This document shows positions 1-64,000 of a DNA stretch of 64,000 nucleotides, one piece after another; position 1 is the first letter of the stretch; every line of letters starts with the position of its first letter. The translations under genes and the position numbers were made by a program. The notes beneath the pieces were generated by a model. The model saw only the letters and a list, made by a program, of their open reading frames with translations. It was not told the DNA's origin and did not search any database. Origin of the DNA: Phycisphaerae bacterium (GTDB lineage Bacteria; Planctomycetota; Phycisphaerae; Sedimentisphaerales; Anaerobacaceae); contig JAQTLP010000002.1 of the NCBI GenBank assembly GCA_028714855.1, forward strand, positions 1 to 64,000, in the 5' to 3' direction.

Positions 1-2
1 CA

Positions 3-1073
3 CTTGGAGCAGAAGAGCCGAACCAAGCTGTAAGAATTATTCCAGATGAGGAAGTGCCGGCAATTCTTGAACTGATAGCTAATGCCATCCGCGGGAATTA
101 CGAGCAAATCAAAACTTGGTCTGGAGAGATAGACGAAAAAATAACTTGGTTAGACACAGGAGAGAAAGTAAAAGAGATTTTTGAATTGACCGAAGAAACA
201 GGAAAACTGCCAGAGGCTATTTTGCAAAAGGCAGAAGACAAAATTACGTTTGCAGTTGATGCAAACAAAAACCTTGTCTATGTCGATAAATTTCGAGAGA
301 AGAACCAATTTCTTAATCCTGTTACTGGAGTCAATCTTGGAAGGAAGTCATCGCATCCTATTCAGTCGACCAAAATTGCCACGCCTAGTTATATTGTCGA
401 GGCAAGACCCTCTAGTTTTGAAAAAAGTACCGGCCGTCTACTTTATAATAGGGCAGAAAAAAAGCCATTGAAACGTGAGCGGCAGACAGAGTGGTACAAA
501 TTATCGGATATTGGGGACCCGAGGAGAGCATTTTTCCCTGGTGCTGATTTTACCTGGGATACTCTCAACAATTTAATCAAAAGAATCAATAAGTATGGAA
601 TCATAGAGTTTAGTGGTTACAGATTAAAAATAGAAGAGCACAAAAAAGGTGATAATATCGAATATAAAATCATAGAGCCGGCGGTAGTGAACATGGAGCA
701 AAGCAGGCCTGAGCACTACGCAATATTAACCATGGTATTTTCCAGCCGGGATGGCTTCAATATGACATACTGGGATGCCGCCACCGGAAGCGGTATGGTA
801 TTTCTAAAACATACCTGGGAATATGAGCTTGTGGACGGCATCTATTTGCCCAAGAGGAGGATAATAAAAACTTACGACACCAATGGAACAGTAACTGATG
901 AATATGACTTTACTTACAAGAATAATAAAGTAAATCAGGGAATACCGCCCGAGACATTTACCTATAAAAATCTCGGCTTAAAAGACGGCGACAAATTCAT
1001 CGATAAAATCGCAGGCAAGGAATATAAATATCAAGACGCCAATCTTGTCTTTGTCGCAGATGTAAACAAATAA
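3..1073 (+). CDS. Hypothetical protein, 5' end outside window
   Basis: The reading frame is open from the first bases of the window and runs to TAA at 1071-1073, so the true start lies upstream. A GTG at 54 is only an internal possibility. About 355 residues are visible. The product is hydrophilic and charged, with a helical stretch near the visible start (ANAIRGNYEQIKTWSG) followed by a beta-rich half with alternating aromatic and charged residues (HTWEYELVDGIYLPKRR). That layout recalls LolA-like or other periplasmic beta-sheet proteins of planctomycetes, but no diagnostic motif is seen and no function is assigned. It is followed by a repeat-rich spacer and the 3' end of a gene on the other strand. 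Confidence 0.75.
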   Translation, partial: LGAEEPNQAVRIIPDEEVPAILELIANAIRGNYEQIKTWSGEIDEKITWLDTGEKVKEIFELTEETGKLPEAILQKAEDKITFAVDANKNLVYVDKFREKNQFLNPVTGVNLGRKSSHPIQSTKIATPSYIVEARPSSFEKSTGRLLYNRAEKKPLKRERQTEWYKLSDIGDPRRAFFPGADFTWDTLNNLIKRINKYGIIEFSGYRLKIEEHKKGDNIEYKIIEPAVVNMEQSRPEHYAILTMVFSSRDGFNMTYWDAATGSGMVFLKHTWEYELVDGIYLPKRRIIKTYDTNGTVTDEYDFTYKNNKVNQGIPPETFTYKNLGLKDGDKFIDKIAGKEYKYQDANLVFVADVNK

Positions 1074-1133
1074 GAAGCTAAGTACAGCCGCCATTTTTAA
1101 TTTATCCCTCCACGTTCTCTGTGAATTCTGTGG

Positions 1134-1462
1134 CTAAAAAATCAATCAAAAACGCAGCTACCTTTTGACAAATCCGCAAATTCCGTAAATTTTTTTTAAT
1201 CCTTTTCCCACATCGAGTTACGGGGGCCGAGCGACAAGCAACGAGCTCATTTTTCGCATCAATCGCGCAAGTTCCTTCAATTGTAGAGAAGCAGTCTCTC
1301 TATAAAGGAATTACTGATGAGCGGTTTCAAATAATCAATTAATACTGTTTGTAATTTGCTTTTCTTTTTTTCTCTGTGCTCTCTGTGGCAGACACGGAGA
1401 TTTTCTGTTTATAGGAAAAAAATCAATCAAAATTATTAAATTACGCAAAACGAACCCAATTT
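1134..1462. repeat. Dispersed intergenic repeat, copy 1 (about 330 bp)
   Basis: This segment closely matches 33442-33771 in the same orientation. Shared blocks include ctaaaaaatcaatcaaa at the left end, a small hairpin (tagagaagcagtctctcta), an AAAGGAATT box followed by a five-codon mini-ORF starting ATGAGCGGT, tctctgtgctctctgtggc, and aaaacgaacccaattt at the right end. Apart from this element the 1074-1491 spacer shows no gene. Confidence 0.8.
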
Positions 1463-1491
1463 ATGGCGAGCAAACCCGAACCAATTTTTCC

Positions 1492-2913
1492 TCACCACGT
1501 CTGCGTGGCGGTATATTGGAGCGTGGCGGTCGAATCGGCCTCGATTTTCACTTCGAATCTGGCGGTATTGGCATCGCGTTTTTCGTAGTTATGCGTATTT
1601 TTGTCGATTGTCCAGTTCACCCATTGCGGAAACTTTTCATCGACAAAAACCGTAATCGGCTCAGCTTTTCTGTTTCTAAGCTCGATTTTATGTGTCTCTC
1701 GCGTCATACGTCTGTCGTGCTGGCTATCGACCTGCGTATATTCAGCGACCACGTCGAAGGCATTGCCTATATAAAGCAGCAGCTTTTCCTTGTTGGGCGT
1801 ATGGTCGATTCTGTCCTCACCAACAAACTCCAGACTCTCATCGGCAGGGTCTTTCTTGAAGACGCGAACCTTGCCCTTAGGCAGCGCGATGCCGAGATTG
1901 TTTTCTTTTTTATTTTCAAACTCAAGCTTTATCTGAACCTTGCTGCTTTGCTGTCCCCTGCCATACATCTGCTGCCCGCCGCGTTCATAAATATAAAGCT
2001 TCTTTACCGGCACGCCCAAAGCAGGAGTGATAAACTCAACCTGCTTAACCTGATTATTGTTTATGGTGCTCTTTCTGCCGAGAGTGTACATATGGTATTC
2101 CATAAACGGCTTTTCCTCGAAGCCGCCCCCCGCCGCTTCCGCCGCCATTTTGAAAACCATATCTCCTCTCGGACGCTGCGGTTCAGCGACTCTTCTGACA
2201 TCGCCGGCAATCAGTTTTATGGTCGAATCCTTGTAAGTCGCGCCGCTTTTGTTATCGATTGTCACCCAGCCGGTGAAATCAATCTTTGTCTCGTCGGCGT
2301 TCAGGACCGCCGAATAATCGGCGTTCCAGTTGATTTGCCCGGTGGTATAGGTTACCTGGCAAAGCTGGTCGCCTTTTTCTTTCGCGTTCGCAAGCCAGAC
2401 CAGCGTCGGCCTGGTGACCAAATCATCGGGCATTTCTTTCAGTGAAATCTCTTCTATGCTGCTTTTGTCTAAAATCTCGATATCATTTGCCTGGCTTTTC
2501 AATATTAAACTGTCGCCCATTGACGCTAAAAGCTGGCCGGTCGATTTCCTGCCCGGGTCGGCGCCGCTGCCCTTTAAGACAGCTGTAACATTTTTATCGA
2601 TATAGCGTTTGAGCAGACTATCGGTATTGACGAGGTCGTACTCGTAGTTCTGTTCGAGAACAGACACCGCGCCTGGCGCGGAGAGGCAGCGGAAATTTAC
2701 GCTGGTCGGGTCAATCGCCGAGGCGACATCGGTAAACTTGGCCGTATTGAGGCCCTTCTCGAAAGACATTTGCCGGGATTCCCTTACGACCGCGAAATTG
2801 TCGTTATAAATCGTCAGAGCCGTTCCCTGTTCATTCGCTTTCTGCGGTGCTGCGAAACCGGCTGAATAGACCATTATTAAGGCTATTGCTGAAAATATTA
2901 TTCGCTTTTTCAT
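1492..2913 (-). CDS. DUF4139 domain-containing secreted protein
   Basis: This 473-residue protein starts with a clear signal peptide (MKKRIIFSAIALIMVYSAGFA, cleavage near residue 22). The rest matches the DUF4139 pattern: an N-terminal part with a conserved TIYNDNFAVVRESR segment, then a beta-rich C-terminal domain containing WNADYSAVL, GWVTIDNKSGATY and the KLIAGDV motif typical of the family. These proteins are exported and of uncertain function; the related mucoidy-inhibitor MuiA group has been linked to envelope or exopolysaccharide effects in other bacteria. Shine-Dalgarno AAGGGGC precedes the ATG. It is a single-gene unit with its own promoter, downstream of the terminated secretin operon. 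Confidence 0.8.
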   Translation of the reverse strand: MKKRIIFSAIALIMVYSAGFAAPQKANEQGTALTIYNDNFAVVRESRQMSFEKGLNTAKFTDVASAIDPTSVNFRCLSAPGAVSVLEQNYEYDLVNTDSLLKRYIDKNVTAVLKGSGADPGRKSTGQLLASMGDSLILKSQANDIEILDKSSIEEISLKEMPDDLVTRPTLVWLANAKEKGDQLCQVTYTTGQINWNADYSAVLNADETKIDFTGWVTIDNKSGATYKDSTIKLIAGDVRRVAEPQRPRGDMVFKMAAEAAGGGFEEKPFMEYHMYTLGRKSTINNNQVKQVEFITPALGVPVKKLYIYERGGQQMYGRGQQSSKVQIKLEFENKKENNLGIALPKGKVRVFKKDPADESLEFVGEDRIDHTPNKEKLLLYIGNAFDVVAEYTQVDSQHDRRMTRETHKIELRNRKAEPITVFVDEKFPQWVNWTIDKNTHNYEKRDANTARFEVKIEADSTATLQYTATQTW

Positions 2914-2959
2914 GTTATTTGCCCCTTAAATTTTAATGAGTGTCAGATTTTCAGATGGC

Positions 2960-2988
2960 ATTGTCGCACAGTTTTTGCTGCGCGTCAA
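2960..2988 (-). promoter_or_regulatory. Sigma70-like promoter for the DUF4139 gene
   Basis: On the minus strand TTGACG and GACAAT are separated by 17 bp and lie about 50 bp upstream of the ATG at 2913. The gene is separated from the secretin gene by a terminator, so a local promoter is expected. Confidence 0.55.
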
Positions 2989-3034
2989 GGCCGTTAGAAA
3001 TTCCGTAACGAGGTGATGATACGATTTGTGCCGT

Positions 3035-3070
3035 AAATAAAACCGCCCCTCGGAAACTGCCGAAGGGCGG
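3035..3070 (-). terminator. Rho-independent terminator after the secretin gene
   Basis: An 11-bp GC-rich stem (CCGCCCTTCGG with CCGAGGGGCGG, one mismatch) with a 6-nt loop is followed on the minus strand by TTTTATTT. It lies about 35 bp after the secretin stop codon and ends the long pilus operon. Confidence 0.85.
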
Positions 3071-3103
3071 GGTTAATAGTTCCACTATTGGCTGCTTAGC
3101 AGG

Positions 3104-4690
3104 TCAATCTTCTTCCGGCTTTTTTGCGGCCTTATTGTCGGCTTTCTCGGCTCCGGTATAAGTAATTTTCGGATCACCAAATTCGGTTGCTTTAAAGCAT
3201 TTGAGTTCGTCCGGCGAAAGAGTCGGCTCGATAACAATCCTCGGCGTTATGAAAATAAGCAGCTCGCTGGTTACAGTTTCTTCGCTTATATCCGAAAACA
3301 TGCTTCCCATAACCGGCACATCGCCGAGGAACGGTACTTTTTTAATTGTTTGGTTAACCGTCCTCTTGCGAAGCCCGCCAATCACGACAGACTGACCGTC
3401 TCTTACCAGCGCTTTTGTGTCAATTCTACGGGTGTCAACAGTAGGCACAGTCCCCAGGGGCGTAGCAGCGGCTTTTGATCCTTTTTCCGTAACAACGCCA
3501 AATTCCGGGACTATCTGTAATCTTATCATACCACCTCTTGTAACATGCGGCGTAACCTTAAGTTTAGTACCGACTTCTTTAAATTTGACAGACGTCAGCG
3601 AACCGCCGGCGGAGGTATCGCTTTGCTCGGTATAGGGAATTTCACTTACGATCTCGAAATCAGCAACTTCATTATCAAGCACCAGAATATGAGGGTTAGC
3701 AAGAAGCTTGGCGCCAACATTTTTGCTCAGAAGGGCCAGCGTTATCTCTGCATTAACCGAATCGAGAAGACCAATGCGTATGGTACCACCGGCATCCACA
3801 TCAAACGTGCCGCCCACATAGGGATTACTTTTTCTATAGGCGTAATTCTCTACACCGCTCGCAGTTCCGGCGTCACTATCCTGCCAACTCGTGGCCGTTG
3901 TTTTAGTATTAACGTTAGTTGTGCTGGTTTTAAGAACTTCGTTAAAGGTGTCCACCTTACTACTCTCCGTTATCGGGTTGTTTCGGCCGAGGCTCCAATC
4001 CGGCGAGAGGTCGAAACCTTCTGTGGTTTGTATGTCATAGATTCTTACCTCGACCATTACCTGTGGTGTGATGCGGTCAATTTCGTCGATGAAGGTATCT
4101 ATGGCCTTGATTGTGCTTGAGGTATCGGTAACGATTATATTACTGGTACCGGGGTTGGATGATATTGAACCTCGCTTTGAAATAAATTTTTTCAAAGCAT
4201 TTTCGACTTCTGCAACATCTGCGTAGGTAATCCGATAAACCCTGTTATCAAGGATTTCGCCCTTTTGAGCAATTTCATCAACGGGTGCTATTCTTACCAT
4301 ATTTCTGTCTATAACACTGCCATATCCGTGCACAGCAAGAATATTATCCAGCGCTTCTATCAGCGGCACATTTGTAAGTTTAGCGGTTACATTGCCGGTA
4401 ACACTGGGGCTTTTGATAATATCTACGTTCGCTTGCTCACCCATCATCCTTATGACATCTTCAATAGGTGTGTTGATGCAATCGACGCTTATTGGTTTGA
4501 GCATTCGCTGCTGAAGAGTCGTTTGGACATGCTCCAGCGTGGTTTGGTCAACGGGCTGGGTTATTGTGACCTCCATTTTATTCGGGTCCCCATCACCATT
4601 CTGGGCAACAGCGATAACGCAGACCACAATAACGAATGCAAGAACCGTTAAAAACCTCAATCCCTTATAATTTGTATCAGGGCTTCTCAT
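3104..4690 (-). CDS. Type IV pilus / type II secretion secretin (PilQ/GspD family)
   Basis: This 528-residue outer-membrane channel subunit has a hydrophobic signal region at residues 11-30. An STN-like domain (about 60-130; VSVTGNVTAKL-type strand and LIEALDNILAVHGY) is followed by a secretin N-type ring domain (about 150-205; SNIIVTDTSSTIKAIDTFI). The C-terminal secretin barrel covers about 300-505, with ANPHILVLDNEVADFEI, VGTKLKVTPHVT, VIGGLRKR and the signature VPFLGDVPVMGSMF. Shine-Dalgarno AAAGGAA precedes the ATG. It is the last gene of the block and the only secretin in the window, so both pilus gene sets probably share it or block A uses one elsewhere. It is short for PilQ and lacks visible AMIN domains. 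Confidence 0.93.
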   Translation of the reverse strand: MRSPDTNYKGLRFLTVLAFVIVVCVIAVAQNGDGDPNKMEVTITQPVDQTTLEHVQTTLQQRMLKPISVDCINTPIEDVIRMMGEQANVDIIKSPSVTGNVTAKLTNVPLIEALDNILAVHGYGSVIDRNMVRIAPVDEIAQKGEILDNRVYRITYADVAEVENALKKFISKRGSISSNPGTSNIIVTDTSSTIKAIDTFIDEIDRITPQVMVEVRIYDIQTTEGFDLSPDWSLGRNNPITESSKVDTFNEVLKTSTTNVNTKTTATSWQDSDAGTASGVENYAYRKSNPYVGGTFDVDAGGTIRIGLLDSVNAEITLALLSKNVGAKLLANPHILVLDNEVADFEIVSEIPYTEQSDTSAGGSLTSVKFKEVGTKLKVTPHVTRGGMIRLQIVPEFGVVTEKGSKAAATPLGTVPTVDTRRIDTKALVRDGQSVVIGGLRKRTVNQTIKKVPFLGDVPVMGSMFSDISEETVTSELLIFITPRIVIEPTLSPDELKCFKATEFGDPKITYTGAEKADNKAAKKPEED

Positions 4691-4730
4691 AATAATTCCT
4701 TTCCAGGTCGGTTGTTAAGCAACACTCTTC

Positions 4731-5471
4731 CTATCGTTGAACATTTTGTATCCACTTTTTGTTGTTTGCCTCAAATTCAACGCTATTTTCATTTATTTTC
4801 GTGACGACTACATCCAATATTTTATCTCCCTGATGCACTATCTGGTTGCCAATAAGCGCAGACGGATTATCCCGGCTATAGACAATTCCTTTCACGACTA
4901 ACTCACCTGTCCCTGTCTGGCCCGCGACTGAGCCGAATTGCATAGGGTCACGAAGTGTTGTCGGATAGGGACTCGGAATCTGCCAGTCAACTTTACTATT
5001 AGAACCGCCAGCAACCCTTACCGGCTCGAATGTTTCAGCCCCAGTTATCTTTCGCGAAGGTACACTAAAAGCTCGAATAAACAAGAAAATCAAGACAATA
5101 AAGAGAACAGGAGCCAATATCACCATCATCTTTTGCTTTGCGGTAATAACTCCCTGTTTTGACGCAAAGAGCTTGTTTTGAACCTGCTCGAGGGTCCGCC
5201 GCCAGGAGATTTTCTCCACAGCTTTTTTGACTGCTTTTATGATGGTATTGGCCTTAGATTGCTCGGCCGGAGCCGCTTTGGGCGACGGCTGCAAAGGCTG
5301 CTCGAATTTCGGCTTCGTTGGAGTCATATGGCTCGGAGCAGGCGGTTTTTGAGCGGGTGGTTCTGGCGCAGGCACAGCAGAAGGCCGCTGCGCGCCGTCG
5401 TTCTTTGGAAGTGACACTCCATTAAAAATCGCTGAGACTTCCTTGTGCAACCCTGCCTTATACTCTAACAT
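4731..5471 (-). CDS. PilP/GspC-like inner-membrane protein
   Basis: The preferred start is the ATG at 5471, which has GAGGAGG seven bases upstream and overlaps the ParA stop by 14 bp; a start at 5486 is possible but has no such site. The protein has a proline-rich cytoplasmic N-terminus (about residues 25-75), one membrane helix (about 117-137, [17 protein letters not shown]), and a periplasmic beta domain ending in [18 protein letters not shown] and QIVHQGDKI. This topology and C-terminal domain resemble GspC/PilP proteins that link the inner-membrane platform to the secretin. It sits between ParA and the secretin, as expected for that role. Identity is by layout and weak motif only. Confidence 0.6.
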
Positions 5472-6285
5472 TGCCTGCCTCCTCAACCAAAGCCCCGCCG
5501 ATGTTTATCTCCTCGGCTAAAGCCTTACCATTGATTATCTCATCAGCCAAAGCCCTGTACTCAACAGACCCCCTGCCTCCTGGGTCGTAAGCAAAAATGG
5601 ACTCACCGGTACTTGGGGCCTCAGCCAGTCTTACACCCCTGTGAATAACCGTATCAAATACCAAATCGCCGAAAAACTCCCGCATTTGCTGCTGAATCTG
5701 CTTGCTGAAAATAATCCTGTCTTCAACAAAAGTCAGCAACAAGCCCAGGATTTTCACATCACAAGGATAGAAATGCGTTCTGATAATGTTCGCGGTCTCG
5801 AACAATTGTTTCAGGCCTTCCATTGCATAGTAGTTGACCTGAACCGGCACAACGACATCGGTGCCGGCCACAAGTGCATTGAGCGTCAACAGGCCAACCG
5901 ACGGCGGGCAGTCAATAACACACATTTCATATTCGTTGTCTATTGTTTTGAGCTGCTCGCTCAAGACTAATTCTTTTTTGGGTACGTCGGCCAATTCAAG
6001 CTCTGCACCCGAAAGCAAGATATTGCTTGGTGCCAGGCCAAGTCCCTCAACGCTGGTGTCTGTTATAACTCCAGAGATTGGGATTTGCGTTTTGGTAAGG
6101 ACATGATAAATGGTCTTGTCAAGAGTTTCGGGGTTACAGCCAAGTCCAAGTGTGGCGTGGCCCTGGGGGTCAAGGTCAATTATCAGCGTCCTCTTGCCTT
6201 TCCCTGCAAAGGCAGCAGCAAGGTTCACCGCAGTAGTTGTCTTACCACAACCGCCTTTCTGATTTGCTATTGTTATTGTTCTCAT
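5458..6285 (-). CDS. ParA/Soj-type P-loop ATPase in the pilus operon
   Basis: A 275-residue ATPase with the deviant Walker A motif KGGCGKTTT at residues 10-18, the Walker A' segment [16 protein letters not shown], Walker [11 protein letters not shown] and the Soj-like [10 protein letters not shown] near residue 230. Family members form nucleotide-dependent dimers that position cargo; in Tad and chemotaxis systems similar ATPases place machines at cell poles. No ParB gene is adjacent, and its place between PilO and the PilP/secretin genes argues for pilus positioning (inference). The C-terminal 30 residues contain a threefold repeat ([30 protein letters not shown]); the last unit carries the ribosome-binding site of the next gene. 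GAGGTAAAG precedes the ATG. Confidence 0.88.
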
Positions 6286-6317
6286 TTTTACTTTACCTCA
6301 AGAACTTACCGATTCTT

Positions 6318-6890
6318 TTAACTGTCCTGTGTCCTTCTGACAAAAACCACCAAACTCATCTTAACTTGACGGTCTGCACTGTCCTTATATGAGCGAGTTA
6401 TTGCGAAACTATCTACAAAGATGACCGGCCGATGCCTCTCCAGGGCATTTAGTAAGGCAGCAAACTGGTTAAAATCCGTCGTTAAGAAGTTAACCTCAAT
6501 CCGACTCTCAAATATGTATTTATCAGACTCTGTCGGGGTTCTGTTGTCCCTTTTATTAGTTTCAATGCTAAATGAAGTAACTTCTTTCGCATTGGCGATT
6601 TGACTTATATCGAACGTTACATCAGTCGAATCTTCGAAATCAACAACAAAATCCTTCAATTTATCCCGTAACTGTTCGATTTGTTCATTCAACTGAACCT
6701 GTGTCTCCTTCTGTGTTGCTCTCAGCGCGGAGCTGTACATCTGTTTTTTCTCTTCGAGCAGCCTGTTGAGCTGTTCTTTGCTATTCTTCTGCGGCGCCAA
6801 CATGAGCATATAGGCAAAGAAAAACAATACGAAGCAACTCATCCATGCCAAGGCTACTTTCGTAAGATATTTTCTGTAAACTGACTTCAT
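6318..6890 (-). CDS. PilO-like inner-membrane platform protein
   Basis: A 190-residue protein with one N-terminal membrane helix (about residues 13-33, VALAWMSCFVLFFFAYMLML), a coiled coil (about 38-75, ending in LNEQIEQLRDKLKDFV) and a small alpha/beta domain. This is the PilO/GspM layout, and in T4P systems the protein dimerises with PilN around PilM. It lies directly after the PilM and PilN genes, with 15-bp spacing. Sequence similarity to canonical PilO is not obvious; the call rests on size, topology and gene order. Confidence 0.72.
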   Translation of the reverse strand: MKSVYRKYLTKVALAWMSCFVLFFFAYMLMLAPQKNSKEQLNRLLEEKKQMYSSALRATQKETQVQLNEQIEQLRDKLKDFVVDFEDSTDVTFDISQIANAKEVTSFSIETNKRDNRTPTESDKYIFESRIEVNFLTTDFNQFAALLNALERHRPVIFVDSFAITRSYKDSADRQVKMSLVVFVRRTQDS

Positions 6891-6905
6891 AAAAACCTGC
6901 TACAA

Positions 6906-7541
6906 CTACGGTTTAAAAATGCAATCTATCTCGTAAGAAACAACCTCTTTGCCTTCAAAAGTGTCGGTTTTTTGCGAAATTACGACATCCTCAAGCTTCG
7001 GTGCAAGCAAAGCTGAAAGGCGAAGACGGTCCTTGAAATCCCTGACCGCTTTGTCATTGTCGGCCTCCGACCTTCCGCTAACACTCATCTGTAATGTGCT
7101 TGCCGGAACGCTGACATCAATCATCGTGTTTGGGTCATCCATCTGTGGAACCTTTTTGGTTGCAGAGCGCTGCTTTACCTCAAGCTTGGTCAAGATCATT
7201 GAATCGGGCATACTCTCTACCACAGTCGCCAGAACAGGCGACCATTGAGTATGCCTGCCGGCAGAGGACAAAGCTTCTGATAAACAGTTATTTATGCTGT
7301 TTTTCTCCCTCTCGAATGATTCCTGCAGTTTCACAGCGTCCGACAATTTGTCAACGTACCTTTCGCAATTAACTATTGCCTGCCTTCTCGATGAGATGAT
7401 AATTCTATCACTCATATAAAACCCGAGCATTATCATTGCGGCAAAAATGGGCACTGCAAACGCCACGGCGGCTATAATTAAACCCCAAGGCCCGCTCCTT
7501 ATCGGAATACCCTGTCCCTTTAATAAATCCATCGTGAACAT
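6906..7541 (-). CDS. PilN-like inner-membrane platform protein
   Basis: A 211-residue protein with a short cytoplasmic N-terminus, one membrane helix (about residues 22-44), a coiled coil rich in charged residues and a beta domain with the PilN-like pattern ATVVESMPDSMILTKLEVKQ. The start follows the PilM stop by a single base, which implies translational coupling. In T4P systems the PilN N-terminal peptide docks into PilM. Here the usual INLLP-type N-terminal motif is replaced by MDLLKGQGIP, so binding could differ. Confidence 0.75.
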   Translation of the reverse strand: MFTMDLLKGQGIPIRSGPWGLIIAAVAFAVPIFAAMIMLGFYMSDRIIISSRRQAIVNCERYVDKLSDAVKLQESFEREKNSINNCLSEALSSAGRHTQWSPVLATVVESMPDSMILTKLEVKQRSATKKVPQMDDPNTMIDVSVPASTLQMSVSGRSEADNDKAVRDFKDRLRLSALLAPKLEDVVISQKTDTFEGKEVVSYEIDCIFKP

Positions 7542-7542
7542 A

Positions 7543-8646
7543 TCAGACCGCCCTCATCGCAAGACCTGCCGCTACCACCATCTCAGGCCCATTTTTTTTG
7601 AGAATGTCTCGACAGTTTTGGTTTCCATCGCAGGACGCTTTCTCAAGCGGATTCCACAACACAGTTCTGGCAGGAAGACGTTTATCCAATAACTCGACAA
7701 ACCTCTTGACCGGAGCAAAGCCACAGACAAATATTTTTTCAACAACGGTTGATTTCTCCTGAGCCGTGTAGTATCGCAATGTTTCAGTTACATCGACAAT
7801 CAATTTCTGACAGCCCTTCTCTAAACTGTCACCGAGATCTATTTCTGGTCCCGCCGGATTTTCACTGCCGAGCAGGGTTTTCCTGACAGCGTCCGTTGAA
7901 ACATCCTTTTCAGCGGCAATATCTCTAACTATTGTCCCGCCGGCGCAGGCTATATCGCGAATAAACGGCACAGCATTAGCCCCCATAATTGCCAGAGTTG
8001 TGTAAGTGTTGCCGATGTTCAAAATAGCTGTTGTCCGGCCGGCTTCGGTTTTTTCGTATTTACTGAAGCAATTCAAAAGTGCCAATCCGTCAACATCCAT
8101 CAAAACACAGTCCAGAGATGCTTCCTTGACAAGTTGTTTCTTTCTTTCTATCAGCTTATTCGTCGCCGCTACTAATATGCCACAGATATTATTCTCTCCA
8201 CCAGGCACCAATTGGTAATCAACGGCACTGTCGTCAACGTTAAACGGACAAACCTGCGAAGCTTCAAGCATAACCGCTCCCTGGGCTTCTTCGGGCGGCA
8301 ATGAAGGAAACTTGAAATAGCGTACTGCGACTTCCGGGCCGCTTACGCCGCAAACAGCCAATCGCGTCTGAACCCCGGCTGACTGAAGACATTCGCTAAT
8401 TGCCCTGACGATGTTTATTTCTTTTTGCTTGCTGTTGGTTTCCGTTCCATTGGCAATGTCAGCTATGCCGGCTGCGGTAACGACGTAGTTGGTATCATCC
8501 TTGTGCAACTGGATTATTCTGACCGTGGAAGAGCCAATATCAAGCCCGAGGACTTGCAGCTTCTCAATGTCAAATGCTCGTCTCCAATCCAGGTTTCTGG
8601 CTCTTTCAACCGAAAGATTAAATAATCGTTTCAAATCCAAGTTCAT
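7543..8646 (-). CDS. PilM-like SHS2/ASKHA-fold ATPase (second set)
   Basis: The preferred start is ATG 8646 (AAGGA five bases upstream, 367 residues); ATG 8688 in frame has a poor site. After a 30-residue leader the actin-like fold begins with VLGLDIGSSTVRIIQL, the PilM phosphate-1 motif, followed by an SHS2 segment (KFPSLPPEEAQGAVMLEASQVCPF) and the nucleotide-binding LNIGNTYTTLAIM and FVCGFAPVKRF. PilM forms the cytoplasmic ring base of T4P machines and binds PilN. It heads the PilM-N-O-ParA-P-secretin run and lies just after a 375-bp repeat that probably contains its promoter. The PilM in block A is a diverged paralogue. Confidence 0.88.
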   Translation of the reverse strand: MNLDLKRLFNLSVERARNLDWRRAFDIEKLQVLGLDIGSSTVRIIQLHKDDTNYVVTAAGIADIANGTETNSKQKEINIVRAISECLQSAGVQTRLAVCGVSGPEVAVRYFKFPSLPPEEAQGAVMLEASQVCPFNVDDSAVDYQLVPGGENNICGILVAATNKLIERKKQLVKEASLDCVLMDVDGLALLNCFSKYEKTEAGRTTAILNIGNTYTTLAIMGANAVPFIRDIACAGGTIVRDIAAEKDVSTDAVRKTLLGSENPAGPEIDLGDSLEKGCQKLIVDVTETLRYYTAQEKSTVVEKIFVCGFAPVKRFVELLDKRLPARTVLWNPLEKASCDGNQNCRDILKKNGPEMVVAAGLAMRAV

Positions 8647-8758
8647 AAATCCTTCAACCAAACCCCAGCACTTATCAAGCGTGAGCATAAGCTCAACAGG
8701 TGCCAGACAAAAAATCCCGGAATAGAATTTCCCTCAACATCCCTATTTCTCCCACAAT

Positions 8759-9143
8759 ATCGCTATAATCCAACTCCGAACGCATAATACATAGTTCTTC
8801 ATCGGCTTAAAAAAGCGGGTGTTTTACTTAGAAATTACCACACACGGGTTTCCATAGGTTAGTGTCGTGATTTTAGCGTGTGAGGTCTTATAAGTATCGT
8901 GGTTTTAGCCTGCAGATAAAGATTTCGAACATCAAGCAAGTCTCTATCGCATCAAGGATTGCAAAATCGAACACCCGCAAGGGACTTAAAGGAGAGCTTT
9001 TGAAAAGTTATCGGTCGTGGGGTTTAATGGCACATAGTTTTGGGTTTCCGCCAAGCTGGGCCCTCTTTTTCTACCCGCAATCTGTCAGGATTTCGCTGCT
9101 AATTATTAGTCGCCTAGTCGATAATCATGCCAGCCGGCAGGTG
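8759..9143 (-). repeat. Pilus-cluster direct repeat, copy 1, with paired boxes
   Basis: An imperfect but extended match to 12177-12537 in the same orientation. It covers the whole spacer between pilM and the PilX-like gene and reaches into that gene's last codons. Two boxes of form AGTRTCGTGRTTTTAGC lie at 8861-8877 and 8893-8909, exactly 32 bp apart as in copy 2. Other shared blocks are the segment agttcttcatcggcttaaaa and the segment gataaagatttcgaacat. It most likely carries the promoter region for pilM. Confidence 0.85.
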
Positions 9144-10899
9144 CAGGAATATATTTACCTCTCAACCAGATATCGCCCGGCAAAACACCTTCGAGCAATC
9201 GTTCATCCGAATAATAATATTTAAGGAAACCATCGTAGCCAATCACACCGACGACCCCTCTCGCAGCTTCGGCAATAGTTCCTCGTACAATAAGGTCGTC
9301 CTGAATCCCGCTCTCTTCCTTTCTACCGCCGTAACCGTTCCAATAGACATTTTCAGCCCCCCATCCTCCACCGCCGACCGTCAGAGACGTCTCCACTACC
9401 ATCGGGTCCGGCAAATGTCTTTCGTATATTTCGGCGTCCTGCCAGACTGTTCGCCGATTTCGTCCTCTGCCGGTTGTTACCCATATGCCGGCATCATGCC
9501 GACCAATAGGAACGTAATCATACCCGAAAACTGTCCTGGGTGGGCCGGGATAATCGTTGGTCCAGTCTTGGTCATAACTGGACATACCCGGGTCAACAAC
9601 TTTTATTACGCCCTGAGCAATCAGTCCCAGTACGTTGGGATTATCCATTGTCGGTCTGCCGTTGGCATCGTGCGGGCCATCAACTACTACAGAGTCAGCA
9701 ACCCAGATATTGTCTGTTGCTATGACGGTAATCTTGCCTTTTACCACCTGGTCACCACCGTGGGCGGCTTCATCACCACCAATAATTACACTACCGTCAA
9801 CAAAAATCTGACCGCCCGGTTCAGATTCCACCCCGCCAAATGATTGCGATACGTATGTTTTCTCCACTGGTATGGTGGTCCTCTGGCCGCCGTGAGGCTT
9901 ATAATGATAGGCGTAAATATCATACCTTTCAGACCGCCTCCCATCGGTGCCGGGCTGGATTTTAAAATCCAATGTCTTGTAGTCTCTATTCCTCTGATAA
10001 CCACTGACCGTACAATCATCGGTTATACGGATTTTGCCAACACCGTCTTCGACAAAAAATTCGAGCTGAACAGCGGGGTTAGGTCTGCTGACCGGCGCAT
10101 GTGCCACCGGCGTGAACTTGTATTCGTCTTTTGTGCTGTCTTCGAAGCGATCGACCTTGGTCTGGATGGAAGCTTCATCTGTTATTCTGCTCTCAGGCTG
10201 GTTAAAATAAATCCCACCGTCGAAAAGCCCTATTACAGATGTGTATTTATCCGAGCCGCCATCGGTATATCTTGACTCACCCATAGCTACAGATTGCAAA
10301 AATTGCGGGCTGCCCGATATATAGATGTCCCTGTAATCCGGATGGTCATGCAGGTTGTTAATGTGCAGCGGCAGGTCAATTATTTCATTGGAAGCGAAGT
10401 ATACCTCCATAGTGCTGGTACCTCCGCACAGAATTCTCGACATTCCCATATCCCAGCCGCTCGCCGCCTGAAGCACTAAAACGTCCACCGTCCTGTTGAA
10501 AGTGCCGCTATGGCCGTTGGAAATAACCCTGTAAACGGGACGGCTTCCTGAAAATGTAAAAAGCGAGATATGATAATCACAATCGCCGTCCGGGAAATTC
10601 AGCACACCGGTTGTTCCCGGCACAGCATCCTGCAGCGCACTTAGCATATCCTGCTGCTGGCCCATCCAAAAAATTGCCTTTTCATAACCGGCCTCAGCGG
10701 CGAGCATCGCGGCCGTCTCGTTTCTCAGCAGGAGTGCTCTGTGTCTGACTCCGTAAGCGATAGTCAACAGACCCACTCCCAAAGCTGACAAAACAACCAA
10801 AGACACGACGACCAGAAAAAGAACCGAGCCCTCTTGTTTCCTCCGGAAGAAGGAAATGGGACAGTTTTGAGTTTTGCGTTTTGAGTTTTGAGTTCTCAT
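9106..10899 (-). CDS. Large PilX/GspK-like minor pilin, module 2
   Basis: A 597-residue protein with a type III-like prepilin N-terminus: a basic leader, then SVLFLVVVSLVVLSALGVGLL, followed by AMLAAEAGYEKAIFWM, the PilX/GspK pattern of an N-terminal helix. The long beta-rich remainder is unusual for PilX (normally under 200 residues). It includes GGQIFVDGSVIIGG, VKGKITVIATDNIWVADS and VLGLIAQGVIKV, which recur in the paralogue at 12559-14139. Such proteins sit at pilus or pseudopilus tips. The first 13 codons come from a low-complexity repeat (CAAAACTCAAAACGC). It ends inside the pilus-cluster repeat. Confidence 0.78.
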   Translation of the reverse strand: MRTQNSKRKTQNCPISFFRRKQEGSVLFLVVVSLVVLSALGVGLLTIAYGVRHRALLLRNETAAMLAAEAGYEKAIFWMGQQQDMLSALQDAVPGTTGVLNFPDGDCDYHISLFTFSGSRPVYRVISNGHSGTFNRTVDVLVLQAASGWDMGMSRILCGGTSTMEVYFASNEIIDLPLHINNLHDHPDYRDIYISGSPQFLQSVAMGESRYTDGGSDKYTSVIGLFDGGIYFNQPESRITDEASIQTKVDRFEDSTKDEYKFTPVAHAPVSRPNPAVQLEFFVEDGVGKIRITDDCTVSGYQRNRDYKTLDFKIQPGTDGRRSERYDIYAYHYKPHGGQRTTIPVEKTYVSQSFGGVESEPGGQIFVDGSVIIGGDEAAHGGDQVVKGKITVIATDNIWVADSVVVDGPHDANGRPTMDNPNVLGLIAQGVIKVVDPGMSSYDQDWTNDYPGPPRTVFGYDYVPIGRHDAGIWVTTGRGRNRRTVWQDAEIYERHLPDPMVVETSLTVGGGGWGAENVYWNGYGGRKEESGIQDDLIVRGTIAEAARGVVGVIGYDGFLKYYYSDERLLEGVLPGDIWLRGKYIPAPAGWHDYRLGD

Positions 10900-10931
10900 G
10901 ATATCCCAGCTTCGACTAACTTTCTAAATAC

Positions 10932-11600
10932 TTACCTTGGCCATATATTTCGCAACAACGTAGCTGTCATGACCTTGACAGTCTCACCGTCTGCGGGATC
11001 TGTCAGAGTAATATTAATTCTGACCGACCCCTGCCCCACGCCGTTTAAGGTTGTGTGGCTGAAAGCACCGATACCAGGATTAGTGCTGACATTTTCTGCA
11101 AGAACCGTCGTGGTTATATTCGAGGTATTTCTGCTACCGCCGGCCAGCACGGCCCCCGGCGGATACGGGCCGTAGTCAACCTTCAACAGGCCATCTTTTA
11201 CATAAAAGAGAGCATAAGCTGTCGCTGTCTTTGCAACATTCATCACCCCGTGGCTGTCGGTTTCGTCGAGATCAACATCCCAGTATTTGAACTCCACCGC
11301 ATTGCCGGACACCACCTCCTGCGGGTTCCCTGTACTCGGCACGGCGGGTGTAAAAGTGCTACCATTTATGTTATAGATTATGTAACTAAGACGGTTGGCC
11401 TTTCTTCCCACACTGCCGAATGCTATCGTAACATCATAGGCTTGCAACCTTATTTCCCTGTTGGCGGAGGTGTAGGCTTTCTGCCAGGTCCGATTGCCAG
11501 TAACAAGTAAGCTCCCAATCGCCAACACAATTATCAAGCTGATGACCATAGTAATAGCCAACTCGACCAAAGTAACACCGGAACGGAACCTGTGTCCCAT
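10932..11600 (-). CDS. PilW/GspJ-like prepilin, module 2
   Basis: The start is chosen at ATG 11600, where GAGG lies about eight bases upstream and gives a short leader (MGHRFRSG) before the pilin helix VTLVELAITMVISLIIVLAI; a start at 11639 would add a 13-residue extension. About 222 residues. The glycine and glutamate of the prepilin peptidase site (G before V, E at +5) are present. The C-terminal beta domain contains GQGSVRINITLTDPADGETV, a pattern of PilW-type minor pilins. Lies between PilV-like and PilX-like genes. Confidence 0.8.
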   Translation of the reverse strand: MGHRFRSGVTLVELAITMVISLIIVLAIGSLLVTGNRTWQKAYTSANREIRLQAYDVTIAFGSVGRKANRLSYIIYNINGSTFTPAVPSTGNPQEVVSGNAVEFKYWDVDLDETDSHGVMNVAKTATAYALFYVKDGLLKVDYGPYPPGAVLAGGSRNTSNITTTVLAENVSTNPGIGAFSHTTLNGVGQGSVRINITLTDPADGETVKVMTATLLRNIWPR

Positions 11601-11641
11601 ATTTCGTACCTCGTATCCTGCATAAATCCGATTTTGCATTT

Positions 11642-12181
11642 TTACCCGCCTGATGCATCAAGACGAACATAAGTAGTCAGAGCAAGAGATAAAATATTCT
11701 CCAGGTAACTTTCCGGAAACGTCATATTCCCATGGTTGTCGATTTCTCCAAATCTCACTACAACAGCAAGCTGCCGCAGTTTTATTTCTGCTATGGAGTC
11801 GTCAGCAACGTCCTCCCATCTGAGCGTAACCAGCATCGGCAAGCCATCAACTACGATAGCATATGCATAATTATGCAGTGGACTGCCCAATCCCCCACCG
11901 TGTCCCTGACTCCATTGGGAGGGTATGAATAAGCGGGGTGAAAAGCCCAGTCCCAGCGCAGCCAAGTCATAATCTTCTGAGCCGCCGGTGCTCTTCCAGT
12001 CTTCGAGCAGTAACAGTGCGGTGCGCACAGCAATGGTTTCCGCACGGGCTATCCGGACGTGTCCGACGGTATAATATTGACTACCCAAAGCGCCTAAGGC
12101 GGCTATGGATAGAATGGCCATAGCCAGCATTACCTCAATCAGGGTACCTGCCGACGCAAATTTGGGTCGCTTAACAGTCAT
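11642..12181 (-). CDS. PilV/GspI-like prepilin, module 2
   Basis: A 179-residue prepilin. The leader MTVKRPKFASAG precedes the hydrophobic helix TLIEVMLAMAILSIAALGAL with the conserved Glu at +4/+5. The domain after the helix (ARAETIAVRTALLLLEDWKS) is the GspI/PilV pattern. It is first of the second V-W-X module, and its start codon lies at the edge of the 12177-12537 repeat, so the repeat forms its 5' untranslated and promoter region. A fragment of a close paralogue of this N-terminus survives at 15402-15470. Confidence 0.82.
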   Translation of the reverse strand: MTVKRPKFASAGTLIEVMLAMAILSIAALGALGSQYYTVGHVRIARAETIAVRTALLLLEDWKSTGGSEDYDLAALGLGFSPRLFIPSQWSQGHGGGLGSPLHNYAYAIVVDGLPMLVTLRWEDVADDSIAEIKLRQLAVVVRFGEIDNHGNMTFPESYLENILSLALTTYVRLDASGG

Positions 12182-12537
12182 AATCTAACTCCGAACGCAC
12201 AATGCATAGTTCTTCATCGGCTTAAAAAAGCAGGTGTTTTATTTAGAAATTACTACTCACGGGTTTCCACAAATTAGTATCGTGATTTTAGCATGTTAGG
12301 TCCTATAAGTATCGTGGTTTTAGCCTTCAGATAAAGATTTCGAACATCCGGTAAGTCCCTATTGCATCAAGGCTTGCAAAATTGAGCAACTGCGAAGAAA
12401 TTAAAAAGGGCTTTTGAAAAGTTATCGGTTGTAAGGTTTAAGGGGATGCAGCTTTCTATTTCTATCAGCAATCTGACGTAATTTATCCGTTTATTATCAG
12501 TCGCTTGCTCGACAATTACGTCAACCTGGAGATGTCT
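12177..12537 (-). repeat. Pilus-cluster direct repeat, copy 2, with paired boxes
   Basis: Matches 8759-9143. Boxes AGTATCGTGRTTTTAGC lie at 12276-12292 and 12308-12324, again 32 bp apart (about three helical turns), roughly 95-145 bp upstream of the PilV-like start. Possible short ORFs inside one copy are broken by stops in the other, so the element is not protein-coding. Confidence 0.85.
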
Positions 12538-12558
12538 CGCCGTTTGCATATATTGGCT

Positions 12559-14139
12559 TTATGGCAATTCTTCCCAGTCTGTTAGTTCGCCGCTGAGAAT
12601 AATTCCAGTTCCTTTTGGAAGGCCAGGCGGCTGCGTACTCCGGTCCCAGACCCGGTCATCATAATTAACTATCATCTGATAATGCTTTAGAGTGTTAACT
12701 TCTGTTGAGGTCAGAACTGCTCCCGTCACGGAGTCATACCATTTGTTGGTTGAAGGGTTATAGCGGGCCGGCCTGCGTTCATCTACCCAACGCCCCCACC
12801 TGTCCCGATACCTATCCGTGTACCAGTCCCGCTCAATCGAAACGTTGTTCAATGCGGAAAGGTTACCCATGACCGTAAAGCCGATCTTGGGTTCCTCCAA
12901 TATGGTGGTGTCAATGGCGGTATTGTAAAGGAAGTCATTGGCTGCGAACATCATTGCCGAGACATAGCCCACAGTTCCATTAACAGGGTCGCCGAAATAG
13001 ATGTTGCCTCCTTTGATAAGCTTACCCGAACCGTTGTATTTGCCTAACGCCACCAGACCCAGCATGCTGTCTGCATCTGCATACTGCAGATTATCGCAGA
13101 GGTGGATATTTCCCGTCGCGACGATTGTCACTTTTCCGTCAATCAAAAACCCTTTTGTCTTGTCGCTGTGAACCCACAAATCGCCATCCACGTAATAGAC
13201 CCTGTCGGCGCCCATGTGCAGGGGCGTTGCCCCGGTAAAGGGAGTCCCGTCTATGAAGCCGCTGGACGGCTCGAAGAAGTAGTCATCCACGTTTATCGTA
13301 CTGGCGCATGCGGCCCTTCTAGTTCCGTCGCTTGGATTTATCTCAAAGACGTCTCGCAGTTCATTGCCGGCCGGCAGGTATCCTTGAGTAACGCCTGCGT
13401 CTGCAAAGATTTGGCTGACATTATGCGTATTATTTACGGCATAGTCCATACCCACTAAGTCGGGAGAGGCCTGCTGCCCGGAGTGCTCGGCAATATCTCC
13501 GGAAATCGTCGCGCTGTCATAGAGATTAACTTTACCAGTGGCGCTAACGTCTCCATTAAGCCCATAGGTATTGGGAGTGGGGGCGTGATCGACCTTGCTT
13601 TGCTCGTACAAAGCGACATCGCCGTCAACAAACATATTTCCGTTAACTATATCTTTGCCGCCCTGTGACAAGAGGACGGGCTGTCCCCATTGGTTTACCC
13701 CCATACTCTGAACGGGATTGCCTGTTCCCCTTAACATAAGCGTCCACGCCGATCCGCCCGCGCCGCCGGCGTATATGGCGTTTTCGTATGGAGGAGCAAG
13801 AAAGGACACCGTTACCTGTATTCTTTTTACCTGTCCCATTACTGTTCCGGTTGCAACAGCACATGGTTCGCTCCCGCTAATGTCAAAATCAACGCGGTAA
13901 TTTCCTTCTCCCAACGCTGTCTCTGGAATGCTTGCAAATTGTCCACTTGCGGCGAATACTCCCAATCCTGCTTCAGCTAAGTAGAATGCCTTGGCCTTGT
14001 TAACATCCTTCCGAGCCAATACTGCCTCACTGTCAGCTATACTAAGCACGGAGAACCCTAAAATGGTAAGGATAAGAATAAAGACTATCACTGCAACAAG
14101 CACTATACCCTTGTTGGATTTTGACACTCTGATTTTCAT
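12559..14139 (-). CDS. Large PilX/GspK-like minor pilin, module 1
   Basis: A 526-residue paralogue of the protein at 9106-10899. The N-terminus has the prepilin-like helix GIVLVAVIVFILILTILGFS followed by NKAKAFYLAEAGLGVFA, characteristic of PilX/GspK. The large C-terminal part is beta-rich and shares YYVDGDLWV, DGKVTIVATGNIHLCDN and MLGLVALGKY with the module-2 protein. Segments such as GDVSATGKVNLYDSATISGD suggest a repetitive beta-helix. Probably an enlarged tip minor pilin, possibly adhesive (inference). Third gene of module 1. Confidence 0.78.
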   Translation of the reverse strand: MKIRVSKSNKGIVLVAVIVFILILTILGFSVLSIADSEAVLARKDVNKAKAFYLAEAGLGVFAASGQFASIPETALGEGNYRVDFDISGSEPCAVATGTVMGQVKRIQVTVSFLAPPYENAIYAGGAGGSAWTLMLRGTGNPVQSMGVNQWGQPVLLSQGGKDIVNGNMFVDGDVALYEQSKVDHAPTPNTYGLNGDVSATGKVNLYDSATISGDIAEHSGQQASPDLVGMDYAVNNTHNVSQIFADAGVTQGYLPAGNELRDVFEINPSDGTRRAACASTINVDDYFFEPSSGFIDGTPFTGATPLHMGADRVYYVDGDLWVHSDKTKGFLIDGKVTIVATGNIHLCDNLQYADADSMLGLVALGKYNGSGKLIKGGNIYFGDPVNGTVGYVSAMMFAANDFLYNTAIDTTILEEPKIGFTVMGNLSALNNVSIERDWYTDRYRDRWGRWVDERRPARYNPSTNKWYDSVTGAVLTSTEVNTLKHYQMIVNYDDRVWDRSTQPPGLPKGTGIILSGELTDWEELP

Positions 14140-14154
14140 CTCACACCACCATCC

Positions 14155-14619
14155 CTAATTTCGTATCATTACTGTTGATACAAAATACGTTTGCACATCA
14201 CCATCTTGCAGCCCGAGGTCTATTGTTACCGTATCATTCACATCATCCACATTAAACTGTAAATTCTGCACATCATCCACTATAGCAGATGGCGGGCCTG
14301 GTACCACCTGGCGTTGAAGCGTATCTTGTCCATTGTTCAGCTGAAATCTTGTGGTGTTCCCTGCCGCGTCTGTTACTCTTATGGCCTTGCCGCCGGCTTC
14401 CAGTTTCACATCCGCTGCACTTTTAATAGATTGGCTCATTACAAGCATAGCGTACGAAGCGTCCCTTTGCAGATTTACCTTTTTCCAGGCTTCATTCCAG
14501 AATGTCTGACCTCTAACTATAATTATGCCGGTTGCGAAAATTATAATAGCGCTTGCTATAATCCCAACCAAAAGTTCTGTAAGAGTGAAACCTTTTCGTG
14601 ATTTTGTTTTCATTTTCAT
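14155..14619 (-). CDS. PilW/GspJ-like prepilin, module 1
   Basis: The start is placed at ATG 14619; a GTG at 14628 overlaps the previous stop region. The leader MKMKTKSRKG is followed by FTLTELLVGIIASAIIIFAT, a canonical class III prepilin site with Glu at +5. About 154 residues. The C-terminus (NVDDVNDTVTIDLGLQDGD) is short for PilW. Directly follows the PilV-like gene and precedes the PilX-like gene. Confidence 0.82.
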   Translation of the reverse strand: MKMKTKSRKGFTLTELLVGIIASAIIIFATGIIIVRGQTFWNEAWKKVNLQRDASYAMLVMSQSIKSAADVKLEAGGKAIRVTDAAGNTTRFQLNNGQDTLQRQVVPGPPSAIVDDVQNLQFNVDDVNDTVTIDLGLQDGDVQTYFVSTVMIRN

Positions 14620-14628
14620 AGAATACAC

Positions 14629-15012
14629 CTAAGGAGCAATGCAAGTGACTATAGTTACATCACGTGATTTATTTCCATGCAGCCAGCTGACAGTAACTGT
14701 GACCTCTTTATAAGGGCCGGCACTCACCGTGTTCACACTCCGGTTGTAAGATGCATCGTCTAAAGCAATAGGACCATCCGTTGTGGTGCCTGCTGGTATG
14801 CTGGCATAGTCGCCTGCTTTTAACTCTTCTAATTTCTGAGCAGCCAGGTAGGTGGCTGCGCGATAATGTTTCTGCAGACTAATATCGCTTTTCCCGAAAA
14901 CAAAGAGAAAAGAACTTCCTGTTATTGCAACCATAGTGATTAAAATGGCTGTCATTACTTCAACTAAAGTAGATGCCGCCATCTGCCTGCGTTTTTTAAC
15001 GGTCATAATCAT
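14629..15012 (-). CDS. PilV/GspI-like prepilin, module 1
   Basis: A 127-residue prepilin with leader MIMTVKKRRQMAAS and helix TLVEVMTAILITMVAITGSS, followed by YLAAQKLEELKAGDYAS, the GspI/PilV pattern. ATG 15012 or ATG 15006 could start it. It opens module 1 after a 540-bp spacer and is preceded by a stable hairpin at 15046-15074, which may affect expression. Confidence 0.8.
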   Translation of the reverse strand: MIMTVKKRRQMAASTLVEVMTAILITMVAITGSSFLFVFGKSDISLQKHYRAATYLAAQKLEELKAGDYASIPAGTTTDGPIALDDASYNRSVNTVSAGPYKEVTVTVSWLHGNKSRDVTIVTCIAP

Positions 15013-15045
15013 TTTGCTTCCACTTTCACAAACAGCAGGGCTTTG

Positions 15046-15074
15046 TGCCTCCTGTTTTGTTTAATAAGGAGGCA
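15046..15074 (-). promoter_or_regulatory. Hairpin in the leader of minor-pilin module 1
   Basis: A perfect 8-bp stem (TGCCTCCT with AGGAGGCA) and a 13-nt loop, 34 bp upstream of the PilV-like start. It lacks a following T-run, so it is not a standard terminator. One arm contains AGGAGG, which could mimic or sequester a ribosome-binding site. The rest of the 15013-15551 spacer holds a prepilin remnant, a second hairpin and an inverted repeat, listed separately. Confidence 0.4.
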
Positions 15075-15396
15075 GTGATCGCCCTCTTTCAGTTGATAAG
15101 AAAATTAGAATAATGCACACTGAAGGGTTTTCCTCTCTTTATGTCCTTCCTAATTAAAGTATACGCCGGAAAACCATCAAAGCAAAGTTGTTTGTCACAG
15201 AGAGCCAATTTTGCCCCAGATGCGTTGAGCATTCTTAACCCCCATCATTGGTTCACCCCTGTGCCGTTATAGGACCCGCCGGAAATAGCGGATTTGTCCG
15301 CACCTTTCAGGCAAAAGGGAACCCAGATAAAAACGGCGTCGGAAACACAAGAGTTTTTCATCCTTCGTAATAAAGCCAGCGTGCTATTTAATCAAA

Positions 15397-15420
15397 GATG
15401 GCTATACGACCATAGCCATC
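15397..15420 (-). terminator. Hairpin downstream of the pilin genes, terminator-like
   Basis: A perfect 9-bp stem GATGGCTAT / ATAGCCATC with a 6-nt loop. On the minus strand it is followed by TTTGATT, a weak U-rich tail. It sits between the major pilins and the minor-pilin module and could reduce read-through so that pilin exceeds minor pilins. Confidence 0.4.
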
Positions 15421-15470
15421 ATTACTTCAATCAGAGCAACTGCCGCCGCAGATTCGGGCCGCTTAACAGC
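15402..15470 (-). pseudogene. Remnant of a PilV-like prepilin N-terminus
   Basis: The minus strand reads AVKRPESAAAVALIEVMMAM then VV and a TAG stop. This matches the N-terminus of the intact prepilin at 12181 (VKRPKFASAGTLIEVMLAM). No start codon and no downstream pilin domain remain, so it is the scar of a lost gene copy. Confidence 0.75.
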
Positions 15471-15494
15471 CCTGTCCTCTCTATCAGTTGCTCT
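15433..15494. repeat. Inverted-repeat element downstream of pilin copy 1
   Basis: Perfect 10-bp arms AGAGCAACTG and CAGTTGCTCT enclose 42 bp that include part of the prepilin remnant. A matching element lies at 16016-16078. On the gene strand a short palindrome (AAATAAG..CTTATTT) lies on its upstream side, nearer the pilin stop. Confidence 0.7.
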
Positions 15495-15551
15495 AAAATA
15501 AGACCTTATTTATAGGCGCTCACTTATTCAGAATAAATATACAATAAGCCC

Positions 15552-15971
15552 TTACGGCGTTTCCGTCCAAGTACCTGCCTGATTCAGTGTAATCGCACTA
15601 GGACTTGTGATGCCTGTACCAGTATTGGTGGCCCTGATTGTAAATGTCAACTCAGGGTCAGCCCCTGCCGTAAAAGCCGAGGTTGTAACCGAATAATTGG
15701 CAATGGTGAAATGCGTCCCGTGAAGGTCGCTGGCGCTGAATCCCAGGGTCGCCAGCGTTGGTAAATTTGCTCCATACGTTCCAGCCGCACCCTTCTCAGC
15801 AGAATAGGCACGCAGCGATGCGGCGATGGTGCCCAGCGCGGCCTTTCCTTCCGACCACTTGGCTGAATCAATTCGGCCCCGCATAATCGGAATTGCCACC
15901 GCTGCCAAGACGCCGACGATGAGAATAACCACCATCAGCTCTATCAGCGTAAAACCTTTTCTGCTTCTCAC
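15552..15971 (-). CDS. Major pilin / pseudopilin, copy 1
   Basis: The start is the GTG at 15971: its GGAGAAGTCAAA leader matches the AGGAGAAATCAAA before the ATG of copy 2, and both then encode 139 residues. The leader VRSRKG is followed by FTLIELMVVILIVGVLAAVAIP, the classical N-methylated pilin helix with Glu at +5. The globular part (GKAALGTIAASLRAYSAEKG and onwards) is small, with no cysteine pair. It is nearly identical to copy 2 immediately upstream. It is probably the main fibre subunit, given the paired copies and the neighbouring GspE and GspF genes. Confidence 0.9.
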   Translation of the reverse strand: MRSRKGFTLIELMVVILIVGVLAAVAIPIMRGRIDSAKWSEGKAALGTIAASLRAYSAEKGAAGTYGANLPTLATLGFSASDLHGTHFTIANYSVTTSAFTAGADPELTFTIRATNTGTGITSPSAITLNQAGTWTETP

Positions 15972-16015
15972 TTTGACTTCTCCAAATATCGCTTCACTCA
16001 CTCTTACTTCGATTT

Positions 16016-16078
16016 AGAGCAACTGTTGCAGCGGATTTGGACTGTTTAACAGCCCTGTCCTCTCCCTTCAGTTGCTCT
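16016..16078. repeat. Inverted-repeat element downstream of pilin copy 2
   Basis: Same arms as at 15433-15494 (AGAGCAACTG, CAGTTGCTCT), enclosing a more decayed version of the prepilin remnant (reads AVKQSKSAATVA). Its presence after both pilin genes shows that the tandem duplication included the 3' flank. Confidence 0.7.
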
Positions 16079-16116
16079 CAAATAAGACCTTATTTGCAAT
16101 TCAAACAGAATAAACC

Positions 16117-16536
16117 TTACGGCGTTTCCGTCCAAACACCTGCCTGACTCAGTGTAACCGCAGAAGGACTTGTGATGCCTGTACCAGTATTGGTGGCCCT
16201 GATTGTAAATGTCAACTCAGGGTCAGCCCCTGCCGTAAAAGCCGAGGTTGTAACCGCATAATTGGCAATGGTGAAATAAGTCCCGTGAAGGTCGCTGGCG
16301 CTGAATCCCAGGGTCGCCAGCGTTGGTAAATTTGCTCCATACGTTCCAGCCGCACCCTTCTCAGCGGAATAGGCACGCAGCGCTGTACCTATGGTGCCCA
16401 GCGCGGCCTTTCCTTCCGACCACTTGGCTGAATCAATTCGGCCCCGCATGATCGGAATTGCCACCGCCGCCAGGATGCCGACGATGAGAATAACCACCAT
16501 CAGCTCTATCAGTGTAAAACCTTTTTTGCTTTTCAT
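16117..16536 (-). CDS. Major pilin / pseudopilin, copy 2
   Basis: ATG 16536 is selected because AGGAG lies at a suitable distance; a TTG at 16563 in frame has no such site. 139 residues: leader MKSKKG, helix FTLIELMVVILIVGILAAVAIP, globular domain differing from copy 1 by only a handful of residues (for example IGTAL for IAASL, TYFTIANYAV for THFTIANYSV). It is the first pilin after GspF, about 150 bp downstream. Confidence 0.9.
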   Translation of the reverse strand: MKSKKGFTLIELMVVILIVGILAAVAIPIMRGRIDSAKWSEGKAALGTIGTALRAYSAEKGAAGTYGANLPTLATLGFSASDLHGTYFTIANYAVTTSAFTAGADPELTFTIRATNTGTGITSPSAVTLSQAGVWTETP

Positions 16537-16692
16537 TTTGATTTCTCCTAAAAAATGTCTCAAGATTATAAGTTTCTACCCTTTAGTTTTTCGCTTCATC
16601 TATCGGTCAAATTCACCAGTGACTGTACTAGTTTTTCGACTTTACTTATCGCCTTTTCCCTAACAATGCCAAGGTCCGCTTCTGCTGCCGGG

Positions 16693-17904
16693 CTAGCTTG
16701 CCATGTCCGACATTGTGAAAATCGGCAGATACATCGCAAGAACTACCACCAGCACAATCGCTCCAACAGTTACAATCATTATCGGCTCAAGCATACTCGT
16801 CATGAAGGTTATTGTGGAATCAACCTTTCGTTCGTAATGGGTGCTGGTTCTTTCAAGTACTGATGCTAATGAGCCGCTTTCTTCGCCTACCTGTATCATT
16901 TTGATGACCATATTAGGGAAAAAGCCGACTGCGGCCATACTCAAGGAGATGTTTAAGCCTCCGACAATACGTTCTTTGGTTCGTGTTACGGCCGACTTTA
17001 TAATTTCGTTATCGGTCATTCCGGAGAGAATATCGAACACATCAAGCACCGAAACGCCTGCTGCCACCAAAGTCGACATCGTTCTGCAGAACGTTACAAT
17101 AAATGCCTGTTTGATTACCTTGCCAAATAAAGGTATGGACAGAACGATTCTGCTGAAGAAATGATGGCCTTTTTGGGTCTTGGAGGTTAAAACCGCAAAA
17201 ACTATCACGAAAAGAATGGAGCCGATAATGTAGTGGAGGTTGTGTTGTAGAATACTGTAAACCGCCATGAAGCCCCTGGTAAAAGCGGGCAGTTTACCGC
17301 CTATCTGGTCAAATATAACACGGAATCGCGGAATAATAAAAGCCATAATGAATATGACTATCAGCACTATAAATCCGAGCACAAAAATGGGATAGGCTAT
17401 TGCACCTTTAACTTTTCTTGCCAATTTATCGCGGCTATCAAAATACTCCGCCAGTCTGCGCAGCACCTCCGAGAGATTACCGCTGGCCTCTCCGGCTAAT
17501 ATCATCGCATAAGCCAGCCGGTTAAAAACCTTCGGATATTCCAAAATACTGTTCGAAAAAGTCTCTCCCTTAAGCATTTTTTCCAAAATCTGTTTTAATA
17601 TTGTTCGAAGCTGCAAATTGTCCACGTCTTCACTAATGGTCTCCAAGGCCGTGGGAATAGCAACTCCTCCCTCTACCATTGTGGTCAACTGCCAGCAAAG
17701 TGCTGCCAAGTCCGCCGATTTGATTCGCTTGCTGAAATCTGTCAGGTGCTTTTTTGGGGTGTCCACCGCTATCTCGTTGACAGAGACAGGAGTAAGCCCC
17801 TGTTCACGAAGCCAGCCAAGTAAATCATTTGAGGAAGAAGCATCTTTGAAGCCTTCCTTGCGCTGCCCTGACGAATCCCGAGCGATATATTTGTAGTTTT
17901 TCAT
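16693..17904 (-). CDS. PilC/GspF inner-membrane platform protein (block B)
   Basis: A 403-residue protein with an N-terminal cytoplasmic domain and two GspF repeats (about residues 70-195 and 270-395). These carry the conserved ALCWQLTTMVEGGVAIPTAL and AFIVTFCRTMSTLVAAGVSV segments, and membrane helices at about 165-185, 217-237 and 375-397. It forms the membrane platform that the GspE/PilB ATPase rotates or remodels. It lies between GspE and the pilins. A paralogue is at 22812-24008. Confidence 0.93.
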   Translation of the reverse strand: MKNYKYIARDSSGQRKEGFKDASSSNDLLGWLREQGLTPVSVNEIAVDTPKKHLTDFSKRIKSADLAALCWQLTTMVEGGVAIPTALETISEDVDNLQLRTILKQILEKMLKGETFSNSILEYPKVFNRLAYAMILAGEASGNLSEVLRRLAEYFDSRDKLARKVKGAIAYPIFVLGFIVLIVIFIMAFIIPRFRVIFDQIGGKLPAFTRGFMAVYSILQHNLHYIIGSILFVIVFAVLTSKTQKGHHFFSRIVLSIPLFGKVIKQAFIVTFCRTMSTLVAAGVSVLDVFDILSGMTDNEIIKSAVTRTKERIVGGLNISLSMAAVGFFPNMVIKMIQVGEESGSLASVLERTSTHYERKVDSTITFMTSMLEPIMIVTVGAIVLVVVLAMYLPIFTMSDMAS

Positions 17905-18017
17905 TTATCAGACCTTACCTAAAATTGCCTGGCATTAATTCGCTGCTTTAAGGCTTCCTCGCAGCTATATATTATCGGCGTCTAAAAACCTCAAGTTCAC
18001 TAAAAAATAGAGCCTTA

Positions 18018-19787
18018 TTATTTCACTCCTATGTCTTCCGTAAATGCCGTGCTAAGGACTTCTTCTGCGGTAGTTAAGCCATTCATCATATTACTGATGC
18101 CGCTTTCAAATAACCCGCCATAACCCTTTTGACGGGCCGCTGCTCTAATTTCTCTTTCATTTTTGCCGTTAATGATCATTTCGCGAATATCTGAATCCAT
18201 TACGAGGAACTCAAAAATCGGCAAACGCCCCTTATACCCTGTGTTCCCACAGGCGCCGCAGCCCTTTCCGTGATGAAAGACAGTGTTTTTGGCCTGCTCC
18301 GGGTCAATTTTCAGGCGTTTAAGAACATCCGGGCTGAGCTCGACTGGCTCTTTGCATTTCTCACAGATTTTTCGAACAAGTCTTTGGGCAACGATTAAGT
18401 TGAGCGTTGAAGCCAGCAAATACGGCTCAATTCCCATATAGATAAACCTGCTTATCGCACTGGGCGCATCGTTGGTATGGAATGTGCTCAGAACCAGGTG
18501 GCCGGTCAAAGACGCTTTTATTGCGATTTCAACCGTTTCTTTGTCCCTGATTTCACCTATTAAAATTATGTCCGGGTCCTGTCTCAAGATTGCCCGCAAA
18601 CATGTCGCAAAATCGAGATTGATTTCCGGCTTGATTTGAATCTGGTTAATACCGGCCAGACGGTATTCAACCGGGTCTTCAACCGTGGTAATGTTTTCCG
18701 TCGGGTCCCTCAGGTAATTTAACGCCGCGTATAATGTGGTGCTTTTACCGCTGCCGGTCGGCCCGGTGACAACTATGATGCCGTGGGGCTGAGACAATGC
18801 GGTTTTAAATTCTTCGAGACGTTTTGGTTCAAACCCCAGCTGGTCAAGGTCATGGCTTGCCGCTGCTGAATCGAGAATTCGCATCACTATCTTTTCGCCG
18901 TATATTGTCGGAATTGTCGAGACTCTGACATCTATATCTCTGCCGGAGGCTCTTACTTTTAATCGGCCGTCCTGGGGCAATCTGCGTTCAGCAATATCCA
19001 TATCTGAGAGAATCTTAATCCTGGCAGTCACCGCGGACTGCATTTTTCTGGCCGGCGGAACCATATCACGAAGGATACCGTCAATTCGCATACGAATCAT
19101 CATCGACTTTTCCTGCGGCTCGATATGAATATCACTTGCTCTGCTTTTGACCGCCTGGCTTAGTAACAAGTCAACAAAACGAATCACAGGTGCTCTCGCT
19201 GCAGCTGCTGCGCTCTCTGCGTCTGCCTCCTGGGCCTCATCTGTAACCGACGTCACCTCGCTATCTTCACTAACTCCGACAATGTCGCGGAGCTGTTGTT
19301 CCTCGACATCAGAACCATGATAAATCACCTCTATCGCCTGCCGAATTTCCTTGGGCGAACTAATTACTACTTTAATTTGACGTTTTATTTTCAGCGAGAT
19401 TGTATCTATCGCTACAACATTAAGCGGGTCTGCCATCGCCACGATAACGTTGCCATCTACCTCACCAATCGCCACAAGACAAAATCGTTTGGAGATAGCC
19501 TCAGGTAACATTCGAGCGATACTCATATCTGTCTTGGTAATATCATCGAGGCGGATATATTCCATTGAGAGATGTTCGGCCAGGGCCGTGGTAATATCTT
19601 CTTCGCTCAGCATTTTCCGTCGAACCAATACCTCGCCGAGTCGGCCGCCATGCTCTTTCTGTTCGTTTAACACCTCAGTCAGCTCTTCGCGGGTCAAAAG
19701 CCCTTTGGATACGAGTAGTTCGCCAAATAAAATGTCGGCTTTAGTTTTAAAGGTAGTGGTACTGGAAATTTCTTGCGCGGGTTTCAT
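18018..19787 (-). CDS. GspE/PilB assembly ATPase (block B)
   Basis: 589 residues. The N-terminal MshEN-type domain (about 20-160; LLVSKGLLTREELTEVL) is a family that can bind cyclic di-GMP. It is followed by the T2SSE core with Walker A GPTGSGKST (about 344), Asp box, Walker B-like LIGEIRD, and the zinc-binding tetracysteine loop CEKC...CGAC (about 475-513). It powers pilus or pseudopilus assembly. GAGGAG precedes the ATG, and it is the first gene of block B with its own promoter. Confidence 0.94.
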   Translation of the reverse strand: MKPAQEISSTTTFKTKADILFGELLVSKGLLTREELTEVLNEQKEHGGRLGEVLVRRKMLSEEDITTALAEHLSMEYIRLDDITKTDMSIARMLPEAISKRFCLVAIGEVDGNVIVAMADPLNVVAIDTISLKIKRQIKVVISSPKEIRQAIEVIYHGSDVEEQQLRDIVGVSEDSEVTSVTDEAQEADAESAAAAARAPVIRFVDLLLSQAVKSRASDIHIEPQEKSMMIRMRIDGILRDMVPPARKMQSAVTARIKILSDMDIAERRLPQDGRLKVRASGRDIDVRVSTIPTIYGEKIVMRILDSAAASHDLDQLGFEPKRLEEFKTALSQPHGIIVVTGPTGSGKSTTLYAALNYLRDPTENITTVEDPVEYRLAGINQIQIKPEINLDFATCLRAILRQDPDIILIGEIRDKETVEIAIKASLTGHLVLSTFHTNDAPSAISRFIYMGIEPYLLASTLNLIVAQRLVRKICEKCKEPVELSPDVLKRLKIDPEQAKNTVFHHGKGCGACGNTGYKGRLPIFEFLVMDSDIREMIINGKNEREIRAAARQKGYGGLFESGISNMMNGLTTAEEVLSTAFTEDIGVK

Positions 19788-19961
19788 TCAATCTCCTCTT
19801 TCTGTCGCCATTCAATAAGCTCTTTTCCAGCAAAATAAGTTTTTCCCGATAAATTGCAAATACGCAATCAGCAGGCGTTTTATTTTTACTTAAATCTTCG
19901 TGGTAAGAAGCTCAACATAAGAACTGGAAGCTTCTTCCCTGCCCGCCGCTTTATCGTTTAA

Positions 19962-19989
19962 AGTATAATAAACAAAACATCGGAAGCAA
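19962..19989 (-). promoter_or_regulatory. Possible sigma70 promoter for pilus block B
   Basis: TTGCTT and TATACT 16 bp apart on the minus strand, about 170 bp upstream of the GspE start. The intervening leader has the segment AAATAAAACGCCTGCT, similar to AAATAAAACACCTGCT in the pilus-cluster repeat. The remainder of 19788-20148 holds no gene. Confidence 0.4.
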
Positions 19990-20120
19990 AAAACCGCCGC
20001 TTCATCCGAAAATAGCAAATAACCTTGCCGGAAAAAGATTTATCGCCGTTTATGGGCAGGGGACGCTTTTATGGGACAGTTGATACATAATTCTTCGACG
20101 CTGATACAATCGATACCACA

Positions 20121-20152
20121 GTTACTATTGTACTTAAAGGCACAATAGTTAC
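20121..20152 (-). terminator. Hairpin overlapping the stop of the URO-D gene
   Basis: GTAACTATTGT pairs with ACAATAGTAAC (one mismatch) across a 10-nt loop; the TAA stop codon is in the stem. No T-run follows, so it may be a 3'-end stabilising hairpin rather than a strict rho-independent terminator. Confidence 0.4.
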
Positions 20153-21324
20153 GCCCCCTGTGGTTTCGTTCGCTTTTTTCTCGTTTTCAATTCGCCCCCG
20201 ATTTCGCCGCGCCGTTTTCTGATTTTTTCCACATCAATTGGATATGTTCCGTATACGTGGACCGTTTCGTACATTGTTACCGTGTTCTCCGGTGGAATCA
20301 TACCTCCGACTTCGCCGGAAGACCCTATTAATATTCCCCCCTGCGGACCGATTTCTTCTATCAATTCCAATGTTTCATCTTCAACGTCGTAGATGTTCCC
20401 CTCCGGCAGTGTAACTGCACAGCACACATTTCCAAAAAGCAGTTTGTCTGGATATCGCCTTCTTATTTCGAAAATATCGTTGCAACCCTTCCTCTCTATC
20501 GGCTCAAGGCCGTCAGCCCCGAATTGCTCGAATATTATCGGCAGAAGCTCGCCGTATCTCCCGTCGCTGTGAAACAAAAACTTAAAACCTTTCTCTTTAA
20601 TCGGTTCGCTAATCCATCTCCACCGCGGCAGTGCCTGCTCTATTATAAACTTCGGGCTGAATATCGGCCCTGTATCGCAGGCAATGTCCTCACCCATAAA
20701 CAGCATCGGGGCCGACGCATTCTCTGCAAACACCTGTGCGATATAAGCCGAAAACCTGGCGGCGCAATCCATAATCTGCGAAACAAGTTCCGGAGCATCG
20801 TAAATCGCCGTCATAAAAAGCTCCATACCGGCATAAGTGTAAGCATCATTCACAGGCCCATCAACTGCTCCGACAAAGACAAGGTCGTAATAATCAAAAA
20901 CCTCTTTTATATGTTTAATAAATGGTGCATACCATTTCTTGACTTCTTCATATTTCGGAATTCCGGGCATATTTTTCTCGAGCTCTTTCAAATTCGAGAA
21001 AGGTCTTCTCGTAATCCAGTCCGCCCCTCCCCTTCGTGTCACCTCCCATCCGTCCGGATTCACCCCCAGAAAGCGTCCCCAGTTCTCAATCTTTGACCTA
21101 ACCCACGATTTTACAGGGTCATAAATCTGGTGTGTAGCATCCAGCCCCATTCCCTTGAAAGCTTTGGCGTTTATCTCAACTATCTGTTCGAAAGCATACT
21201 TTTTCGATTCATCGAAGCCGCCGTATCTTGCCAGCAATTCTCTACTAACCATAAAATCATAAGTTAATATCCTGTCGGTTTCCTCCCGGTTAATCGCTTT
21301 CACAAATCTTTCGTAATTACCCAT
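20149..21324 (-). CDS. Uroporphyrinogen decarboxylase (URO-D) family protein
   Basis: 391 residues with the URO-D barrel pattern: an N-terminal MGNYERFVKAINREETDRI, the central FVGAVDGPVNDAYTYAG, the zinc-region histidine in FLFHSDGRYGELLP, and GNVCCAVTLPEGN, where cobalamin-methyltransferase members (MtaA/CmuA) place a metal-binding cysteine. This uncharacterised planctomycete subgroup is more likely a methyltransferase or of unknown activity than the haem enzyme HemE, since the HemE N-terminal substrate motif is absent. It is a lone gene between the two pilus blocks with no functional link visible. Confidence 0.8.
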   Translation of the reverse strand: MGNYERFVKAINREETDRILTYDFMVSRELLARYGGFDESKKYAFEQIVEINAKAFKGMGLDATHQIYDPVKSWVRSKIENWGRFLGVNPDGWEVTRRGGADWITRRPFSNLKELEKNMPGIPKYEEVKKWYAPFIKHIKEVFDYYDLVFVGAVDGPVNDAYTYAGMELFMTAIYDAPELVSQIMDCAARFSAYIAQVFAENASAPMLFMGEDIACDTGPIFSPKFIIEQALPRWRWISEPIKEKGFKFLFHSDGRYGELLPIIFEQFGADGLEPIERKGCNDIFEIRRRYPDKLLFGNVCCAVTLPEGNIYDVEDETLELIEEIGPQGGILIGSSGEVGGMIPPENTVTMYETVHVYGTYPIDVEKIRKRRGEIGGELKTRKKRTKPQGA

Positions 21325-21471
21325 CCTGTCCGCTCTTTCCCCTCACAATACCCCTGACATAAAAAAATATCCACCGTCACCGGCGGTCCGAAACCCTAAA
21401 CTTCACTTTCCTATCTGCTGGTACCGGCTGTAGCACTAAAGACGCTGGATATTCTTAATTCGATAGTTTTC

Positions 21472-21624
21472 TTATTTCTTCTCGGGGGCGGGGGCCTTCT
21501 CACAGGCCTTTGTCTCCGGGGCCTTCTCGCACTTCTTCTTCTTCTTTTCGCAGCAGCCCGTTGTCATCATTATTCCAAAAGCAATTACCACTGCCGCCAG
21601 AATCACAACATATTTCGCCTTCAT
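21472..21624 (-). CDS. Small lysine/cysteine-rich lipoprotein (50 aa)
   Basis: The reading frame has 50 codons with AAGGAG seven bases before the ATG. It encodes a signal peptide MKAKYVVILAAVVIAFGIMM ending in a lipobox-like TTGC, so the mature protein would be a lipid-anchored CCEKKKKKCEKAPETKACEK plus a short tail. Small entericidin-like or Lys-rich lipoproteins have this form, but no family can be assigned. It lies between the URO-D gene and tRNA-Val. Confidence 0.7.
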   Translation of the reverse strand: MKAKYVVILAAVVIAFGIMMTTGCCEKKKKKCEKAPETKACEKAPAPEKK

Positions 21625-21661
21625 TTAGTTCTCCTTAAAAGTTTACATTAAGTTTGTTCAA

Positions 21662-21735
21662 TGGGCGGTATTGGACTCGAACCAACGGCCTCCTGCGTGT
21701 CGAGCAGGCGCTCTAACCAGCTGAGCTAACCGCCC
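21662..21735 (-). tRNA. tRNA-Val (anticodon GAC)
   Basis: A 74-nt cloverleaf: acceptor GGGCGGU/ACCGCCC, D arm, anticodon stem CCTGC/GCAGG with loop TCGACAC, T arm GTTGG TTCGAGT CCAAT, discriminator A, no encoded CCA. Position 33 is C where U is nearly universal. The anticodon reads GAC (Val). Confidence 0.93.
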
Positions 21736-21855
21736 CTTAAGTCTTTATACTATCATTAAACAAACAAAAAAAATCAAGACTTTTGTTAGAAATGTCCCAT
21801 TGCAGATTTACCTTGCTGATGTAACACTTGCTATGAAAGCGACTTACAGCAGTCA

Positions 21856-22350
21856 TCACTTCAAATTTCTTCTGACTACCGCCGCCGCTGAAACGGTCCG
21901 TTCAATATCACCGCTTGCCACCGTTATGGAAATCTGAACGCTCTTAATATCCGCCCCGTCATCCGTGGGAGTCTTGACAAAAGTCATAGCGGTGATATTG
22001 CTGCACAATACATAATCGGCCCCGGTAGCATGGTCGTGGAGATACAGCTTTTTATCAGCGCTATCGTAACGGTATGTCACTTCGGAACCATCGGCACATA
22101 ACAATTTACATCTGTCCTCGCCCGTAACAGCGGGGTCAACCAAACCCGTCCGAACCTGAGTTGTTATTCGAAAAAGCGCCTGTCTGGCTTTGTTGATTGA
22201 CTCAAAGACAGCCTCGTTTTGACGATAATTTATGAGCGAGGCGTTAAAAGCCACAACCACAGCAGCAAGCAATATGCCCGCCACCGCCAAAACAACCAGT
22301 AATTCCACAAGAGTAAAACCTGCGGCAGATTTAGCCGGCCTGGTTAACAT
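21856..22350 (-). CDS. PilW/GspJ-like prepilin (block A)
   Basis: ATG 22350 is preferred over a GTG two codons upstream. The leader MLTRPAKSAAG precedes FTLVELLVVLAVAGILLAAV with Glu at +5. The downstream INKARQALFRITTQVRTGL and a C-terminal beta domain ending in RTVSAAAVVRRN are typical of GspJ/PilW. About 164 residues. Last gene of block A, 9 bp after the PilV-like gene. Confidence 0.85.
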   Translation of the reverse strand: MLTRPAKSAAGFTLVELLVVLAVAGILLAAVVVAFNASLINYRQNEAVFESINKARQALFRITTQVRTGLVDPAVTGEDRCKLLCADGSEVTYRYDSADKKLYLHDHATGADYVLCSNITAMTFVKTPTDDGADIKSVQISITVASGDIERTVSAAAVVRRNLK

Positions 22351-22365
22351 AAACACCCCTCGCCT

Positions 22366-22782
22366 TTATTCATCAATATCAGCCCGAAGCCATCTCGCTG
22401 AGCTAATTTCCTTAGAGTTCAAAAAAACTTTTACAGTTACTCTGATAAAGCCGCTGTCGTAAGCAACAGCTTGTTCGAAGTTGCTTTCGCTTACGTTTTC
22501 AATAACAATTTGCTCGCTGAACGCGGCGAAAGCATTTAAACTTCCGCCGGTCGCATTTATCGGCGGCGAAAACGTACCATTCAAGCCGGATAAATTATCG
22601 TATCTGACCGAGATAGAACGTTCCCTTACCTGCTCGATTAGAAACTCAGCGGTCGATAAATCCGCCGCACCAGTATTAGCCTTTGTGAATGAACCATTGG
22701 CCGCAACCAGAGCCGCTATTGCAACTCCGACCAACAGTATTGCAATCAATACCTCAATAAGTGTAAAACCATTCTTTCTCAT
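22366..22782 (-). CDS. PilV/GspI-like prepilin (block A)
   Basis: 138 residues with a very short leader MRKNG and helix FTLIEVLIAILLVGVAIAAL, then the GspI-type segment DLSTAEFLIEQVRERSI. It follows the PilC gene by about 30 bp and is paired with the PilW-like gene. No PilX-like gene follows here, unlike the two modules in block B. Confidence 0.85.
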   Translation of the reverse strand: MRKNGFTLIEVLIAILLVGVAIAALVAANGSFTKANTGAADLSTAEFLIEQVRERSISVRYDNLSGLNGTFSPPINATGGSLNAFAAFSEQIVIENVSESNFEQAVAYDSGFIRVTVKVFLNSKEISSARWLRADIDE

Positions 22783-22811
22783 AATAGCACACAGGTTAAT
22801 TGCGCTCTCAC

Positions 22812-24008
22812 CTATCTCCCCATAACAGCGCTGGACATCTTAAATATCGGCAGAATAATGCTCATCGCGATAAAGCCGACCAAAATACCCATCAAGACTA
22901 TCATTATAGGTTCAATCATTGAAACAGTAGTTTTGATAACGGTTTTGAGCTCTCTTGCGTAATACTCAGAAACATCACTGAGGACCTCTCCCAATGTACC
23001 CGAATCCTCACCCGTTTTTATCATTTGTACGACATTGGTCGTCATAAGATTATACCGAACGAGGCTCGATGCGATTTTCTTCCCCTGCCGTACCTGCTCA
23101 TAGACCGCAAGCCACATATCCCTATAAAGGACATTTCCCGATATTTGAGATGTTATCGAAATAGTATTAAGAATGGGCACTCCGGCCCTGCTCAGGACTC
23201 CCATCGTGTGCAGGCTCCTTGTTATATAAAGACTTTTGCAGAGCGTTTTGACGAGAGGTAGCACCAGCTTGGTCTTGTCCCACCAATACCGGCCGGTATT
23301 GGTAGTAATAAAGTACCAAAACCCCATAAGCACTCCGCCAACAACCATTAGAATAAAATACCAGTAACCCCGCAAAAATTCGCTGCCGGCCATTAAGACT
23401 TTGGTGGGCCCCGGCAGTAAATGTTCCTTGCCTGCAAATATCGCCGTGAACCTCGGCAAAACAAAGCACAGAAGGAAAATAGTCACAAATGCCGCCATAG
23501 CCGCTATGATAACCGGATAAATCATCGCCCCTTTAATCTGTGAGCGTGTCTCGGCCTCCTGGTCCAGATACTCCGCTAACTTTTGCAGCATTGTGCTGAG
23601 AGAGCCGGAAACTTCCGCAGCACCGATCATATTTATATAAAGATTACTGAATACTCTCGGATGCTCTGCAAGCGCCTGTGAAAAACTTCTGCCCGCTTCA
23701 ATCTTGGCTTTTAAATCGGCGATTACCGCCACAAATTTCCGGTTCTCAAGTTGGGCGGCTATTAACTCCAGCGAATCCTGAATGCTTATCCCCGCCCGAA
23801 CCATAATTGCAAGCTGATTAGTGAAGTTCAGAATATCCTTACTGCTCGGTCCGAACTCAACCCTGAAGCCCTGGATTTTTTTCAGTATGCTCTCCTGCAG
23901 GTTTGCGGGCTTCCCGTCCTGCTTTCGTTCATGAAGTGTCTGAACGGGCCGAGGATTTTCCACAGCAACCGCTGCACCTTCATAACTTTGCGAAAAATTT
24001 CCGGACAT
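22812..24008 (-). CDS. PilC/GspF inner-membrane platform protein (block A)
   Basis: The likely start is ATG 24008 (a TTG lies three codons upstream). About 398 residues with two GspF domains: LNFTNQLAIMVRAGISIQDS (about 60) and SLYITRSLHTMGVLSRAGVP (about 260), each followed by predicted membrane helices, and a C-terminal MIEPIMIVLMGILVGFIAMS. It anchors the assembly ATPase. Follows PilT by about 95 bp. Confidence 0.92.
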   Translation of the reverse strand: MSGNFSQSYEGAAVAVENPRPVQTLHERKQDGKPANLQESILKKIQGFRVEFGPSSKDILNFTNQLAIMVRAGISIQDSLELIAAQLENRKFVAVIADLKAKIEAGRSFSQALAEHPRVFSNLYINMIGAAEVSGSLSTMLQKLAEYLDQEAETRSQIKGAMIYPVIIAAMAAFVTIFLLCFVLPRFTAIFAGKEHLLPGPTKVLMAGSEFLRGYWYFILMVVGGVLMGFWYFITTNTGRYWWDKTKLVLPLVKTLCKSLYITRSLHTMGVLSRAGVPILNTISITSQISGNVLYRDMWLAVYEQVRQGKKIASSLVRYNLMTTNVVQMIKTGEDSGTLGEVLSDVSEYYARELKTVIKTTVSMIEPIMIVLMGILVGFIAMSIILPIFKMSSAVMGR

Positions 24009-24103
24009 GTTCTTCAAGCCCCCATTTTTTAATCTACAAAAGGCCAGCTCGTAAAATGCCGTCCCTCCATTTACTGTGCATTACATAGGCCTAAATCAGC
24101 CGC

Positions 24104-25198
24104 TTATCGCAAAGGCGACTGAATAACTTCAGACCGCTCCATAGGCACGAGCGACTTCTCCATCTTTCCGGGATTAGTCGACTTCGTAATTGCCTCACAT
24201 CTGTCTATGAGACCTTTGGAGTACATATCAATGATGCTGTTATCCATATTCAGCATACCAAGGCTGCGGGAAGTCTCAATAATATTAGGTATTTCGTAGA
24301 TTCTGTTTTCACGAATGCAGTTTCTTACCGCTATGGTACACAGCAAAATTTCCGTGCAAGGCACCATCCCCGGCATATCTATCCGCCTAAACAGTGTCTG
24401 CGAGATAACGGCCTGCAGCGTATTGGCCAACATCGCGCGAATCTGGTCCTGCTGATTTGCAGGATAAATATCTATAATACGCTCGATGGTCTGAGGCGCG
24501 CTCATAGTATGCAGCGTGCTGAAGACAAGATGCCCGGTTTCAGCGGCAGTAATTGTCGAGCTGGTAGTTTCGAGGTCGCGCATTTCGCCGACCATAATAA
24601 TATCGGGGTCCTGCCGTAACACATGCCGCAGGCCCGATGCAAAATCCGGACAGTCATCGCCGATTTCACGCTGCTCTATCATACTCATTTCGTTTTCCAG
24701 CAAATATTCGATAGGGTCTTCCAGCGTAACTATACGTTTTTTATATTTTCTGTTTATCAATCCTACCATTCCTGCCAGCGTCGTGCTTTTACCGGAACCG
24801 GTATGGCCCGTCACCAGAACCAATCCTCTCGGCAGGTCTGTTAACTCTTTAACTATCAGCGGCAGATGCAAATCATCTATCGCAGGAACCTGATTTGGAA
24901 TCACTCTGAACGAAATTGCTATCGTATCGCGCTGGTAATGGGCATTAACACGGAACCTATGGCCGTCCTCAATGGTCGTCGAGAAATCGATGTCCCTCTT
25001 ATCTTCAAGTTTTTTGAACTTGTCCAGCCCAACCATATCAAGAACCATTTCTTTTGCATCTTCGCTGCTGACAACAGGGAAATCCATCTCTATCAGTTCC
25101 GTATTTCTCCGCAATATAGGCGGCATCCCGACGTTGATATGCACATCGCTTGCTCTTTTTCCTATCGCATCCGCCAATATAGCTTTTACATTTGTCAT
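24104..25198 (-). CDS. pilT: Twitching-motility retraction ATPase PilT
   Basis: 364 residues, the usual PilT length. Walker A GHTGSGKST (about 130), Asp box, Walker B-like MVGEMRDLE (about 203), His box HLVFSTLHT, and the diagnostic AVRNCIRE (about 289), equivalent to the AIRNLIRE motif needed for retraction. It depolymerises pili for twitching. Its presence shows that at least one of the two gene sets makes a retractable type IV pilus rather than only a secretion pseudopilus. AAGGAG precedes the ATG. Confidence 0.95.
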   Translation of the reverse strand: MTNVKAILADAIGKRASDVHINVGMPPILRRNTELIEMDFPVVSSEDAKEMVLDMVGLDKFKKLEDKRDIDFSTTIEDGHRFRVNAHYQRDTIAISFRVIPNQVPAIDDLHLPLIVKELTDLPRGLVLVTGHTGSGKSTTLAGMVGLINRKYKKRIVTLEDPIEYLLENEMSMIEQREIGDDCPDFASGLRHVLRQDPDIIMVGEMRDLETTSSTITAAETGHLVFSTLHTMSAPQTIERIIDIYPANQQDQIRAMLANTLQAVISQTLFRRIDMPGMVPCTEILLCTIAVRNCIRENRIYEIPNIIETSRSLGMLNMDNSIIDMYSKGLIDRCEAITKSTNPGKMEKSLVPMERSEVIQSPLR

Positions 25199-25278
25199 AT
25201 CACAATCTCCTTTTGATAAACAAACACCGTTTCACTCCCTATACTTCTGTTTTATTACCCGATATTTTTGAAGGAAAT

Positions 25279-27201
25279 CTATTCTCCGCTTTGGCTATAC
25301 ATTTTGGTCACTCGCAGCACCTCGTCTATTGTCGTCAAACCGTGCTTTATTTTTGTCATCCCATCGTCAAACAAACTTGGCTGTTTGCTTTCGTAAAATA
25401 TCCGTCGCATGTTGCCCAAGGATGGGTCTTTGTTAATTACGTCTCTGAATTTTTCGTCAACAACTAAAAGTTCGTAAATACCCACTCGGCCTGCGTAACC
25501 TGAGCCCCTGCAATAATCACAACCGGCGCCGTGAAAAATCTGGTCATGGTCAATCCCTGCACTCTCCATATATTTGCGCATATTTTTCGGGACATGATAA
25601 ATCTGCTTGCACTTCGGACAAATCTTTCTTACCAGCCGCTGAGCCAGCACTGCATTCAGCGATGCTGCTATCAGGTAAGCATCAATACCGATATCGACCA
25701 GTCTTGTAACACTGCTGGCTGCATCATTTGTGTGCAGCGTCGAAAGCACTAAATGTCCCGTCAAGGCCGCTCGCACGGCTATTTGAGCCGTCTGGCTATC
25801 TCTAATTTCGCCTATCATTATGACATCCGGGTCCTGACGTAGCAAACTCCTCAGTGTCGAAGCAAAATCGAGACCAATTTTCTCGTTGACCTGCACCTGG
25901 TTGCAAAAACCAAGCTCATATTCCACCGGGTCTTCGACCGTTGAGATGTTCAATTTATCACCGTCCATCTGGCACAGAGCCGAGTACAGCGTAGTACTCT
26001 TGCCCGAGCCTGTAGGACCTGTAACAAGCAAAATCCCGTTGGGCAGCAATACTTGCGCATTAAAAGCAGCCATTACTTTAGGCTCCATACCCAACTGCTC
26101 AAGACCGTGTAGAATCGATTTGCTGTCAAGTACGCGGATAACTACTTTTTCTCCGCGATTTGTCGGCAGTATCGAAACCCGCAAATCAATCCCTCTGCCG
26201 CCGACAATAATTGAAATTTTCCCGTCCTGCGGCAGCCGCCTCTCGGAAATATCGAGATTGGACATAATTTTAATGCGCGAAACAACCGCGGAATGCATCT
26301 TTAGCGGCGACTGCATTATCTCGAAAAGCACTCCGTCTATACGGCATCTTATTCTCGTAAACTTGTCCTTCGGCTCAATATGAATGTCACTGGCGCCGTC
26401 ACTTACAGCTCTATTAATCAGATAATTAACAAACTTAATGACAGGTGATTGACCTGCCATTTTTTCGAGGTCTTCAAAATCTTTCTCCTGGTCCGCAACG
26501 ACCTCCACATCCGTCATATCACTAATGATATCGTCAAAATTGTAATCGATTTTTTCATCCTTGAACGAGTCGCACACCGCCTCAATAGCTTCGGAGCTGC
26601 ACACTACGACCTTCAGCTCCATACGTGTTTGCCTCTTCACATCTTCTATCGCAAAAACATTCGCAGGCTCGGAGGTTCCAACAACCAAAATCTCTCCTTC
26701 GGCTGAACCCTTTTCTATCGCAATCGGGCAAACATAATTATCCCTTATGAAATCGATGTCGAGCTTCTCGAAAGCTTCTTTATCCACGTCTTCCGGCTTT
26801 ATATGCCGAAACTCCAGACCATACAGCGAAGCCTTTGCTTCCAAGATATCATCAGCGCTGATTAGCCCTGTTTTCAGTAGTATCGCTTCGGCATCGGAAG
26901 CCGATTTTATTCCGTTAGAGACAAACTCCTGCCGCAGGCTGCTGTGCACCTCAGGCGTAAGCTTACCCATATCCAGCAGGACATCCGCGATATCGCAAGC
27001 ATGTGATTCGCCGGCCTCTTCCGGGCTGTAAAGATTGCTTAGCCCGCGTATCAGATCGTCCGCACTCCCATCCTGCGACTTATCGCAAGAGCGGGTCTGT
27101 CCATCTGCGGTTTCCATATCCAATCCGTCGTCGGCAGATTGTGAATTGGTTTCCGGCCTTTTAGAATTCCGTTTTCTCTCAAATGTAAAAGGTGGTTTCA
27201 T
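25279..27201 (-). CDS. PilB/GspE assembly ATPase (block A)
   Basis: 640 residues. A charged N-terminal extension (about 1-50) and an MshEN-type domain precede the core with Walker A GPTGSGKST (about 397), MIGEIRDSQ (about 461) and the tetracysteine loop CPKC (about 525) with CDYC (about 563). The start overlaps the previous gene's stop (ATGA), indicating translational coupling. It is paired with PilT directly downstream, so it probably powers pilus extension. Confidence 0.94.
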   Translation of the reverse strand: MKPPFTFERKRNSKRPETNSQSADDGLDMETADGQTRSCDKSQDGSADDLIRGLSNLYSPEEAGESHACDIADVLLDMGKLTPEVHSSLRQEFVSNGIKSASDAEAILLKTGLISADDILEAKASLYGLEFRHIKPEDVDKEAFEKLDIDFIRDNYVCPIAIEKGSAEGEILVVGTSEPANVFAIEDVKRQTRMELKVVVCSSEAIEAVCDSFKDEKIDYNFDDIISDMTDVEVVADQEKDFEDLEKMAGQSPVIKFVNYLINRAVSDGASDIHIEPKDKFTRIRCRIDGVLFEIMQSPLKMHSAVVSRIKIMSNLDISERRLPQDGKISIIVGGRGIDLRVSILPTNRGEKVVIRVLDSKSILHGLEQLGMEPKVMAAFNAQVLLPNGILLVTGPTGSGKSTTLYSALCQMDGDKLNISTVEDPVEYELGFCNQVQVNEKIGLDFASTLRSLLRQDPDVIMIGEIRDSQTAQIAVRAALTGHLVLSTLHTNDAASSVTRLVDIGIDAYLIAASLNAVLAQRLVRKICPKCKQIYHVPKNMRKYMESAGIDHDQIFHGAGCDYCRGSGYAGRVGIYELLVVDEKFRDVINKDPSLGNMRRIFYESKQPSLFDDGMTKIKHGLTTIDEVLRVTKMYSQSGE

Positions 27202-27860
27202 TCCGACAACTTCAATATTATTTCCACACCATCCGATTCAAGTAAAACCGTACTATCACCGATTTTGCAAACTTTGAAACCTCTTATTGAATCTCCCTCG
27301 TAAAGTCGTTTATCGTCAATCACACAGCACTTTCCATTGTCAGTCGCCAGAATGCTCAAAAGCTGCATATCCCTTGTTTGTTGTCTCAACTGCTCCTGCC
27401 TCATACCGAAACTTCCATCTTCAGTATCGGGCTTTTCCTCTAAGCCGCTCAGTAATACCTCATGCTTAAACGGATTTTTTACCAGTTCATCGACTCTTAT
27501 TTGCTGCACGTCCGAAAACTCATAAAATTTCTTAACGACCTCATCCATCCGGTTAAACATTTCTGACCTAATGCCTGTAAGCTGTGCAATTGCCGTCTCA
27601 ATCTGCGCCCCTTCAGTGTCAACCTTTCCCGTGGATGCTGCCGCTGTTTGGGGTGAGCTCTTTTTTATCATAAACCATAGGAAAAACAGGCCTAAGACAA
27701 ACAGGCCCCCAAGCAATATCGTACTTCTGCGAACACTTTTTTTGTCCCGGGCCTCTACAGTAAGATACTCCTGCTGCGCCCCTGACGCATTCCCATCCGC
27801 TTGAGGACTCTCCTGCCCTGACGGTTCCCCTCGCCCATTTTCTCGCATGAAAGACAACAT
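27198..27860 (-). CDS. PilP/GspC-like single-pass membrane protein (block A)
   Basis: ATG 27860 is preferred because GGAG lies seven bases upstream; a TTG at 27890 would also be in frame. About 220 residues: acidic and polar cytoplasmic N-terminus, one helix (STILLGGLFVLGLFFLWFM), a linker, and a C-terminal beta domain with CCVIDDKRLYEGDSI and GFKVCKIGDSTVLLESDGV, the HR/PilP-like pattern. By position after PilO it corresponds to the gene at 4731-5471 in block B. The family assignment is tentative. Confidence 0.6.
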   Translation of the reverse strand: MLSFMRENGRGEPSGQESPQADGNASGAQQEYLTVEARDKKSVRRSTILLGGLFVLGLFFLWFMIKKSSPQTAAASTGKVDTEGAQIETAIAQLTGIRSEMFNRMDEVVKKFYEFSDVQQIRVDELVKNPFKHEVLLSGLEEKPDTEDGSFGMRQEQLRQQTRDMQLLSILATDNGKCCVIDDKRLYEGDSIRGFKVCKIGDSTVLLESDGVEIILKLSE

Positions 27861-27894
27861 AGAAAACTCCACTCCGCCTGCGGCGGACAATTTT

Positions 27895-28431
27895 TTAACC
27901 GGTTTTACTCTGGAAAAATATGCTCACTACAAAATCAACTGCTATTTGCCCCTCGCTTTTCTCCTGTTTCACCAACTCAAGCTTGCGTACTTTCATTATG
28001 CGGGGAAGTTTCTCAAGCTCTAAAAGGAACGAATAAAACGAATCAAAATCTCCCTCCAATTTCATTTCCAGGAGCTGCTCGACGTACCCGCTATTATCTT
28101 TTTTCTCCAGCCTCCGGATTGTCCTGCACTTTACCCCCTGCTTTTCCCCGATAACGGTTATGTCCCCAAGAACCTTGTCGATTTCAATCGTAGGCGGCAG
28201 CTTGCTTTCAAAAAATTCTACCGCCTCTTGTAATTGTTCAAGCTGATGACTTAAGTCTTCTGCCGCCGCGGTGGCCTTTTCAAATTCGGACAAATTGGCC
28301 AATTTCGTCGCAAGCCGGGCTTTCTGCTCGGTCAAATGCCTGTTGGCCGGCTTAATCATATATTGGTACGCAGCGTAAGCCACCCCGACTAACAAAACGA
28401 AAAACACAGCTTTTCTTAAACCGCTCGTCAT
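27895..28431 (-). CDS. PilO-like inner-membrane protein (block A)
   Basis: ATG 28431 with AGAGG upstream is favoured over a TTG at 28449. About 178 residues: membrane helix (AVFFVLLVGVAYAAYQYMI), coiled coil (about 35-75) and the PilO ferredoxin-like domain with FDSFYSFLLELEKLPRIMKV, a strong PilO signature. It pairs with PilN on the inner membrane. Order M-N-O-P. Confidence 0.85.
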   Translation of the reverse strand: MTSGLRKAVFFVLLVGVAYAAYQYMIKPANRHLTEQKARLATKLANLSEFEKATAAAEDLSHQLEQLQEAVEFFESKLPPTIEIDKVLGDITVIGEKQGVKCRTIRRLEKKDNSGYVEQLLEMKLEGDFDSFYSFLLELEKLPRIMKVRKLELVKQEKSEGQIAVDFVVSIFFQSKTG

Positions 28432-28496
28432 AATTTTGCCTCTTCGCAACTGTTATCGATAACAGGTCTGCACAAAACAGCAGCCCGCTTCAACAA

Positions 28497-29207
28497 TCAA
28501 TAAACCGCCTCCTCACGTTTGGCCCTGATCCCATCGACATCTTCTGTGGTAGGATGGATGTCTTTTCTAAGCATTGCCGTCAGCTTAAATTGTCTGAATA
28601 CGATGCCTCCGATTAGGCATTCTTTCGATTCCACCAGCGCTACATTGTCCAGCAATCCGTCGGAAGCGGACAACTGCTCAATATAGGCCGCGACCTGAAT
28701 GTCACTGGGAGCAATGCCCTCAATATCTATCCATGTCTCCAGCAATTTTTCCGGCGACACCTCCGGCTGAACCTCCGCTGCCTGTTTAGCTTTTGCCTGC
28801 TCGTATTTATTAGCTCTTGCAGAGCGATTTACTGTCTTAGGCGCTTTTTGAACAACGTTCAGCCGCAAAAGCGATACCCCCCTCGGCAAGTCATTCGTCA
28901 ACGACGCCAGCAGAACGCTTCGCGGCACCGGCTCAAGCAATTCCGCCGTAGTAAGGGCCGTCTTTATCATTGCTTTGCGATTTGTTTGAAGCTCTTCGAA
29001 TTGCTTTATGGCTTCTTTGGCACGGGTCATCTTGGCATTTACAAGTTTTTCCTTTACACCAAGAGCTCCCTGCCGCACCTTGATAGTCATAAAAACACCA
29101 CCAAATGCTGCCATCACCACCGTGAACAGCACAAGATACATCAGGTTTGTTCTCCGGCATTCCCCGCTTTGAATGTAATCATCAGGTACAAGATTTACGT
29201 TCAGCAT
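28497..29207 (-). CDS. PilN-like inner-membrane protein (block A)
   Basis: 236 residues starting MLNVNLVPDDY, matching the PilN N-terminal INLLP-type peptide that binds PilM. A membrane helix follows (LMYLVLFTVVMAAFGGVFM), then a coiled coil and a domain with LTNDLPRGVSLLRLNVVQ and IEGIAPSDIQVAAYIEQL, the PilN pattern. An Ala/Lys-rich insert (about 125-150) interrupts the domain. Confidence 0.88.
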   Translation of the reverse strand: MLNVNLVPDDYIQSGECRRTNLMYLVLFTVVMAAFGGVFMTIKVRQGALGVKEKLVNAKMTRAKEAIKQFEELQTNRKAMIKTALTTAELLEPVPRSVLLASLTNDLPRGVSLLRLNVVQKAPKTVNRSARANKYEQAKAKQAAEVQPEVSPEKLLETWIDIEGIAPSDIQVAAYIEQLSASDGLLDNVALVESKECLIGGIVFRQFKLTAMLRKDIHPTTEDVDGIRAKREEAVY

Positions 29208-29237
29208 TTTTTACATCCATCTTCTCTTATCAGGTTC

Positions 29238-30266
29238 TTAAGATAAGCTAAGCCCAAAGGCGGTGGCCCAATTAACCTCGCATCCCCTTCTGTCTATCAC
29301 TAAGCCGTCGACATTTGCCTCTTCCACTGCCGTCAGACAATCCCCCATCTGTGCCGGCATTTCCATTTGCTTCGCTATCGTCGTACACACATCTCTATCG
29401 ATAGTATGACTAAGGAAAATCAAACGCTCTATGTGAGCATCTTCGTACATCAAGCCGAAACGCCGCCTGCAGCCGGTCAATTCCAGCACTAATTTTGCTG
29501 TCATTTCATCGGTAGCGCCGCCGTTGGAAGCCGGCCGAAGCTGCTTTGTCCCTACTGGTATCGAACAGGCAAAAAGCGGATTCTTATGACGGCAAATTAC
29601 AACATTCGTATAACTCGTATCTATATTGAGCAGCATCACTATCGCTTCGACATCAGTTTTACGTCTGCCGAAAAATCTGACATAGTTGTTCGTCAGTGCC
29701 GTCGGCCAAACAGCAATAGACTTAATTTGAAGATTCGCCTCTTCGTATATCGCCAGATGCCTGTCAATTTTCTTCCGCTCGACTGCTACTACCATAACAT
29801 TATCATCCTCAGCGGGAAGGTACTTTATCATCGCATCATCAGCCTCGAACGGCAGTTTCTGTTTTATCTTCGAAAAGAGAGCGTCCTCCAGTTTGTCCTT
29901 CTCTATCTTCGGCATTTTCATATGGTCAATAAACACCTCGCTTGCCGGCATAGCCGCTATTACGTCTCTACCGTGAAATCTGCCGCCCGTTGTCAACTCA
30001 CGTATAGCTTCGATTGCCCATCTTTGCCAATTGCTGCTGCCGAACTCTATATTCACCGGCCGATTCTTACTGCCGGCCGCAACCAAAATTGCGCCTCTTT
30101 TGTTTCGTTCAAATTGGACCGCTGTCAGAGCGTCGTTTCCAATATCCATACCAATCGGGGTCCATTTTGCGGAACTCAAAATACGGGAAATAGCGCCCGG
30201 CAGCTCTGCAATACGTCGCAGAACAGGAACGCCTGAACCCGAACTGTTTTTCAGAAACCTGAACAT
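29238..30266 (-). CDS. PilM-like SHS2/ASKHA-fold ATPase (block A)
   Basis: ATG 30266 is selected by GGGAGAGG seven bases upstream; a TTG at 30287 is also in frame. About 342 residues: IGMDIGNDALTAVQF (phosphate-1), an SHS2 region (MKMPKIEKDKLEDALFSKIK), MLLNIDTSYTNVVIC (phosphate-2) and a C-terminal FGLSLS. It forms the cytoplasmic ring of the pilus base. First gene of block A, behind a good promoter. Confidence 0.88.
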   Translation of the reverse strand: MFRFLKNSSGSGVPVLRRIAELPGAISRILSSAKWTPIGMDIGNDALTAVQFERNKRGAILVAAGSKNRPVNIEFGSSNWQRWAIEAIRELTTGGRFHGRDVIAAMPASEVFIDHMKMPKIEKDKLEDALFSKIKQKLPFEADDAMIKYLPAEDDNVMVVAVERKKIDRHLAIYEEANLQIKSIAVWPTALTNNYVRFFGRRKTDVEAIVMLLNIDTSYTNVVICRHKNPLFACSIPVGTKQLRPASNGGATDEMTAKLVLELTGCRRRFGLMYEDAHIERLIFLSHTIDRDVCTTIAKQMEMPAQMGDCLTAVEEANVDGLVIDRRGCEVNWATAFGLSLS

Positions 30267-30371
30267 ATATATAAACCTCTCCCGCAAAAACTGACCGCAA
30301 CCTTATTCGCAGAGTATTGCGAAACGGAAACCAGCCCAACCCCTATTTTTGGCCAAGATATGGCCAACTAA

Positions 30372-30400
30372 AATATATGAAACAGACCCCCTTCAGCCAA
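30372..30400 (-). promoter_or_regulatory. Sigma70-like promoter of pilus block A
   Basis: TTGGCT and TATATT with a 17-bp spacer on the minus strand, about 105 bp upstream of the PilM start. A short palindrome (TTGGCCAAGATATGGCCAA) lies just downstream in the leader at 30351-30369 and could be an operator. Confidence 0.5.
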
Positions 30401-30558
30401 ACAGCGGCAAAAAGTTAATTCTACGCCCTATAAAATGTGCGTTTTCAACCGCGTTCTTTCCAAAACAGCGCGCAGAAAAATCATAAAAATTTAAAAAATT
30501 AAAATAAACGTTATAGGACGTGTTTTTGTGTGTCTGTTTTTCGGTTGTTACAAAGAAG

Positions 30559-31626
30559 CTATTCGGCCTTGAGCTGACGCTTCATTAAATCAGCAATCGC
30601 CGCCTGCACCGATTTGCCCTCAAACAGTATTTCATAGATAGCGCAAGTAATCGGCATCTCAACATTCTTTTGCCTGCCGAGAGCAACGACAGATTCGCAG
30701 GTAGCGATACCTTCAATAACTGAATCAGTTGCTTTTTTGGCCTGCTCTACGGTTTGGCCCTTACCTATTCTTTCGCCGAACGAGCGGTTTCTCCCGCTGA
30801 GAGAAATGCAGGTTGTCACCAAATCGCCTAGCCCTGCTAACCCCGCGAATGTCTGCGGCCTTGCTCCGCAGGCAACACCCAATCTGGTTATCTCGGCAAG
30901 TCCCCTGCTCAATAGCGCAGCCTTCGCGTTATCGCCGAGCCCCATCCCGTCCACAATTCCCGCGGCGATAGCGATAATGTTCTTCATCGCGCCTGCTAAC
31001 TCAACGCCGACAACATCTGTGTTGGTATAAACGCGCAGCCAATTAGTTGAAAAGGTGCGTTGAACCGCCTTGGCCAACTGCTCATCGCTGCACGCAACAC
31101 AAGCCGTCGCCGGTAGTTTTCTTGCTAATTCATCGGAAATGGTCGGCCCGCTCAGCACGACACATCGCACATCCCCGCCCAGCACATCAGCTAAAATCTC
31201 ACTCGGCCGCATCAGCGTATCATTCTCAATGCCCTTGGTTACCGAGACAATAGGAACTCCTTTGGGGACATAATTTTTGAGCCTGCCCCAAACTTCACGC
31301 ATAAATTGACACGGCACAGCCGACACAATCAAATCGGCATCGGCCATTATGCGATTATCATCGCTCTCGAATACAAGGTTTTCCGGCAGTTTATAGCCGG
31401 GCAGGAATTTTTTGTTTTCACGGCCTGACTCTATCTGTTTTAACTGCTCACAGTCATAACCCCACATCCGAACTCGTATTGCGTATTGCGTATTGTGTAT
31501 ATCGTCTGACTTTGGTTTTTTCTCGGCGGTCTTTGCGAACTCTGCGGTTGATGCTTTTTCGCAGAGCAGCATAGCCAAAACAGTGCCCATCGCACCATCA
31601 CCGATTATGGAGATATTCTTGAACAT
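30559..31626 (-). CDS. gpsA: Glycerol-3-phosphate dehydrogenase [NAD(P)+]
   Basis: Reduces dihydroxyacetone phosphate to sn-glycerol 3-phosphate for phospholipid synthesis. Rossmann motif IGDGAMGTVLAMLL (residues 8-21), PGYKLPENLVF, catalytic-lysine region SVTKGIE (about 130), GAMKNIIAIAAGIVDGMGLG (about 212) and GLGDLVTTC are all present. Residues 25-50 (reading ASTAEFAKTAEKKPKSDD and a few more) have no counterpart in the family. They replace the usual glycine-histidine turn before strand 2 and derive from an intergenic repeat inserted in frame. The rest is intact. The ATG lies only eight bases after a TATAAT box, so the mRNA may be leaderless. Confidence 0.95.
   Translation of the reverse strand: MFKNISIIGDGAMGTVLAMLLCEKASTAEFAKTAEKKPKSDDIHNTQYAIRVRMWGYDCEQLKQIESGRENKKFLPGYKLPENLVFESDDNRIMADADLIVSAVPCQFMREVWGRLKNYVPKGVPIVSVTKGIENDTLMRPSEILADVLGGDVRCVVLSGPTISDELARKLPATACVACSDEQLAKAVQRTFSTNWLRVYTNTDVVGVELAGAMKNIIAIAAGIVDGMGLGDNAKAALLSRGLAEITRLGVACGARPQTFAGLAGLGDLVTTCISLSGRNRSFGERIGKGQTVEQAKKATDSVIEGIATCESVVALGRQKNVEMPITCAIYEILFEGKSVQAAIADLMKRQLKAE
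31477..31554 (-). repeat. Repeat-derived in-frame insert in gpsA
   Basis: The minus-strand segment holds CCGCAGAGTTCGCAAAGACC followed by GCCGAGAAAAAACC, then a tandem ACGCAATACGCAATACG. This composition matches the family of intergenic 'ctctgtgctctctgtggc' repeats seen at about 1365 and 33680 rather than gpsA coding sequence. The length is a multiple of three with no stop codon. Confidence 0.65.
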
Positions 31627-31633
31627 AGAGGGA

Positions 31634-31661
31634 ATTATACGGCCAAACGCAGGAATTGCAA
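31634..31661 (-). promoter_or_regulatory. Promoter of gpsA, probably leaderless transcript
   Basis: TTGCAA, 16 bp, TATAAT on the minus strand. Only seven bases separate the -10 box from the ATG, so the predicted transcription start coincides with the start codon. No Shine-Dalgarno sequence is present. Confidence 0.65.
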
Positions 31662-31805
31662 CGTAGGTGTTCGTATTTAGCCCCGCAATTTATTGCGCGG
31701 GTTACAGAGCCGCGCACGTAAGTAAGTGGCCTTGCCACATCAAAGGCGCGGTAAATTCTAATTTCCAAAAGCCCCCTTATCAAAAAAATAGGTGGCTGTT
31801 CCTGC

Positions 31806-33335
31806 TTACTTCTTTATTTTCACCTTTATTTGCACAAATGAATGTGCCGGGAAAGAGTAGGTTATCTTTTTCCCTTCAACCGACAATTCCGCTGTTTTCG
31901 GAATGTATTCTTCCTTTTTATCAAAAATAAAATCCTCATAAATATCTTGTCTATTAACCACACTTGCCGCAGCCTCACCGGAAAATGTTCCGGAAGTGCT
32001 GAGAATTTCAGTCTCGATTGATTTATCTTTATGCCTGTTTACGACATTAATGAATAGTGTATCATTTACATCATTAAAAACGGCTGTTGCATCGAGGTAG
32101 GCAATACCCTTACATTCATTTGTATCATAGGTATCGCAGTCTGTGAAAACGTCAACTGACCTGCCGTGACAATTGTTTGAAAATAATTTGAAAGTGTGGA
32201 ATAACGGAGTTTTAAACAAACCTTTATCTTTGTCAAAACTCAATAATGAGGTAAAAAGCGTATAGTTTGCCATCTTAACGACATCGGCATGACGGATGAA
32301 TGCGTTAAAGTATTGCCCGGCTGCGAGCACCGGAAGCATACCTTTTCCAAAGGCGCCGTATTCATCCACTGACAAATAAATCGGCTTATCCAGCCCGTAC
32401 CGTATCCTGACTGTTTCGATTTGCGAGGCGACCATAGAAATCTTCTCTTCGAGGTCTATCGCCCGCTGACCGACATAAACATAATAATCGTCCGAAGGGT
32501 CCCAGTAGCGGTGAACGGAGATGTAATCTGCAAAGTCTCTCAATTCATTTATAACTTTCCAGTTCCAGTCGACATATTTCCCCGTCGCTTCATAATTGGA
32601 TGCCCCGCAGGCGACCAGCTTTATACTCTTATCCGTATTCCGCATCGCTCTGGCCGCCACTTTCGCGATTTTGCAATAGTCCTCCGCGTTCTTATACCCT
32701 ATAATCCACGGCTCGCCGTCCACCTCGTTGCCAAGGCACCAGTACTTCACGCCGAACGGCTTTTCATTTCCATACTTTTTCCTCAGGTCCGCATAGTAAG
32801 TGCCCGGCTCACAATTACAATATTCGACCCAGTAGCGGGCATCGTCGACGGTTCCCGTTCCGAGATTGATGCAAACGACATTTTCAGAGCCGATGGACTT
32901 GTTCAGCGCAATCCATTCATCGGTCCCCACATGGTTGTTTTCAATACCGTCCCATGCCAGTTCTTTGCGCACCGGCCGGTTTTCTTTAGGCCCTATCCCG
33001 TCCTGCCAGTTGTATCCCGCAACGTAATTTCCGCCAGGCCAGCGCATATTGGTTATCCCAAGTTCCTTCGCCGCTTCGATGTATTCCCTATTGAATCCGT
33101 TTTCATCAGCAAGGTCGGATTCGGGATTATACAGCGGCCCATAAAGCGTATTTATTGGTGTGTTGCCTTCCAGACCAAGCATTTTAGGGGAAAATGTAAT
33201 GGGTTCCATAAAGACCCCGTAGATTTTCGGGTCAATCTCTCCGATTGTTCTGTCAACATCGATTTTGATTTTTGCTGCCTGAGCGAATGAAGAAAAACCA
33301 AGGATAAGCAATAAAATAAACAATACTTTTTTCAT
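31806..33335 (-). CDS. Secreted GH51 alpha-L-arabinofuranosidase
   Basis: ATG 33335 (GGAGG eight bases upstream) begins a signal peptide MKKVLFILLLILGFSSFAQA; an upstream in-frame start at 33392 is less likely. About 509 residues. GH51 hallmarks: YGVFMEPI near the N-terminus, MRWPGGNYVAGYNW, the acid/base glutamate in CLGNEVDG (about 200), and the nucleophile glutamate in LSVDEYGAF (about 324), followed by the C-terminal beta domain with FPAHSFVQIKV. It removes terminal arabinofuranosyl groups from arabinan or arabinoxylan, here outside the cytoplasm. A stand-alone gene. Confidence 0.92.
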   Translation of the reverse strand: MKKVLFILLLILGFSSFAQAAKIKIDVDRTIGEIDPKIYGVFMEPITFSPKMLGLEGNTPINTLYGPLYNPESDLADENGFNREYIEAAKELGITNMRWPGGNYVAGYNWQDGIGPKENRPVRKELAWDGIENNHVGTDEWIALNKSIGSENVVCINLGTGTVDDARYWVEYCNCEPGTYYADLRKKYGNEKPFGVKYWCLGNEVDGEPWIIGYKNAEDYCKIAKVAARAMRNTDKSIKLVACGASNYEATGKYVDWNWKVINELRDFADYISVHRYWDPSDDYYVYVGQRAIDLEEKISMVASQIETVRIRYGLDKPIYLSVDEYGAFGKGMLPVLAAGQYFNAFIRHADVVKMANYTLFTSLLSFDKDKGLFKTPLFHTFKLFSNNCHGRSVDVFTDCDTYDTNECKGIAYLDATAVFNDVNDTLFINVVNRHKDKSIETEILSTSGTFSGEAAASVVNRQDIYEDFIFDKKEEYIPKTAELSVEGKKITYSFPAHSFVQIKVKIKK

Positions 33336-33441
33336 ATTTCCTCCGAAAGAATATATTTCCCCCCATTTTACCCGCAAATTTTTCCCCCGCAAACATTAAA
33401 ATTTGCTGTTGCGTCCTCCAGTTCGGCTACTTTACGCAATA

Positions 33442-33771
33442 CTAAAAAATCAATCAAATGCGCAAGTAGTTGTTTGGTAAAATCTGAAATTTCGTAATTT
33501 TTTCTATCTCTTTAACTGCAACGACTTAGCCAAAACCGCACATCCAAAAACCCCACAATTTTCGCATCAAACGCGCATGTTCCTCCAACAGTAGAGAGAT
33601 AGTCTCTCTTGAAAGGAATTGCTAATGAGCGGTTACCAATAACCAAATAATACTGTTTATAATTTACTTCTCTTTTTTTCTCTGTGCTCTCTGTGGCAGA
33701 CACGGAGATTTTCTGTTTACAGCAAAAAAATCAATCAAAACAACAAAATTATGCAAAACGAACCCAATTTC
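33442..33771. repeat. Dispersed intergenic repeat, copy 2 (about 330 bp)
   Basis: Counterpart of 1134-1462, with the same hairpin (tagagagatagtctctct), AAAGGAATT box and ATGAGCGGT mini-ORF. It is followed at 33782-33870 by low-complexity sequence rich in aacgaac and aactac, then the 3' end of hflX. Confidence 0.8.
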
Positions 33772-33870
33772 CAAAATGCCAGAAATGAACCTAACCCCCT
33801 GTTCGACAATAACTAACAACTACGAACAACGAACTACCAACTTCGAAAAACGAACCCAAACGAACCCAAT

Positions 33871-35187
33871 TTATCCAGAGATAGTTTCAATGGTTTCGGG
33901 GTGTAGTCTTTGCAGGCCGGGCATCTGGTTTCGGCCAAGTCTGACTTCAATCAGAACAGAACCCTCGTTATATTCCTCTTTTAAGACCTGCCCGTATGCC
34001 CGCAGAAAACTCTGGACTTTGCCGTTCGACTGGCTGCAGCAGACCCGCAGCAGAATTTCTCCGCCTCTATATTTCACCGCTACGGCCTCGCTTAATTCTT
34101 CCAGGCCGAAGCCAGTTTTAGCTGATATGCAGACCGCATCAGGAAAAAGCGTCTGGAGCATTTCAACATCGCCGATTTTTCTGACGGCATCGACTTTATT
34201 GAGGGCCTTCAAAATCGGCTTTTCCCCGCAGCCGATTTCCGCCAGAACTTTATCCACAGATTCAATCTGCTTGAGCACCTCGGGACTTGCCGTATCGACG
34301 ACGTGGATAAGCAGGTCGGCGTTGACGGCCTCTTCGAGCGTCGCCTTGAATGATGCGACTAACTGGTGGGGCAGATTTTTCACAAAACCGACCGTGTCGC
34401 TGATAAGAACATCCACGCCTTTGACCGGCGTCCATTTTCTTGTCCGCGTATCGAGTGTCGCAAAGAGCCGGTCCTCGACATGGACGCCCGCATCGGTAAG
34501 GGCGTTGATAAGCGTGCTTTTGCCGGCGTTGGTATATCCGACGATACAGGTTTTGAACATTCCTTTTCGGCCGTCAATCTCACGGACTCTGCGCTCGTCG
34601 ATATTATCAAGCTCGCGCTTGAGGTCTATGATCCGTTTGGAGACAATACGCCTGTCGATTTCCAGCTGCTGCTCGCCCGGCCCTCTTGTCCCTATGGCGC
34701 CGACCGCGCCGGCGGCAGTCGCTCCGCCCACGCCCGCTACGCTGTCTAAGTGCGACCACATACCAGCCAATCTCGGATAGGTATATTCAAGCTGAGCCAG
34801 TTCAACCTGAAGCTGAGCCTGTTTGGTTTGTGCCCTGGTGGCGAAGATGTCCAGAATCAGCTCGCTGCGGTCGAGGACCTTGATATGGATAATCTCCTCA
34901 AGCTCGCGAATCTGGGCAGGCGACAGGTCGTTATCGAATATAATAACATCAGCCTTGAACCGCTTGACCCGCTCGGCAAGCAGGTCGGCTTTGCCTTTAC
35001 CTATGTATGTAGTCGGATTGATTTTCCGGATTTTCTGCTGAAATCTGTCTACGACAACCGCACCGGCACTTTCCGCCAGCGCCGTAAGTTCAACCAAATC
35101 ATCCGAATCGCTGCGATGGTGCAGGACAGCGGCCACTAAAATAGCCCGTTCTTTCCTGACTCTCAGCGTCTCGCGCAATTTTTCCAA
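33871..35187 (-). CDS. hflX: Ribosome-associated GTPase HflX
   Basis: 438 residues. The N-terminal HflX domain (VELTALAESAGAVVVD, INPTTYIGKGKADLLAERV, LSPAQIRELEE) and the glycine-rich linker IGTRGPGEQQLEIDRR lead to the GTPase domain: P-loop GYTNAGKST (about 214), G3 DTVGF (about 265), G4 NKVD (about 330) and a C-terminal domain. It splits stalled 70S ribosomes under stress. The start is a TTG, chosen because GGAGGCG lies just upstream and no ATG is available. Confidence 0.95.
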   Translation of the reverse strand: MEKLRETLRVRKERAILVAAVLHHRSDSDDLVELTALAESAGAVVVDRFQQKIRKINPTTYIGKGKADLLAERVKRFKADVIIFDNDLSPAQIRELEEIIHIKVLDRSELILDIFATRAQTKQAQLQVELAQLEYTYPRLAGMWSHLDSVAGVGGATAAGAVGAIGTRGPGEQQLEIDRRIVSKRIIDLKRELDNIDERRVREIDGRKGMFKTCIVGYTNAGKSTLINALTDAGVHVEDRLFATLDTRTRKWTPVKGVDVLISDTVGFVKNLPHQLVASFKATLEEAVNADLLIHVVDTASPEVLKQIESVDKVLAEIGCGEKPILKALNKVDAVRKIGDVEMLQTLFPDAVCISAKTGFGLEELSEAVAVKYRGGEILLRVCCSQSNGKVQSFLRAYGQVLKEEYNEGSVLIEVRLGRNQMPGLQRLHPETIETISG

Positions 35188-35220
35188 TTAAAAACGCCTC
35201 CAAAACCACTTTTGCACATT

Positions 35221-35249
35221 ATTTTAGCACATTTGCCAATATTGCTCAA
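35221..35249 (-). promoter_or_regulatory. Promoter of hflX
   Basis: TTGAGC and TAAAAT with a 17-bp spacer on the minus strand, ending 33 bp before the TTG start codon. The rest of 35188-35475, between divergent hflX and rpsU, holds no gene. Confidence 0.5.
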
Positions 35250-35475
35250 TAATATCACGGCACCCGGCAGATTTGCACGTTTTTTGAGCGTATAATCGCC
35301 GTTTTTAGCCCAAAAAGGCCGTTTTTGCATAAAAAACCGCTGACAAACATTTTTTGGCTTGAAAAAAACCAAAATCTAAATTACAGTAACAATTCTTATT
35401 AGTTTTGACGAATTAGAAATACGATGTTTTTTTCCCTTTGTTTGGATTTTTAGGGATTGAAAGGGTCCTTTTGAT

Positions 35476-35664
35476 ATGCTCAAAGTAAAATCGCGTACAG
35501 GCGAATCAGTTCAGCAAATGATGAGACGCTTTAAAAAGCTGTGTGAAAAAGAGGGTCTAATCAGAGATATGAAGCGTAATGCTTACTACGAGAAGCCCTC
35601 GGAAAAAAACCGCCGGCGTATGCGAAAGGCCCAGCGAACTGCAAGCTTCAACACTGATTACTAA
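35476..35664 (+). CDS. rpsU: Ribosomal protein bS21
   Basis: A 62-residue basic protein, MLKVKSRTGESVQQMMRRFK then KLCEKEGLI and the YYEKPSEKNRRRMRKAQR tail, the classic bS21 pattern. It binds the 30S platform near the anti-Shine-Dalgarno. AAAGGGTCC precedes the ATG by about ten bases. Single gene, divergent from hflX. Confidence 0.95.
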   Translation: MLKVKSRTGESVQQMMRRFKKLCEKEGLIRDMKRNAYYEKPSEKNRRRMRKAQRTASFNTDY

Positions 35665-35723
35665 CGCAATTCCCTTTCACAAACTCCTACCGCAGTGATA
35701 AACCCAGTCTGCTTGTCTGTATT

Positions 35724-37388
35724 TTATTTTTGCACCGGCCAGAATACAGCATCGCCTTCATCGGCCCATAATTTGACTTTACCTTTTTCATCGCGATACA
35801 CCTGCCCACTGTCATCTTCGAAATTAAAGCCCACACTGTATAACGTGAAAGTGTCCGCAGTCCTTTTGTAAACCAGCGGCTGCTCGGTGAATGGGTCGAT
35901 TGGCATTTCTTTGATATACCCGGACTGCTGAAGCTCAGCTAAATTCTCCGGATATTGTCCTTTGTCGATTTTGAATCGCAGTGCCGCAATAATGACCGGT
36001 GCTGACTGGACGTTGGCCTTGACACGATAACTCGTTTTATACACCGAGCCCAATGCCGGCGCCCAGATATTCAGGAAAAGGTTTCCTTTAATCATAGATT
36101 CAATCTGCTTGTTTAAGTCAATCGATTTAAGTTTCAATTCAGCAGGACTCTTTTTTGATATCTTTTCAAAAAAGTCATAATACTCATCGGCTTTCTGCTT
36201 TGTCTGAGCCTTATTCGGATGGAAAAACAAAACTCTCGTTACTTCCGAAATTTCACTTAAGATATCCTGTGAACTTTCAGAACTATCTTTTCCTCCCGCT
36301 AAAGCTTCCATAACAGGCAGGCGTCGAAGATAGAGGTGCCCACCGCCAAGCCGGTCTTCGGTAAAGCACCGCTGGATTTCGTCATCTACCGCCAATTTCT
36401 CAAATAGCAGCCGTATCCCGAACTCCTGGCCAGCCTGGGCCTCGGCAAAATCCGTTTGTAAAACAGCTAATTCTTCATTGCCGACAGGGTAAAGGCTTAG
36501 TATTTCACGGATGTTATTAGCGGCCTTCGCCTGAATTCCCATACCAACAAGTTGTTCGACAAGAGTCTTTTCTCCCTGACCTGCGAGCCTGCCGAACTTA
36601 TAGCAGATTATCAGGTCGTCAAAGGCCTGTGAATATTCTCCTTTGATGGCTTGAATCTGCGCCCGGAAGCAAAAAGCTGCGGTTAGATGGCGAAACTTTA
36701 TAAGATTAGGGAAGAGAACCTCCACCATTGAGTTGTCGTTGTCCTGGCTGTCACTTGTCTTGTATTGCTGCCAGAAATAAGGCTTTTCAGTGCCTTGAGC
36801 AATGAGATTTAAACTGTCGGAACAAAGCTGTACCCAATCCTTGATTGCTTGACGCTCAGTTTCATTTGCATCAAAGAAACTTTTTTGCCGAAAGCCGCTT
36901 TCATCCTCCGGCATGTTCGGACATGTGGCTGCCGCCTGCTCAAAAAGCGGCGCTGCGTTCAAACTCTCATCGGCAACGGGAGGGGTGAGGCGATTAAACT
37001 CGGCAACGTAATCAACAGTTATCGCCGGTTTGCCGGTAAGGAACCATATAGTATAGACGGCCAAAAACAAAATCAGCACACCTATAGTCTGTAATGTCCT
37101 TGCGACAACCGTTCGCCAGAGAGGCCGGCAGCGTTTTTTGGCCCGGCGGAGTAAAACAGCAAGCAATTTCGCATCGCCGAAATCTTCGATTAGCCGCCGG
37201 GCCTTTTGTTCTTTTTCCTCATCTGTTTTGCAGTCTCGCAATTCATCCTCAAAATGCGCCGCCAGCTCCGCCTGAACATCCAGCCGGACTTTTTTGCGAT
37301 ACCGCATCTTTTTTATTACGAGCTTTATATACTCCGCAGCACAGGCAGGAAGATTTTGCAATTCGCTGTCTTTAAATTTATTTGCCAT
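35724..37388 (-). CDS. HAAS-like membrane protein with pseudopilin-like C-terminus
   Basis: ATG 37388 is preferred (GGAGAGG upstream); ATG 37403 is also in frame. About 554 residues. The N-terminal helical region (about 10-85; IKKMRYRKKVRLDVQAELAA, LIEDFGDAKLLAVLL) resembles the HAAS domain found in partners of PadR regulators. One membrane helix follows (TIGVLILFLAVYTIWFL), then a large extracytoplasmic alpha-helical domain. The C-terminus (GQYPENLAELQQSGYIKEMP, IDPFTEQPLVYKR, FTLYSVGFNFEDDSG) is the layout of GspG-type globular tails. Common in Planctomycetota, function unknown. Same operon as the PadR gene 75 bp upstream. Confidence 0.75.
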   Translation of the reverse strand: MANKFKDSELQNLPACAAEYIKLVIKKMRYRKKVRLDVQAELAAHFEDELRDCKTDEEKEQKARRLIEDFGDAKLLAVLLRRAKKRCRPLWRTVVARTLQTIGVLILFLAVYTIWFLTGKPAITVDYVAEFNRLTPPVADESLNAAPLFEQAAATCPNMPEDESGFRQKSFFDANETERQAIKDWVQLCSDSLNLIAQGTEKPYFWQQYKTSDSQDNDNSMVEVLFPNLIKFRHLTAAFCFRAQIQAIKGEYSQAFDDLIICYKFGRLAGQGEKTLVEQLVGMGIQAKAANNIREILSLYPVGNEELAVLQTDFAEAQAGQEFGIRLLFEKLAVDDEIQRCFTEDRLGGGHLYLRRLPVMEALAGGKDSSESSQDILSEISEVTRVLFFHPNKAQTKQKADEYYDFFEKISKKSPAELKLKSIDLNKQIESMIKGNLFLNIWAPALGSVYKTSYRVKANVQSAPVIIAALRFKIDKGQYPENLAELQQSGYIKEMPIDPFTEQPLVYKRTADTFTLYSVGFNFEDDSGQVYRDEKGKVKLWADEGDAVFWPVQK

Positions 37389-37463
37389 CGTGAACCTCTC
37401 CATAGAAAAATTAAATCCGCCTTTAGCAAGACCTCACCAAGGGTGGGACGGCAATCCGCAATT

Positions 37464-37805
37464 TCAGGCAGGGGAAAGCACCCGGCCGAAGACAAGCTTC
37501 AGGCCAGCGTTCAGCTCCTTTAATTGCCCTCTTTGCTCCGCAAGCTGGGCTTTGCCCTTGCTGGTGATGGAGTAATACCGCCTCTTCCGGTCGGAGCTGG
37601 TTTTCTCCCACCTGCCCCTGATAAGTTTTTTTGCTTCGAGATTGTAAAGCAGCGGATACAGCGTCCCTTTACCAAGAGACAATATTTCGCCGCTTCGCTG
37701 CTCGATGGCCTTACCCAGCTCGTAGCCATACATTGGACCGCGGGAGAGAATCTGCAGGACGACCACCGGGGCGATACCTTTTAACAACTGAGCTTCAAAT
37801 TTCAT
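37464..37805 (-). CDS. PadR-family transcriptional regulator
   Basis: ATG 37805 with AAGGAG eight bases upstream is favoured over ATG 37829. About 113 residues. The winged-helix PadR signature is complete: LQILSRGPMYGYELGKAIEQ, LGKGTLYPLLYNLEAKKLI, and WEKTSSDRKRRYYSITSKGK. It binds DNA as a dimer and usually represses its own operon. It is co-transcribed with the membrane protein downstream; PadR-HAAS pairs are common. A candidate operator overlaps its promoter. Confidence 0.92.
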   Translation of the reverse strand: MKFEAQLLKGIAPVVVLQILSRGPMYGYELGKAIEQRSGEILSLGKGTLYPLLYNLEAKKLIRGRWEKTSSDRKRRYYSITSKGKAQLAEQRGQLKELNAGLKLVFGRVLSPA

Positions 37806-37865
37806 TCCCGGACTCCTTTCTTCAGCCATGTCTTTTACGGTTTTACACTTAGCTTTGTTTCGATT

Positions 37866-37894
37866 AGTATGTTATACAAACTATGTAATGTCAA
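37866..37894 (-). promoter_or_regulatory. Promoter and candidate operator of the PadR operon
   Basis: A consensus TTGACA and CATACT 17 bp apart on the minus strand. The spacer TTACATAGTTTGTATAA is an imperfect palindrome, placed where a PadR dimer would block RNA polymerase. The operator role is inferred. Confidence 0.5.
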
Positions 37895-37960
37895 CTAAAA
37901 AATAGGAAAATATTTATAATTCTTCAAAAATTGGCTTTGGGCGGGTTAGGCTTAATTTGC

Positions 37961-37988
37961 TTGCAAAACAGCTGTTTTTTCATAGAAT
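37961..37988 (+). promoter_or_regulatory. Promoter for tRNA-Ser
   Basis: TTGCAA, 16 bp, TAGAAT. It lies 73 bp upstream of the mature tRNA start. Confidence 0.45.
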
Positions 37989-38061
37989 AATCGAAAATCT
38001 GCCGATTAGTTAAGTAGAATCACACCAAATGAGATGCAGGGCACAGGCGGCAGGTTATTGT

Positions 38062-38147
38062 GGAGCAGTGGCTGAGCGGCTGAAAGCGACGGTCTTGAAA
38101 ACCGTTTTACCCTTAGGGTAACGGGGGTTCGAATCCCTCCTGCTCCG
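38062..38147 (+). tRNA. tRNA-Ser (anticodon TGA)
   Basis: An 86-nt class II tRNA: acceptor GGAGCAG/CTGCTCC, anticodon arm CGGTC TTGAAAA CCG, long variable arm around TTTTACCCTTAGGGTAAC, T arm GGGGGTTCGAATCCCTC, discriminator G, no encoded CCA. Confidence 0.96.
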
Positions 38148-38173
38148 TTCTTCACTGCTGTTTTGCCTTGTTG

Positions 38174-38860
38174 CTACTCGTACATATCCGGCACAGTTTC
38201 CGGATATAGCTGCCCGCTCGGACTTATCTTAAAAACATAAATAAGTCCTTTTCTAAGCTTGGAGTACACAACGTTACCGTAAACTGCTTTGATATCGTAT
38301 TCCCTCAGCCTGTCTGAGTTGTTCGCCAGCTCCCACACATTAGTCCAGAACAGGCTTTTTTCTTTTTCCGGCAGCAAATTCAGCAAGTCTTTGTATCTTT
38401 GAGGTTCTTCGCCCGGCTCTTCTATCATCAGGCCGTTCTCCGGAGCGGTATTTTCACCATATACCCTCCGCCACAGGTACAGCGCCTTTTCCTCCCCGTC
38501 CATTACCATCTTGTCGCCGAATTTAACAACCAGTGCATCGAAATGCACTATGTCGCCTTCGATTGCGTAAGTTTTTTCGAGCACCTTCTTTAGCTTGTCT
38601 TCTCTGGCGGTTTCAACGAACTTTATATTTGTGAACAATTTGCCGTCGCGGTTTTCCTGGGAAATTACTTTTGCATAACCGATTTGGTCTTCGAATGTCA
38701 GGTTGGTTATCGCTGTTTTGAGCTGTTTATTCTCAGTTAAAAGCTCGCGTATAGTAGCGGCCCCGTAGAACCAGCCGCGTCCCACATACACTATTGCAGC
38801 AAGGCACGCCAAAGCCGCTATATAGAAAGTAACTTTCCTTATGAGCTTAATAACAGCCAT
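38174..38860 (-). CDS. Hypothetical single-pass membrane protein
   Basis: 228 residues. Residues 10-30 (TFYIAALACLAAIVYVGRGW) form a signal-anchor helix, followed by a short coiled coil (IRELLTENKQLKTAITNL) and a soluble alpha/beta domain with no motif recognised. AAAAGGGG precedes the ATG. It lies 37 bp downstream of mltA and is probably co-transcribed, which suggests a cell-envelope role; nothing more can be said. Confidence 0.75.
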   Translation of the reverse strand: MAVIKLIRKVTFYIAALACLAAIVYVGRGWFYGAATIRELLTENKQLKTAITNLTFEDQIGYAKVISQENRDGKLFTNIKFVETAREDKLKKVLEKTYAIEGDIVHFDALVVKFGDKMVMDGEEKALYLWRRVYGENTAPENGLMIEEPGEEPQRYKDLLNLLPEKEKSLFWTNVWELANNSDRLREYDIKAVYGNVVYSKLRKGLIYVFKISPSGQLYPETVPDMYE

Positions 38861-38897
38861 TGATAATGCCCCTTTTCAGCCTGGCTTTGACGCTTTA

Positions 38898-40097
38898 TTA
38901 TTTGGATGCCTGCTTCAAAAACAGGTAATACAGCTTTCCTTCCTGGTACGTCTGCCCCGCAAGCTTGCCTGCCGTATCTCCAATGCCCATATAAACATCA
39001 CATCGCCCGGGCGCGCGGATTGCGCCGCCCGTATCCTGGTCAAGCATAAACCCGGTGAAAGGCCGCATAACAACACTGCCTCCCTCCTCTCTCGGCAGCG
39101 TAGTAGATATAAAGGTCAGGCTGCCGCGAGGAAAGATTGATTTGTCCGTAGCAATTGTTCTCATCGGTGTTACAGGCTCGTTCAAACTGCCGCGGGGGTC
39201 TCCCTCCTGCTTACTGAAAAAGACGAATCTCGGATTCAGGCGGGTATAATACGAGACCTCGTCGGGATGCTCCTTGAAGTACTTTATAATTGCGGCCAGG
39301 CTCAATTGCGAGCTGGATATCTTGCCGTCTCTGACCATAGCTTGCGACATACTTTTATATTCGTGGCCGTTATGTGCAACATAGCCTACCGTCACCAAAT
39401 TACCATCCGGCAGTCTTATTTTGGCTGAGCCCTGTATGTGCGCTATGTACGCTTCGAACGGGTCGGTCAGCCATATTAACTCCCGCCCCCTGAGCAGCAT
39501 CGCATCTTCAATAACGGCCCGCGGCGGGTACGGCGTAATACTGCCGTCAGCCTCGCGCCGCCCGAGCACTGTGCCGTTAGCATCTTTGACCAGATTCTCC
39601 GGCTGTTTATACAGAGGATACTTGAAACGGTCGCCGGGTGTGAACGACCCTTCAAAAATCGGCGTATAATAACCGGTGAATAGCACTGTGCCGTTGTCGT
39701 CGCAACCTACCGACATATAAACATCAAACTTGTCCCTGATGGCTGCGTTCAAATCCGAACCTTTCACACCCGAACCCAGCAACGCCGAGAATTCTTTCAA
39801 GCTGTCCACTGCTATTTGATGGCTTATATCGCCGACAGGGAAGAACCCCTGACTCGACGGCTTGCCGAGGTAATTAAGACTCCTTTCTGCTGCCGGCTTT
39901 AAACCCTCAACATTAAAACAGGCTAAAGTAAAATCGGGTATCTCCGACGGATTTGTTATCTTGCGCAGCGCCGGCTGACCCGGCAGCAGGGGTTTATTGT
40001 ATGGCGGCTTAACTGCCTCTTTCTTCATGGGGGCTTTGCACCCGGTTATGACTATTGCCGCTGACAGCAGTAAATAAAGCAAAACTTTGGTTTTCAT
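38898..40097 (-). CDS. mltA: Membrane-bound lytic murein transglycosylase A
   Basis: The start at ATG 40097 gives a lipoprotein signal (MKTKVLLYLLLSAAIVITGC). About 399 residues. The MltA domain includes FTGYYTPIFEGSFTPGDRFK, AYIAHIQGSAKIRLPDG and YVAHNGHEYKSM. The C-terminal 3D domain has LDQDTGGAIRAPGRCDVYMG with the three aspartates. It cleaves peptidoglycan with formation of 1,6-anhydromuramyl ends at the outer membrane. Its presence fits a planctomycete lineage that keeps peptidoglycan. Confidence 0.93.
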   Translation of the reverse strand: MKTKVLLYLLLSAAIVITGCKAPMKKEAVKPPYNKPLLPGQPALRKITNPSEIPDFTLACFNVEGLKPAAERSLNYLGKPSSQGFFPVGDISHQIAVDSLKEFSALLGSGVKGSDLNAAIRDKFDVYMSVGCDDNGTVLFTGYYTPIFEGSFTPGDRFKYPLYKQPENLVKDANGTVLGRREADGSITPYPPRAVIEDAMLLRGRELIWLTDPFEAYIAHIQGSAKIRLPDGNLVTVGYVAHNGHEYKSMSQAMVRDGKISSSQLSLAAIIKYFKEHPDEVSYYTRLNPRFVFFSKQEGDPRGSLNEPVTPMRTIATDKSIFPRGSLTFISTTLPREEGGSVVMRPFTGFMLDQDTGGAIRAPGRCDVYMGIGDTAGKLAGQTYQEGKLYYLFLKQASK

Positions 40098-40282
40098 AGT
40101 CTTCTGACTCCAACTACCGTATGTAATGTAACAGTTTACTCCAGAACCATAATATTCGACCATATTGACCGAATTTGAGCAAGTTTTTCTTGGATTTCTT
40201 ACAGCTTCCTGAATATTGCTTTTTTAAGACCGATTGCTAAAATCCTGCTCTTTTATCTTTATCTTTTAAGAAATGGTAACAA

Positions 40283-42115
40283 TCAAAATTCGTAATCTTT
40301 TTGGCCGGATTCGCAGCGCCTTCTATGTTTTTGCAGAGAATCAATTTTGCTGATTAACTCGGCCCGGCCCTGATTCCGAAGAAAACCGGCTACCCTCTTT
40401 TCGTTTTTCTCTTCACAGTATTGCAGCAACGCCGCCTGAAGTGTCTTTTCCCTGTGCCCCTTCGGGATAAAGATTTTTTTGCCTTTTGTGTCGAGCCCTG
40501 ATACATACATCGCTGTCGAGGTAGTCAGCGGTATGGGGCTGAAGTCCTGAACCTGGCGGGGACACCACCCTCGCGAGACTAAATATTCCGTAAGTTTAAT
40601 CGCGTCATCGGCCGTGCATCCCGGATGCGCGCTTATAAAATACGGCACAAGGTATTGCTCTTTGCCCGCCTGGCGTGACACCTCCTGAAAATATACCTCG
40701 AACTCTTCTAAAAGCTCGAACGAGGGTTTACCCATCAGCTCAAGCACCCTCGGACAATAATGTTCCGGAGCGACCTTAAGATGGCCGCCCACAAAATGCC
40801 GGGCCAGCAGCTTGATATATTCCTTGTTCTGAAGCGCCAAATCGTGACGGATACCTGAAGCAACATATATATTCGTTCGAGCAGACTGACTGGCCTGCCA
40901 TTTCAGAAAAGATTCCATCATTTTTATTAGTTGCCCGGCGTCGGCTTTAAGATGTTTGCATACAGAGGGAACAAGGCAGCTCGTCCTTCGGCAGTCACTA
41001 CCCTGTTCGCATTTCATTCCATACATATTGGCCGTCGGACCGCCTATATCGCTGATGGTGCCGCGAAATTGTTTGTGCTTTTTCAGGCAGTCCGCCTCTG
41101 CCAATAAACTGCCGATTGAACGGCTGCTGATATATCTGCCCTGGTGGAAATAAAGGGCGCAAAACGAGCAGCCGCCGAAACATCCTCGATGGGCCGTTAT
41201 CGAAAAACGTATCGGCTCAAGGGCGGGTACGCCCCCCGCTTTGTCGTAACTCGGATGCCAGTTCCTCGCAAAAGGCGCATCATACAGCTCGTCCATTTCG
41301 AACTCGCTCAAAGGTTCGGCCGGCGGCATCACGACAATCTCACCGGGTTCCTGGTCTTGTATTACGGGAAGTCCTTTCGGATGCGCCTGCGACTGGTATG
41401 ACTTTTGGCACGACATTACCAAACTATGGTCGGACTCCTGCTGCGACAACGAGGGCAGACGAACGGCGTTCTCCGGCATTGTCGTGTCACGCCTGACCGG
41501 ATATGCCGTCCCCGCAATTCCTGCTAAATCATTAATCGACCCGCCGCTGCTCAGCCGTTCCGCAATTTCTTTAATTGCTCTTTCCGCCATGCCGTGAACT
41601 AACAAATCAGCTTTGGCATCGATTAAGACGGACCTCTTGAGTTTGTCTTCAATAAAGTCGTAATGGGTAAGTCTGCGAAGACTGGCTTCGAGACCTCCTA
41701 AAATCAAAGGAATCCCCTTAAACGCCTCGCGCACCCGCGCCGAATAAACAAACAGCGGCCGTCTCGGACGTAACCCCAAGACCCCGCCCGGACTATACAC
41801 ATCCCTTTTTCGCCGATGCCCCATCGAAGCATAGTCATTGAACTGCGAATCTATCGTCCCGGACGTAATTCCCCAAAACAATCTCGGCGGCCCCAGGCTC
41901 CGAAACGCATCCGCGCTCCGCCAGTCGGGCTGTGCGAGTATCGCTACTTTGTAACCCAGCTTCTCCAGCCATCTGCCTATCAGCGTAACCCCGAAAGAGG
42001 GATGGTCAACATAAGCATCGCCGGTAACAAGAATAATGTCCGCCTGTTTCCACCCGCGCTGACGCATCTCTTCAGGAGTAGTTGGAAGAAAAAGATTTGA
42101 ATTATTAATGCCCAT
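40283..42115 (-). CDS. ygiQ: YgiQ family radical SAM protein
   Basis: 610 residues, full length for the family. The N-terminal YgiQ domain ([25 protein letters not shown]) is followed by the radical SAM domain with CFGGCSFC (about 308), a second cysteine set [30 protein letters not shown], and the C-terminal [17 protein letters not shown]. The function is unknown, but it is widely conserved. A promoter lies just upstream with almost no leader. Confidence 0.93.
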
Positions 42116-42124
42116 TTCAAATAT

Positions 42125-42152
42125 ATAATAGCATTTTCGGCTGTTTGTTCAA
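42125..42152 (-). promoter_or_regulatory. Promoter of ygiQ, nearly leaderless
   Basis: TTGAAC, 16 bp, TATTAT on the minus strand. Nine bases separate the -10 box from the ATG and there is no Shine-Dalgarno sequence, so the transcript would have a leader of about 0-3 nt. Confidence 0.5.
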
Positions 42153-42260
42153 GATTTGCAAGTTTGACGTGCGGCTTCGACCAGGCCGGGCCGAAGCCCG
42201 CGGCTAAGGAATCACAGCGATTGTTTTATTGCTGATGAGGGATACATAAAATAAGTGGTT

Positions 42261-42410
42261 TTACATATTCCTGAAAAGAGTTCTGACGTTGGTCCGACGT
42301 CCTGCCCGGCGTTTATTGCCGATTGTCCTGCGGCCCTTACTGGTCCGCATCCGGGCCCTAAAGCCGCTCTTCCGTAATTTCTTGATTTTGCTCTTGCGAT
42401 GGTTTTGCAT
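42261..42410 (-). CDS. rpmH: Ribosomal protein bL34
   Basis: The minus strand encodes 49 residues: MQNHRKSKIKKLRKSGFRAR, then MRTSKGRRTIGNKRRAGRR and TNVRTLFRNM. The GFRARM-T-GR---RRR-GR core is diagnostic for bL34. The C-terminus extends about nine residues beyond the usual end. AGGAA precedes the ATG. It is not followed by rnpA, its usual neighbour, which is downstream in most bacteria. Confidence 0.93.
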   Translation of the reverse strand: MQNHRKSKIKKLRKSGFRARMRTSKGRRTIGNKRRAGRRTNVRTLFRNM

Positions 42411-42464
42411 AAGTATTTCCTATATGAACGACGATTTATTTTATCTTATTTTTACAGGTGCGAC

Positions 42465-42492
42465 ATTATAACGTTATTTAATTTTGTTTCAA
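42465..42492 (-). promoter_or_regulatory. Promoter of rpmH
   Basis: TTGAAA, 16 bp, TATAAT on the minus strand. The -35 box overlaps the last codons of the M90 peptidase gene. The predicted leader is about 47 nt. Confidence 0.7.
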
Positions 42493-43256
42493 GTTAAATA
42501 GCTGACAGGGTCCTGATGGTAAAACTGCTTTAACTCGTTATAAAGCTGCGGATGAATCTCTTTCAGCTCTCCGGGTTTTTCAAAAAAGAACTCCGTTACG
42601 ACTGCGAAAAACTCCGCCGGGTTAGTTGCGCCGTATTTATTTAAAAAAGTCGGCTGGCGCTGAGCAGCCGCGCGCCTGAGCTTTTCGTAATCTTTTTGCA
42701 GCACGCGCGCCCACGCAATATAGCTCGATCTGTTTTTAAGAACGGCCGTGCCGTCTCTTTTGCCGCCGCAGCTTTCGATTTGATGCGCGAACTCGTGAAA
42801 CACGACATTGTGACCATCGTTGACATCGGCAGTATCGTGCTTTATGTCATCCCACGACAGGACCACCGGCCCCCGGTGCCACGATTCCCCTCTAAGCGCC
42901 TGCGGCTCCTCAGATACTACCCCGCCCGGTAAATGTTCGACCCGCCGTGCTACAAAAGCCCGCGGATATACCAGTATCGTGGAAAGCCCCGGATAATAAT
43001 CGGTTTCCCGATGCAGAAGCAGTATGCACGCCTGCGCAGCTATAGTAACTTTTACCTCATCGGTTATTTTGAGTCCCCGGCAGCCCTCGAACCGCTTCTC
43101 GCCCATAAATACAAGTATATGCCGCCGCAGCTCAGCTTTATCTTCGGACGGCAGCCTGCCATATAGCGGCACGTTCTTTTCAATAATCCGCAGCCACCCC
43201 TCAGGAAATTCCCGATTGCCGAGCCGCTTTCGTCGCCATCTCTTAAACAAGAACAT
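42489..43256 (-). CDS. M90 family zinc peptidase (MtfA-like)
   Basis: 255 residues. The zinc motif HEFAHQIE (about 151) and a downstream glutamate in TNPAEFFAVVTEFFFE match the M90/MtfA family, as do YPGLSTILVYPRAFVARR and GPVVLSWDDIKHDT. In E. coli MtfA inactivates the repressor Mlc and links to sugar uptake; here that partner is unknown. It lies 9 bp after pcm, so probably the same operon. Confidence 0.92.
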   Translation of the reverse strand: MFLFKRWRRKRLGNREFPEGWLRIIEKNVPLYGRLPSEDKAELRRHILVFMGEKRFEGCRGLKITDEVKVTIAAQACILLLHRETDYYPGLSTILVYPRAFVARRVEHLPGGVVSEEPQALRGESWHRGPVVLSWDDIKHDTADVNDGHNVVFHEFAHQIESCGGKRDGTAVLKNRSSYIAWARVLQKDYEKLRRAAAQRQPTFLNKYGATNPAEFFAVVTEFFFEKPGELKEIHPQLYNELKQFYHQDPVSYLT

Positions 43257-43265
43257 ACGATGTGA

Positions 43266-44120
43266 TTATTTCTCCGGCTTTGTTACCTCGCCGGTCATCG
43301 GAACAAATCTAACCGGCAAAACATTCTTCCTGCTGAGATTGCCATTGCCGTCCTTTGTTATCAGAACCAGATATTGAAAACCTGATGCGGTCTCATAAGG
43401 CAATATCATCCTGCCGCCCGGGGCCAATTGCTTTATCAGCGGCTCAGGAATGCGCTCTGCCGCCGCCGTACCGATAATGGCGTCAAAAGGCGCCTTCTCC
43501 GGCCAGCCGAAATACCCATCGCCGGCCCTGACAAACACGTTCGGGTAACCCATCTCTTTCAGTTTTTCTTCCGCCCGTTTAGCTAATCCTTCGACAATCT
43601 CAATGGTATAAACTTCCGCGGCAATCTCGGCACAAATCGCCGCCTGGTAACCGGAGCCGGTGCCGATTTCTAATACCCTCGAAGCAGGTTCAAGCCTCAA
43701 CGCCTCCGTCATAAATGCCACGATGTATGGCTGGCTTATCGTCTGGTCGAAACCTATCGGAAGCGGATGGTCGGCGTAAGCAAAGTCCTGCTTGCTGCCT
43801 GCTACAAATGCATGTCGGGGCACAATTCGCATCGCCGTCAAAACGTTTGGTTCTCTGACGCCCCTCGTCTGAATCTGCTCCGCAACCATTCTCTCCCGCT
43901 CTTTTACCCGTTCCGCAAAAGCAGGATGCGTATGCGTCGGCCGCGCCGCCTTCTTCTCTTCTGCAGTTTCCTGCTTCTGGCTTACACTAATCGGCGCCTG
44001 GCTTGGCACAAAACCTTTGTTTTGCGAATCACAGGCGGTTGTGAGAAAAATAACCGCCCCCGCCAAAGATAGCCCCGCATAAACCCCTGCCTTGAACAAT
44101 CTCACATACTTTGTGCTCAT
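43266..44120 (-). CDS. pcm: Protein-L-isoaspartate O-methyltransferase, lipoprotein form
   Basis: 284 residues, about 70 more than typical Pcm. The extra N-terminus is a lipoprotein signal (AGVYAGLSLAGAVIFLTTAC) and a polar linker. The catalytic domain is intact: MVAEQIQTRGV, AYADHPLPIGFDQTISQPYI, SAM motif VLEIGTGSGYQAA (about 148) and GGRMILPYE. It methylates isoaspartate to start repair of aged proteins. An exported, lipid-anchored form would need SAM outside the cytoplasm or is retained on the inner face; either is unusual. Confidence 0.9.
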   Translation of the reverse strand: MSTKYVRLFKAGVYAGLSLAGAVIFLTTACDSQNKGFVPSQAPISVSQKQETAEEKKAARPTHTHPAFAERVKERERMVAEQIQTRGVREPNVLTAMRIVPRHAFVAGSKQDFAYADHPLPIGFDQTISQPYIVAFMTEALRLEPASRVLEIGTGSGYQAAICAEIAAEVYTIEIVEGLAKRAEEKLKEMGYPNVFVRAGDGYFGWPEKAPFDAIIGTAAAERIPEPLIKQLAPGGRMILPYETASGFQYLVLITKDGNGNLSRKNVLPVRFVPMTGEVTKPEK

Positions 44121-44279
44121 TTTACTGCCGATTCTTATTTCATAACCCGTATAGACAGCTACTTTGGTTATAACGACGAGTTAATTATCCCCTCAATTTC
44201 CCCCAAACTCAAGCCGGAAATTTGCCGGTTTTCTCTGCTCTAACCCTGTTTTTTACGCCTAACTTTCGCCAAAAAGCCC

Positions 44280-44308
44280 TTGCAGACCCGGCAAACCTTC
44301 TCTATAAT
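44280..44308 (+). promoter_or_regulatory. Promoter of tRNA-Gly
   Basis: TTGCAG, 17 bp, TATAAT, ending 17 bp before the mature 5' end of the tRNA. Confidence 0.7.
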
Positions 44309-44325
44309 AAATAAAAACAACGAAC

Positions 44326-44397
44326 GCGGGTGTAGCTCAGTGGTAGAGCGTCACGTTGCCAACGTGAATGTCGTGAGTTCGAGCCTCATCACCCGCT
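44326..44397 (+). tRNA. tRNA-Gly (anticodon GCC)
   Basis: A 72-nt cloverleaf: acceptor GCGGGTG/CACCCGC, D arm, anticodon loop TTGCCAA, T arm GTGAG TTCGAGC CTCAT, discriminator T as usual for bacterial tRNA-Gly, no encoded CCA. Confidence 0.96.
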
Positions 44398-44576
44398 TTA
44401 CGGAACTTTTCAGTAAAGGATTATAGAGTTATATAGTATCGGCGAGTTATCGGCTAATAGTAGTTTGGCGTCGGTCGCCGGTATGTTTGAAAAATACTGA
44501 AATCTGGCTAAGGGAAATCGTTTTCTCGATGCCTTTTTTATTTATTATTTTAAGCTAGTTGTGCGGGAGCATTGGA

Positions 44577-46121
44577 ATGGCCAAAGAGCAGGAAACCACA
44601 GAATTGAAAAACACGGTTAAAATCGAAAACGCGGGACCTTGTAAGAAAAAAATCACCATAGAGATTCCGGAAGAGACGGTAAAAAAAACCACGGACGAGC
44701 AGTATGAGACTTTGCGCAAGGAAATTACGCTGCCGGGCTTTAGAAAAGGCAGGGCGCCGCGCCGGCTTCTGGAAAAAAGGTTCGGCAAGGAAACAACAGA
44801 GCAAATTAAACTGAAATTATTGGCCGACGCAAGCGAGTCAGCCCTTAAGGATAATAAGCTGGATATTCTTCGCGAGCCGGATATTGATTTCAAAAAGGTA
44901 GAGCTGCCGGCCACGGGGCCGCTGAAGTTCGACTTCGAGGTCGAGGTAAGGCCGGAGTTCGATTTGCCGAAGCTCGATGGCATCCCGGTAGAAAAGCAAA
45001 AGCTGAAAGTCACAGACGAGCAAATCGAAACGGAGATTGAGCAGCTGCAAAAGTGGTCGGGTATATGGACGCCGAGAGACGGCGGAAAGGTTGAGCTCAA
45101 CGACCAGATAATAGCTGATGTAGTGCTGAAAACTGAAGGCGTCGAGGAAGAACAGAAACTTAATAATACCGAGATATATGTCAGGCCGAGTGGTTTTGTC
45201 GGAGCAATCCCGGTAGAGAAGCTGGACGAGCTTCTTGTGGGCGCCAAGACCGGCGATACAAAGAAAACGAGTGTAGAGGTACCAAAAACATATTTCCAGC
45301 AAGAGTATCGCGGCAAAAAAGTGGATGTCCAAATTGCAGTCAAAGAAGCGAAATGGCTCAAACCGGCGGCGATGGATGAAAATTTCTTCCAGAGAGTCGG
45401 CGTCAAAGATGAAACCGAGCTGCGGGACAAACTGCGGGCCAGTCTCCAGGCCCGGCTGGAGCAGCAGGTCAGAGGCGAGATGGCTGAACAGATTTACAAA
45501 TATATGCTCGACAACACCAAACTTGACCTGCCCGTAGATGTAGTTGCAGAACAATCTAACGCACTGCTGCAGAAACAGTATTCCAACCTAATGATGAGAG
45601 GGATTGGCCGCGAGCAGATTGAAGAGCATATGGAACAACTCAGGGCAGGCAGCGAACAGCAGGCAAACGAGCAGCTCAAAACATTATTCATAATGGCTAA
45701 AGTCGCCGAGAAATTCGAGATCGAGGTAACCGACGAGGAAATTAACGGCCATATCGCACAGATGGCTGTTCAGCGGGGACAGCGACCCGAAAGAATGAGG
45801 GAAGAGATGAATCGTGACGGCTCTCTGGCGCAGTTTAAGCTGCAGGTCAGGGAAGATAAGTGCATCGCCAAACTGCTCGAATCAGCCAGGATAACGGAAA
45901 TCGAACCCCGAAAAGTAACCAAAAAAGCCGAGAAACCGGCCAAGGCGGAGAAGGCGGCTAAGCCGGCGAAAACAACTGCGGAAGAGAAACCGGCTAAAAC
46001 AGTTGCTAAGAAGCAGGCCAAGAAACCAGCACCAAAAGCCCATGCACCGGAGAAAAAACCGGCTCAAAAGCACAAAACTACTACCCAAAAAAGCAAACCG
46101 AAGGGCAAAAAAAACCGATAA
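44577..46121 (+). CDS. tig: Trigger factor with long basic C-terminal tail
   Basis: ATG 44577 (GGGAG upstream) is chosen over 44559. About 514 residues, longer than the usual 430-450. The ribosome-binding domain has the signature LPGFRKGRAPRRLLEKRFG (about 54), followed by the FKBP-like PPIase domain (about 160-245) and the helical chaperone arms. The last 75 residues are a Lys/Ala/Pro-rich tail (for example KPAKAEKAAKPAKTTAEEKP), probably disordered. It folds nascent chains at the ribosome exit. It heads a tig-clpP-clpP run. Confidence 0.94.
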   Translation: MAKEQETTELKNTVKIENAGPCKKKITIEIPEETVKKTTDEQYETLRKEITLPGFRKGRAPRRLLEKRFGKETTEQIKLKLLADASESALKDNKLDILREPDIDFKKVELPATGPLKFDFEVEVRPEFDLPKLDGIPVEKQKLKVTDEQIETEIEQLQKWSGIWTPRDGGKVELNDQIIADVVLKTEGVEEEQKLNNTEIYVRPSGFVGAIPVEKLDELLVGAKTGDTKKTSVEVPKTYFQQEYRGKKVDVQIAVKEAKWLKPAAMDENFFQRVGVKDETELRDKLRASLQARLEQQVRGEMAEQIYKYMLDNTKLDLPVDVVAEQSNALLQKQYSNLMMRGIGREQIEEHMEQLRAGSEQQANEQLKTLFIMAKVAEKFEIEVTDEEINGHIAQMAVQRGQRPERMREEMNRDGSLAQFKLQVREDKCIAKLLESARITEIEPRKVTKKAEKPAKAEKAAKPAKTTAEEKPAKTVAKKQAKKPAPKAHAPEKKPAQKHKTTTQKSKPKGKKNR

Positions 46122-46160
46122 GGTATATGGGTATTGATAATCAATTGAAGGAAGCAATAA

Positions 46161-46814
46161 ATGTTCATTGAACGTCCCGAAAAAAGGGTCTTGAAACCCC
46201 AGGAAGTGCTTGACCAGTACGGCCCAGGCAGCCAGTACCAGCGATATCGCCAGATGAGTCTCGATGATATGCTGCTGGATAACCGCATCGTTTTTCTCAT
46301 CGGCGAGATATCATACGCCCGGGCTGCCGAGGTCATCATGAAAATGCTCTACCTCGACAACCTCAAGCGCAACAGCGAAATCAGCTTATACATAAATTCC
46401 CCCGGCGGCAGCGTTGACGACACGATGGCTATTTACGACACCATAAGTTTCGTCGGCTCTCCCGTTGCGACTTACTGCATCGGCAGGGCGCAGTCCGGCG
46501 GAGCAGTCGTCCTCGCGGCAGGCACAAAGGGCAGACGTTTCGCGCTTCCGCACGCAAAAGTTATGCTCCATCAGCCGTGGGGCGGCGTCAGCGGACAGGC
46601 GGCCGATATCAAAATCCAGGCGGAGGAAATCGGCAAGGCCAAAATTATGATTAATGAGATTCTTTCGAAGCACACCGGCCAGCCGGTTGAGAAAATCGCC
46701 GCTGAGACCGAAAGAGACAGATATATGACCGCAGATGAAGCTCTGAAGTACGGCCTTGTTGACGAGGTCCTCCACGAAGTTGAAGATGATAAGAAAGAAA
46801 AAACTAAAAAATAA
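46161..46814 (+). CDS. clpP: ATP-dependent Clp protease proteolytic subunit (copy 1)
   Basis: 217 residues. MLYLDNLKRNSEISLYINSP leads to GGSVDDTMAIYDT. The catalytic serine lies in IGRAQSGGAVVLAAG, where QSGG replaces the usual ASMG. Histidine is in VMLHQPWGG and the aspartate in ETERDRYMTADEAL. It forms heptameric rings with Clp ATPases. An AAGGAAG site precedes the ATG. The acidic and lysine-rich C-terminus is extended. The altered residues near the serine suggest specialisation relative to copy 2. Confidence 0.93.
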   Translation: MFIERPEKRVLKPQEVLDQYGPGSQYQRYRQMSLDDMLLDNRIVFLIGEISYARAAEVIMKMLYLDNLKRNSEISLYINSPGGSVDDTMAIYDTISFVGSPVATYCIGRAQSGGAVVLAAGTKGRRFALPHAKVMLHQPWGGVSGQAADIKIQAEEIGKAKIMINEILSKHTGQPVEKIAAETERDRYMTADEALKYGLVDEVLHEVEDDKKEKTKK

Positions 46815-46829
46815 AACGGAACACCAGAT

Positions 46830-47462
46830 ATGACAATGAATCAAAATTTAGTGCCAATCGTAATTGAAAAAAGTGGGCGCACCGAACGTGCCTACGATAT
46901 TTATTCCAGGCTGCTCAAGGATAGAATTATCTTCCTCGGCGGAGTGATTGATGACGACGCCGCGAATTTAATTGTCGCCCAGATGCTGTTTCTAAGCAAT
47001 GAAAGCAGCAAAACAGACATCCATTTTTATATCAATTCGACAGGCGGCTCAATCACCGCAGGCCTTGCGATATACGATACGATGCAGTTTCTGCGATGCG
47101 ATGTCTCAACTTACTGCATCGGACAGGCGGCGAGTATGGCGGCGGTGCTAATGTCAGGCGGCAAGGCCGGCAAGCGGTTCGTTCTTGCCAATAGCCGTGT
47201 TCTTCTGCATCAGCCGTTAATCGCGGGCGTACTGGAGGGCCCCGCTACCGATTTGGAGATTGAAACGAAGGAGATATTGCGTCTGCGCGCCAGGCTTTAT
47301 AATATAGTGGCTAAGCATACAGGCCAAAGCCCGGAAAAAATAGAAAAGGATTGCGACCGAAATCTCTGGTTGGAAGCGGAAGAAGCAATCAGCTACGGAT
47401 TGGCCGATAGAATACTGCAGAAAGCGCCTGAAATCGTCAGGAACCCGGAGCAAAACGGTTAA
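46830..47462 (+). CDS. clpP: ATP-dependent Clp protease proteolytic subunit (copy 2)
   Basis: 210 residues, 15 bp after copy 1. [37 protein letters not shown], the canonical serine motif [24 protein letters not shown] and [13 protein letters not shown] are all present. The two copies probably make mixed or alternate rings, as in cyanobacteria, mycobacteria and other lineages with paired ClpPs. No clpX lies in this operon. Confidence 0.94.
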
Positions 47463-47481
47463 AAAACGGATTGAAAGGTAT

Positions 47482-48075
47482 ATGCAGGTGAGAAAAATAA
47501 TCTTGGTCGGATGTCTGTTCGCTATCGCCGCCGGCTGCGAGGGCAGCAAGCCGGCAAAAGGGGCCAAAACACTCCAGCAGGAAAACGCGGAGCTGAAAAG
47601 CCAAATCGAGCAATCCAAATCAGAAAACGAGCAATTAAAAAGCCAGGTCCAGATTCTCTCTAAATTGCCGTCTGAGGCCAGGATTGAAGACCTTTACGAC
47701 CTGCAAAAAATCAAGATTACCAGGTACACTAATCTTTATGATAAAAATAAAGACGGCAAGAAAGAAAAGCTGCTTGTTTATATACAACCTATTGATGAGC
47801 AAAGAGATATAGTAAAGGCAACCGGCGCGGTGGATGTCGAGCTTTGGAACTTAGACAAAGAGGCTGGCGAGGCAAAATTGGGCGCCTGGCACGTAACGCC
47901 GGATGAGTTGAAAACCCTTTGGTGTGCGACACTTATAACAATTAATTACAGAATGAGTTTTGACGTGGGCGATAAAATCACCGGCAAGGAGAAGGAGCTG
48001 GTAGTTAAAGTAACCTTCACCGATTATACGAGCGGGAAAGTATTTAAAGAGCAAAAAATAATCCGGCCACGCTAA
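47482..48075 (+). CDS. Hypothetical lipoprotein with coiled coil
   Basis: 197 residues. The signal ends in a lipobox (LVGCLFAIAAGC), followed by a heptad coiled coil (LQQENAELKSQIEQSKSENE and onward to about residue 62) and a C2-like beta domain (KKEKLLVYIQPIDEQ, GDKITGKEKELVVKVTF). No family recognised. It follows clpP by 19 bp with AAAGG before the ATG and is probably in the same transcript. Confidence 0.75.
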   Translation: MQVRKIILVGCLFAIAAGCEGSKPAKGAKTLQQENAELKSQIEQSKSENEQLKSQVQILSKLPSEARIEDLYDLQKIKITRYTNLYDKNKDGKKEKLLVYIQPIDEQRDIVKATGAVDVELWNLDKEAGEAKLGAWHVTPDELKTLWCATLITINYRMSFDVGDKITGKEKELVVKVTFTDYTSGKVFKEQKIIRPR

Positions 48076-48466
48076 AAAAACACAATTTCTAAGGGGGGTC
48101 ATTTCTGGCAATTTGGGGGATTTGGGAAATTTAGGGTAGCACTAAACGCGCAAGTTTGCGTTTTTTGGCAGGTAGAAAGTGGTAGAAATTGCTAAAAATT
48201 GCTAAAAGCGCGCGCAAAAGTGAGACAAAATGCGCGTAAAATGGTTGAAAATTGCAGGGAATTTTTACCCCCCTGCGCGAATTGTTCGAAGTGAACAATC
48301 CGCGGAAAATTTCAAAAAACAAGCGACAAAATTCAAATAAATTCCAATCACCAAGATACAAAATTCAAAACAGAAATTAGCCGTGAAGATAAATTAGGTG
48401 TAGATTGCCCAAATTAACATTGGGGCTTTTTAATCACAGATTACACGACGTTTCTCAAGAATTTTT
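48076..48466. other. Gene-free AT-rich spacer
   Basis: No gene seen. It contains low-complexity runs, including atttgggggatttgggaaattt and a segment of caaattcaaa-type words at 48310-48375 like those scattered elsewhere in the window. Confidence 0.6.
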
Positions 48467-48494
48467 TTGGCAACTGGGGACAAGGGCGCATAAT
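48467..48494 (+). promoter_or_regulatory. Candidate promoter for the micro-ORF / fibre gene unit
   Basis: TTGGCA, 16 bp, CATAAT, about 58 bp upstream of the first micro-ORF. Confidence 0.5.
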
Positions 48495-48551
48495 ATATAT
48501 AGAGCGATTGCGATAATGCTCGTTGTTTTCATTTAAGAGCAGGAGGCGATA

Positions 48552-48689
48552 ATGAAAACATACGGCGTAACACTTCGATTTTTCAAAATTCCACCGCGGG
48601 GAAGTTGCTACACACAATGTCTGCGCATTTTGGAAAAAAAGTTTACTGTGCAGGCAGTGGGTGGGTTTAAAAGGAGGCGAGGCCAATGA
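48552..48689 (+). CDS. Micro-ORF upstream of the fibre gene (45 aa)
   Basis: AGGAGGCG lies five bases before the ATG. It encodes MKTYGVTLRFFKIPPRGSCY then TQCLRILEKK and a basic end. Its TGA overlaps the ATG of the next ORF (ATGA), which also has AGGAGG upstream. It has no recognised domain; it could be a leader peptide coupling translation or a real small protein. Confidence 0.4.
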   Translation: MKTYGVTLRFFKIPPRGSCYTQCLRILEKKFTVQAVGGFKRRRGQ

Positions 48690-48895
48690 AAAAACAAGCT
48701 GTGATTGTGAAAGAGTATTGTATGGGCATTAAAGATTATCAACAGTTTGTTTTGAAAGGGTGGAAAAATGGAAACTGTAAAAAGACTGACAATTTGTTTT
48801 CTGGTATTGGGCCTTTCGGCCTATTCAGTGCAATCAGCCGGCGCGGAGCCGATGGGGACGGCGTTTATCTATCAGGAGCAACTCTACGATTATAA
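48686..48895 (+). CDS. Second micro-ORF overlapping the fibre gene start (69 aa)
   Basis: AAAAGGAGGCGAGG precedes the ATG. The first 27 codons lie upstream of the fibre gene and the rest overlaps it out of frame, so only the N-terminal portion (MKKQAVIVKEYCMGIKDYQQ and onwards) could be specific. More likely a translated leader than a separate protein. Confidence 0.35.
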   Translation: MKKQAVIVKEYCMGIKDYQQFVLKGWKNGNCKKTDNLFSGIGPFGLFSAISRRGADGDGVYLSGATLRL

Positions 48896-50285
48896 TTATC
48901 CTGCCGACAGCAATTATGATTTTCGGTTCACGCTGTATGATGCAAATAGCTACGGCAACCAAATAGGTGATGACGTGAACGTGGCTGATGTGAATGTAAT
49001 CGATGGTTACTTTGCAGTTAAACTGGACTTTGGGGACGATGCGTTCGATGGCGATGCTCGCTGGATAGGGATTGGTATTCGGCCGAGTGAGCAGAATGAC
49101 CCCAACGGCTATGCCGTCCTTGAGCCAAGGATGGAAGTGATGCCTACGCCGTATGCGCTTTATGCAAAGAGTAACGCGGGCAGTGATAACGACTGGATGG
49201 TCTCGGGGAACGATATGTATTCAATCCCCTCAGGCAATGTCGGCATCGGGACTACAAACCCTGTCTCCAAGCTGAGTGTCAACGGAGACATCAGAGCGGC
49301 TTCCGTTTACAAGATAGGCGGCAGCACGGTCCTGTCAGTTCCAAACTCGAATACGCTCGTAGGTGTTGGTGCTGGTCGGGATACCACAGGCAATTACAAC
49401 ACATTCTCAGGATGCCTGGCAGGCTTCCGCAACACGGCGGGCGGTGGAAACACATTCCTGGGATATATGACGGGATTTTTAAACGACACAGGGAATGGAA
49501 ACACATTCTCAGGATATCAGGCGGGCAACTCCAACAAGACAGGCAATTACAATACATTCTCAGGATATCAGGCAGGATATAAAAGCACAGGTTCTGGAAA
49601 TGTCTTCATTGGGCACAAAGCGGGATACAACAACGAAACCGGCTCGGGCAAACTCTACATCGCCAATTCAGATATTAATCCCCCTTTGATTTATGGCGAT
49701 TTCAGCACCGGCAACGTCGGCATCGGGACAACGGAGCCGGGAGCAAAATTAGAGGTGGCAGGACAGATTAAGATTGCCGGCGGCACTCCGGGAATAGATA
49801 AGGTTCTCACATCTGATGCCAGCGGTCTTGCAACTTGGCAACCGATCCCTGATTCAGGCATACCTTCAGGAGTTATTGTGATGTGGTCAGGATCAATAGA
49901 CAGTATCCCGACTGACTGGGTTCTTTGCGACGGCAAAAATGGTACGCCTGATTTAAGAGAAAGGTTTATTGTAGGTGCAGGCGGAGATAATCCTGACGTG
50001 AATGGTCCCACCGATGGTTACTCGCCTGGGGCACATGGCTGTGATGATCAATGGAAACATAAGTTAACCGAAGCCGAAATGCCAGCACATACACATACAT
50101 ATACATACACGACGTATTATACTCTAGCTGATAATGTTAAACGTGATGGTGGAGAAGGGTATTGGAGATATACGAATTCTGCTGGTGGAACAACGTCGAG
50201 TGTAGGTGGAAACCCTGACGGCAGCACCCAGCCACATGAGAACAGGCCGCCGTATTATGCGTTGGCGTATATTATGAAACTGTAA
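48768..50285 (+). CDS. Secreted fibre protein with phage tail-collar-like C-terminus
   Basis: 505 residues. A signal peptide (about 1-26) is followed by a beta domain (GTAFIYQEQLYDYNYPADSN and FRFTLYDAN). A glycine-rich repeat region (about 205-290; units like GNYNTFSGYQAG and GSGNVFIGHKAG) is probably a left-handed beta-roll. The C-terminus resembles phage tail-collar domains: VIVMWSGSIDSIPTDWVLCDG, TPDLRERFIVGAG, AEMPAHTHTYT and NRPPYYALAYIMKL. NVGIGTT motifs occur twice. It is probably a trimeric surface fibre. It is not in a prophage: no phage genes are adjacent. Confidence 0.82.
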   Translation: METVKRLTICFLVLGLSAYSVQSAGAEPMGTAFIYQEQLYDYNYPADSNYDFRFTLYDANSYGNQIGDDVNVADVNVIDGYFAVKLDFGDDAFDGDARWIGIGIRPSEQNDPNGYAVLEPRMEVMPTPYALYAKSNAGSDNDWMVSGNDMYSIPSGNVGIGTTNPVSKLSVNGDIRAASVYKIGGSTVLSVPNSNTLVGVGAGRDTTGNYNTFSGCLAGFRNTAGGGNTFLGYMTGFLNDTGNGNTFSGYQAGNSNKTGNYNTFSGYQAGYKSTGSGNVFIGHKAGYNNETGSGKLYIANSDINPPLIYGDFSTGNVGIGTTEPGAKLEVAGQIKIAGGTPGIDKVLTSDASGLATWQPIPDSGIPSGVIVMWSGSIDSIPTDWVLCDGKNGTPDLRERFIVGAGGDNPDVNGPTDGYSPGAHGCDDQWKHKLTEAEMPAHTHTYTYTTYYTLADNVKRDGGEGYWRYTNSAGGTTSSVGGNPDGSTQPHENRPPYYALAYIMKL

Positions 50286-50307
50286 AGTTTGGAAGCTAAA
50301 AAAGGCA

Positions 50308-50340
50308 AAAGGGCTGCGATGGGTATGCTCGCAGCCCTTT
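50308..50340 (+). terminator. Strong hairpin after the fibre gene
   Basis: AAAGGGCTGCG pairs with CGCAGCCCTTT across a short loop, 22 bp past the stop codon. Only a short T-stretch in the stem, no U-run after it, so probably a terminator of reduced strength. Confidence 0.6.
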
Positions 50341-50436
50341 GTTCAACAGCACAAATTCGGCTTATGTCCTGCGTTTTCGCAGCAAAGCCAAGCTACCTAA
50401 GCCGAGCAGGGCAGGCCGGTGGGCTAACCATTTTTG

Positions 50437-50466
50437 AGATTGCCACGGCCTTCGGCCTCGCAATGA
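50437..50466. repeat. REP-like palindromic element
   Basis: GAGATTGCCACGGCC then TTCGGCCTCGCAATGAC: a hairpin of the GAGATTGC...GCAATGAC type found as dispersed intergenic repeats in many bacteria. It lies in the gene-free 50286-50829 spacer. Confidence 0.5.
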
Positions 50467-50481
50467 CAATTCTGCGCTGCG

Positions 50482-50559
50482 CCAGCCGGAGGCGGTGTGA
50501 GCAGCGGCGGGGAATATATTCTTCGCGGGACAATGGGTCAGTCGAACGCTGGCCGTTGA
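50482..50559 (+). pseudogene. Remnant of a secreted planctomycete-type protein
   Basis: The plus strand reads SSGGEYILRGTMGQSNAGR and then TGA, preceded by AGGGV. This is the conserved GGG-SSGG-Y-L-GT-GQ-AG segment of secreted proteins common in Planctomycetota. No start or flanking domain remains. Confidence 0.5.
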
Positions 50560-50610
50560 GGTAAGAGCAGCGTTTAGCGGATAAACGACGAGAGATTTTA
50601 TCCGCCTTCG

Positions 50611-50760
50611 CTAAAGCTGCGGCGAGACAAGTTTGCTTGGCAGAAGGACTGAGACTGTGGTTTCGGAGCCGGGGGCACCTGTTATGGGAAGTGAGCCGGT
50701 GTTTAATTAAATCCGGCTGGCAGTGTGAAAAAGGCCTATTCCGCAGCCAAAATCAGCAAT
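50611..50760 (-). pseudogene. Degraded C-terminus of a histidine kinase
   Basis: The minus strand reads IADFGCGIGLFHTASRI, a TAA stop, then LNTGSLPITGAPGSETTVSV and LLPSKL. It aligns with the intact kinase at 61657-63894 (VDFGCGM, GLAHAARLIQLNGGSLSIT, PGSGTTVTILLPCKL), with about 20 residues deleted after the DFGCG glycine box. It is therefore a decayed paralogous copy. Confidence 0.72.
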
Positions 50761-50773
50761 TTGGGGAAAATCC

Positions 50774-50802
50774 TTGTTATTTGCGAGAAAACTACGTATA
50801 AT
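50774..50802 (+). promoter_or_regulatory. Promoter of the giant gene
   Basis: TTGTTA, 17 bp, TATAAT. It ends 27 bp before the ATG, which is preceded by AAGGAGG. Confidence 0.75.
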
Positions 50803-50829
50803 TTGTTAATAAACCAATAAGGAGGTAAA

Positions 50830-53800
50830 ATGATGAAAAGTGTAACACACTCCAAGGGAGCTATCGTTTCAATAACAATCTTAGTAACCATCCTTTGTCT
50901 TAGCCAGCCGGCGTTTCCCGCTGACCGTGTAGCGGGTAATATGATGCTGATAAACGATAACGGCGGATGGTGCTGGTATCAGGACGACAAGGTTGTTTAC
51001 GATCCTGTCGGGCGCAATGTCCTCGTGAGCACGGCGGCGGAAGAGCATGGTTTCGGCGGAGTCAGCGGAACACGCCTCAATGATATGGATGCCACTACAT
51101 TTAATATCGACACAGGGACGCGGACGCGGACACTTGCGCACGAGTTCGGCGGCGACGACCATAATATGGGGGCATTCTGGATACGGCCTGACGGCAGGTA
51201 TCTGCATATATATTGTCAACATTACAATGACCCGCAGGTAACCTACCTGCGCCTGGCCGACAACCCGCACGACGGAAGCAGCTGGGGCAGCGAGTACACC
51301 TATAACTGGGAGACCATCAGCGGCCTGACTGATACTCAGTCCAGCAGTTATACCAATGTTTACTATCTTTCCGGCGAGGGAACCCCCGGAGTTGGACGAT
51401 TGTATAATATCATTCGAGTATTTACGCGAACTCCTTGCATCTCTTACTCGGACGACCTGGGCCAAACGTGGCAGTATATGGGGCAGCTTTGCAGTCCGGC
51501 AGGAGGTTCGACTTATTCCAATTTCTATCACAAGTTCAGAAGCAACGGCGTTGACCGGATAGACTTTATAGGCGTTGAGAACCACCCGCGTGACAACAAT
51601 AACAATGTCTATCACGGCTATATCAAGAACGGCAAGAGCTACAACTCTTACGGGGTTGTAGTAGACGACAACCTTTACGACCAGAGCGCTCCCTCCGTGC
51701 AGGCATTTACGCCGATATTTATCGCTGATACGACTATAGACGCCGATTCATATCACACAGGCTGGAGTAATGAGATGGAGCTTGATAAAGACGGGCATCC
51801 TGTTTGCCTGTATCAGACCCGCCACGGCACAGAGCCATGGGGTAACAACAGCGGCAGCTGGGGCAACATCGGCGCTGCAGACCACCGTTTCTTTTACGCA
51901 CGTTTCAACGGCTCAACCTGGACTTCTACAGAGTTATGCAAAATGGGTGGAGGGCTTCACCTGCCCGAACAGGATTACATCGGCATGGGCTGTATTCATC
52001 CTGACGACGCCAACATTGTCTATGTCGCAACACAGTTCGACCCTCGCGACGATTCAGAAAATGAGTATCGTGAGATATTCAAAGGCGTGACTTCTGATAA
52101 CGGCTCGACGTGGAACTGGACACAACTCACATTCGATTCAACAATTAATAATACCCGTCCGGCAGTTCCTCAATGGGACGCCGACAATACAGCGGTTGTC
52201 TGGACAAGAGGTAATTGGGGACAGGACAATTATGAAGATTATGACCTTGTAGCTGTTGGAATGATAGAGGAAAAAGATGCGACACTAGGTTTAGTCAATT
52301 ATATCGACGCCGGCACGAGCAATACAACAGAGTCAGACGGTTCGGCATTTTCGCCGACCGGTCCGAGCGGCAGCGCAGGGACAGCGGACAGCCAGTGGCA
52401 CGAATACACAGGATACGGCAACGGAGGAAGCTGTTTCACGGCCGGTGACGGCGGGACGGAAAACGTTCCAACGATAAAGACCACAATAACAGGTTTGTCA
52501 GACGGGACGTATGACGTGTTCGCATACTTCTGGTGCGACCCTGCCCAGGACTGGGGAATAAGAGGCGGATTTGCATCTGATGTGGATAGTATGCTGTGCT
52601 TCAGCAGGCAATCGGCTCAATTTGCCGAGGCATCGCAATTCTCCGGTTCTGTAACAGTTACGGGTACCGGGGTCCAGCTTTACCGGGTTTATATCGGCCG
52701 CAAGACAGTGAGCGGAGGCACGCCGGTCGTTGTTTATCTTGATAACTACGACAGTGTTTACAATTCCAATGCACCTACCCGCACGACATACGACGGGGTT
52801 GGAGTGGCCAGCATCAGCTATGTGGAAGATGTTAGCCCGCCTGAGCCGAATGTTATGACATGGGCTTCTGTGCCTACGACAACGGGCCCAAGTACAATTA
52901 CAATGACTGCAACGACGGCTACGGACACCAGCCCGCCGGTGCAGTATTACTTCGAATGCACCACTGACGGCGACGCTAATAGTGATTGGCAGACAAATCC
53001 GACCTACGTTGCTACAGGTTTGACGCCGAGCACTGAATATTCATTCAGGGTCAAGGCACGCGACAGTTCTGCGGCCCAGAATGAGACGGGCTGGTCGAGC
53101 ACACAGTCTGCAACAACCGACTCGCCGGACACAACGCCGCCTACGCCTGACCCGATGACATGGGCGACGGTGCCGACGGCAACAGGGGCGTATTCGATCA
53201 CGATGACGGCGAGTACCGCCACGGATGTCTGCAGTCCTCCCGTGCAGTATTACTTCGAATGCACTACCAACGGCAGCAAAACAAGCGGGTGGCAGACGAG
53301 CGCAACTTATTCACCGAGCAGCCTTAATCCATCAACTTCATATTCATTCAGGGTCAAGGCACGCGACAGCGCCGCCGCCCTTAATGAGACGGGCTGGTCG
53401 AGCACACAATCAGCAACTACGCAGGCACAGCCTACAAACATCACACTGCTCGGTTCGTGGGTGACTGGCTTATCTCATACAAAAGAATCAGGCAGTAACC
53501 GTGCTTTGATATTCATCGCACATGGTGAACGCTCCGGTACAATGAACCTAACCGCTGTAACATACGGCGGGCAATCAATGACAAAGGTCGTTGACAGGTA
53601 CTACTATTCCGGAAACGGCGCTTATGCCGCAGCATATATTCTTAAAGAGGCTGGTGTTGCCGCCGCAACCAACAGTAATTTTGTTGTTACCTGGGATACT
53701 ACGCCGACGGAAGTTAAATACGCCAGCGTATTCCTTTCTAACGTTAATCAAACAACCTCTACCGGAGCAACCGGCTACGGTGAAGGTACAAGCAACCCAG

Positions 53801-56800
53801 TAACGACCCCTGCACTTGCAACAAACAGCGGCGATATGGTTCTTCTCGGGGCCACCTGCGGCAACTTAGGCACATATACAATGAACAACAGCTTTACTTT
53901 AGGTGTTAATCAGTCCTCCACTTCGTCTACCGGGGCAACCGGTTATAAATCTGCTACCGGAGCATCTGAAACGCCCAGTGCAACACATAGCAGCTTGAAC
54001 CGCCAGGTGCTTATCGGCTTCGTAGTTCAGGGAGGAACACCTCCTCCATTGAATATTGCCAGTAATCCGTATCCGGCTAACGGGGCAAGTAATGTTTCTA
54101 TTTCCACCAGTTTATCGTGGGATGCTCCTACAGCATATACGCCGACCAGCTACGATGTTTACTTCGGAACCGACACTACTGCTCACAATAATCCTAAATA
54201 CACAGTTGGTACGAATAGTTACGACCCGCCCGACGACCTTTTAGAAGGGACAACATATTACTGGGCGGTCGATTCGAACAACGCAGGGACGATATATACC
54301 GGCGATGACTGGAGTTTTACGACTTATGAACCAATAGAGATTGGTGACCTCGTGGCAAATTATATATTAAGCCAGACGCTTTCAACATATTATGCATCCG
54401 CTTGTTCATACTATGGAGTGATGATATATTCTGAAGTAACAGGGGATACCGATCTCAAGAATAGCGTCATTGCAGCTTTCCCTTCTACTTATTACACAGG
54501 TGCAACACTGCCGCCGGAAGGCAGCGTAGACGAAAATATCTACGGGATACTTCCATTTGAGCTATACCGCCAGACGGGCGATGCCAACTATCTTACATCG
54601 GCACAATATTTAGCTGACGAGGAATTTAATCCTCCACGTACTGACGGTCTGAGCGAATACTCACGATTCTGGGTAGATGATTTGTATATGATTGGTTCAC
54701 TTCAGGCCCAGGCATATAAGTCCACAGGAGATCCTAATTATGCCAACCGTGCTGTTACCCAACTTTTGGGGTATATGGGAGAGGTGGAACAGTTACAACA
54801 GTCTAACGGTCTTTTTCATCATACCCTAAGCGCTCCATTTTTCTGGGGACGAGGTAATGGCTGGGCAGCAGCGGCTATGACAGAGGTCCTTTTGAGTATT
54901 CCAGAAGACCACCCGGATCGCGCACAGTTGCTTACTAAATATCAGAACATGATGGCCGGCTTGGTTGCGTGCCAGGGTCCGAGCGGGATGTGGTATCAGG
55001 TTCTTGATATGGGCAGTGACCCGCGCAACTGGTATGAATCATCTTGTACAGGTATGTTTGTCTTCGCACTGGCAACAGGAGTAGAAAAAGGATGGCTTCC
55101 TGAGGTTCCATATAAGCAGGCCGCTTTGGATGGATGGGCCGCACTGGCAAATTATGTGGACGAACAAGGTCGTGTTTTACAAGTCTGTCCAGGAACAGGT
55201 GCAAGCTCCGATGTGGCGGTTTACTTAAACAAGGTACCGGATAATACTGGCAATCCTCATGGTCAAGCAGCGGTTATCTGGGCAGCGAAAGCAATGGAAT
55301 CTACGCCCAGCGACACAACACCTCCTGCGCCCGACCCGATGACATGGTCCTCGGTTCCTGCGGCAACAGGACAGACTACAATTACGATGACCGCGACGAC
55401 CGCTACAGATGCCAATAGTCCACCGGTAGAATATTACTTCGAATGCACTAATGACGGCAGCAAGAGCAGCAGCTGGCAGACAAATCCGACATATGTTGCT
55501 TCCGGTCTTAACGCGGGTACTTTGTATTCATTCAGGGTCATGGCACGTGACAGCGCTACCACCCCGAACGAGACGGGCTGGTCGAGCACACAATCCGCGA
55601 CCACCGATCCGCCTACACCTGATACAACACCTCCGACACCCGACCCGATGACCTGGGCAACGACACCAACAGCAACGGGCTCGAGCACAATTACAATGAC
55701 TGCGACGACCGCCACCGATAGTGAAAGTCCGCCGGTAGAATACTACTTCGAATGCACTAATGACGGCAGCAAGAGCAGCGGCTGGCAGACAAGTGCAACA
55801 TACGCAGCTTCAGGTCTAACCCCGGACACTCTTTATTCATTCAGAGTCAGGGCACGTGACAGCGCTACCACCCCGAACGAGACGGGCTGGTCGAGCACAC
55901 TATCCGCTACCACCAATCCTACACCCGATACAACACCTCCTGCGCCCGACCCGATGACATGGTCCTCGGTTCCTGCGGCAACAGGACAGACTACAATTAC
56001 GATGACCGCGACGACCGCTACAGATGCCAATAGTCCACCGGTAGAATATTACTTCGAATGCACTAATGACGGCAGCAAGAGCAGCAGCTGGCAGACAAAT
56101 CCGACATATGTTGCTTCCGGTCTTAACGCGGGTACTTTGTATTCATTCAGGGTCATGGCACGTGACAGCGCTACCACCCCGAACGAGACGGGCTGGTCGA
56201 GCACACAATCCGCGACCACCGATCCGCCTACACCTGATACAACACCTCCGACACCCGACCCGATGACCTGGGCAACGACACCAACAGCAACGGGCTCGAG
56301 CACAATTACAATGACTGCGACGACCGCCACCGATAGTGAAAGTCCGCCGGTAGAATACTACTTCGAATGCACTAATGACGGCAGCAAGAGCAGCGGCTGG
56401 CAGACAAGTGCAACATACGCAGCTTCAGGTCTAACCCCGGACACTCTTTATTCATTCAGAGTCAGGGCACGTGACAGCGCTACCACCCCGAACGAGACGG
56501 GCTGGTCGAGCACACTATCTGCAACTACCGACTCGGCGCCCAGCGTATCCATTGACCTTGTAGCCGGTAATATGATGCTGATAAACGATAACGGCGGGTG
56601 GTGCTGGTATCAAGACGATAAGATTGCTTACGACCCCACTGCCGGCAATATCCTCACGAGTACCGCTGCAGAAGAGAACGGTTTCGGCGGAGTCGGCGGA
56701 GCAAGATTAAATGATATGGATACCACTACATTTAACATAGCCACAGGAAAGCGCACGGTGAGACAAGCGCGTGATTCCGGCGGCGGCGACGACCATAATA

Positions 56801-59800
56801 TGGGCGCCTTCTGGATAAGGCCTGACGGCAGGTATCTGCATTTGTATGCACCGCATTACAGTTCTTCAGGTCAAACCTTCTACCGTCTGGCGACCTATGC
56901 GAATGACGGCAGCGTCTGGGGCAGTGAGCAAAACTATGACTGGGATACTATCAGCGGCATTAGCGGGGGCACGCTTTCTTATACGAATGTTCACTACCTT
57001 TCGGGCGAGGGGACCGGCAACGGCCGATTGTATAATATCGTGCGCTGGAATGAGGTCACTCCTAACATTTCTTATTCGGACGACCTTGGCGTTACGTGGC
57101 AATATATGGGCAGACTTAACAGTCCCGTAGGAGGCGCGACTTATTCCAACTTTTATCACAAATTCAGGGGCAACGGGGTTGATCGGATAGACTTTATCGG
57201 TTGTGAGCAGCATCCTCGCAATTACAATAATAGTGTCTTTCACGGCTATATCAAGGGAGGGAAGGGATACGACTCTTACGGTAATGTAGTAGATGACGAT
57301 CTTTTCGACACGGATGCTCCCTCCATACAAGCATATACGCCGGTATTTACTGCTGCTGATCCGCAGTTAGCCGACACATATCATACAGGTTGGACTAATG
57401 AAATTGAGATAGACAAAGACGGTTATCCGGTTTGCCTGTATCAGACCCGCTACGGAACGGACCCATGGGGTAACGGCAGCGGCCAGAATACCATCGGTGC
57501 GGCGGACCACCGTTTCTTCTATGCACGTTTCAACGGCACCGCGTGGACTTCTACAGAGCTATGCAAAATGGGAACCGGGCTTCATGAGCCTGAACAGGAC
57601 TACCTCCCAATGGGCTGCATACATCCTGATGATGCCAACATAGTTTATGTCGGAACACCCTTTGATCCTCGTGACGATTCGCCGCTCGAGCACATTGAGA
57701 TTTTCAAGGGTGTAACGAGCGACAAAGGTCTAACCTGGGACTGGACACAAATTACAACCAATTCAACAGAAGATAATATCCGTCCTGCTATTCCCAAATG
57801 GAACGCCAACAACACGGCGGTCTTCTGGACGAGGGGTGAATATCCCGGCCAGGAAAACTACGACTTTGTAGTTGTGGGAATGCTTGAGGAGCAGGACATG
57901 ACATTGGGTTTAGTCAATTATATTGATGCGACCGAGAGTAACACCGAAGAGTCGGGCGGTTTGCCGTTTACACCGACGGGCCCAAGCGGCAGTGCCGGTT
58001 CTGCCGATAACGAGTGGCACGAATACACAGGCTACGGCAACGGAGGCAGCTGTTATACAGCCGGCGACGGCGGAACCGAAAACGTTCCCACGATAAAGAC
58101 AACAATAACCGGTCTGGCAGACGGGACGTATGACGTGTTCGCATATTTCTGGTGCGACCCGGCCCAGGACTGGGGCGTGAGGGGCGGCTTTGAATCAGAT
58201 GTGGATAGTATGCTGTGCTTCAACAAGCAATCCTCTCAGCACGCAGAGGCATCTCAATTCTCCGGTTCGGTCGACGTTGTTAACGGCGACTACATTCTTT
58301 ATCGCGTTTATATCGGCCGAAAGGAAATAAGCGGAGGCGGTTCGATTGATGTTTATCTTGACAACTATGACAGTTCTTATACTACTAATATACCAACCCG
58401 CACAACGTATGACGGTGTCGGAGTAGCCAGTGTTTCCTATATTGAAGACGTTACGCCGCCTGAGCCGAACGCTATGACATGGGCTTCTCTACCTAGTGCA
58501 ACCGGTCCGATGACAATTACAATGACGTCAACCACAGCTGTAGATGACAGCCCGCCCGTGCAGTATTATTTCGAATGCACCACCGACGGTGACGCTAACA
58601 GCGGCTGGCAAACAAATCCGACATATGTGGCTTCAGGTCTAAACCCGAGCACTCTATATTCATTCCGGGTCAAGGCACGTGACAGTTCGCCTGCCCAGAA
58701 TGAGACGGGGTGGTCAAGCACACAATCAGCAACGACTGATCCACCTGATACTACACCGCCGACGCCTGACCCGATGACGTGGTCTTCGACGCCAACGGCG
58801 ACAGGACAGACTACAATCACTATGACTGCAACAACTGCTGCTGACAGTGAGAGTCCGCCGGTGCAGTACTACTTCGAGTGCACTAACGACGGAAGCAAGA
58901 GCAGTAGTTGGCAATCGAGCACGACATACGTTGCCTCCGGTCTCAACGCGGGCACTTTATATTCGTTCAGGGTCAAGGCACGCGACAGCGCCACGGCTCA
59001 GAATGAGACGGACTGGTCTACAGAGGAATCTGCAACAACCGACCTTCCGGATACAGTACCGCCGACACCTGACCCGATGACGTGGTCTTCAGTGCCAACG
59101 GCGACAGGTTCGAGCACAATCACGATGACAGCATCGACTGCTACGGATGCGGATAGTCCGCCTGTTGAGTATTATTTCGAATGCACCAATGATGGCACCA
59201 AAACCAGCGGCTGGCAGTCAGGTACGACATACGTCGCTTCAGGCCTGACGCCGAGCACTTTGTATTCGTTCAGGGTCAAGGCACGCGACAGTTATCTTAT
59301 TCCCAATGAGACAGGCTGGTCGAGCACGCTATCAGCAACTACCGACCTGCCTCCGACAGATATTGAAATCCTCGGCTCGTGGGCGACAGGTTTATCCCAT
59401 GCAAAAGAAGCCGGCAACAGCCGGGCTTTGATTTTCATTGCTCATGAAGAATCTGCCAGTGGTCTTGACCCAAGTTTGACTTCCGTAACATACGGCGGGC
59501 AGGCAATGACCAAGGTTATTGAAAGGAGTGCCGTCACCACTGGCTACGGGAATTACGTTGCGGCATTTATACTCGACGAAGCCGGCGTAGCTGCTGCGAA
59601 CAGCGGCACGTTTACTCCCACCTGGAGCGCTTCGACGAGTTCTATCTCGTATGCAAGTGTATTCCTTTCCAATGTTGACCAGACAACTTCCATAGGAGAA
59701 TCCGCAAGCAATGGAACGACAAGCGGTACGGACCCAATCTCGACAAGTCCGCTTGCTACAAATGACGGGGATATGGTTATTCTCGGTGCGACCAACGCTA

Positions 59801-61623
59801 ATAACGGCTCATATACATTAGGCGGCGGCTTTACAGAAGGGACCGACCAGTCGGTTGGGACTAGTGGGCACACAGGTGTAACCGGCTACAAGTCCGCAAC
59901 GGGCGCAGCCGAGACACCAAGCGCAGATCACTCGAGCACAGTTACCCGTCAGGTTATTATTGGATTTGTGCTCCAAGCTTTGTCAGGCGGCGGACCTGTT
60001 ACCCGGACGCTGGCGGTTTCTTCTTCAGCGGGCGGCACAGTAACCACGCCCGGCATAGGTGACTTCGACTACACGAACGGTACCAACGCAAGTATCGTTG
60101 CGTCTGCTAACGCCAATTATCATTTCGTGAACTGGACGGGCACCGCGGTAACGGCAGGCAAAGTAGCCAGCCCGACTTCGGCCAGTACCACTGTTTTAAT
60201 GGATGCATCTTATAATGTGGTAGCCAACTTCGCTATAGACACATTCACTCTTGATTACGCGGCAGGCGCGGGCGGAAGCCTGACAGGCGATACCTCACAG
60301 GTGGTCAATTACGGCGGCAATGGAACTGCTGTAACAGCGGTACATAATATCGGCTACCACTTTGTCAACTGGAGTGATTTATCTACGGACAATCCGAGAA
60401 CAGACCTGAATGTAACAGCCAATATAAACGTAACGGCCAACTTCGCTATTGACCAGTATACGGTCTCCGCTTCAGCGGGCACCAACGGCAGTATCGTTCC
60501 TTGGGGCGATGTCACGATAAACTACGGAGGCAACCAGATGTTCACGGCCAACGCGGACCTGGGTTATGAGGTCGACGAGTGGACTGTGGACGGCAATCAG
60601 GTCCAATCCGGAGGGACTACCTATACAATATATAACGTCACGAGCAACCATACAGTAGCCGTGACATTCAACCAGATTATCCTCTCGATTTCCGGCTATG
60701 TGGTAGAGCAGGACGGCAGTACGCCGGTCGAAGGGGTGCTGATGGAGACAGGCGATGTTAATACTTTAACCAACGCCGACGGCTTCTACGAACTGCCGGT
60801 CAATTACGGCTGGTCGGGCCAAGTCACTCCTTATAAAGAAGGATATATCTTCGCGCCGGACAGCACTATATATACCAATGTCACACAGAACCAGAGCAGT
60901 GACGATTACACAGCGACACTGATAACCTTCAGGATTGCGGGCATTGTGCTTGCCGACGACTATATCACGCCCCTGAGCGATGTAAACGTATCGGCCGAAA
61001 ACGGCGGCGGGCCGTGGACAAGCAGATACGGCGGCGGGGCAACGCTGACGGACGCAGACGGCTATTATGAAATCGTTGTGGACTACAACTGGTCGGGCAA
61101 TGTCACGCCCGCCAAAGAGGCCTACGTCTTCGCGCCGAACAACAGAAGCTATGCAAACGTAAAAGAGGACTGGATGACGGACCAAAGCTACACCGGGACT
61201 CTGCTGACTTATAAGATCAGCGGTTACATAAAGAACGAATGCGACGAGCCAATAGAAGGGGTTATGGTCGATGCCAACAACGGCGGCAACCAAGATACGA
61301 CCGATTCAACCGGCTTATATGAGGTATGGGTCGATAGTTTCTGGTCCGGAACGGTAACACCGCACAAGCAACATTACATATTTGACCCGAACCAGATGGA
61401 TTATTCTAATGTACAGGCAGATATAGCCAACCAGAACTACGCCGCATATAACGTTTATGACCTCGATTGCGACGGCTTAATCGGCTGGGGCGACGTCGGC
61501 GTAATGGCTGATAACTGGCTGTCGAGCGGCCCTGACATTCCGGGTGATTTATACAAGGATGAATACAACATTGTCGATTTCCTGGATTTTGCCGAATTCG
61601 GTTCAGTCTGGCTGGCAAATTAA
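50830..61623 (+). CDS. Giant secreted multi-domain carbohydrate-active protein (BNR_4 x2, GH105-like)
   Basis: 3597 residues with a signal peptide (1-31). Domains in order: BNR_4 propeller (32-480; NDNGGWCWYQDDK, DDHNMGAFWIRPDGRYLH); X1 (485-665); two FN3 (668-865); X2 (870-1070); FN3-like (1075-1165); GH105-like alpha barrel (1170-1490; RFWVDDLYMIG with the catalytic-type Asp, FFWGRGNGWAAAAM); four FN3 (1494-1903); BNR_4 (1908-2350); X1 (2356-2540); three FN3 (2541-2840); X2 (2843-3054); three InlB-like repeats (3058-3284; YHFVNW); three carboxypeptidase-regulatory-like domains (3286-3537); dockerin-like tail with DLDCDGLIGWGDV. BNR_4 folds occur in ulvan-type polysaccharide lyases and GH105 removes unsaturated uronyl ends, so one chain may both cut and trim an acidic polysaccharide (inference). 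Confidence 0.9.
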   Translation: MMKSVTHSKGAIVSITILVTILCLSQPAFPADRVAGNMMLINDNGGWCWYQDDKVVYDPVGRNVLVSTAAEEHGFGGVSGTRLNDMDATTFNIDTGTRTRTLAHEFGGDDHNMGAFWIRPDGRYLHIYCQHYNDPQVTYLRLADNPHDGSSWGSEYTYNWETISGLTDTQSSSYTNVYYLSGEGTPGVGRLYNIIRVFTRTPCISYSDDLGQTWQYMGQLCSPAGGSTYSNFYHKFRSNGVDRIDFIGVENHPRDNNNNVYHGYIKNGKSYNSYGVVVDDNLYDQSAPSVQAFTPIFIADTTIDADSYHTGWSNEMELDKDGHPVCLYQTRHGTEPWGNNSGSWGNIGAADHRFFYARFNGSTWTSTELCKMGGGLHLPEQDYIGMGCIHPDDANIVYVATQFDPRDDSENEYREIFKGVTSDNGSTWNWTQLTFDSTINNTRPAVPQWDADNTAVVWTRGNWGQDNYEDYDLVAVGMIEEKDATLGLVNYIDAGTSNTTESDGSAFSPTGPSGSAGTADSQWHEYTGYGNGGSCFTAGDGGTENVPTIKTTITGLSDGTYDVFAYFWCDPAQDWGIRGGFASDVDSMLCFSRQSAQFAEASQFSGSVTVTGTGVQLYRVYIGRKTVSGGTPVVVYLDNYDSVYNSNAPTRTTYDGVGVASISYVEDVSPPEPNVMTWASVPTTTGPSTITMTATTATDTSPPVQYYFECTTDGDANSDWQTNPTYVATGLTPSTEYSFRVKARDSSAAQNETGWSSTQSATTDSPDTTPPTPDPMTWATVPTATGAYSITMTASTATDVCSPPVQYYFECTTNGSKTSGWQTSATYSPSSLNPSTSYSFRVKARDSAAALNETGWSSTQSATTQAQPTNITLLGSWVTGLSHTKESGSNRALIFIAHGERSGTMNLTAVTYGGQSMTKVVDRYYYSGNGAYAAAYILKEAGVAAATNSNFVVTWDTTPTEVKYASVFLSNVNQTTSTGATGYGEGTSNPVTTPALATNSGDMVLLGATCGNLGTYTMNNSFTLGVNQSSTSSTGATGYKSATGASETPSATHSSLNRQVLIGFVVQGGTPPPLNIASNPYPANGASNVSISTSLSWDAPTAYTPTSYDVYFGTDTTAHNNPKYTVGTNSYDPPDDLLEGTTYYWAVDSNNAGTIYTGDDWSFTTYEPIEIGDLVANYILSQTLSTYYASACSYYGVMIYSEVTGDTDLKNSVIAAFPSTYYTGATLPPEGSVDENIYGILPFELYRQTGDANYLTSAQYLADEEFNPPRTDGLSEYSRFWVDDLYMIGSLQAQAYKSTGDPNYANRAVTQLLGYMGEVEQLQQSNGLFHHTLSAPFFWGRGNGWAAAAMTEVLLSIPEDHPDRAQLLTKYQNMMAGLVACQGPSGMWYQVLDMGSDPRNWYESSCTGMFVFALATGVEKGWLPEVPYKQAALDGWAALANYVDEQGRVLQVCPGTGASSDVAVYLNKVPDNTGNPHGQAAVIWAAKAMESTPSDTTPPAPDPMTWSSVPAATGQTTITMTATTATDANSPPVEYYFECTNDGSKSSSWQTNPTYVASGLNAGTLYSFRVMARDSATTPNETGWSSTQSATTDPPTPDTTPPTPDPMTWATTPTATGSSTITMTATTATDSESPPVEYYFECTNDGSKSSGWQTSATYAASGLTPDTLYSFRVRARDSATTPNETGWSSTLSATTNPTPDTTPPAPDPMTWSSVPAATGQTTITMTATTATDANSPPVEYYFECTNDGSKSSSWQTNPTYVASGLNAGTLYSFRVMARDSATTPNETGWSSTQSATTDPPTPDTTPPTPDPMTWATTPTATGSSTITMTATTATDSESPPVEYYFECTNDGSKSSGWQTSATYAASGLTPDTLYSFRVRARDSATTPNETGWSSTLSATTDSAPSVSIDLVAGNMMLINDNGGWCWYQDDKIAYDPTAGNILTSTAAEENGFGGVGGARLNDMDTTTFNIATGKRTVRQARDSGGGDDHNMGAFWIRPDGRYLHLYAPHYSSSGQTFYRLATYANDGSVWGSEQNYDWDTISGISGGTLSYTNVHYLSGEGTGNGRLYNIVRWNEVTPNISYSDDLGVTWQYMGRLNSPVGGATYSNFYHKFRGNGVDRIDFIGCEQHPRNYNNSVFHGYIKGGKGYDSYGNVVDDDLFDTDAPSIQAYTPVFTAADPQLADTYHTGWTNEIEIDKDGYPVCLYQTRYGTDPWGNGSGQNTIGAADHRFFYARFNGTAWTSTELCKMGTGLHEPEQDYLPMGCIHPDDANIVYVGTPFDPRDDSPLEHIEIFKGVTSDKGLTWDWTQITTNSTEDNIRPAIPKWNANNTAVFWTRGEYPGQENYDFVVVGMLEEQDMTLGLVNYIDATESNTEESGGLPFTPTGPSGSAGSADNEWHEYTGYGNGGSCYTAGDGGTENVPTIKTTITGLADGTYDVFAYFWCDPAQDWGVRGGFESDVDSMLCFNKQSSQHAEASQFSGSVDVVNGDYILYRVYIGRKEISGGGSIDVYLDNYDSSYTTNIPTRTTYDGVGVASVSYIEDVTPPEPNAMTWASLPSATGPMTITMTSTTAVDDSPPVQYYFECTTDGDANSGWQTNPTYVASGLNPSTLYSFRVKARDSSPAQNETGWSSTQSATTDPPDTTPPTPDPMTWSSTPTATGQTTITMTATTAADSESPPVQYYFECTNDGSKSSSWQSSTTYVASGLNAGTLYSFRVKARDSATAQNETDWSTEESATTDLPDTVPPTPDPMTWSSVPTATGSSTITMTASTATDADSPPVEYYFECTNDGTKTSGWQSGTTYVASGLTPSTLYSFRVKARDSYLIPNETGWSSTLSATTDLPPTDIEILGSWATGLSHAKEAGNSRALIFIAHEESASGLDPSLTSVTYGGQAMTKVIERSAVTTGYGNYVAAFILDEAGVAAANSGTFTPTWSASTSSISYASVFLSNVDQTTSIGESASNGTTSGTDPISTSPLATNDGDMVILGATNANNGSYTLGGGFTEGTDQSVGTSGHTGVTGYKSATGAAETPSADHSSTVTRQVIIGFVLQALSGGGPVTRTLAVSSSAGGTVTTPGIGDFDYTNGTNASIVASANANYHFVNWTGTAVTAGKVASPTSASTTVLMDASYNVVANFAIDTFTLDYAAGAGGSLTGDTSQVVNYGGNGTAVTAVHNIGYHFVNWSDLSTDNPRTDLNVTANINVTANFAIDQYTVSASAGTNGSIVPWGDVTINYGGNQMFTANADLGYEVDEWTVDGNQVQSGGTTYTIYNVTSNHTVAVTFNQIILSISGYVVEQDGSTPVEGVLMETGDVNTLTNADGFYELPVNYGWSGQVTPYKEGYIFAPDSTIYTNVTQNQSSDDYTATLITFRIAGIVLADDYITPLSDVNVSAENGGGPWTSRYGGGATLTDADGYYEIVVDYNWSGNVTPAKEAYVFAPNNRSYANVKEDWMTDQSYTGTLLTYKISGYIKNECDEPIEGVMVDANNGGNQDTTDSTGLYEVWVDSFWSGTVTPHKQHYIFDPNQMDYSNVQADIANQNYAAYNVYDLDCDGLIGWGDVGVMADNWLSSGPDIPGDLYKDEYNIVDFLDFAEFGSVWLAN
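55315..56519 (+). repeat. Tandem 615-bp duplication of an FN3 pair
   Basis: 55315-55904 and 55930-56519 appear identical at the nucleotide level, period 615 bp (205 codons, two FN3 domains). The reading frame is kept. It is a recent expansion within the giant gene, or possibly an assembly artefact. Confidence 0.85.
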
Positions 61624-61656
61624 TAATCCATTAGAATCGACGGTAACGATACTAAT

Positions 61657-63894
61657 TTATAATTTGCAGGGCAGGAGAATTGTTACGGTGGTACCGCTGC
61701 CGGGGCTGCTTGTTATGGAAAGGGAGCCTCCGTTTAACTGGATGAGCCTGGCAGCGTGAGCAAGGCCCATCCCCCGCTTTCGGCCGGCAGGTAGATTAGA
61801 GAAAAAGGGGAACATCGCCTTTTGAAGCGTCTGCTCATCCATTCCGCAGCCGAAATCAACGATTGTCAATTTTACAAAGCCGCCGGAGGGGTCTGCAGAG
61901 GCAGAGATTTTTACAGGGCCGTAACTATCGGCGTAAGACTGGATAGAATTACAGATGACATTCGCGATAGCCGATGCAACCTGAGCGGAATCGGCGAAAA
62001 TGTTTTTGATGTCCCCAACAACTTCAATCCTCGCATCGATGCGCTCCACACCAGTTTTGCGCGATGCCAACTGTATGGCTTCATCAAGTATCTGCCTGTG
62101 AGACGTCCAGGTCTGGTGAGGCGCCGGCGGGCTGGCAAAGACAAACAGGTCATCGATAATCGCGGTAATTTGGCCAGCGTTTTTCCGGATTTGTTCGAGT
62201 ATTTGTTTTTTCTGGGGGTCGGTCTCGCCGGCAGCGAGCATCTGTGCCCTGCCTGATACGACCGAGAGCGGATTATTCAATTCGTGGGCAGCGCCGGCGG
62301 CCATTTCAGCCAAGGCATCCAGAACATCCGTGTTACCCGCAGTCAAGCGAGACGGCGTCTGTATGTCGGCGGGCGGGCCGGCGAGTGACTGCGCAAACTG
62401 CTCAGCAAACCGCTGCCAGCTTGCGGAGGCAAAAGCCAAGCCTAACACAGCCCCTGCGATGGAGGCGGTAGTCTTAAACTTTTCCTCGAACTGCTCCGTT
62501 TCCACGGGATAGTGAAGCTCGAAGACAATCGCTCCAACTGCTTTATTGCCGGCGAGCAGAGGGAGTAATTTCGTATGGCCCAGGTCGAACTCGACATTCA
62601 ATTGCTCAAACAGCCAGCCGGTGTAATCGGCAGCGTTAAGAATTGCGAAGCTATTTGAAATTGCCTGCGGTATCGCCGATGCATCAGTTGGGGCTTTCAG
62701 CAAGACGACCTTTGTCCGCGACGGACTTTCCACAACAACGGCTTTGAGGTACTGAGGATTATCCGGCGGGACTAAATATAAGCAAACCGAACCAGCCTGG
62801 TAAAACTTCTGCCAGCGGACGGCGAAATTTTCCGCTACGTCAACCGGACTATCATTCGAATCCAGGCTCAGCAGAAACTCTTTTGTAAACTCGAAATGGT
62901 TTAACGCGGTCTGCAGGAAACTGTTTTCGAGCGCCAATTCCGACTGCTTCTGCGCCAGCTGGTCGGCGGCAGCGTGAAGGGCGCTGCAATATTCATCGGC
63001 GGTAACCGGCGAATCCAGACCCAAAGCCTCTACTTTTTCTGCGATCTTATCCGCGAGAGGACTACGGATTTGCTCTAACTGGTCGGGGGTTATCGCCAGA
63101 AGCTGCGCTATTTTGTCCACTGAATCAGGCGTGTCGAAACTTCCCGACAGGCCGATGCCACACTGCCGGGCGATTAAATCGGCCAACTGAACCACCTGTG
63201 CGATTTTCGCTTCGGGCATACTTTGAGAGATTAGATTAACGTCGCTGTGGTGGAGCCAAATTGCGAGCATAATCTGATTGGGCAGGCGCCACTTTGCAGC
63301 GAGTCGTTTGCCGAGGATTGTATGGTCGAGGCCGAGATGTTTTTGCTCAAGCGTTCGTGAGCAGGCCTGCTGCGATTGCGCCTGTTCGACGATGGCGGCA
63401 AAACTTCTCGGCATTGCCTCATCAAGGGCGAGCTTTCCGATATCGTGCAGCAGGCCGGCCGAATACGCCAACTGCAAATCCATTTGAGGGGACAAAATCG
63501 CGGCGATATCTTCAGCACAACAGGCGACGGCAAGGCAATGTTCCACAAGCTGTTCTCTGAACGATACCCTGCGTTCATCCCTGCTGAAAGCCGGATAAAC
63601 CCTGACAGACAGAAGGGCCTGACGAACGGCGTGGGCAGGCAGTTTGTCAATCGCCCGGCGAACTGAGAAGCCCTCGCCGGGACTGTTTAAACCCTTTTTG
63701 TTCATAAGTGAAAGAATGGCGGCAGCAAGAGCCGGGTCTGATTCGACTGTTTCAGCCAAGTCCGAGAGCCGGGCCTGTGAGAGATGCGAAAGAAATCGTG
63801 CCGCAATGCAAGGCAAGGCCGAAAGGGAATTGAGGCGATGAATGACTAATTCAACCTGATGAGCAACTGTTGGGTCAGCGATTTTCCCCGGCAT
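61657..63894 (-). CDS. HDOD domain histidine kinase
   Basis: 745 residues. The N-terminal HDOD domain (about 15-240; LSALPCIAARFLSHLSQ, LLHDIGKLALDEAMP, WLHHSDVNLIS) retains an HD pair. A GAF-like sensor region (about 325-500) follows. HisKA has the phospho-acceptor AAHELNNPLSVVSGRAQML (about 535). The HATPase has the N box NVICNSIQS (about 645), G1 VDFGCGMDEQT (about 681), G2 GMGLAHAARL (about 711) and a C-terminal TVTILLPCKL. No transmembrane segment, so cytoplasmic. No response regulator is adjacent. It is convergent with the giant gene, 33 bp apart. Confidence 0.9.
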   Translation of the reverse strand: MPGKIADPTVAHQVELVIHRLNSLSALPCIAARFLSHLSQARLSDLAETVESDPALAAAILSLMNKKGLNSPGEGFSVRRAIDKLPAHAVRQALLSVRVYPAFSRDERRVSFREQLVEHCLAVACCAEDIAAILSPQMDLQLAYSAGLLHDIGKLALDEAMPRSFAAIVEQAQSQQACSRTLEQKHLGLDHTILGKRLAAKWRLPNQIMLAIWLHHSDVNLISQSMPEAKIAQVVQLADLIARQCGIGLSGSFDTPDSVDKIAQLLAITPDQLEQIRSPLADKIAEKVEALGLDSPVTADEYCSALHAAADQLAQKQSELALENSFLQTALNHFEFTKEFLLSLDSNDSPVDVAENFAVRWQKFYQAGSVCLYLVPPDNPQYLKAVVVESPSRTKVVLLKAPTDASAIPQAISNSFAILNAADYTGWLFEQLNVEFDLGHTKLLPLLAGNKAVGAIVFELHYPVETEQFEEKFKTTASIAGAVLGLAFASASWQRFAEQFAQSLAGPPADIQTPSRLTAGNTDVLDALAEMAAGAAHELNNPLSVVSGRAQMLAAGETDPQKKQILEQIRKNAGQITAIIDDLFVFASPPAPHQTWTSHRQILDEAIQLASRKTGVERIDARIEVVGDIKNIFADSAQVASAIANVICNSIQSYADSYGPVKISASADPSGGFVKLTIVDFGCGMDEQTLQKAMFPFFSNLPAGRKRGMGLAHAARLIQLNGGSLSITSSPGSGTTVTILLPCKL

Positions 63895-64000
63895 TTAGTT
63901 ATATCCTCGTATTCAACTATTAATTTTAATCACTAACCCGTAACCACCAACTAAATACCATTTAACCACTATTGGCTTTTCAACTGCAGAGCAGCCGCGA
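63895..64000. other. Window end, gene-free
   Basis: Only 106 bases upstream of the HDOD-kinase ATG. AT-rich, with the words aactaaatacc and aaccacc; no promoter is recognised with confidence. Confidence 0.4.

Follow-up and report, generated by a model that had tools for sequence, protein, structure and literature searches.

Two lyase-type propellers and a GH105 barrel in one 3597-residue secreted protein of a Phycisphaerae bacterium: a probable two-step uronic-acid enzyme

Introduction

In a stretch of 64,000 nucleotides from a Phycisphaerae bacterium (GenBank assembly GCA_028714855.1, contig JAQTLP010000002.1; hereafter the window), one very long open reading frame had been described from its sequence alone as a secreted protein with two ulvan-lyase-type propellers on either side of a GH105-like barrel, which might carry out consecutive steps on one molecule. 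This locus raises the question of whether such a chain has what both reactions need, whether the two modules belong together elsewhere, and how the giant form came about. We find it likely that the protein is a secreted two-step uronic-acid enzyme in which propeller lyases and a GH105 hydrolase are held in one giant polypeptide.

Domain layout and genomic setting

The coordinates and the length of 3597 residues were exact, the frame was uninterrupted from a signal-peptide-like start, and the domain order, with two propellers flanking a GH105-like barrel, was confirmed by sequence, Pfam and a structure model (Table 1). The repeated motif of the propellers, DDHNMGAFWIRPDGRYLH, is present twice (residues 109 and 1987), and the RFWVDD motif of the barrel was found at residue 1279. 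The host genome measures 2.31 Mb and is 98% complete. The frame is flanked by tig-clpP-clpP and a histidine kinase gene, and no PUL context was found around it, the neighbours being housekeeping genes. Upstream and on the same strand, positions 48768-50285 encode a 505-aa secreted-looking protein whose repeats are of the GNVGIGTT/tail-fibre-like kind and which matches a phage tail collar domain weakly, below the cut-off. The LLGSW domain, which occurs twice in the 3597-residue protein, has no Pfam match.

Table 1. Features of the giant gene, with positions counted from the first letter of the window
Feature	Positions	Strand	Residues	Basis
Whole ORF, 3597-aa secreted multidomain protein	50830..61623	+		ORF coordinates and length checked, exact
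Ribosome-binding site GGAGGT	50821..50826	+		Sequence; 3 nt before ATG
Signal-peptide-like N-terminus	50830..50922	+	1-31	Inferred from sequence
Propeller 1, lyase-type	50926..52275	+	33-482; D109, H111, H131, Y174, R196, Y233	AF2 model, Foldseek, alignment to PL25 5uam, residue map
CBM35/CBM6-like beta-sandwich domain 1	52285..52836	+	486-669	AF2 model, Foldseek
Two fibronectin type III repeats	52837..53427	+		Pfam, sequence
LLGSW domain copy 1, about 200 aa, type unassigned	53431..54039	+	868-1070	Sequence
Ig/FN3-like spacer preceding barrel	54040..54327	+		Sequence; common to the C5 and C13 proteins of the own genome and to G401
GH105 (Pfam Glyco_hydro_88) barrel	54391..55299	+	1188-1490; D1234, D1283, H1331, R1341	Pfam, alignment
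Four fibronectin type III repeats	55300..56532	+		Repeat scan, sequence
Propeller 2, lyase-type	56560..57906	+	~1911-2358; D1987, H1989, H2009, Y2051, R2072, Y2109	Alignment, residue map
CBM35/CBM6-like domain 2	57904..58455	+	2359-2542	79% identity to copy 1
Three fibronectin type III repeats	58456..59346	+		Pfam, repeat scan, sequence
LLGSW domain copy 2	59356..59985	+		Sequence
Three InlB B-type repeats (Flg_new_2)	59998..60678	+		Pfam
Three carboxypeptidase-regulatory-like repeats	60679..61446	+		Weak Pfam matches, sequence
Dockerin-like C-terminal tail	61456..61620	+		Sequence, by eye

Fold and family of the propellers

The label BNR_4 that had been given to the propellers holds for the fold and for the family, but not as a direct Pfam assignment of either copy: PF15892 (BNR_4) was not matched by the 3597-residue protein at E<=1, nor by any protein of the genome at 1e-3, and 20 of the 24 propellers in the family alignment do match it (best 8e-43). 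Using phmmer, propeller 1 had no match among PDB chains at E<=1, and a phmmer route through the related locus L019, tried beside the direct propeller searches, was rejected. Relatives were gathered from whole genomes into a first alignment (A1), whose profile matched sialidases only, via Asp-box repeats; a sialidase identity was accordingly discarded as repeat similarity. The profile of a set of 48 propellers (A3) finds the PL25 structure 5uam (E 7.8e-7), which pairwise searches do not reach, and that of a divergent subset (A2) finds GH145 (E 2e-10).

The AF2 model of propeller 1 (pLDDT 89, pTM 0.91) matched the seven-bladed propeller fold of PL25 in Foldseek. The top PDB matches were PL25 5uam, in first place (4.5e-12), PL42 7esk, GH145 5mvh/5mul/5mum and PL24 6byt, the last of these families being a fold match with no sequence match, and lectin propellers stood lower down the list. 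These structural matches, with an A3 profile that reaches PL25, bear out the proposed ulvan-lyase-type fold, at an identity to PL25 of about 13% in the fold alignment. Propellers 1 and 2 share 72% identity with a dN/dS of about 0.2 and are therefore conserved copies. Across propellers and barrel, dN/dS between copies lies at 0.18-0.27, which indicates that both propellers and the barrel are maintained by purifying selection.

Catalytic residues of the propellers

Enzymes of PL24, PL25 and PL42 share an Asp-His-His triad and an Arg (PMC10951650, PMC8377490). In the mechanism described for these folds one His is both the base and the acid and is tuned by the Asp and another His, and the Arg, with Tyr, neutralises the carboxylate (PMC8377490, PMC10951650). 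On the A3 alignment, PL25 residues His123, His143, Tyr188, Arg204 and Tyr246 correspond to His111, His131, Tyr174, Arg196 and Tyr233 of propeller 1, and Asp109 aligns with an Asp two places ahead of His123. The PDB entry 5uas carries Asn at the position of His123, which indicates that this column is correct. Propeller 2 has the same catalytic set, so the His and Arg/Tyr of ulvan lyases, when aligned to the propellers, are conserved in full in both copies. Since the PL25 alignment and the published mechanism use this very set, the Asp-x-His within the DDHNMG motif would be the heart of the active site. In propeller numbering, His79, His99, Arg164 and Tyr201 are invariant in A3 (48/48), Tyr142 is found in 47/48, and Asp77 in at least 90%.

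The closest characterised relative by structure, the PL25 ulvan lyase PLSV_3936 (5uam/5uas), is thus a seven-bladed propeller with the Asp-x-His, second His, Tyr, Arg and Tyr equal in order and place; unlike the propellers studied here, it is not fused to GH105, and only the equivalent of His264 is kept from its zinc site (His208, His264, Cys266, His278), while its Asn122/Lys125 are not kept. The PL42 L-rhamnose-alpha-1,4-D-glucuronate lyase FoRham1 (7esk) shares the fold and, via the PL25 equivalences of PMC8377490 and PMC10951650, the set Asp83-His85-His105, Tyr150, Arg166 and Tyr202, but is a fungal exo-enzyme with no sequence-level match to our propellers. The rhamnose-binding Arg331/Arg333 of PL42/GH145 have no evident counterpart in either propeller in a region where the alignment is unreliable; Glu383, conserved in at least 90% of A3, lies in the region of the PL42 rhamnose-binding Arg331 and Glu381, where the same unreliable alignment maps no Arg. 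As the zinc site, Asn122/Lys125 and the rhamnose-binding Arg lack counterparts, the substrate may differ from those of PL25, PL42 and GH145.

GH145 is among the nearest folds and provides the best profile matches of A2, which would agree with propellers that are hydrolases like BT3686, a posterior-face retaining alpha-L-rhamnosidase, the GH105 barrel then serving other lyases. We regard this as highly unlikely: the stretch aligned to the posterior nucleophile His48 of GH145 (residues 54-71) contains no His in either propeller, and GH145 enzymes are themselves lyases at their anterior site (PMC8406133).

The propellers could also bind rather than cut, being lectins for uronate or the adhesive heads of a surface fibril in which the barrel is the sole enzyme. 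The long FN3/InlB-repeat stalk is a surface-type architecture, two propeller copies would provide avidity, lectin propellers do appear in the Foldseek list, and a survey of fibrillar adhesins (PMC9210967) reportedly mentions BNR_4. The full lyase set is, however, invariant in the 48 propellers, which come from many phyla and mostly from proteins without a long stalk, and we consider a purely binding role unlikely. The propellers represent a widely distributed and apparently uncharacterised lineage in which the lyase active site is complete.

The GH105 barrel

Glyco_hydro_88 (PF07470), the Pfam family that holds GH88 and GH105, matched residues 1188-1490 with an E-value of 3.8e-55 and 187.7 bits against a cut-off of 26.6, and the best PDB relatives of the barrel were the GH105-type structure 3k11 (2e-31) and YteR (1nc5). 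Aligned to YteR (1nc5/2gh4), Asp1283 corresponds to Asp143, which is Asn in PDB entry 2gh4, Asp1234 to Asp88 and His1331 to His189; the equivalent of Arg213 is R1341, placed by the conserved FW-x-R motif. The GH105-like assignment therefore rests on a clear Pfam match with the catalytic Asp kept, and none of the losses that would have spoken against the proposed enzyme, of PL24/PL25-type residues in the propellers or of the GH105 Asp in the barrel, was found.

Pairing of the propeller with GH105 in other genomes

We examined 80 related loci of other species, found by a propeller query alone. Within the DNA fetched, a separate GH105 gene was present in 11 of them; at 10 of these 11 it lay no more than about 1 kb away, mostly with the same orientation. 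One further locus is a propeller-GH105 fusion, giving a GH105 gene or domain in 12/80. At 0.2-1 GH105 per Mb, 0.3-1.3 GH105 neighbours would be expected in 80 loci; the density in the host's order is roughly 0.2 per Mb as estimated from strong matches, and the statistic is generous, CAZyme genes being clustered in general. On plasmids there were just two distant propeller relatives (23%). At one of the loci, in an Ignavibacteriales MAG, a group II intron maturase gene (L040:8744-10066) sits between the GH105-propeller pair and a transporter/arabinofuranosidase cluster.

Fusions of BNR_4, GH105 and DUF4861 occur in other Planctomycetota (L016, L017, L018, L107; L022 without detected DUF4861); by Pfam, L016, L018 and L107 read BNR_4-GH88-DUF4861 and L022 reads BNR_4-GH88. 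Like the protein studied here they place the propeller first in one chain, but they span about 1,140-1,200 aa where complete, have one propeller and no FN3 stalk, and their GH105 belongs to a distant clade with 22-27% identity to our barrel. We found no publication on these fusions, nor on any fusion of BNR_4 or a PL to GH105. The view that the two activities normally reside on separate proteins thus needs qualifying: they are often separate, yet encoded by adjacent genes, and fusions recur in other Planctomycetota. DUF4861, which is fused to or adjoins propeller-GH105 pairs (L016, L018, L107, L050), may contribute a third enzyme or module to this pathway.

In a tree with some open forks, the propeller-associated GH105 barrels fall into three separate clades, so that, with this proviso, the pairing has at least three origins. 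Gene adjacency, recurrent fusions and the three barrel clades support a joint function of the propeller family and GH105, and lend the proposed coupling of a lyase-type propeller to GH105 independent support. Neighbours and fusions of this kind fit a lyase that feeds GH105, which is a further point against propellers that only bind. A two-protein arrangement is known from Bacteroides plebeius, where BpGH105 acts on the unsaturated product of BpGH145 and removes it, and the genes are numbered consecutively (BACPLE00338/00337; PMC8406133). That system resembles ours in that GH105 removes what a propeller lyase makes at its anterior site, and differs from it in being two proteins and in the posterior His48 of GH145, absent from our propellers. 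Propeller lyase and GH105 are hence already known as two proteins; the propeller lineage and the giant fusion are new forms of this, uncharacterised in the literature that we found.

Origin of the giant form and integrity of the assembly

In the same genus (genome G401), a 702-aa protein (L151:1736-3844) consists of a signal peptide, an LLGSW domain, the spacer, GH105 and a tail, and is collinear with residues 864-1490 of the 3597-residue protein (66% over 622 aa); unlike the latter, it has no propeller, and the signal peptide and dockerin-like tail are its own. In the own genome, contig C5 (L153) ends with a GH105-tail protein and contig C13 (L152) begins with a propeller-CBM-tail protein, both N-terminally cut by the contig ends. 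The barrel is 72% identical to the GH105 on C5 and 74% to one from another genome of the genus. As G401, C5 and C13 carry such units separately, the giant protein looks, to judge from the sequences compared, like a string of units for which its genus and its own genome also have separate genes. No second protein of such size and layout was found in overlapping samples of the phylum (392 genomes) and the order (about 160 genomes), and among these genomes the giant form with two propellers was confined to this locus.

The same observations bear on a misassembly, in which separate propeller and GH105 genes would have been merged in repeat-rich FN3 sequence and the giant chain would be partly an artefact. 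Between the barrel and propeller 2, in the FN3 region and outside the catalytic domains, there is an exact tandem repeat of 590 nt (55315-55904 = 55930-56519), by which the second FN3 pair repeats the first; it stems from a very recent duplication or from the assembly itself. Where C5 and C13 are cut, inside two related genes (GH105 and propeller), both contigs carry the same 127 nt in one orientation, a pattern typical of an assembly with k=127 that broke at a common repeat. The stand-alone GH105 of the same genus and the lack of a giant-form relative in the searched genomes point the same way. Against this stand an uninterrupted 10.8-kb frame with start and stop and domains that follow one another without a break. 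In an assembly graph, the flanks of a tandem repeat that has a single entry and a single exit can be joined in only one way, and from propeller 1 to the barrel the repeat scan found no long exact repeat. We judge a merging of this kind improbable, and treat the chain as one protein made of joined units.

Accessory domains and clues to the substrate

CBM-like domain 1 (AF2 model, pLDDT 92) gave weak matches to CBM35 and CBM6 folds in Foldseek, CBM35-type at E 2e-4 and TM 0.47-0.61. The uronate complexes 2vzr and 2w47 are among the CBM35 structures listed, which fits a uronate reading and proves nothing. A CBM-like domain directly follows the propeller in 19/80 related loci. This 180-aa CBM35/CBM6-like domain is without a Pfam family, stands N-terminal to the propeller in L026 and L113, and occurs in other large proteins too.

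Dockerin_1 was absent from the Pfam matches of the 3597-residue protein (E<=1), and its tail is not among the 31 matches of the genome; dockerin-like tails are found on other proteins of this genome as well. The tail had been taken as a sign of complex assembly, a claim that we drop: cohesin (PF00963) had 0 matches in the host genome, and the tail is therefore no evidence for a cellulosome, a reading that we reject.

Since PL25 leads both the structural and the profile matches, the enzyme might be specific for ulvan, as the PL24/PL25 comparison first suggested. The 98%-complete genome, however, has one sulfatase and no match to a GH78 (alpha-L-rhamnosidase) domain, the substrate-binding and zinc residues of PL25 are not kept, and the neighbours of related propeller loci, though mixed, include GH43, alpha-L-arabinofuranosidase and glucuronyl esterase, which suggest plant-type glycans. 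Ulvan specificity is thus very improbable in our view, and ulvan is just one of several possible substrates. Because the PL25 zinc and substrate residues and the rhamnose-binding Arg were not found, there is no ground for taking either ulvan or Rha-GlcA caps as the substrate. A derivation of the substrate from gene context was given up, with housekeeping neighbours in the window and mixed ones in the relatives. Beside the C13 propeller paralogue, and convergent with it, lies a GH10 gene (L152:2315-3547), which does not fit a lyase substrate.

Proposed two-step mechanism

In the mechanism that we favour, the two propellers would belong to the PL25/PL42/GH145 superfamily and act as lyases by beta-elimination. 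The carboxylate of a 4-O-substituted uronic acid would be bound and neutralised by Arg196 together with His131, Tyr174 and Tyr233, and His111, tuned by Asp109 and His131, would take the C5 proton and donate one to the leaving sugar, so that the non-reducing end created by elimination would be a 4,5-unsaturated uronic acid. Through Asp1283, the GH105 barrel of the same chain would then hydrate and remove this unsaturated uronate, and the CBM-like domains and FN3 repeats may bind substrate and space the modules. Of the earlier idea of consecutive steps on one molecule, the catalytic sets that are kept and the recurrent pairing with GH105 stand; the chemistry and the order of its steps on one molecule, the roles of the accessory domains and the identity of the sugar we infer.

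More broadly, and more tentatively, the propellers may constitute a new multi-phylum PL family that became linked to GH105, as a neighbouring gene or by fusion, in at least three independent events, with its extreme form here, two lyases and a hydrolase on one surface stalk for the two-step processing of an acidic glycan; we hold this wider reading to be possible, at somewhat less than even chances. For enzymologists, the propeller lineage and its recurrent partner say what to assay, namely an increase in absorbance at 235 nm and its loss on treatment with GH105, and the 3597-residue protein is a natural fused enzyme candidate for acidic plant or algal glycans. For the origin of giant Planctomycetota proteins, it would be a case of whole single-gene units joined end to end.
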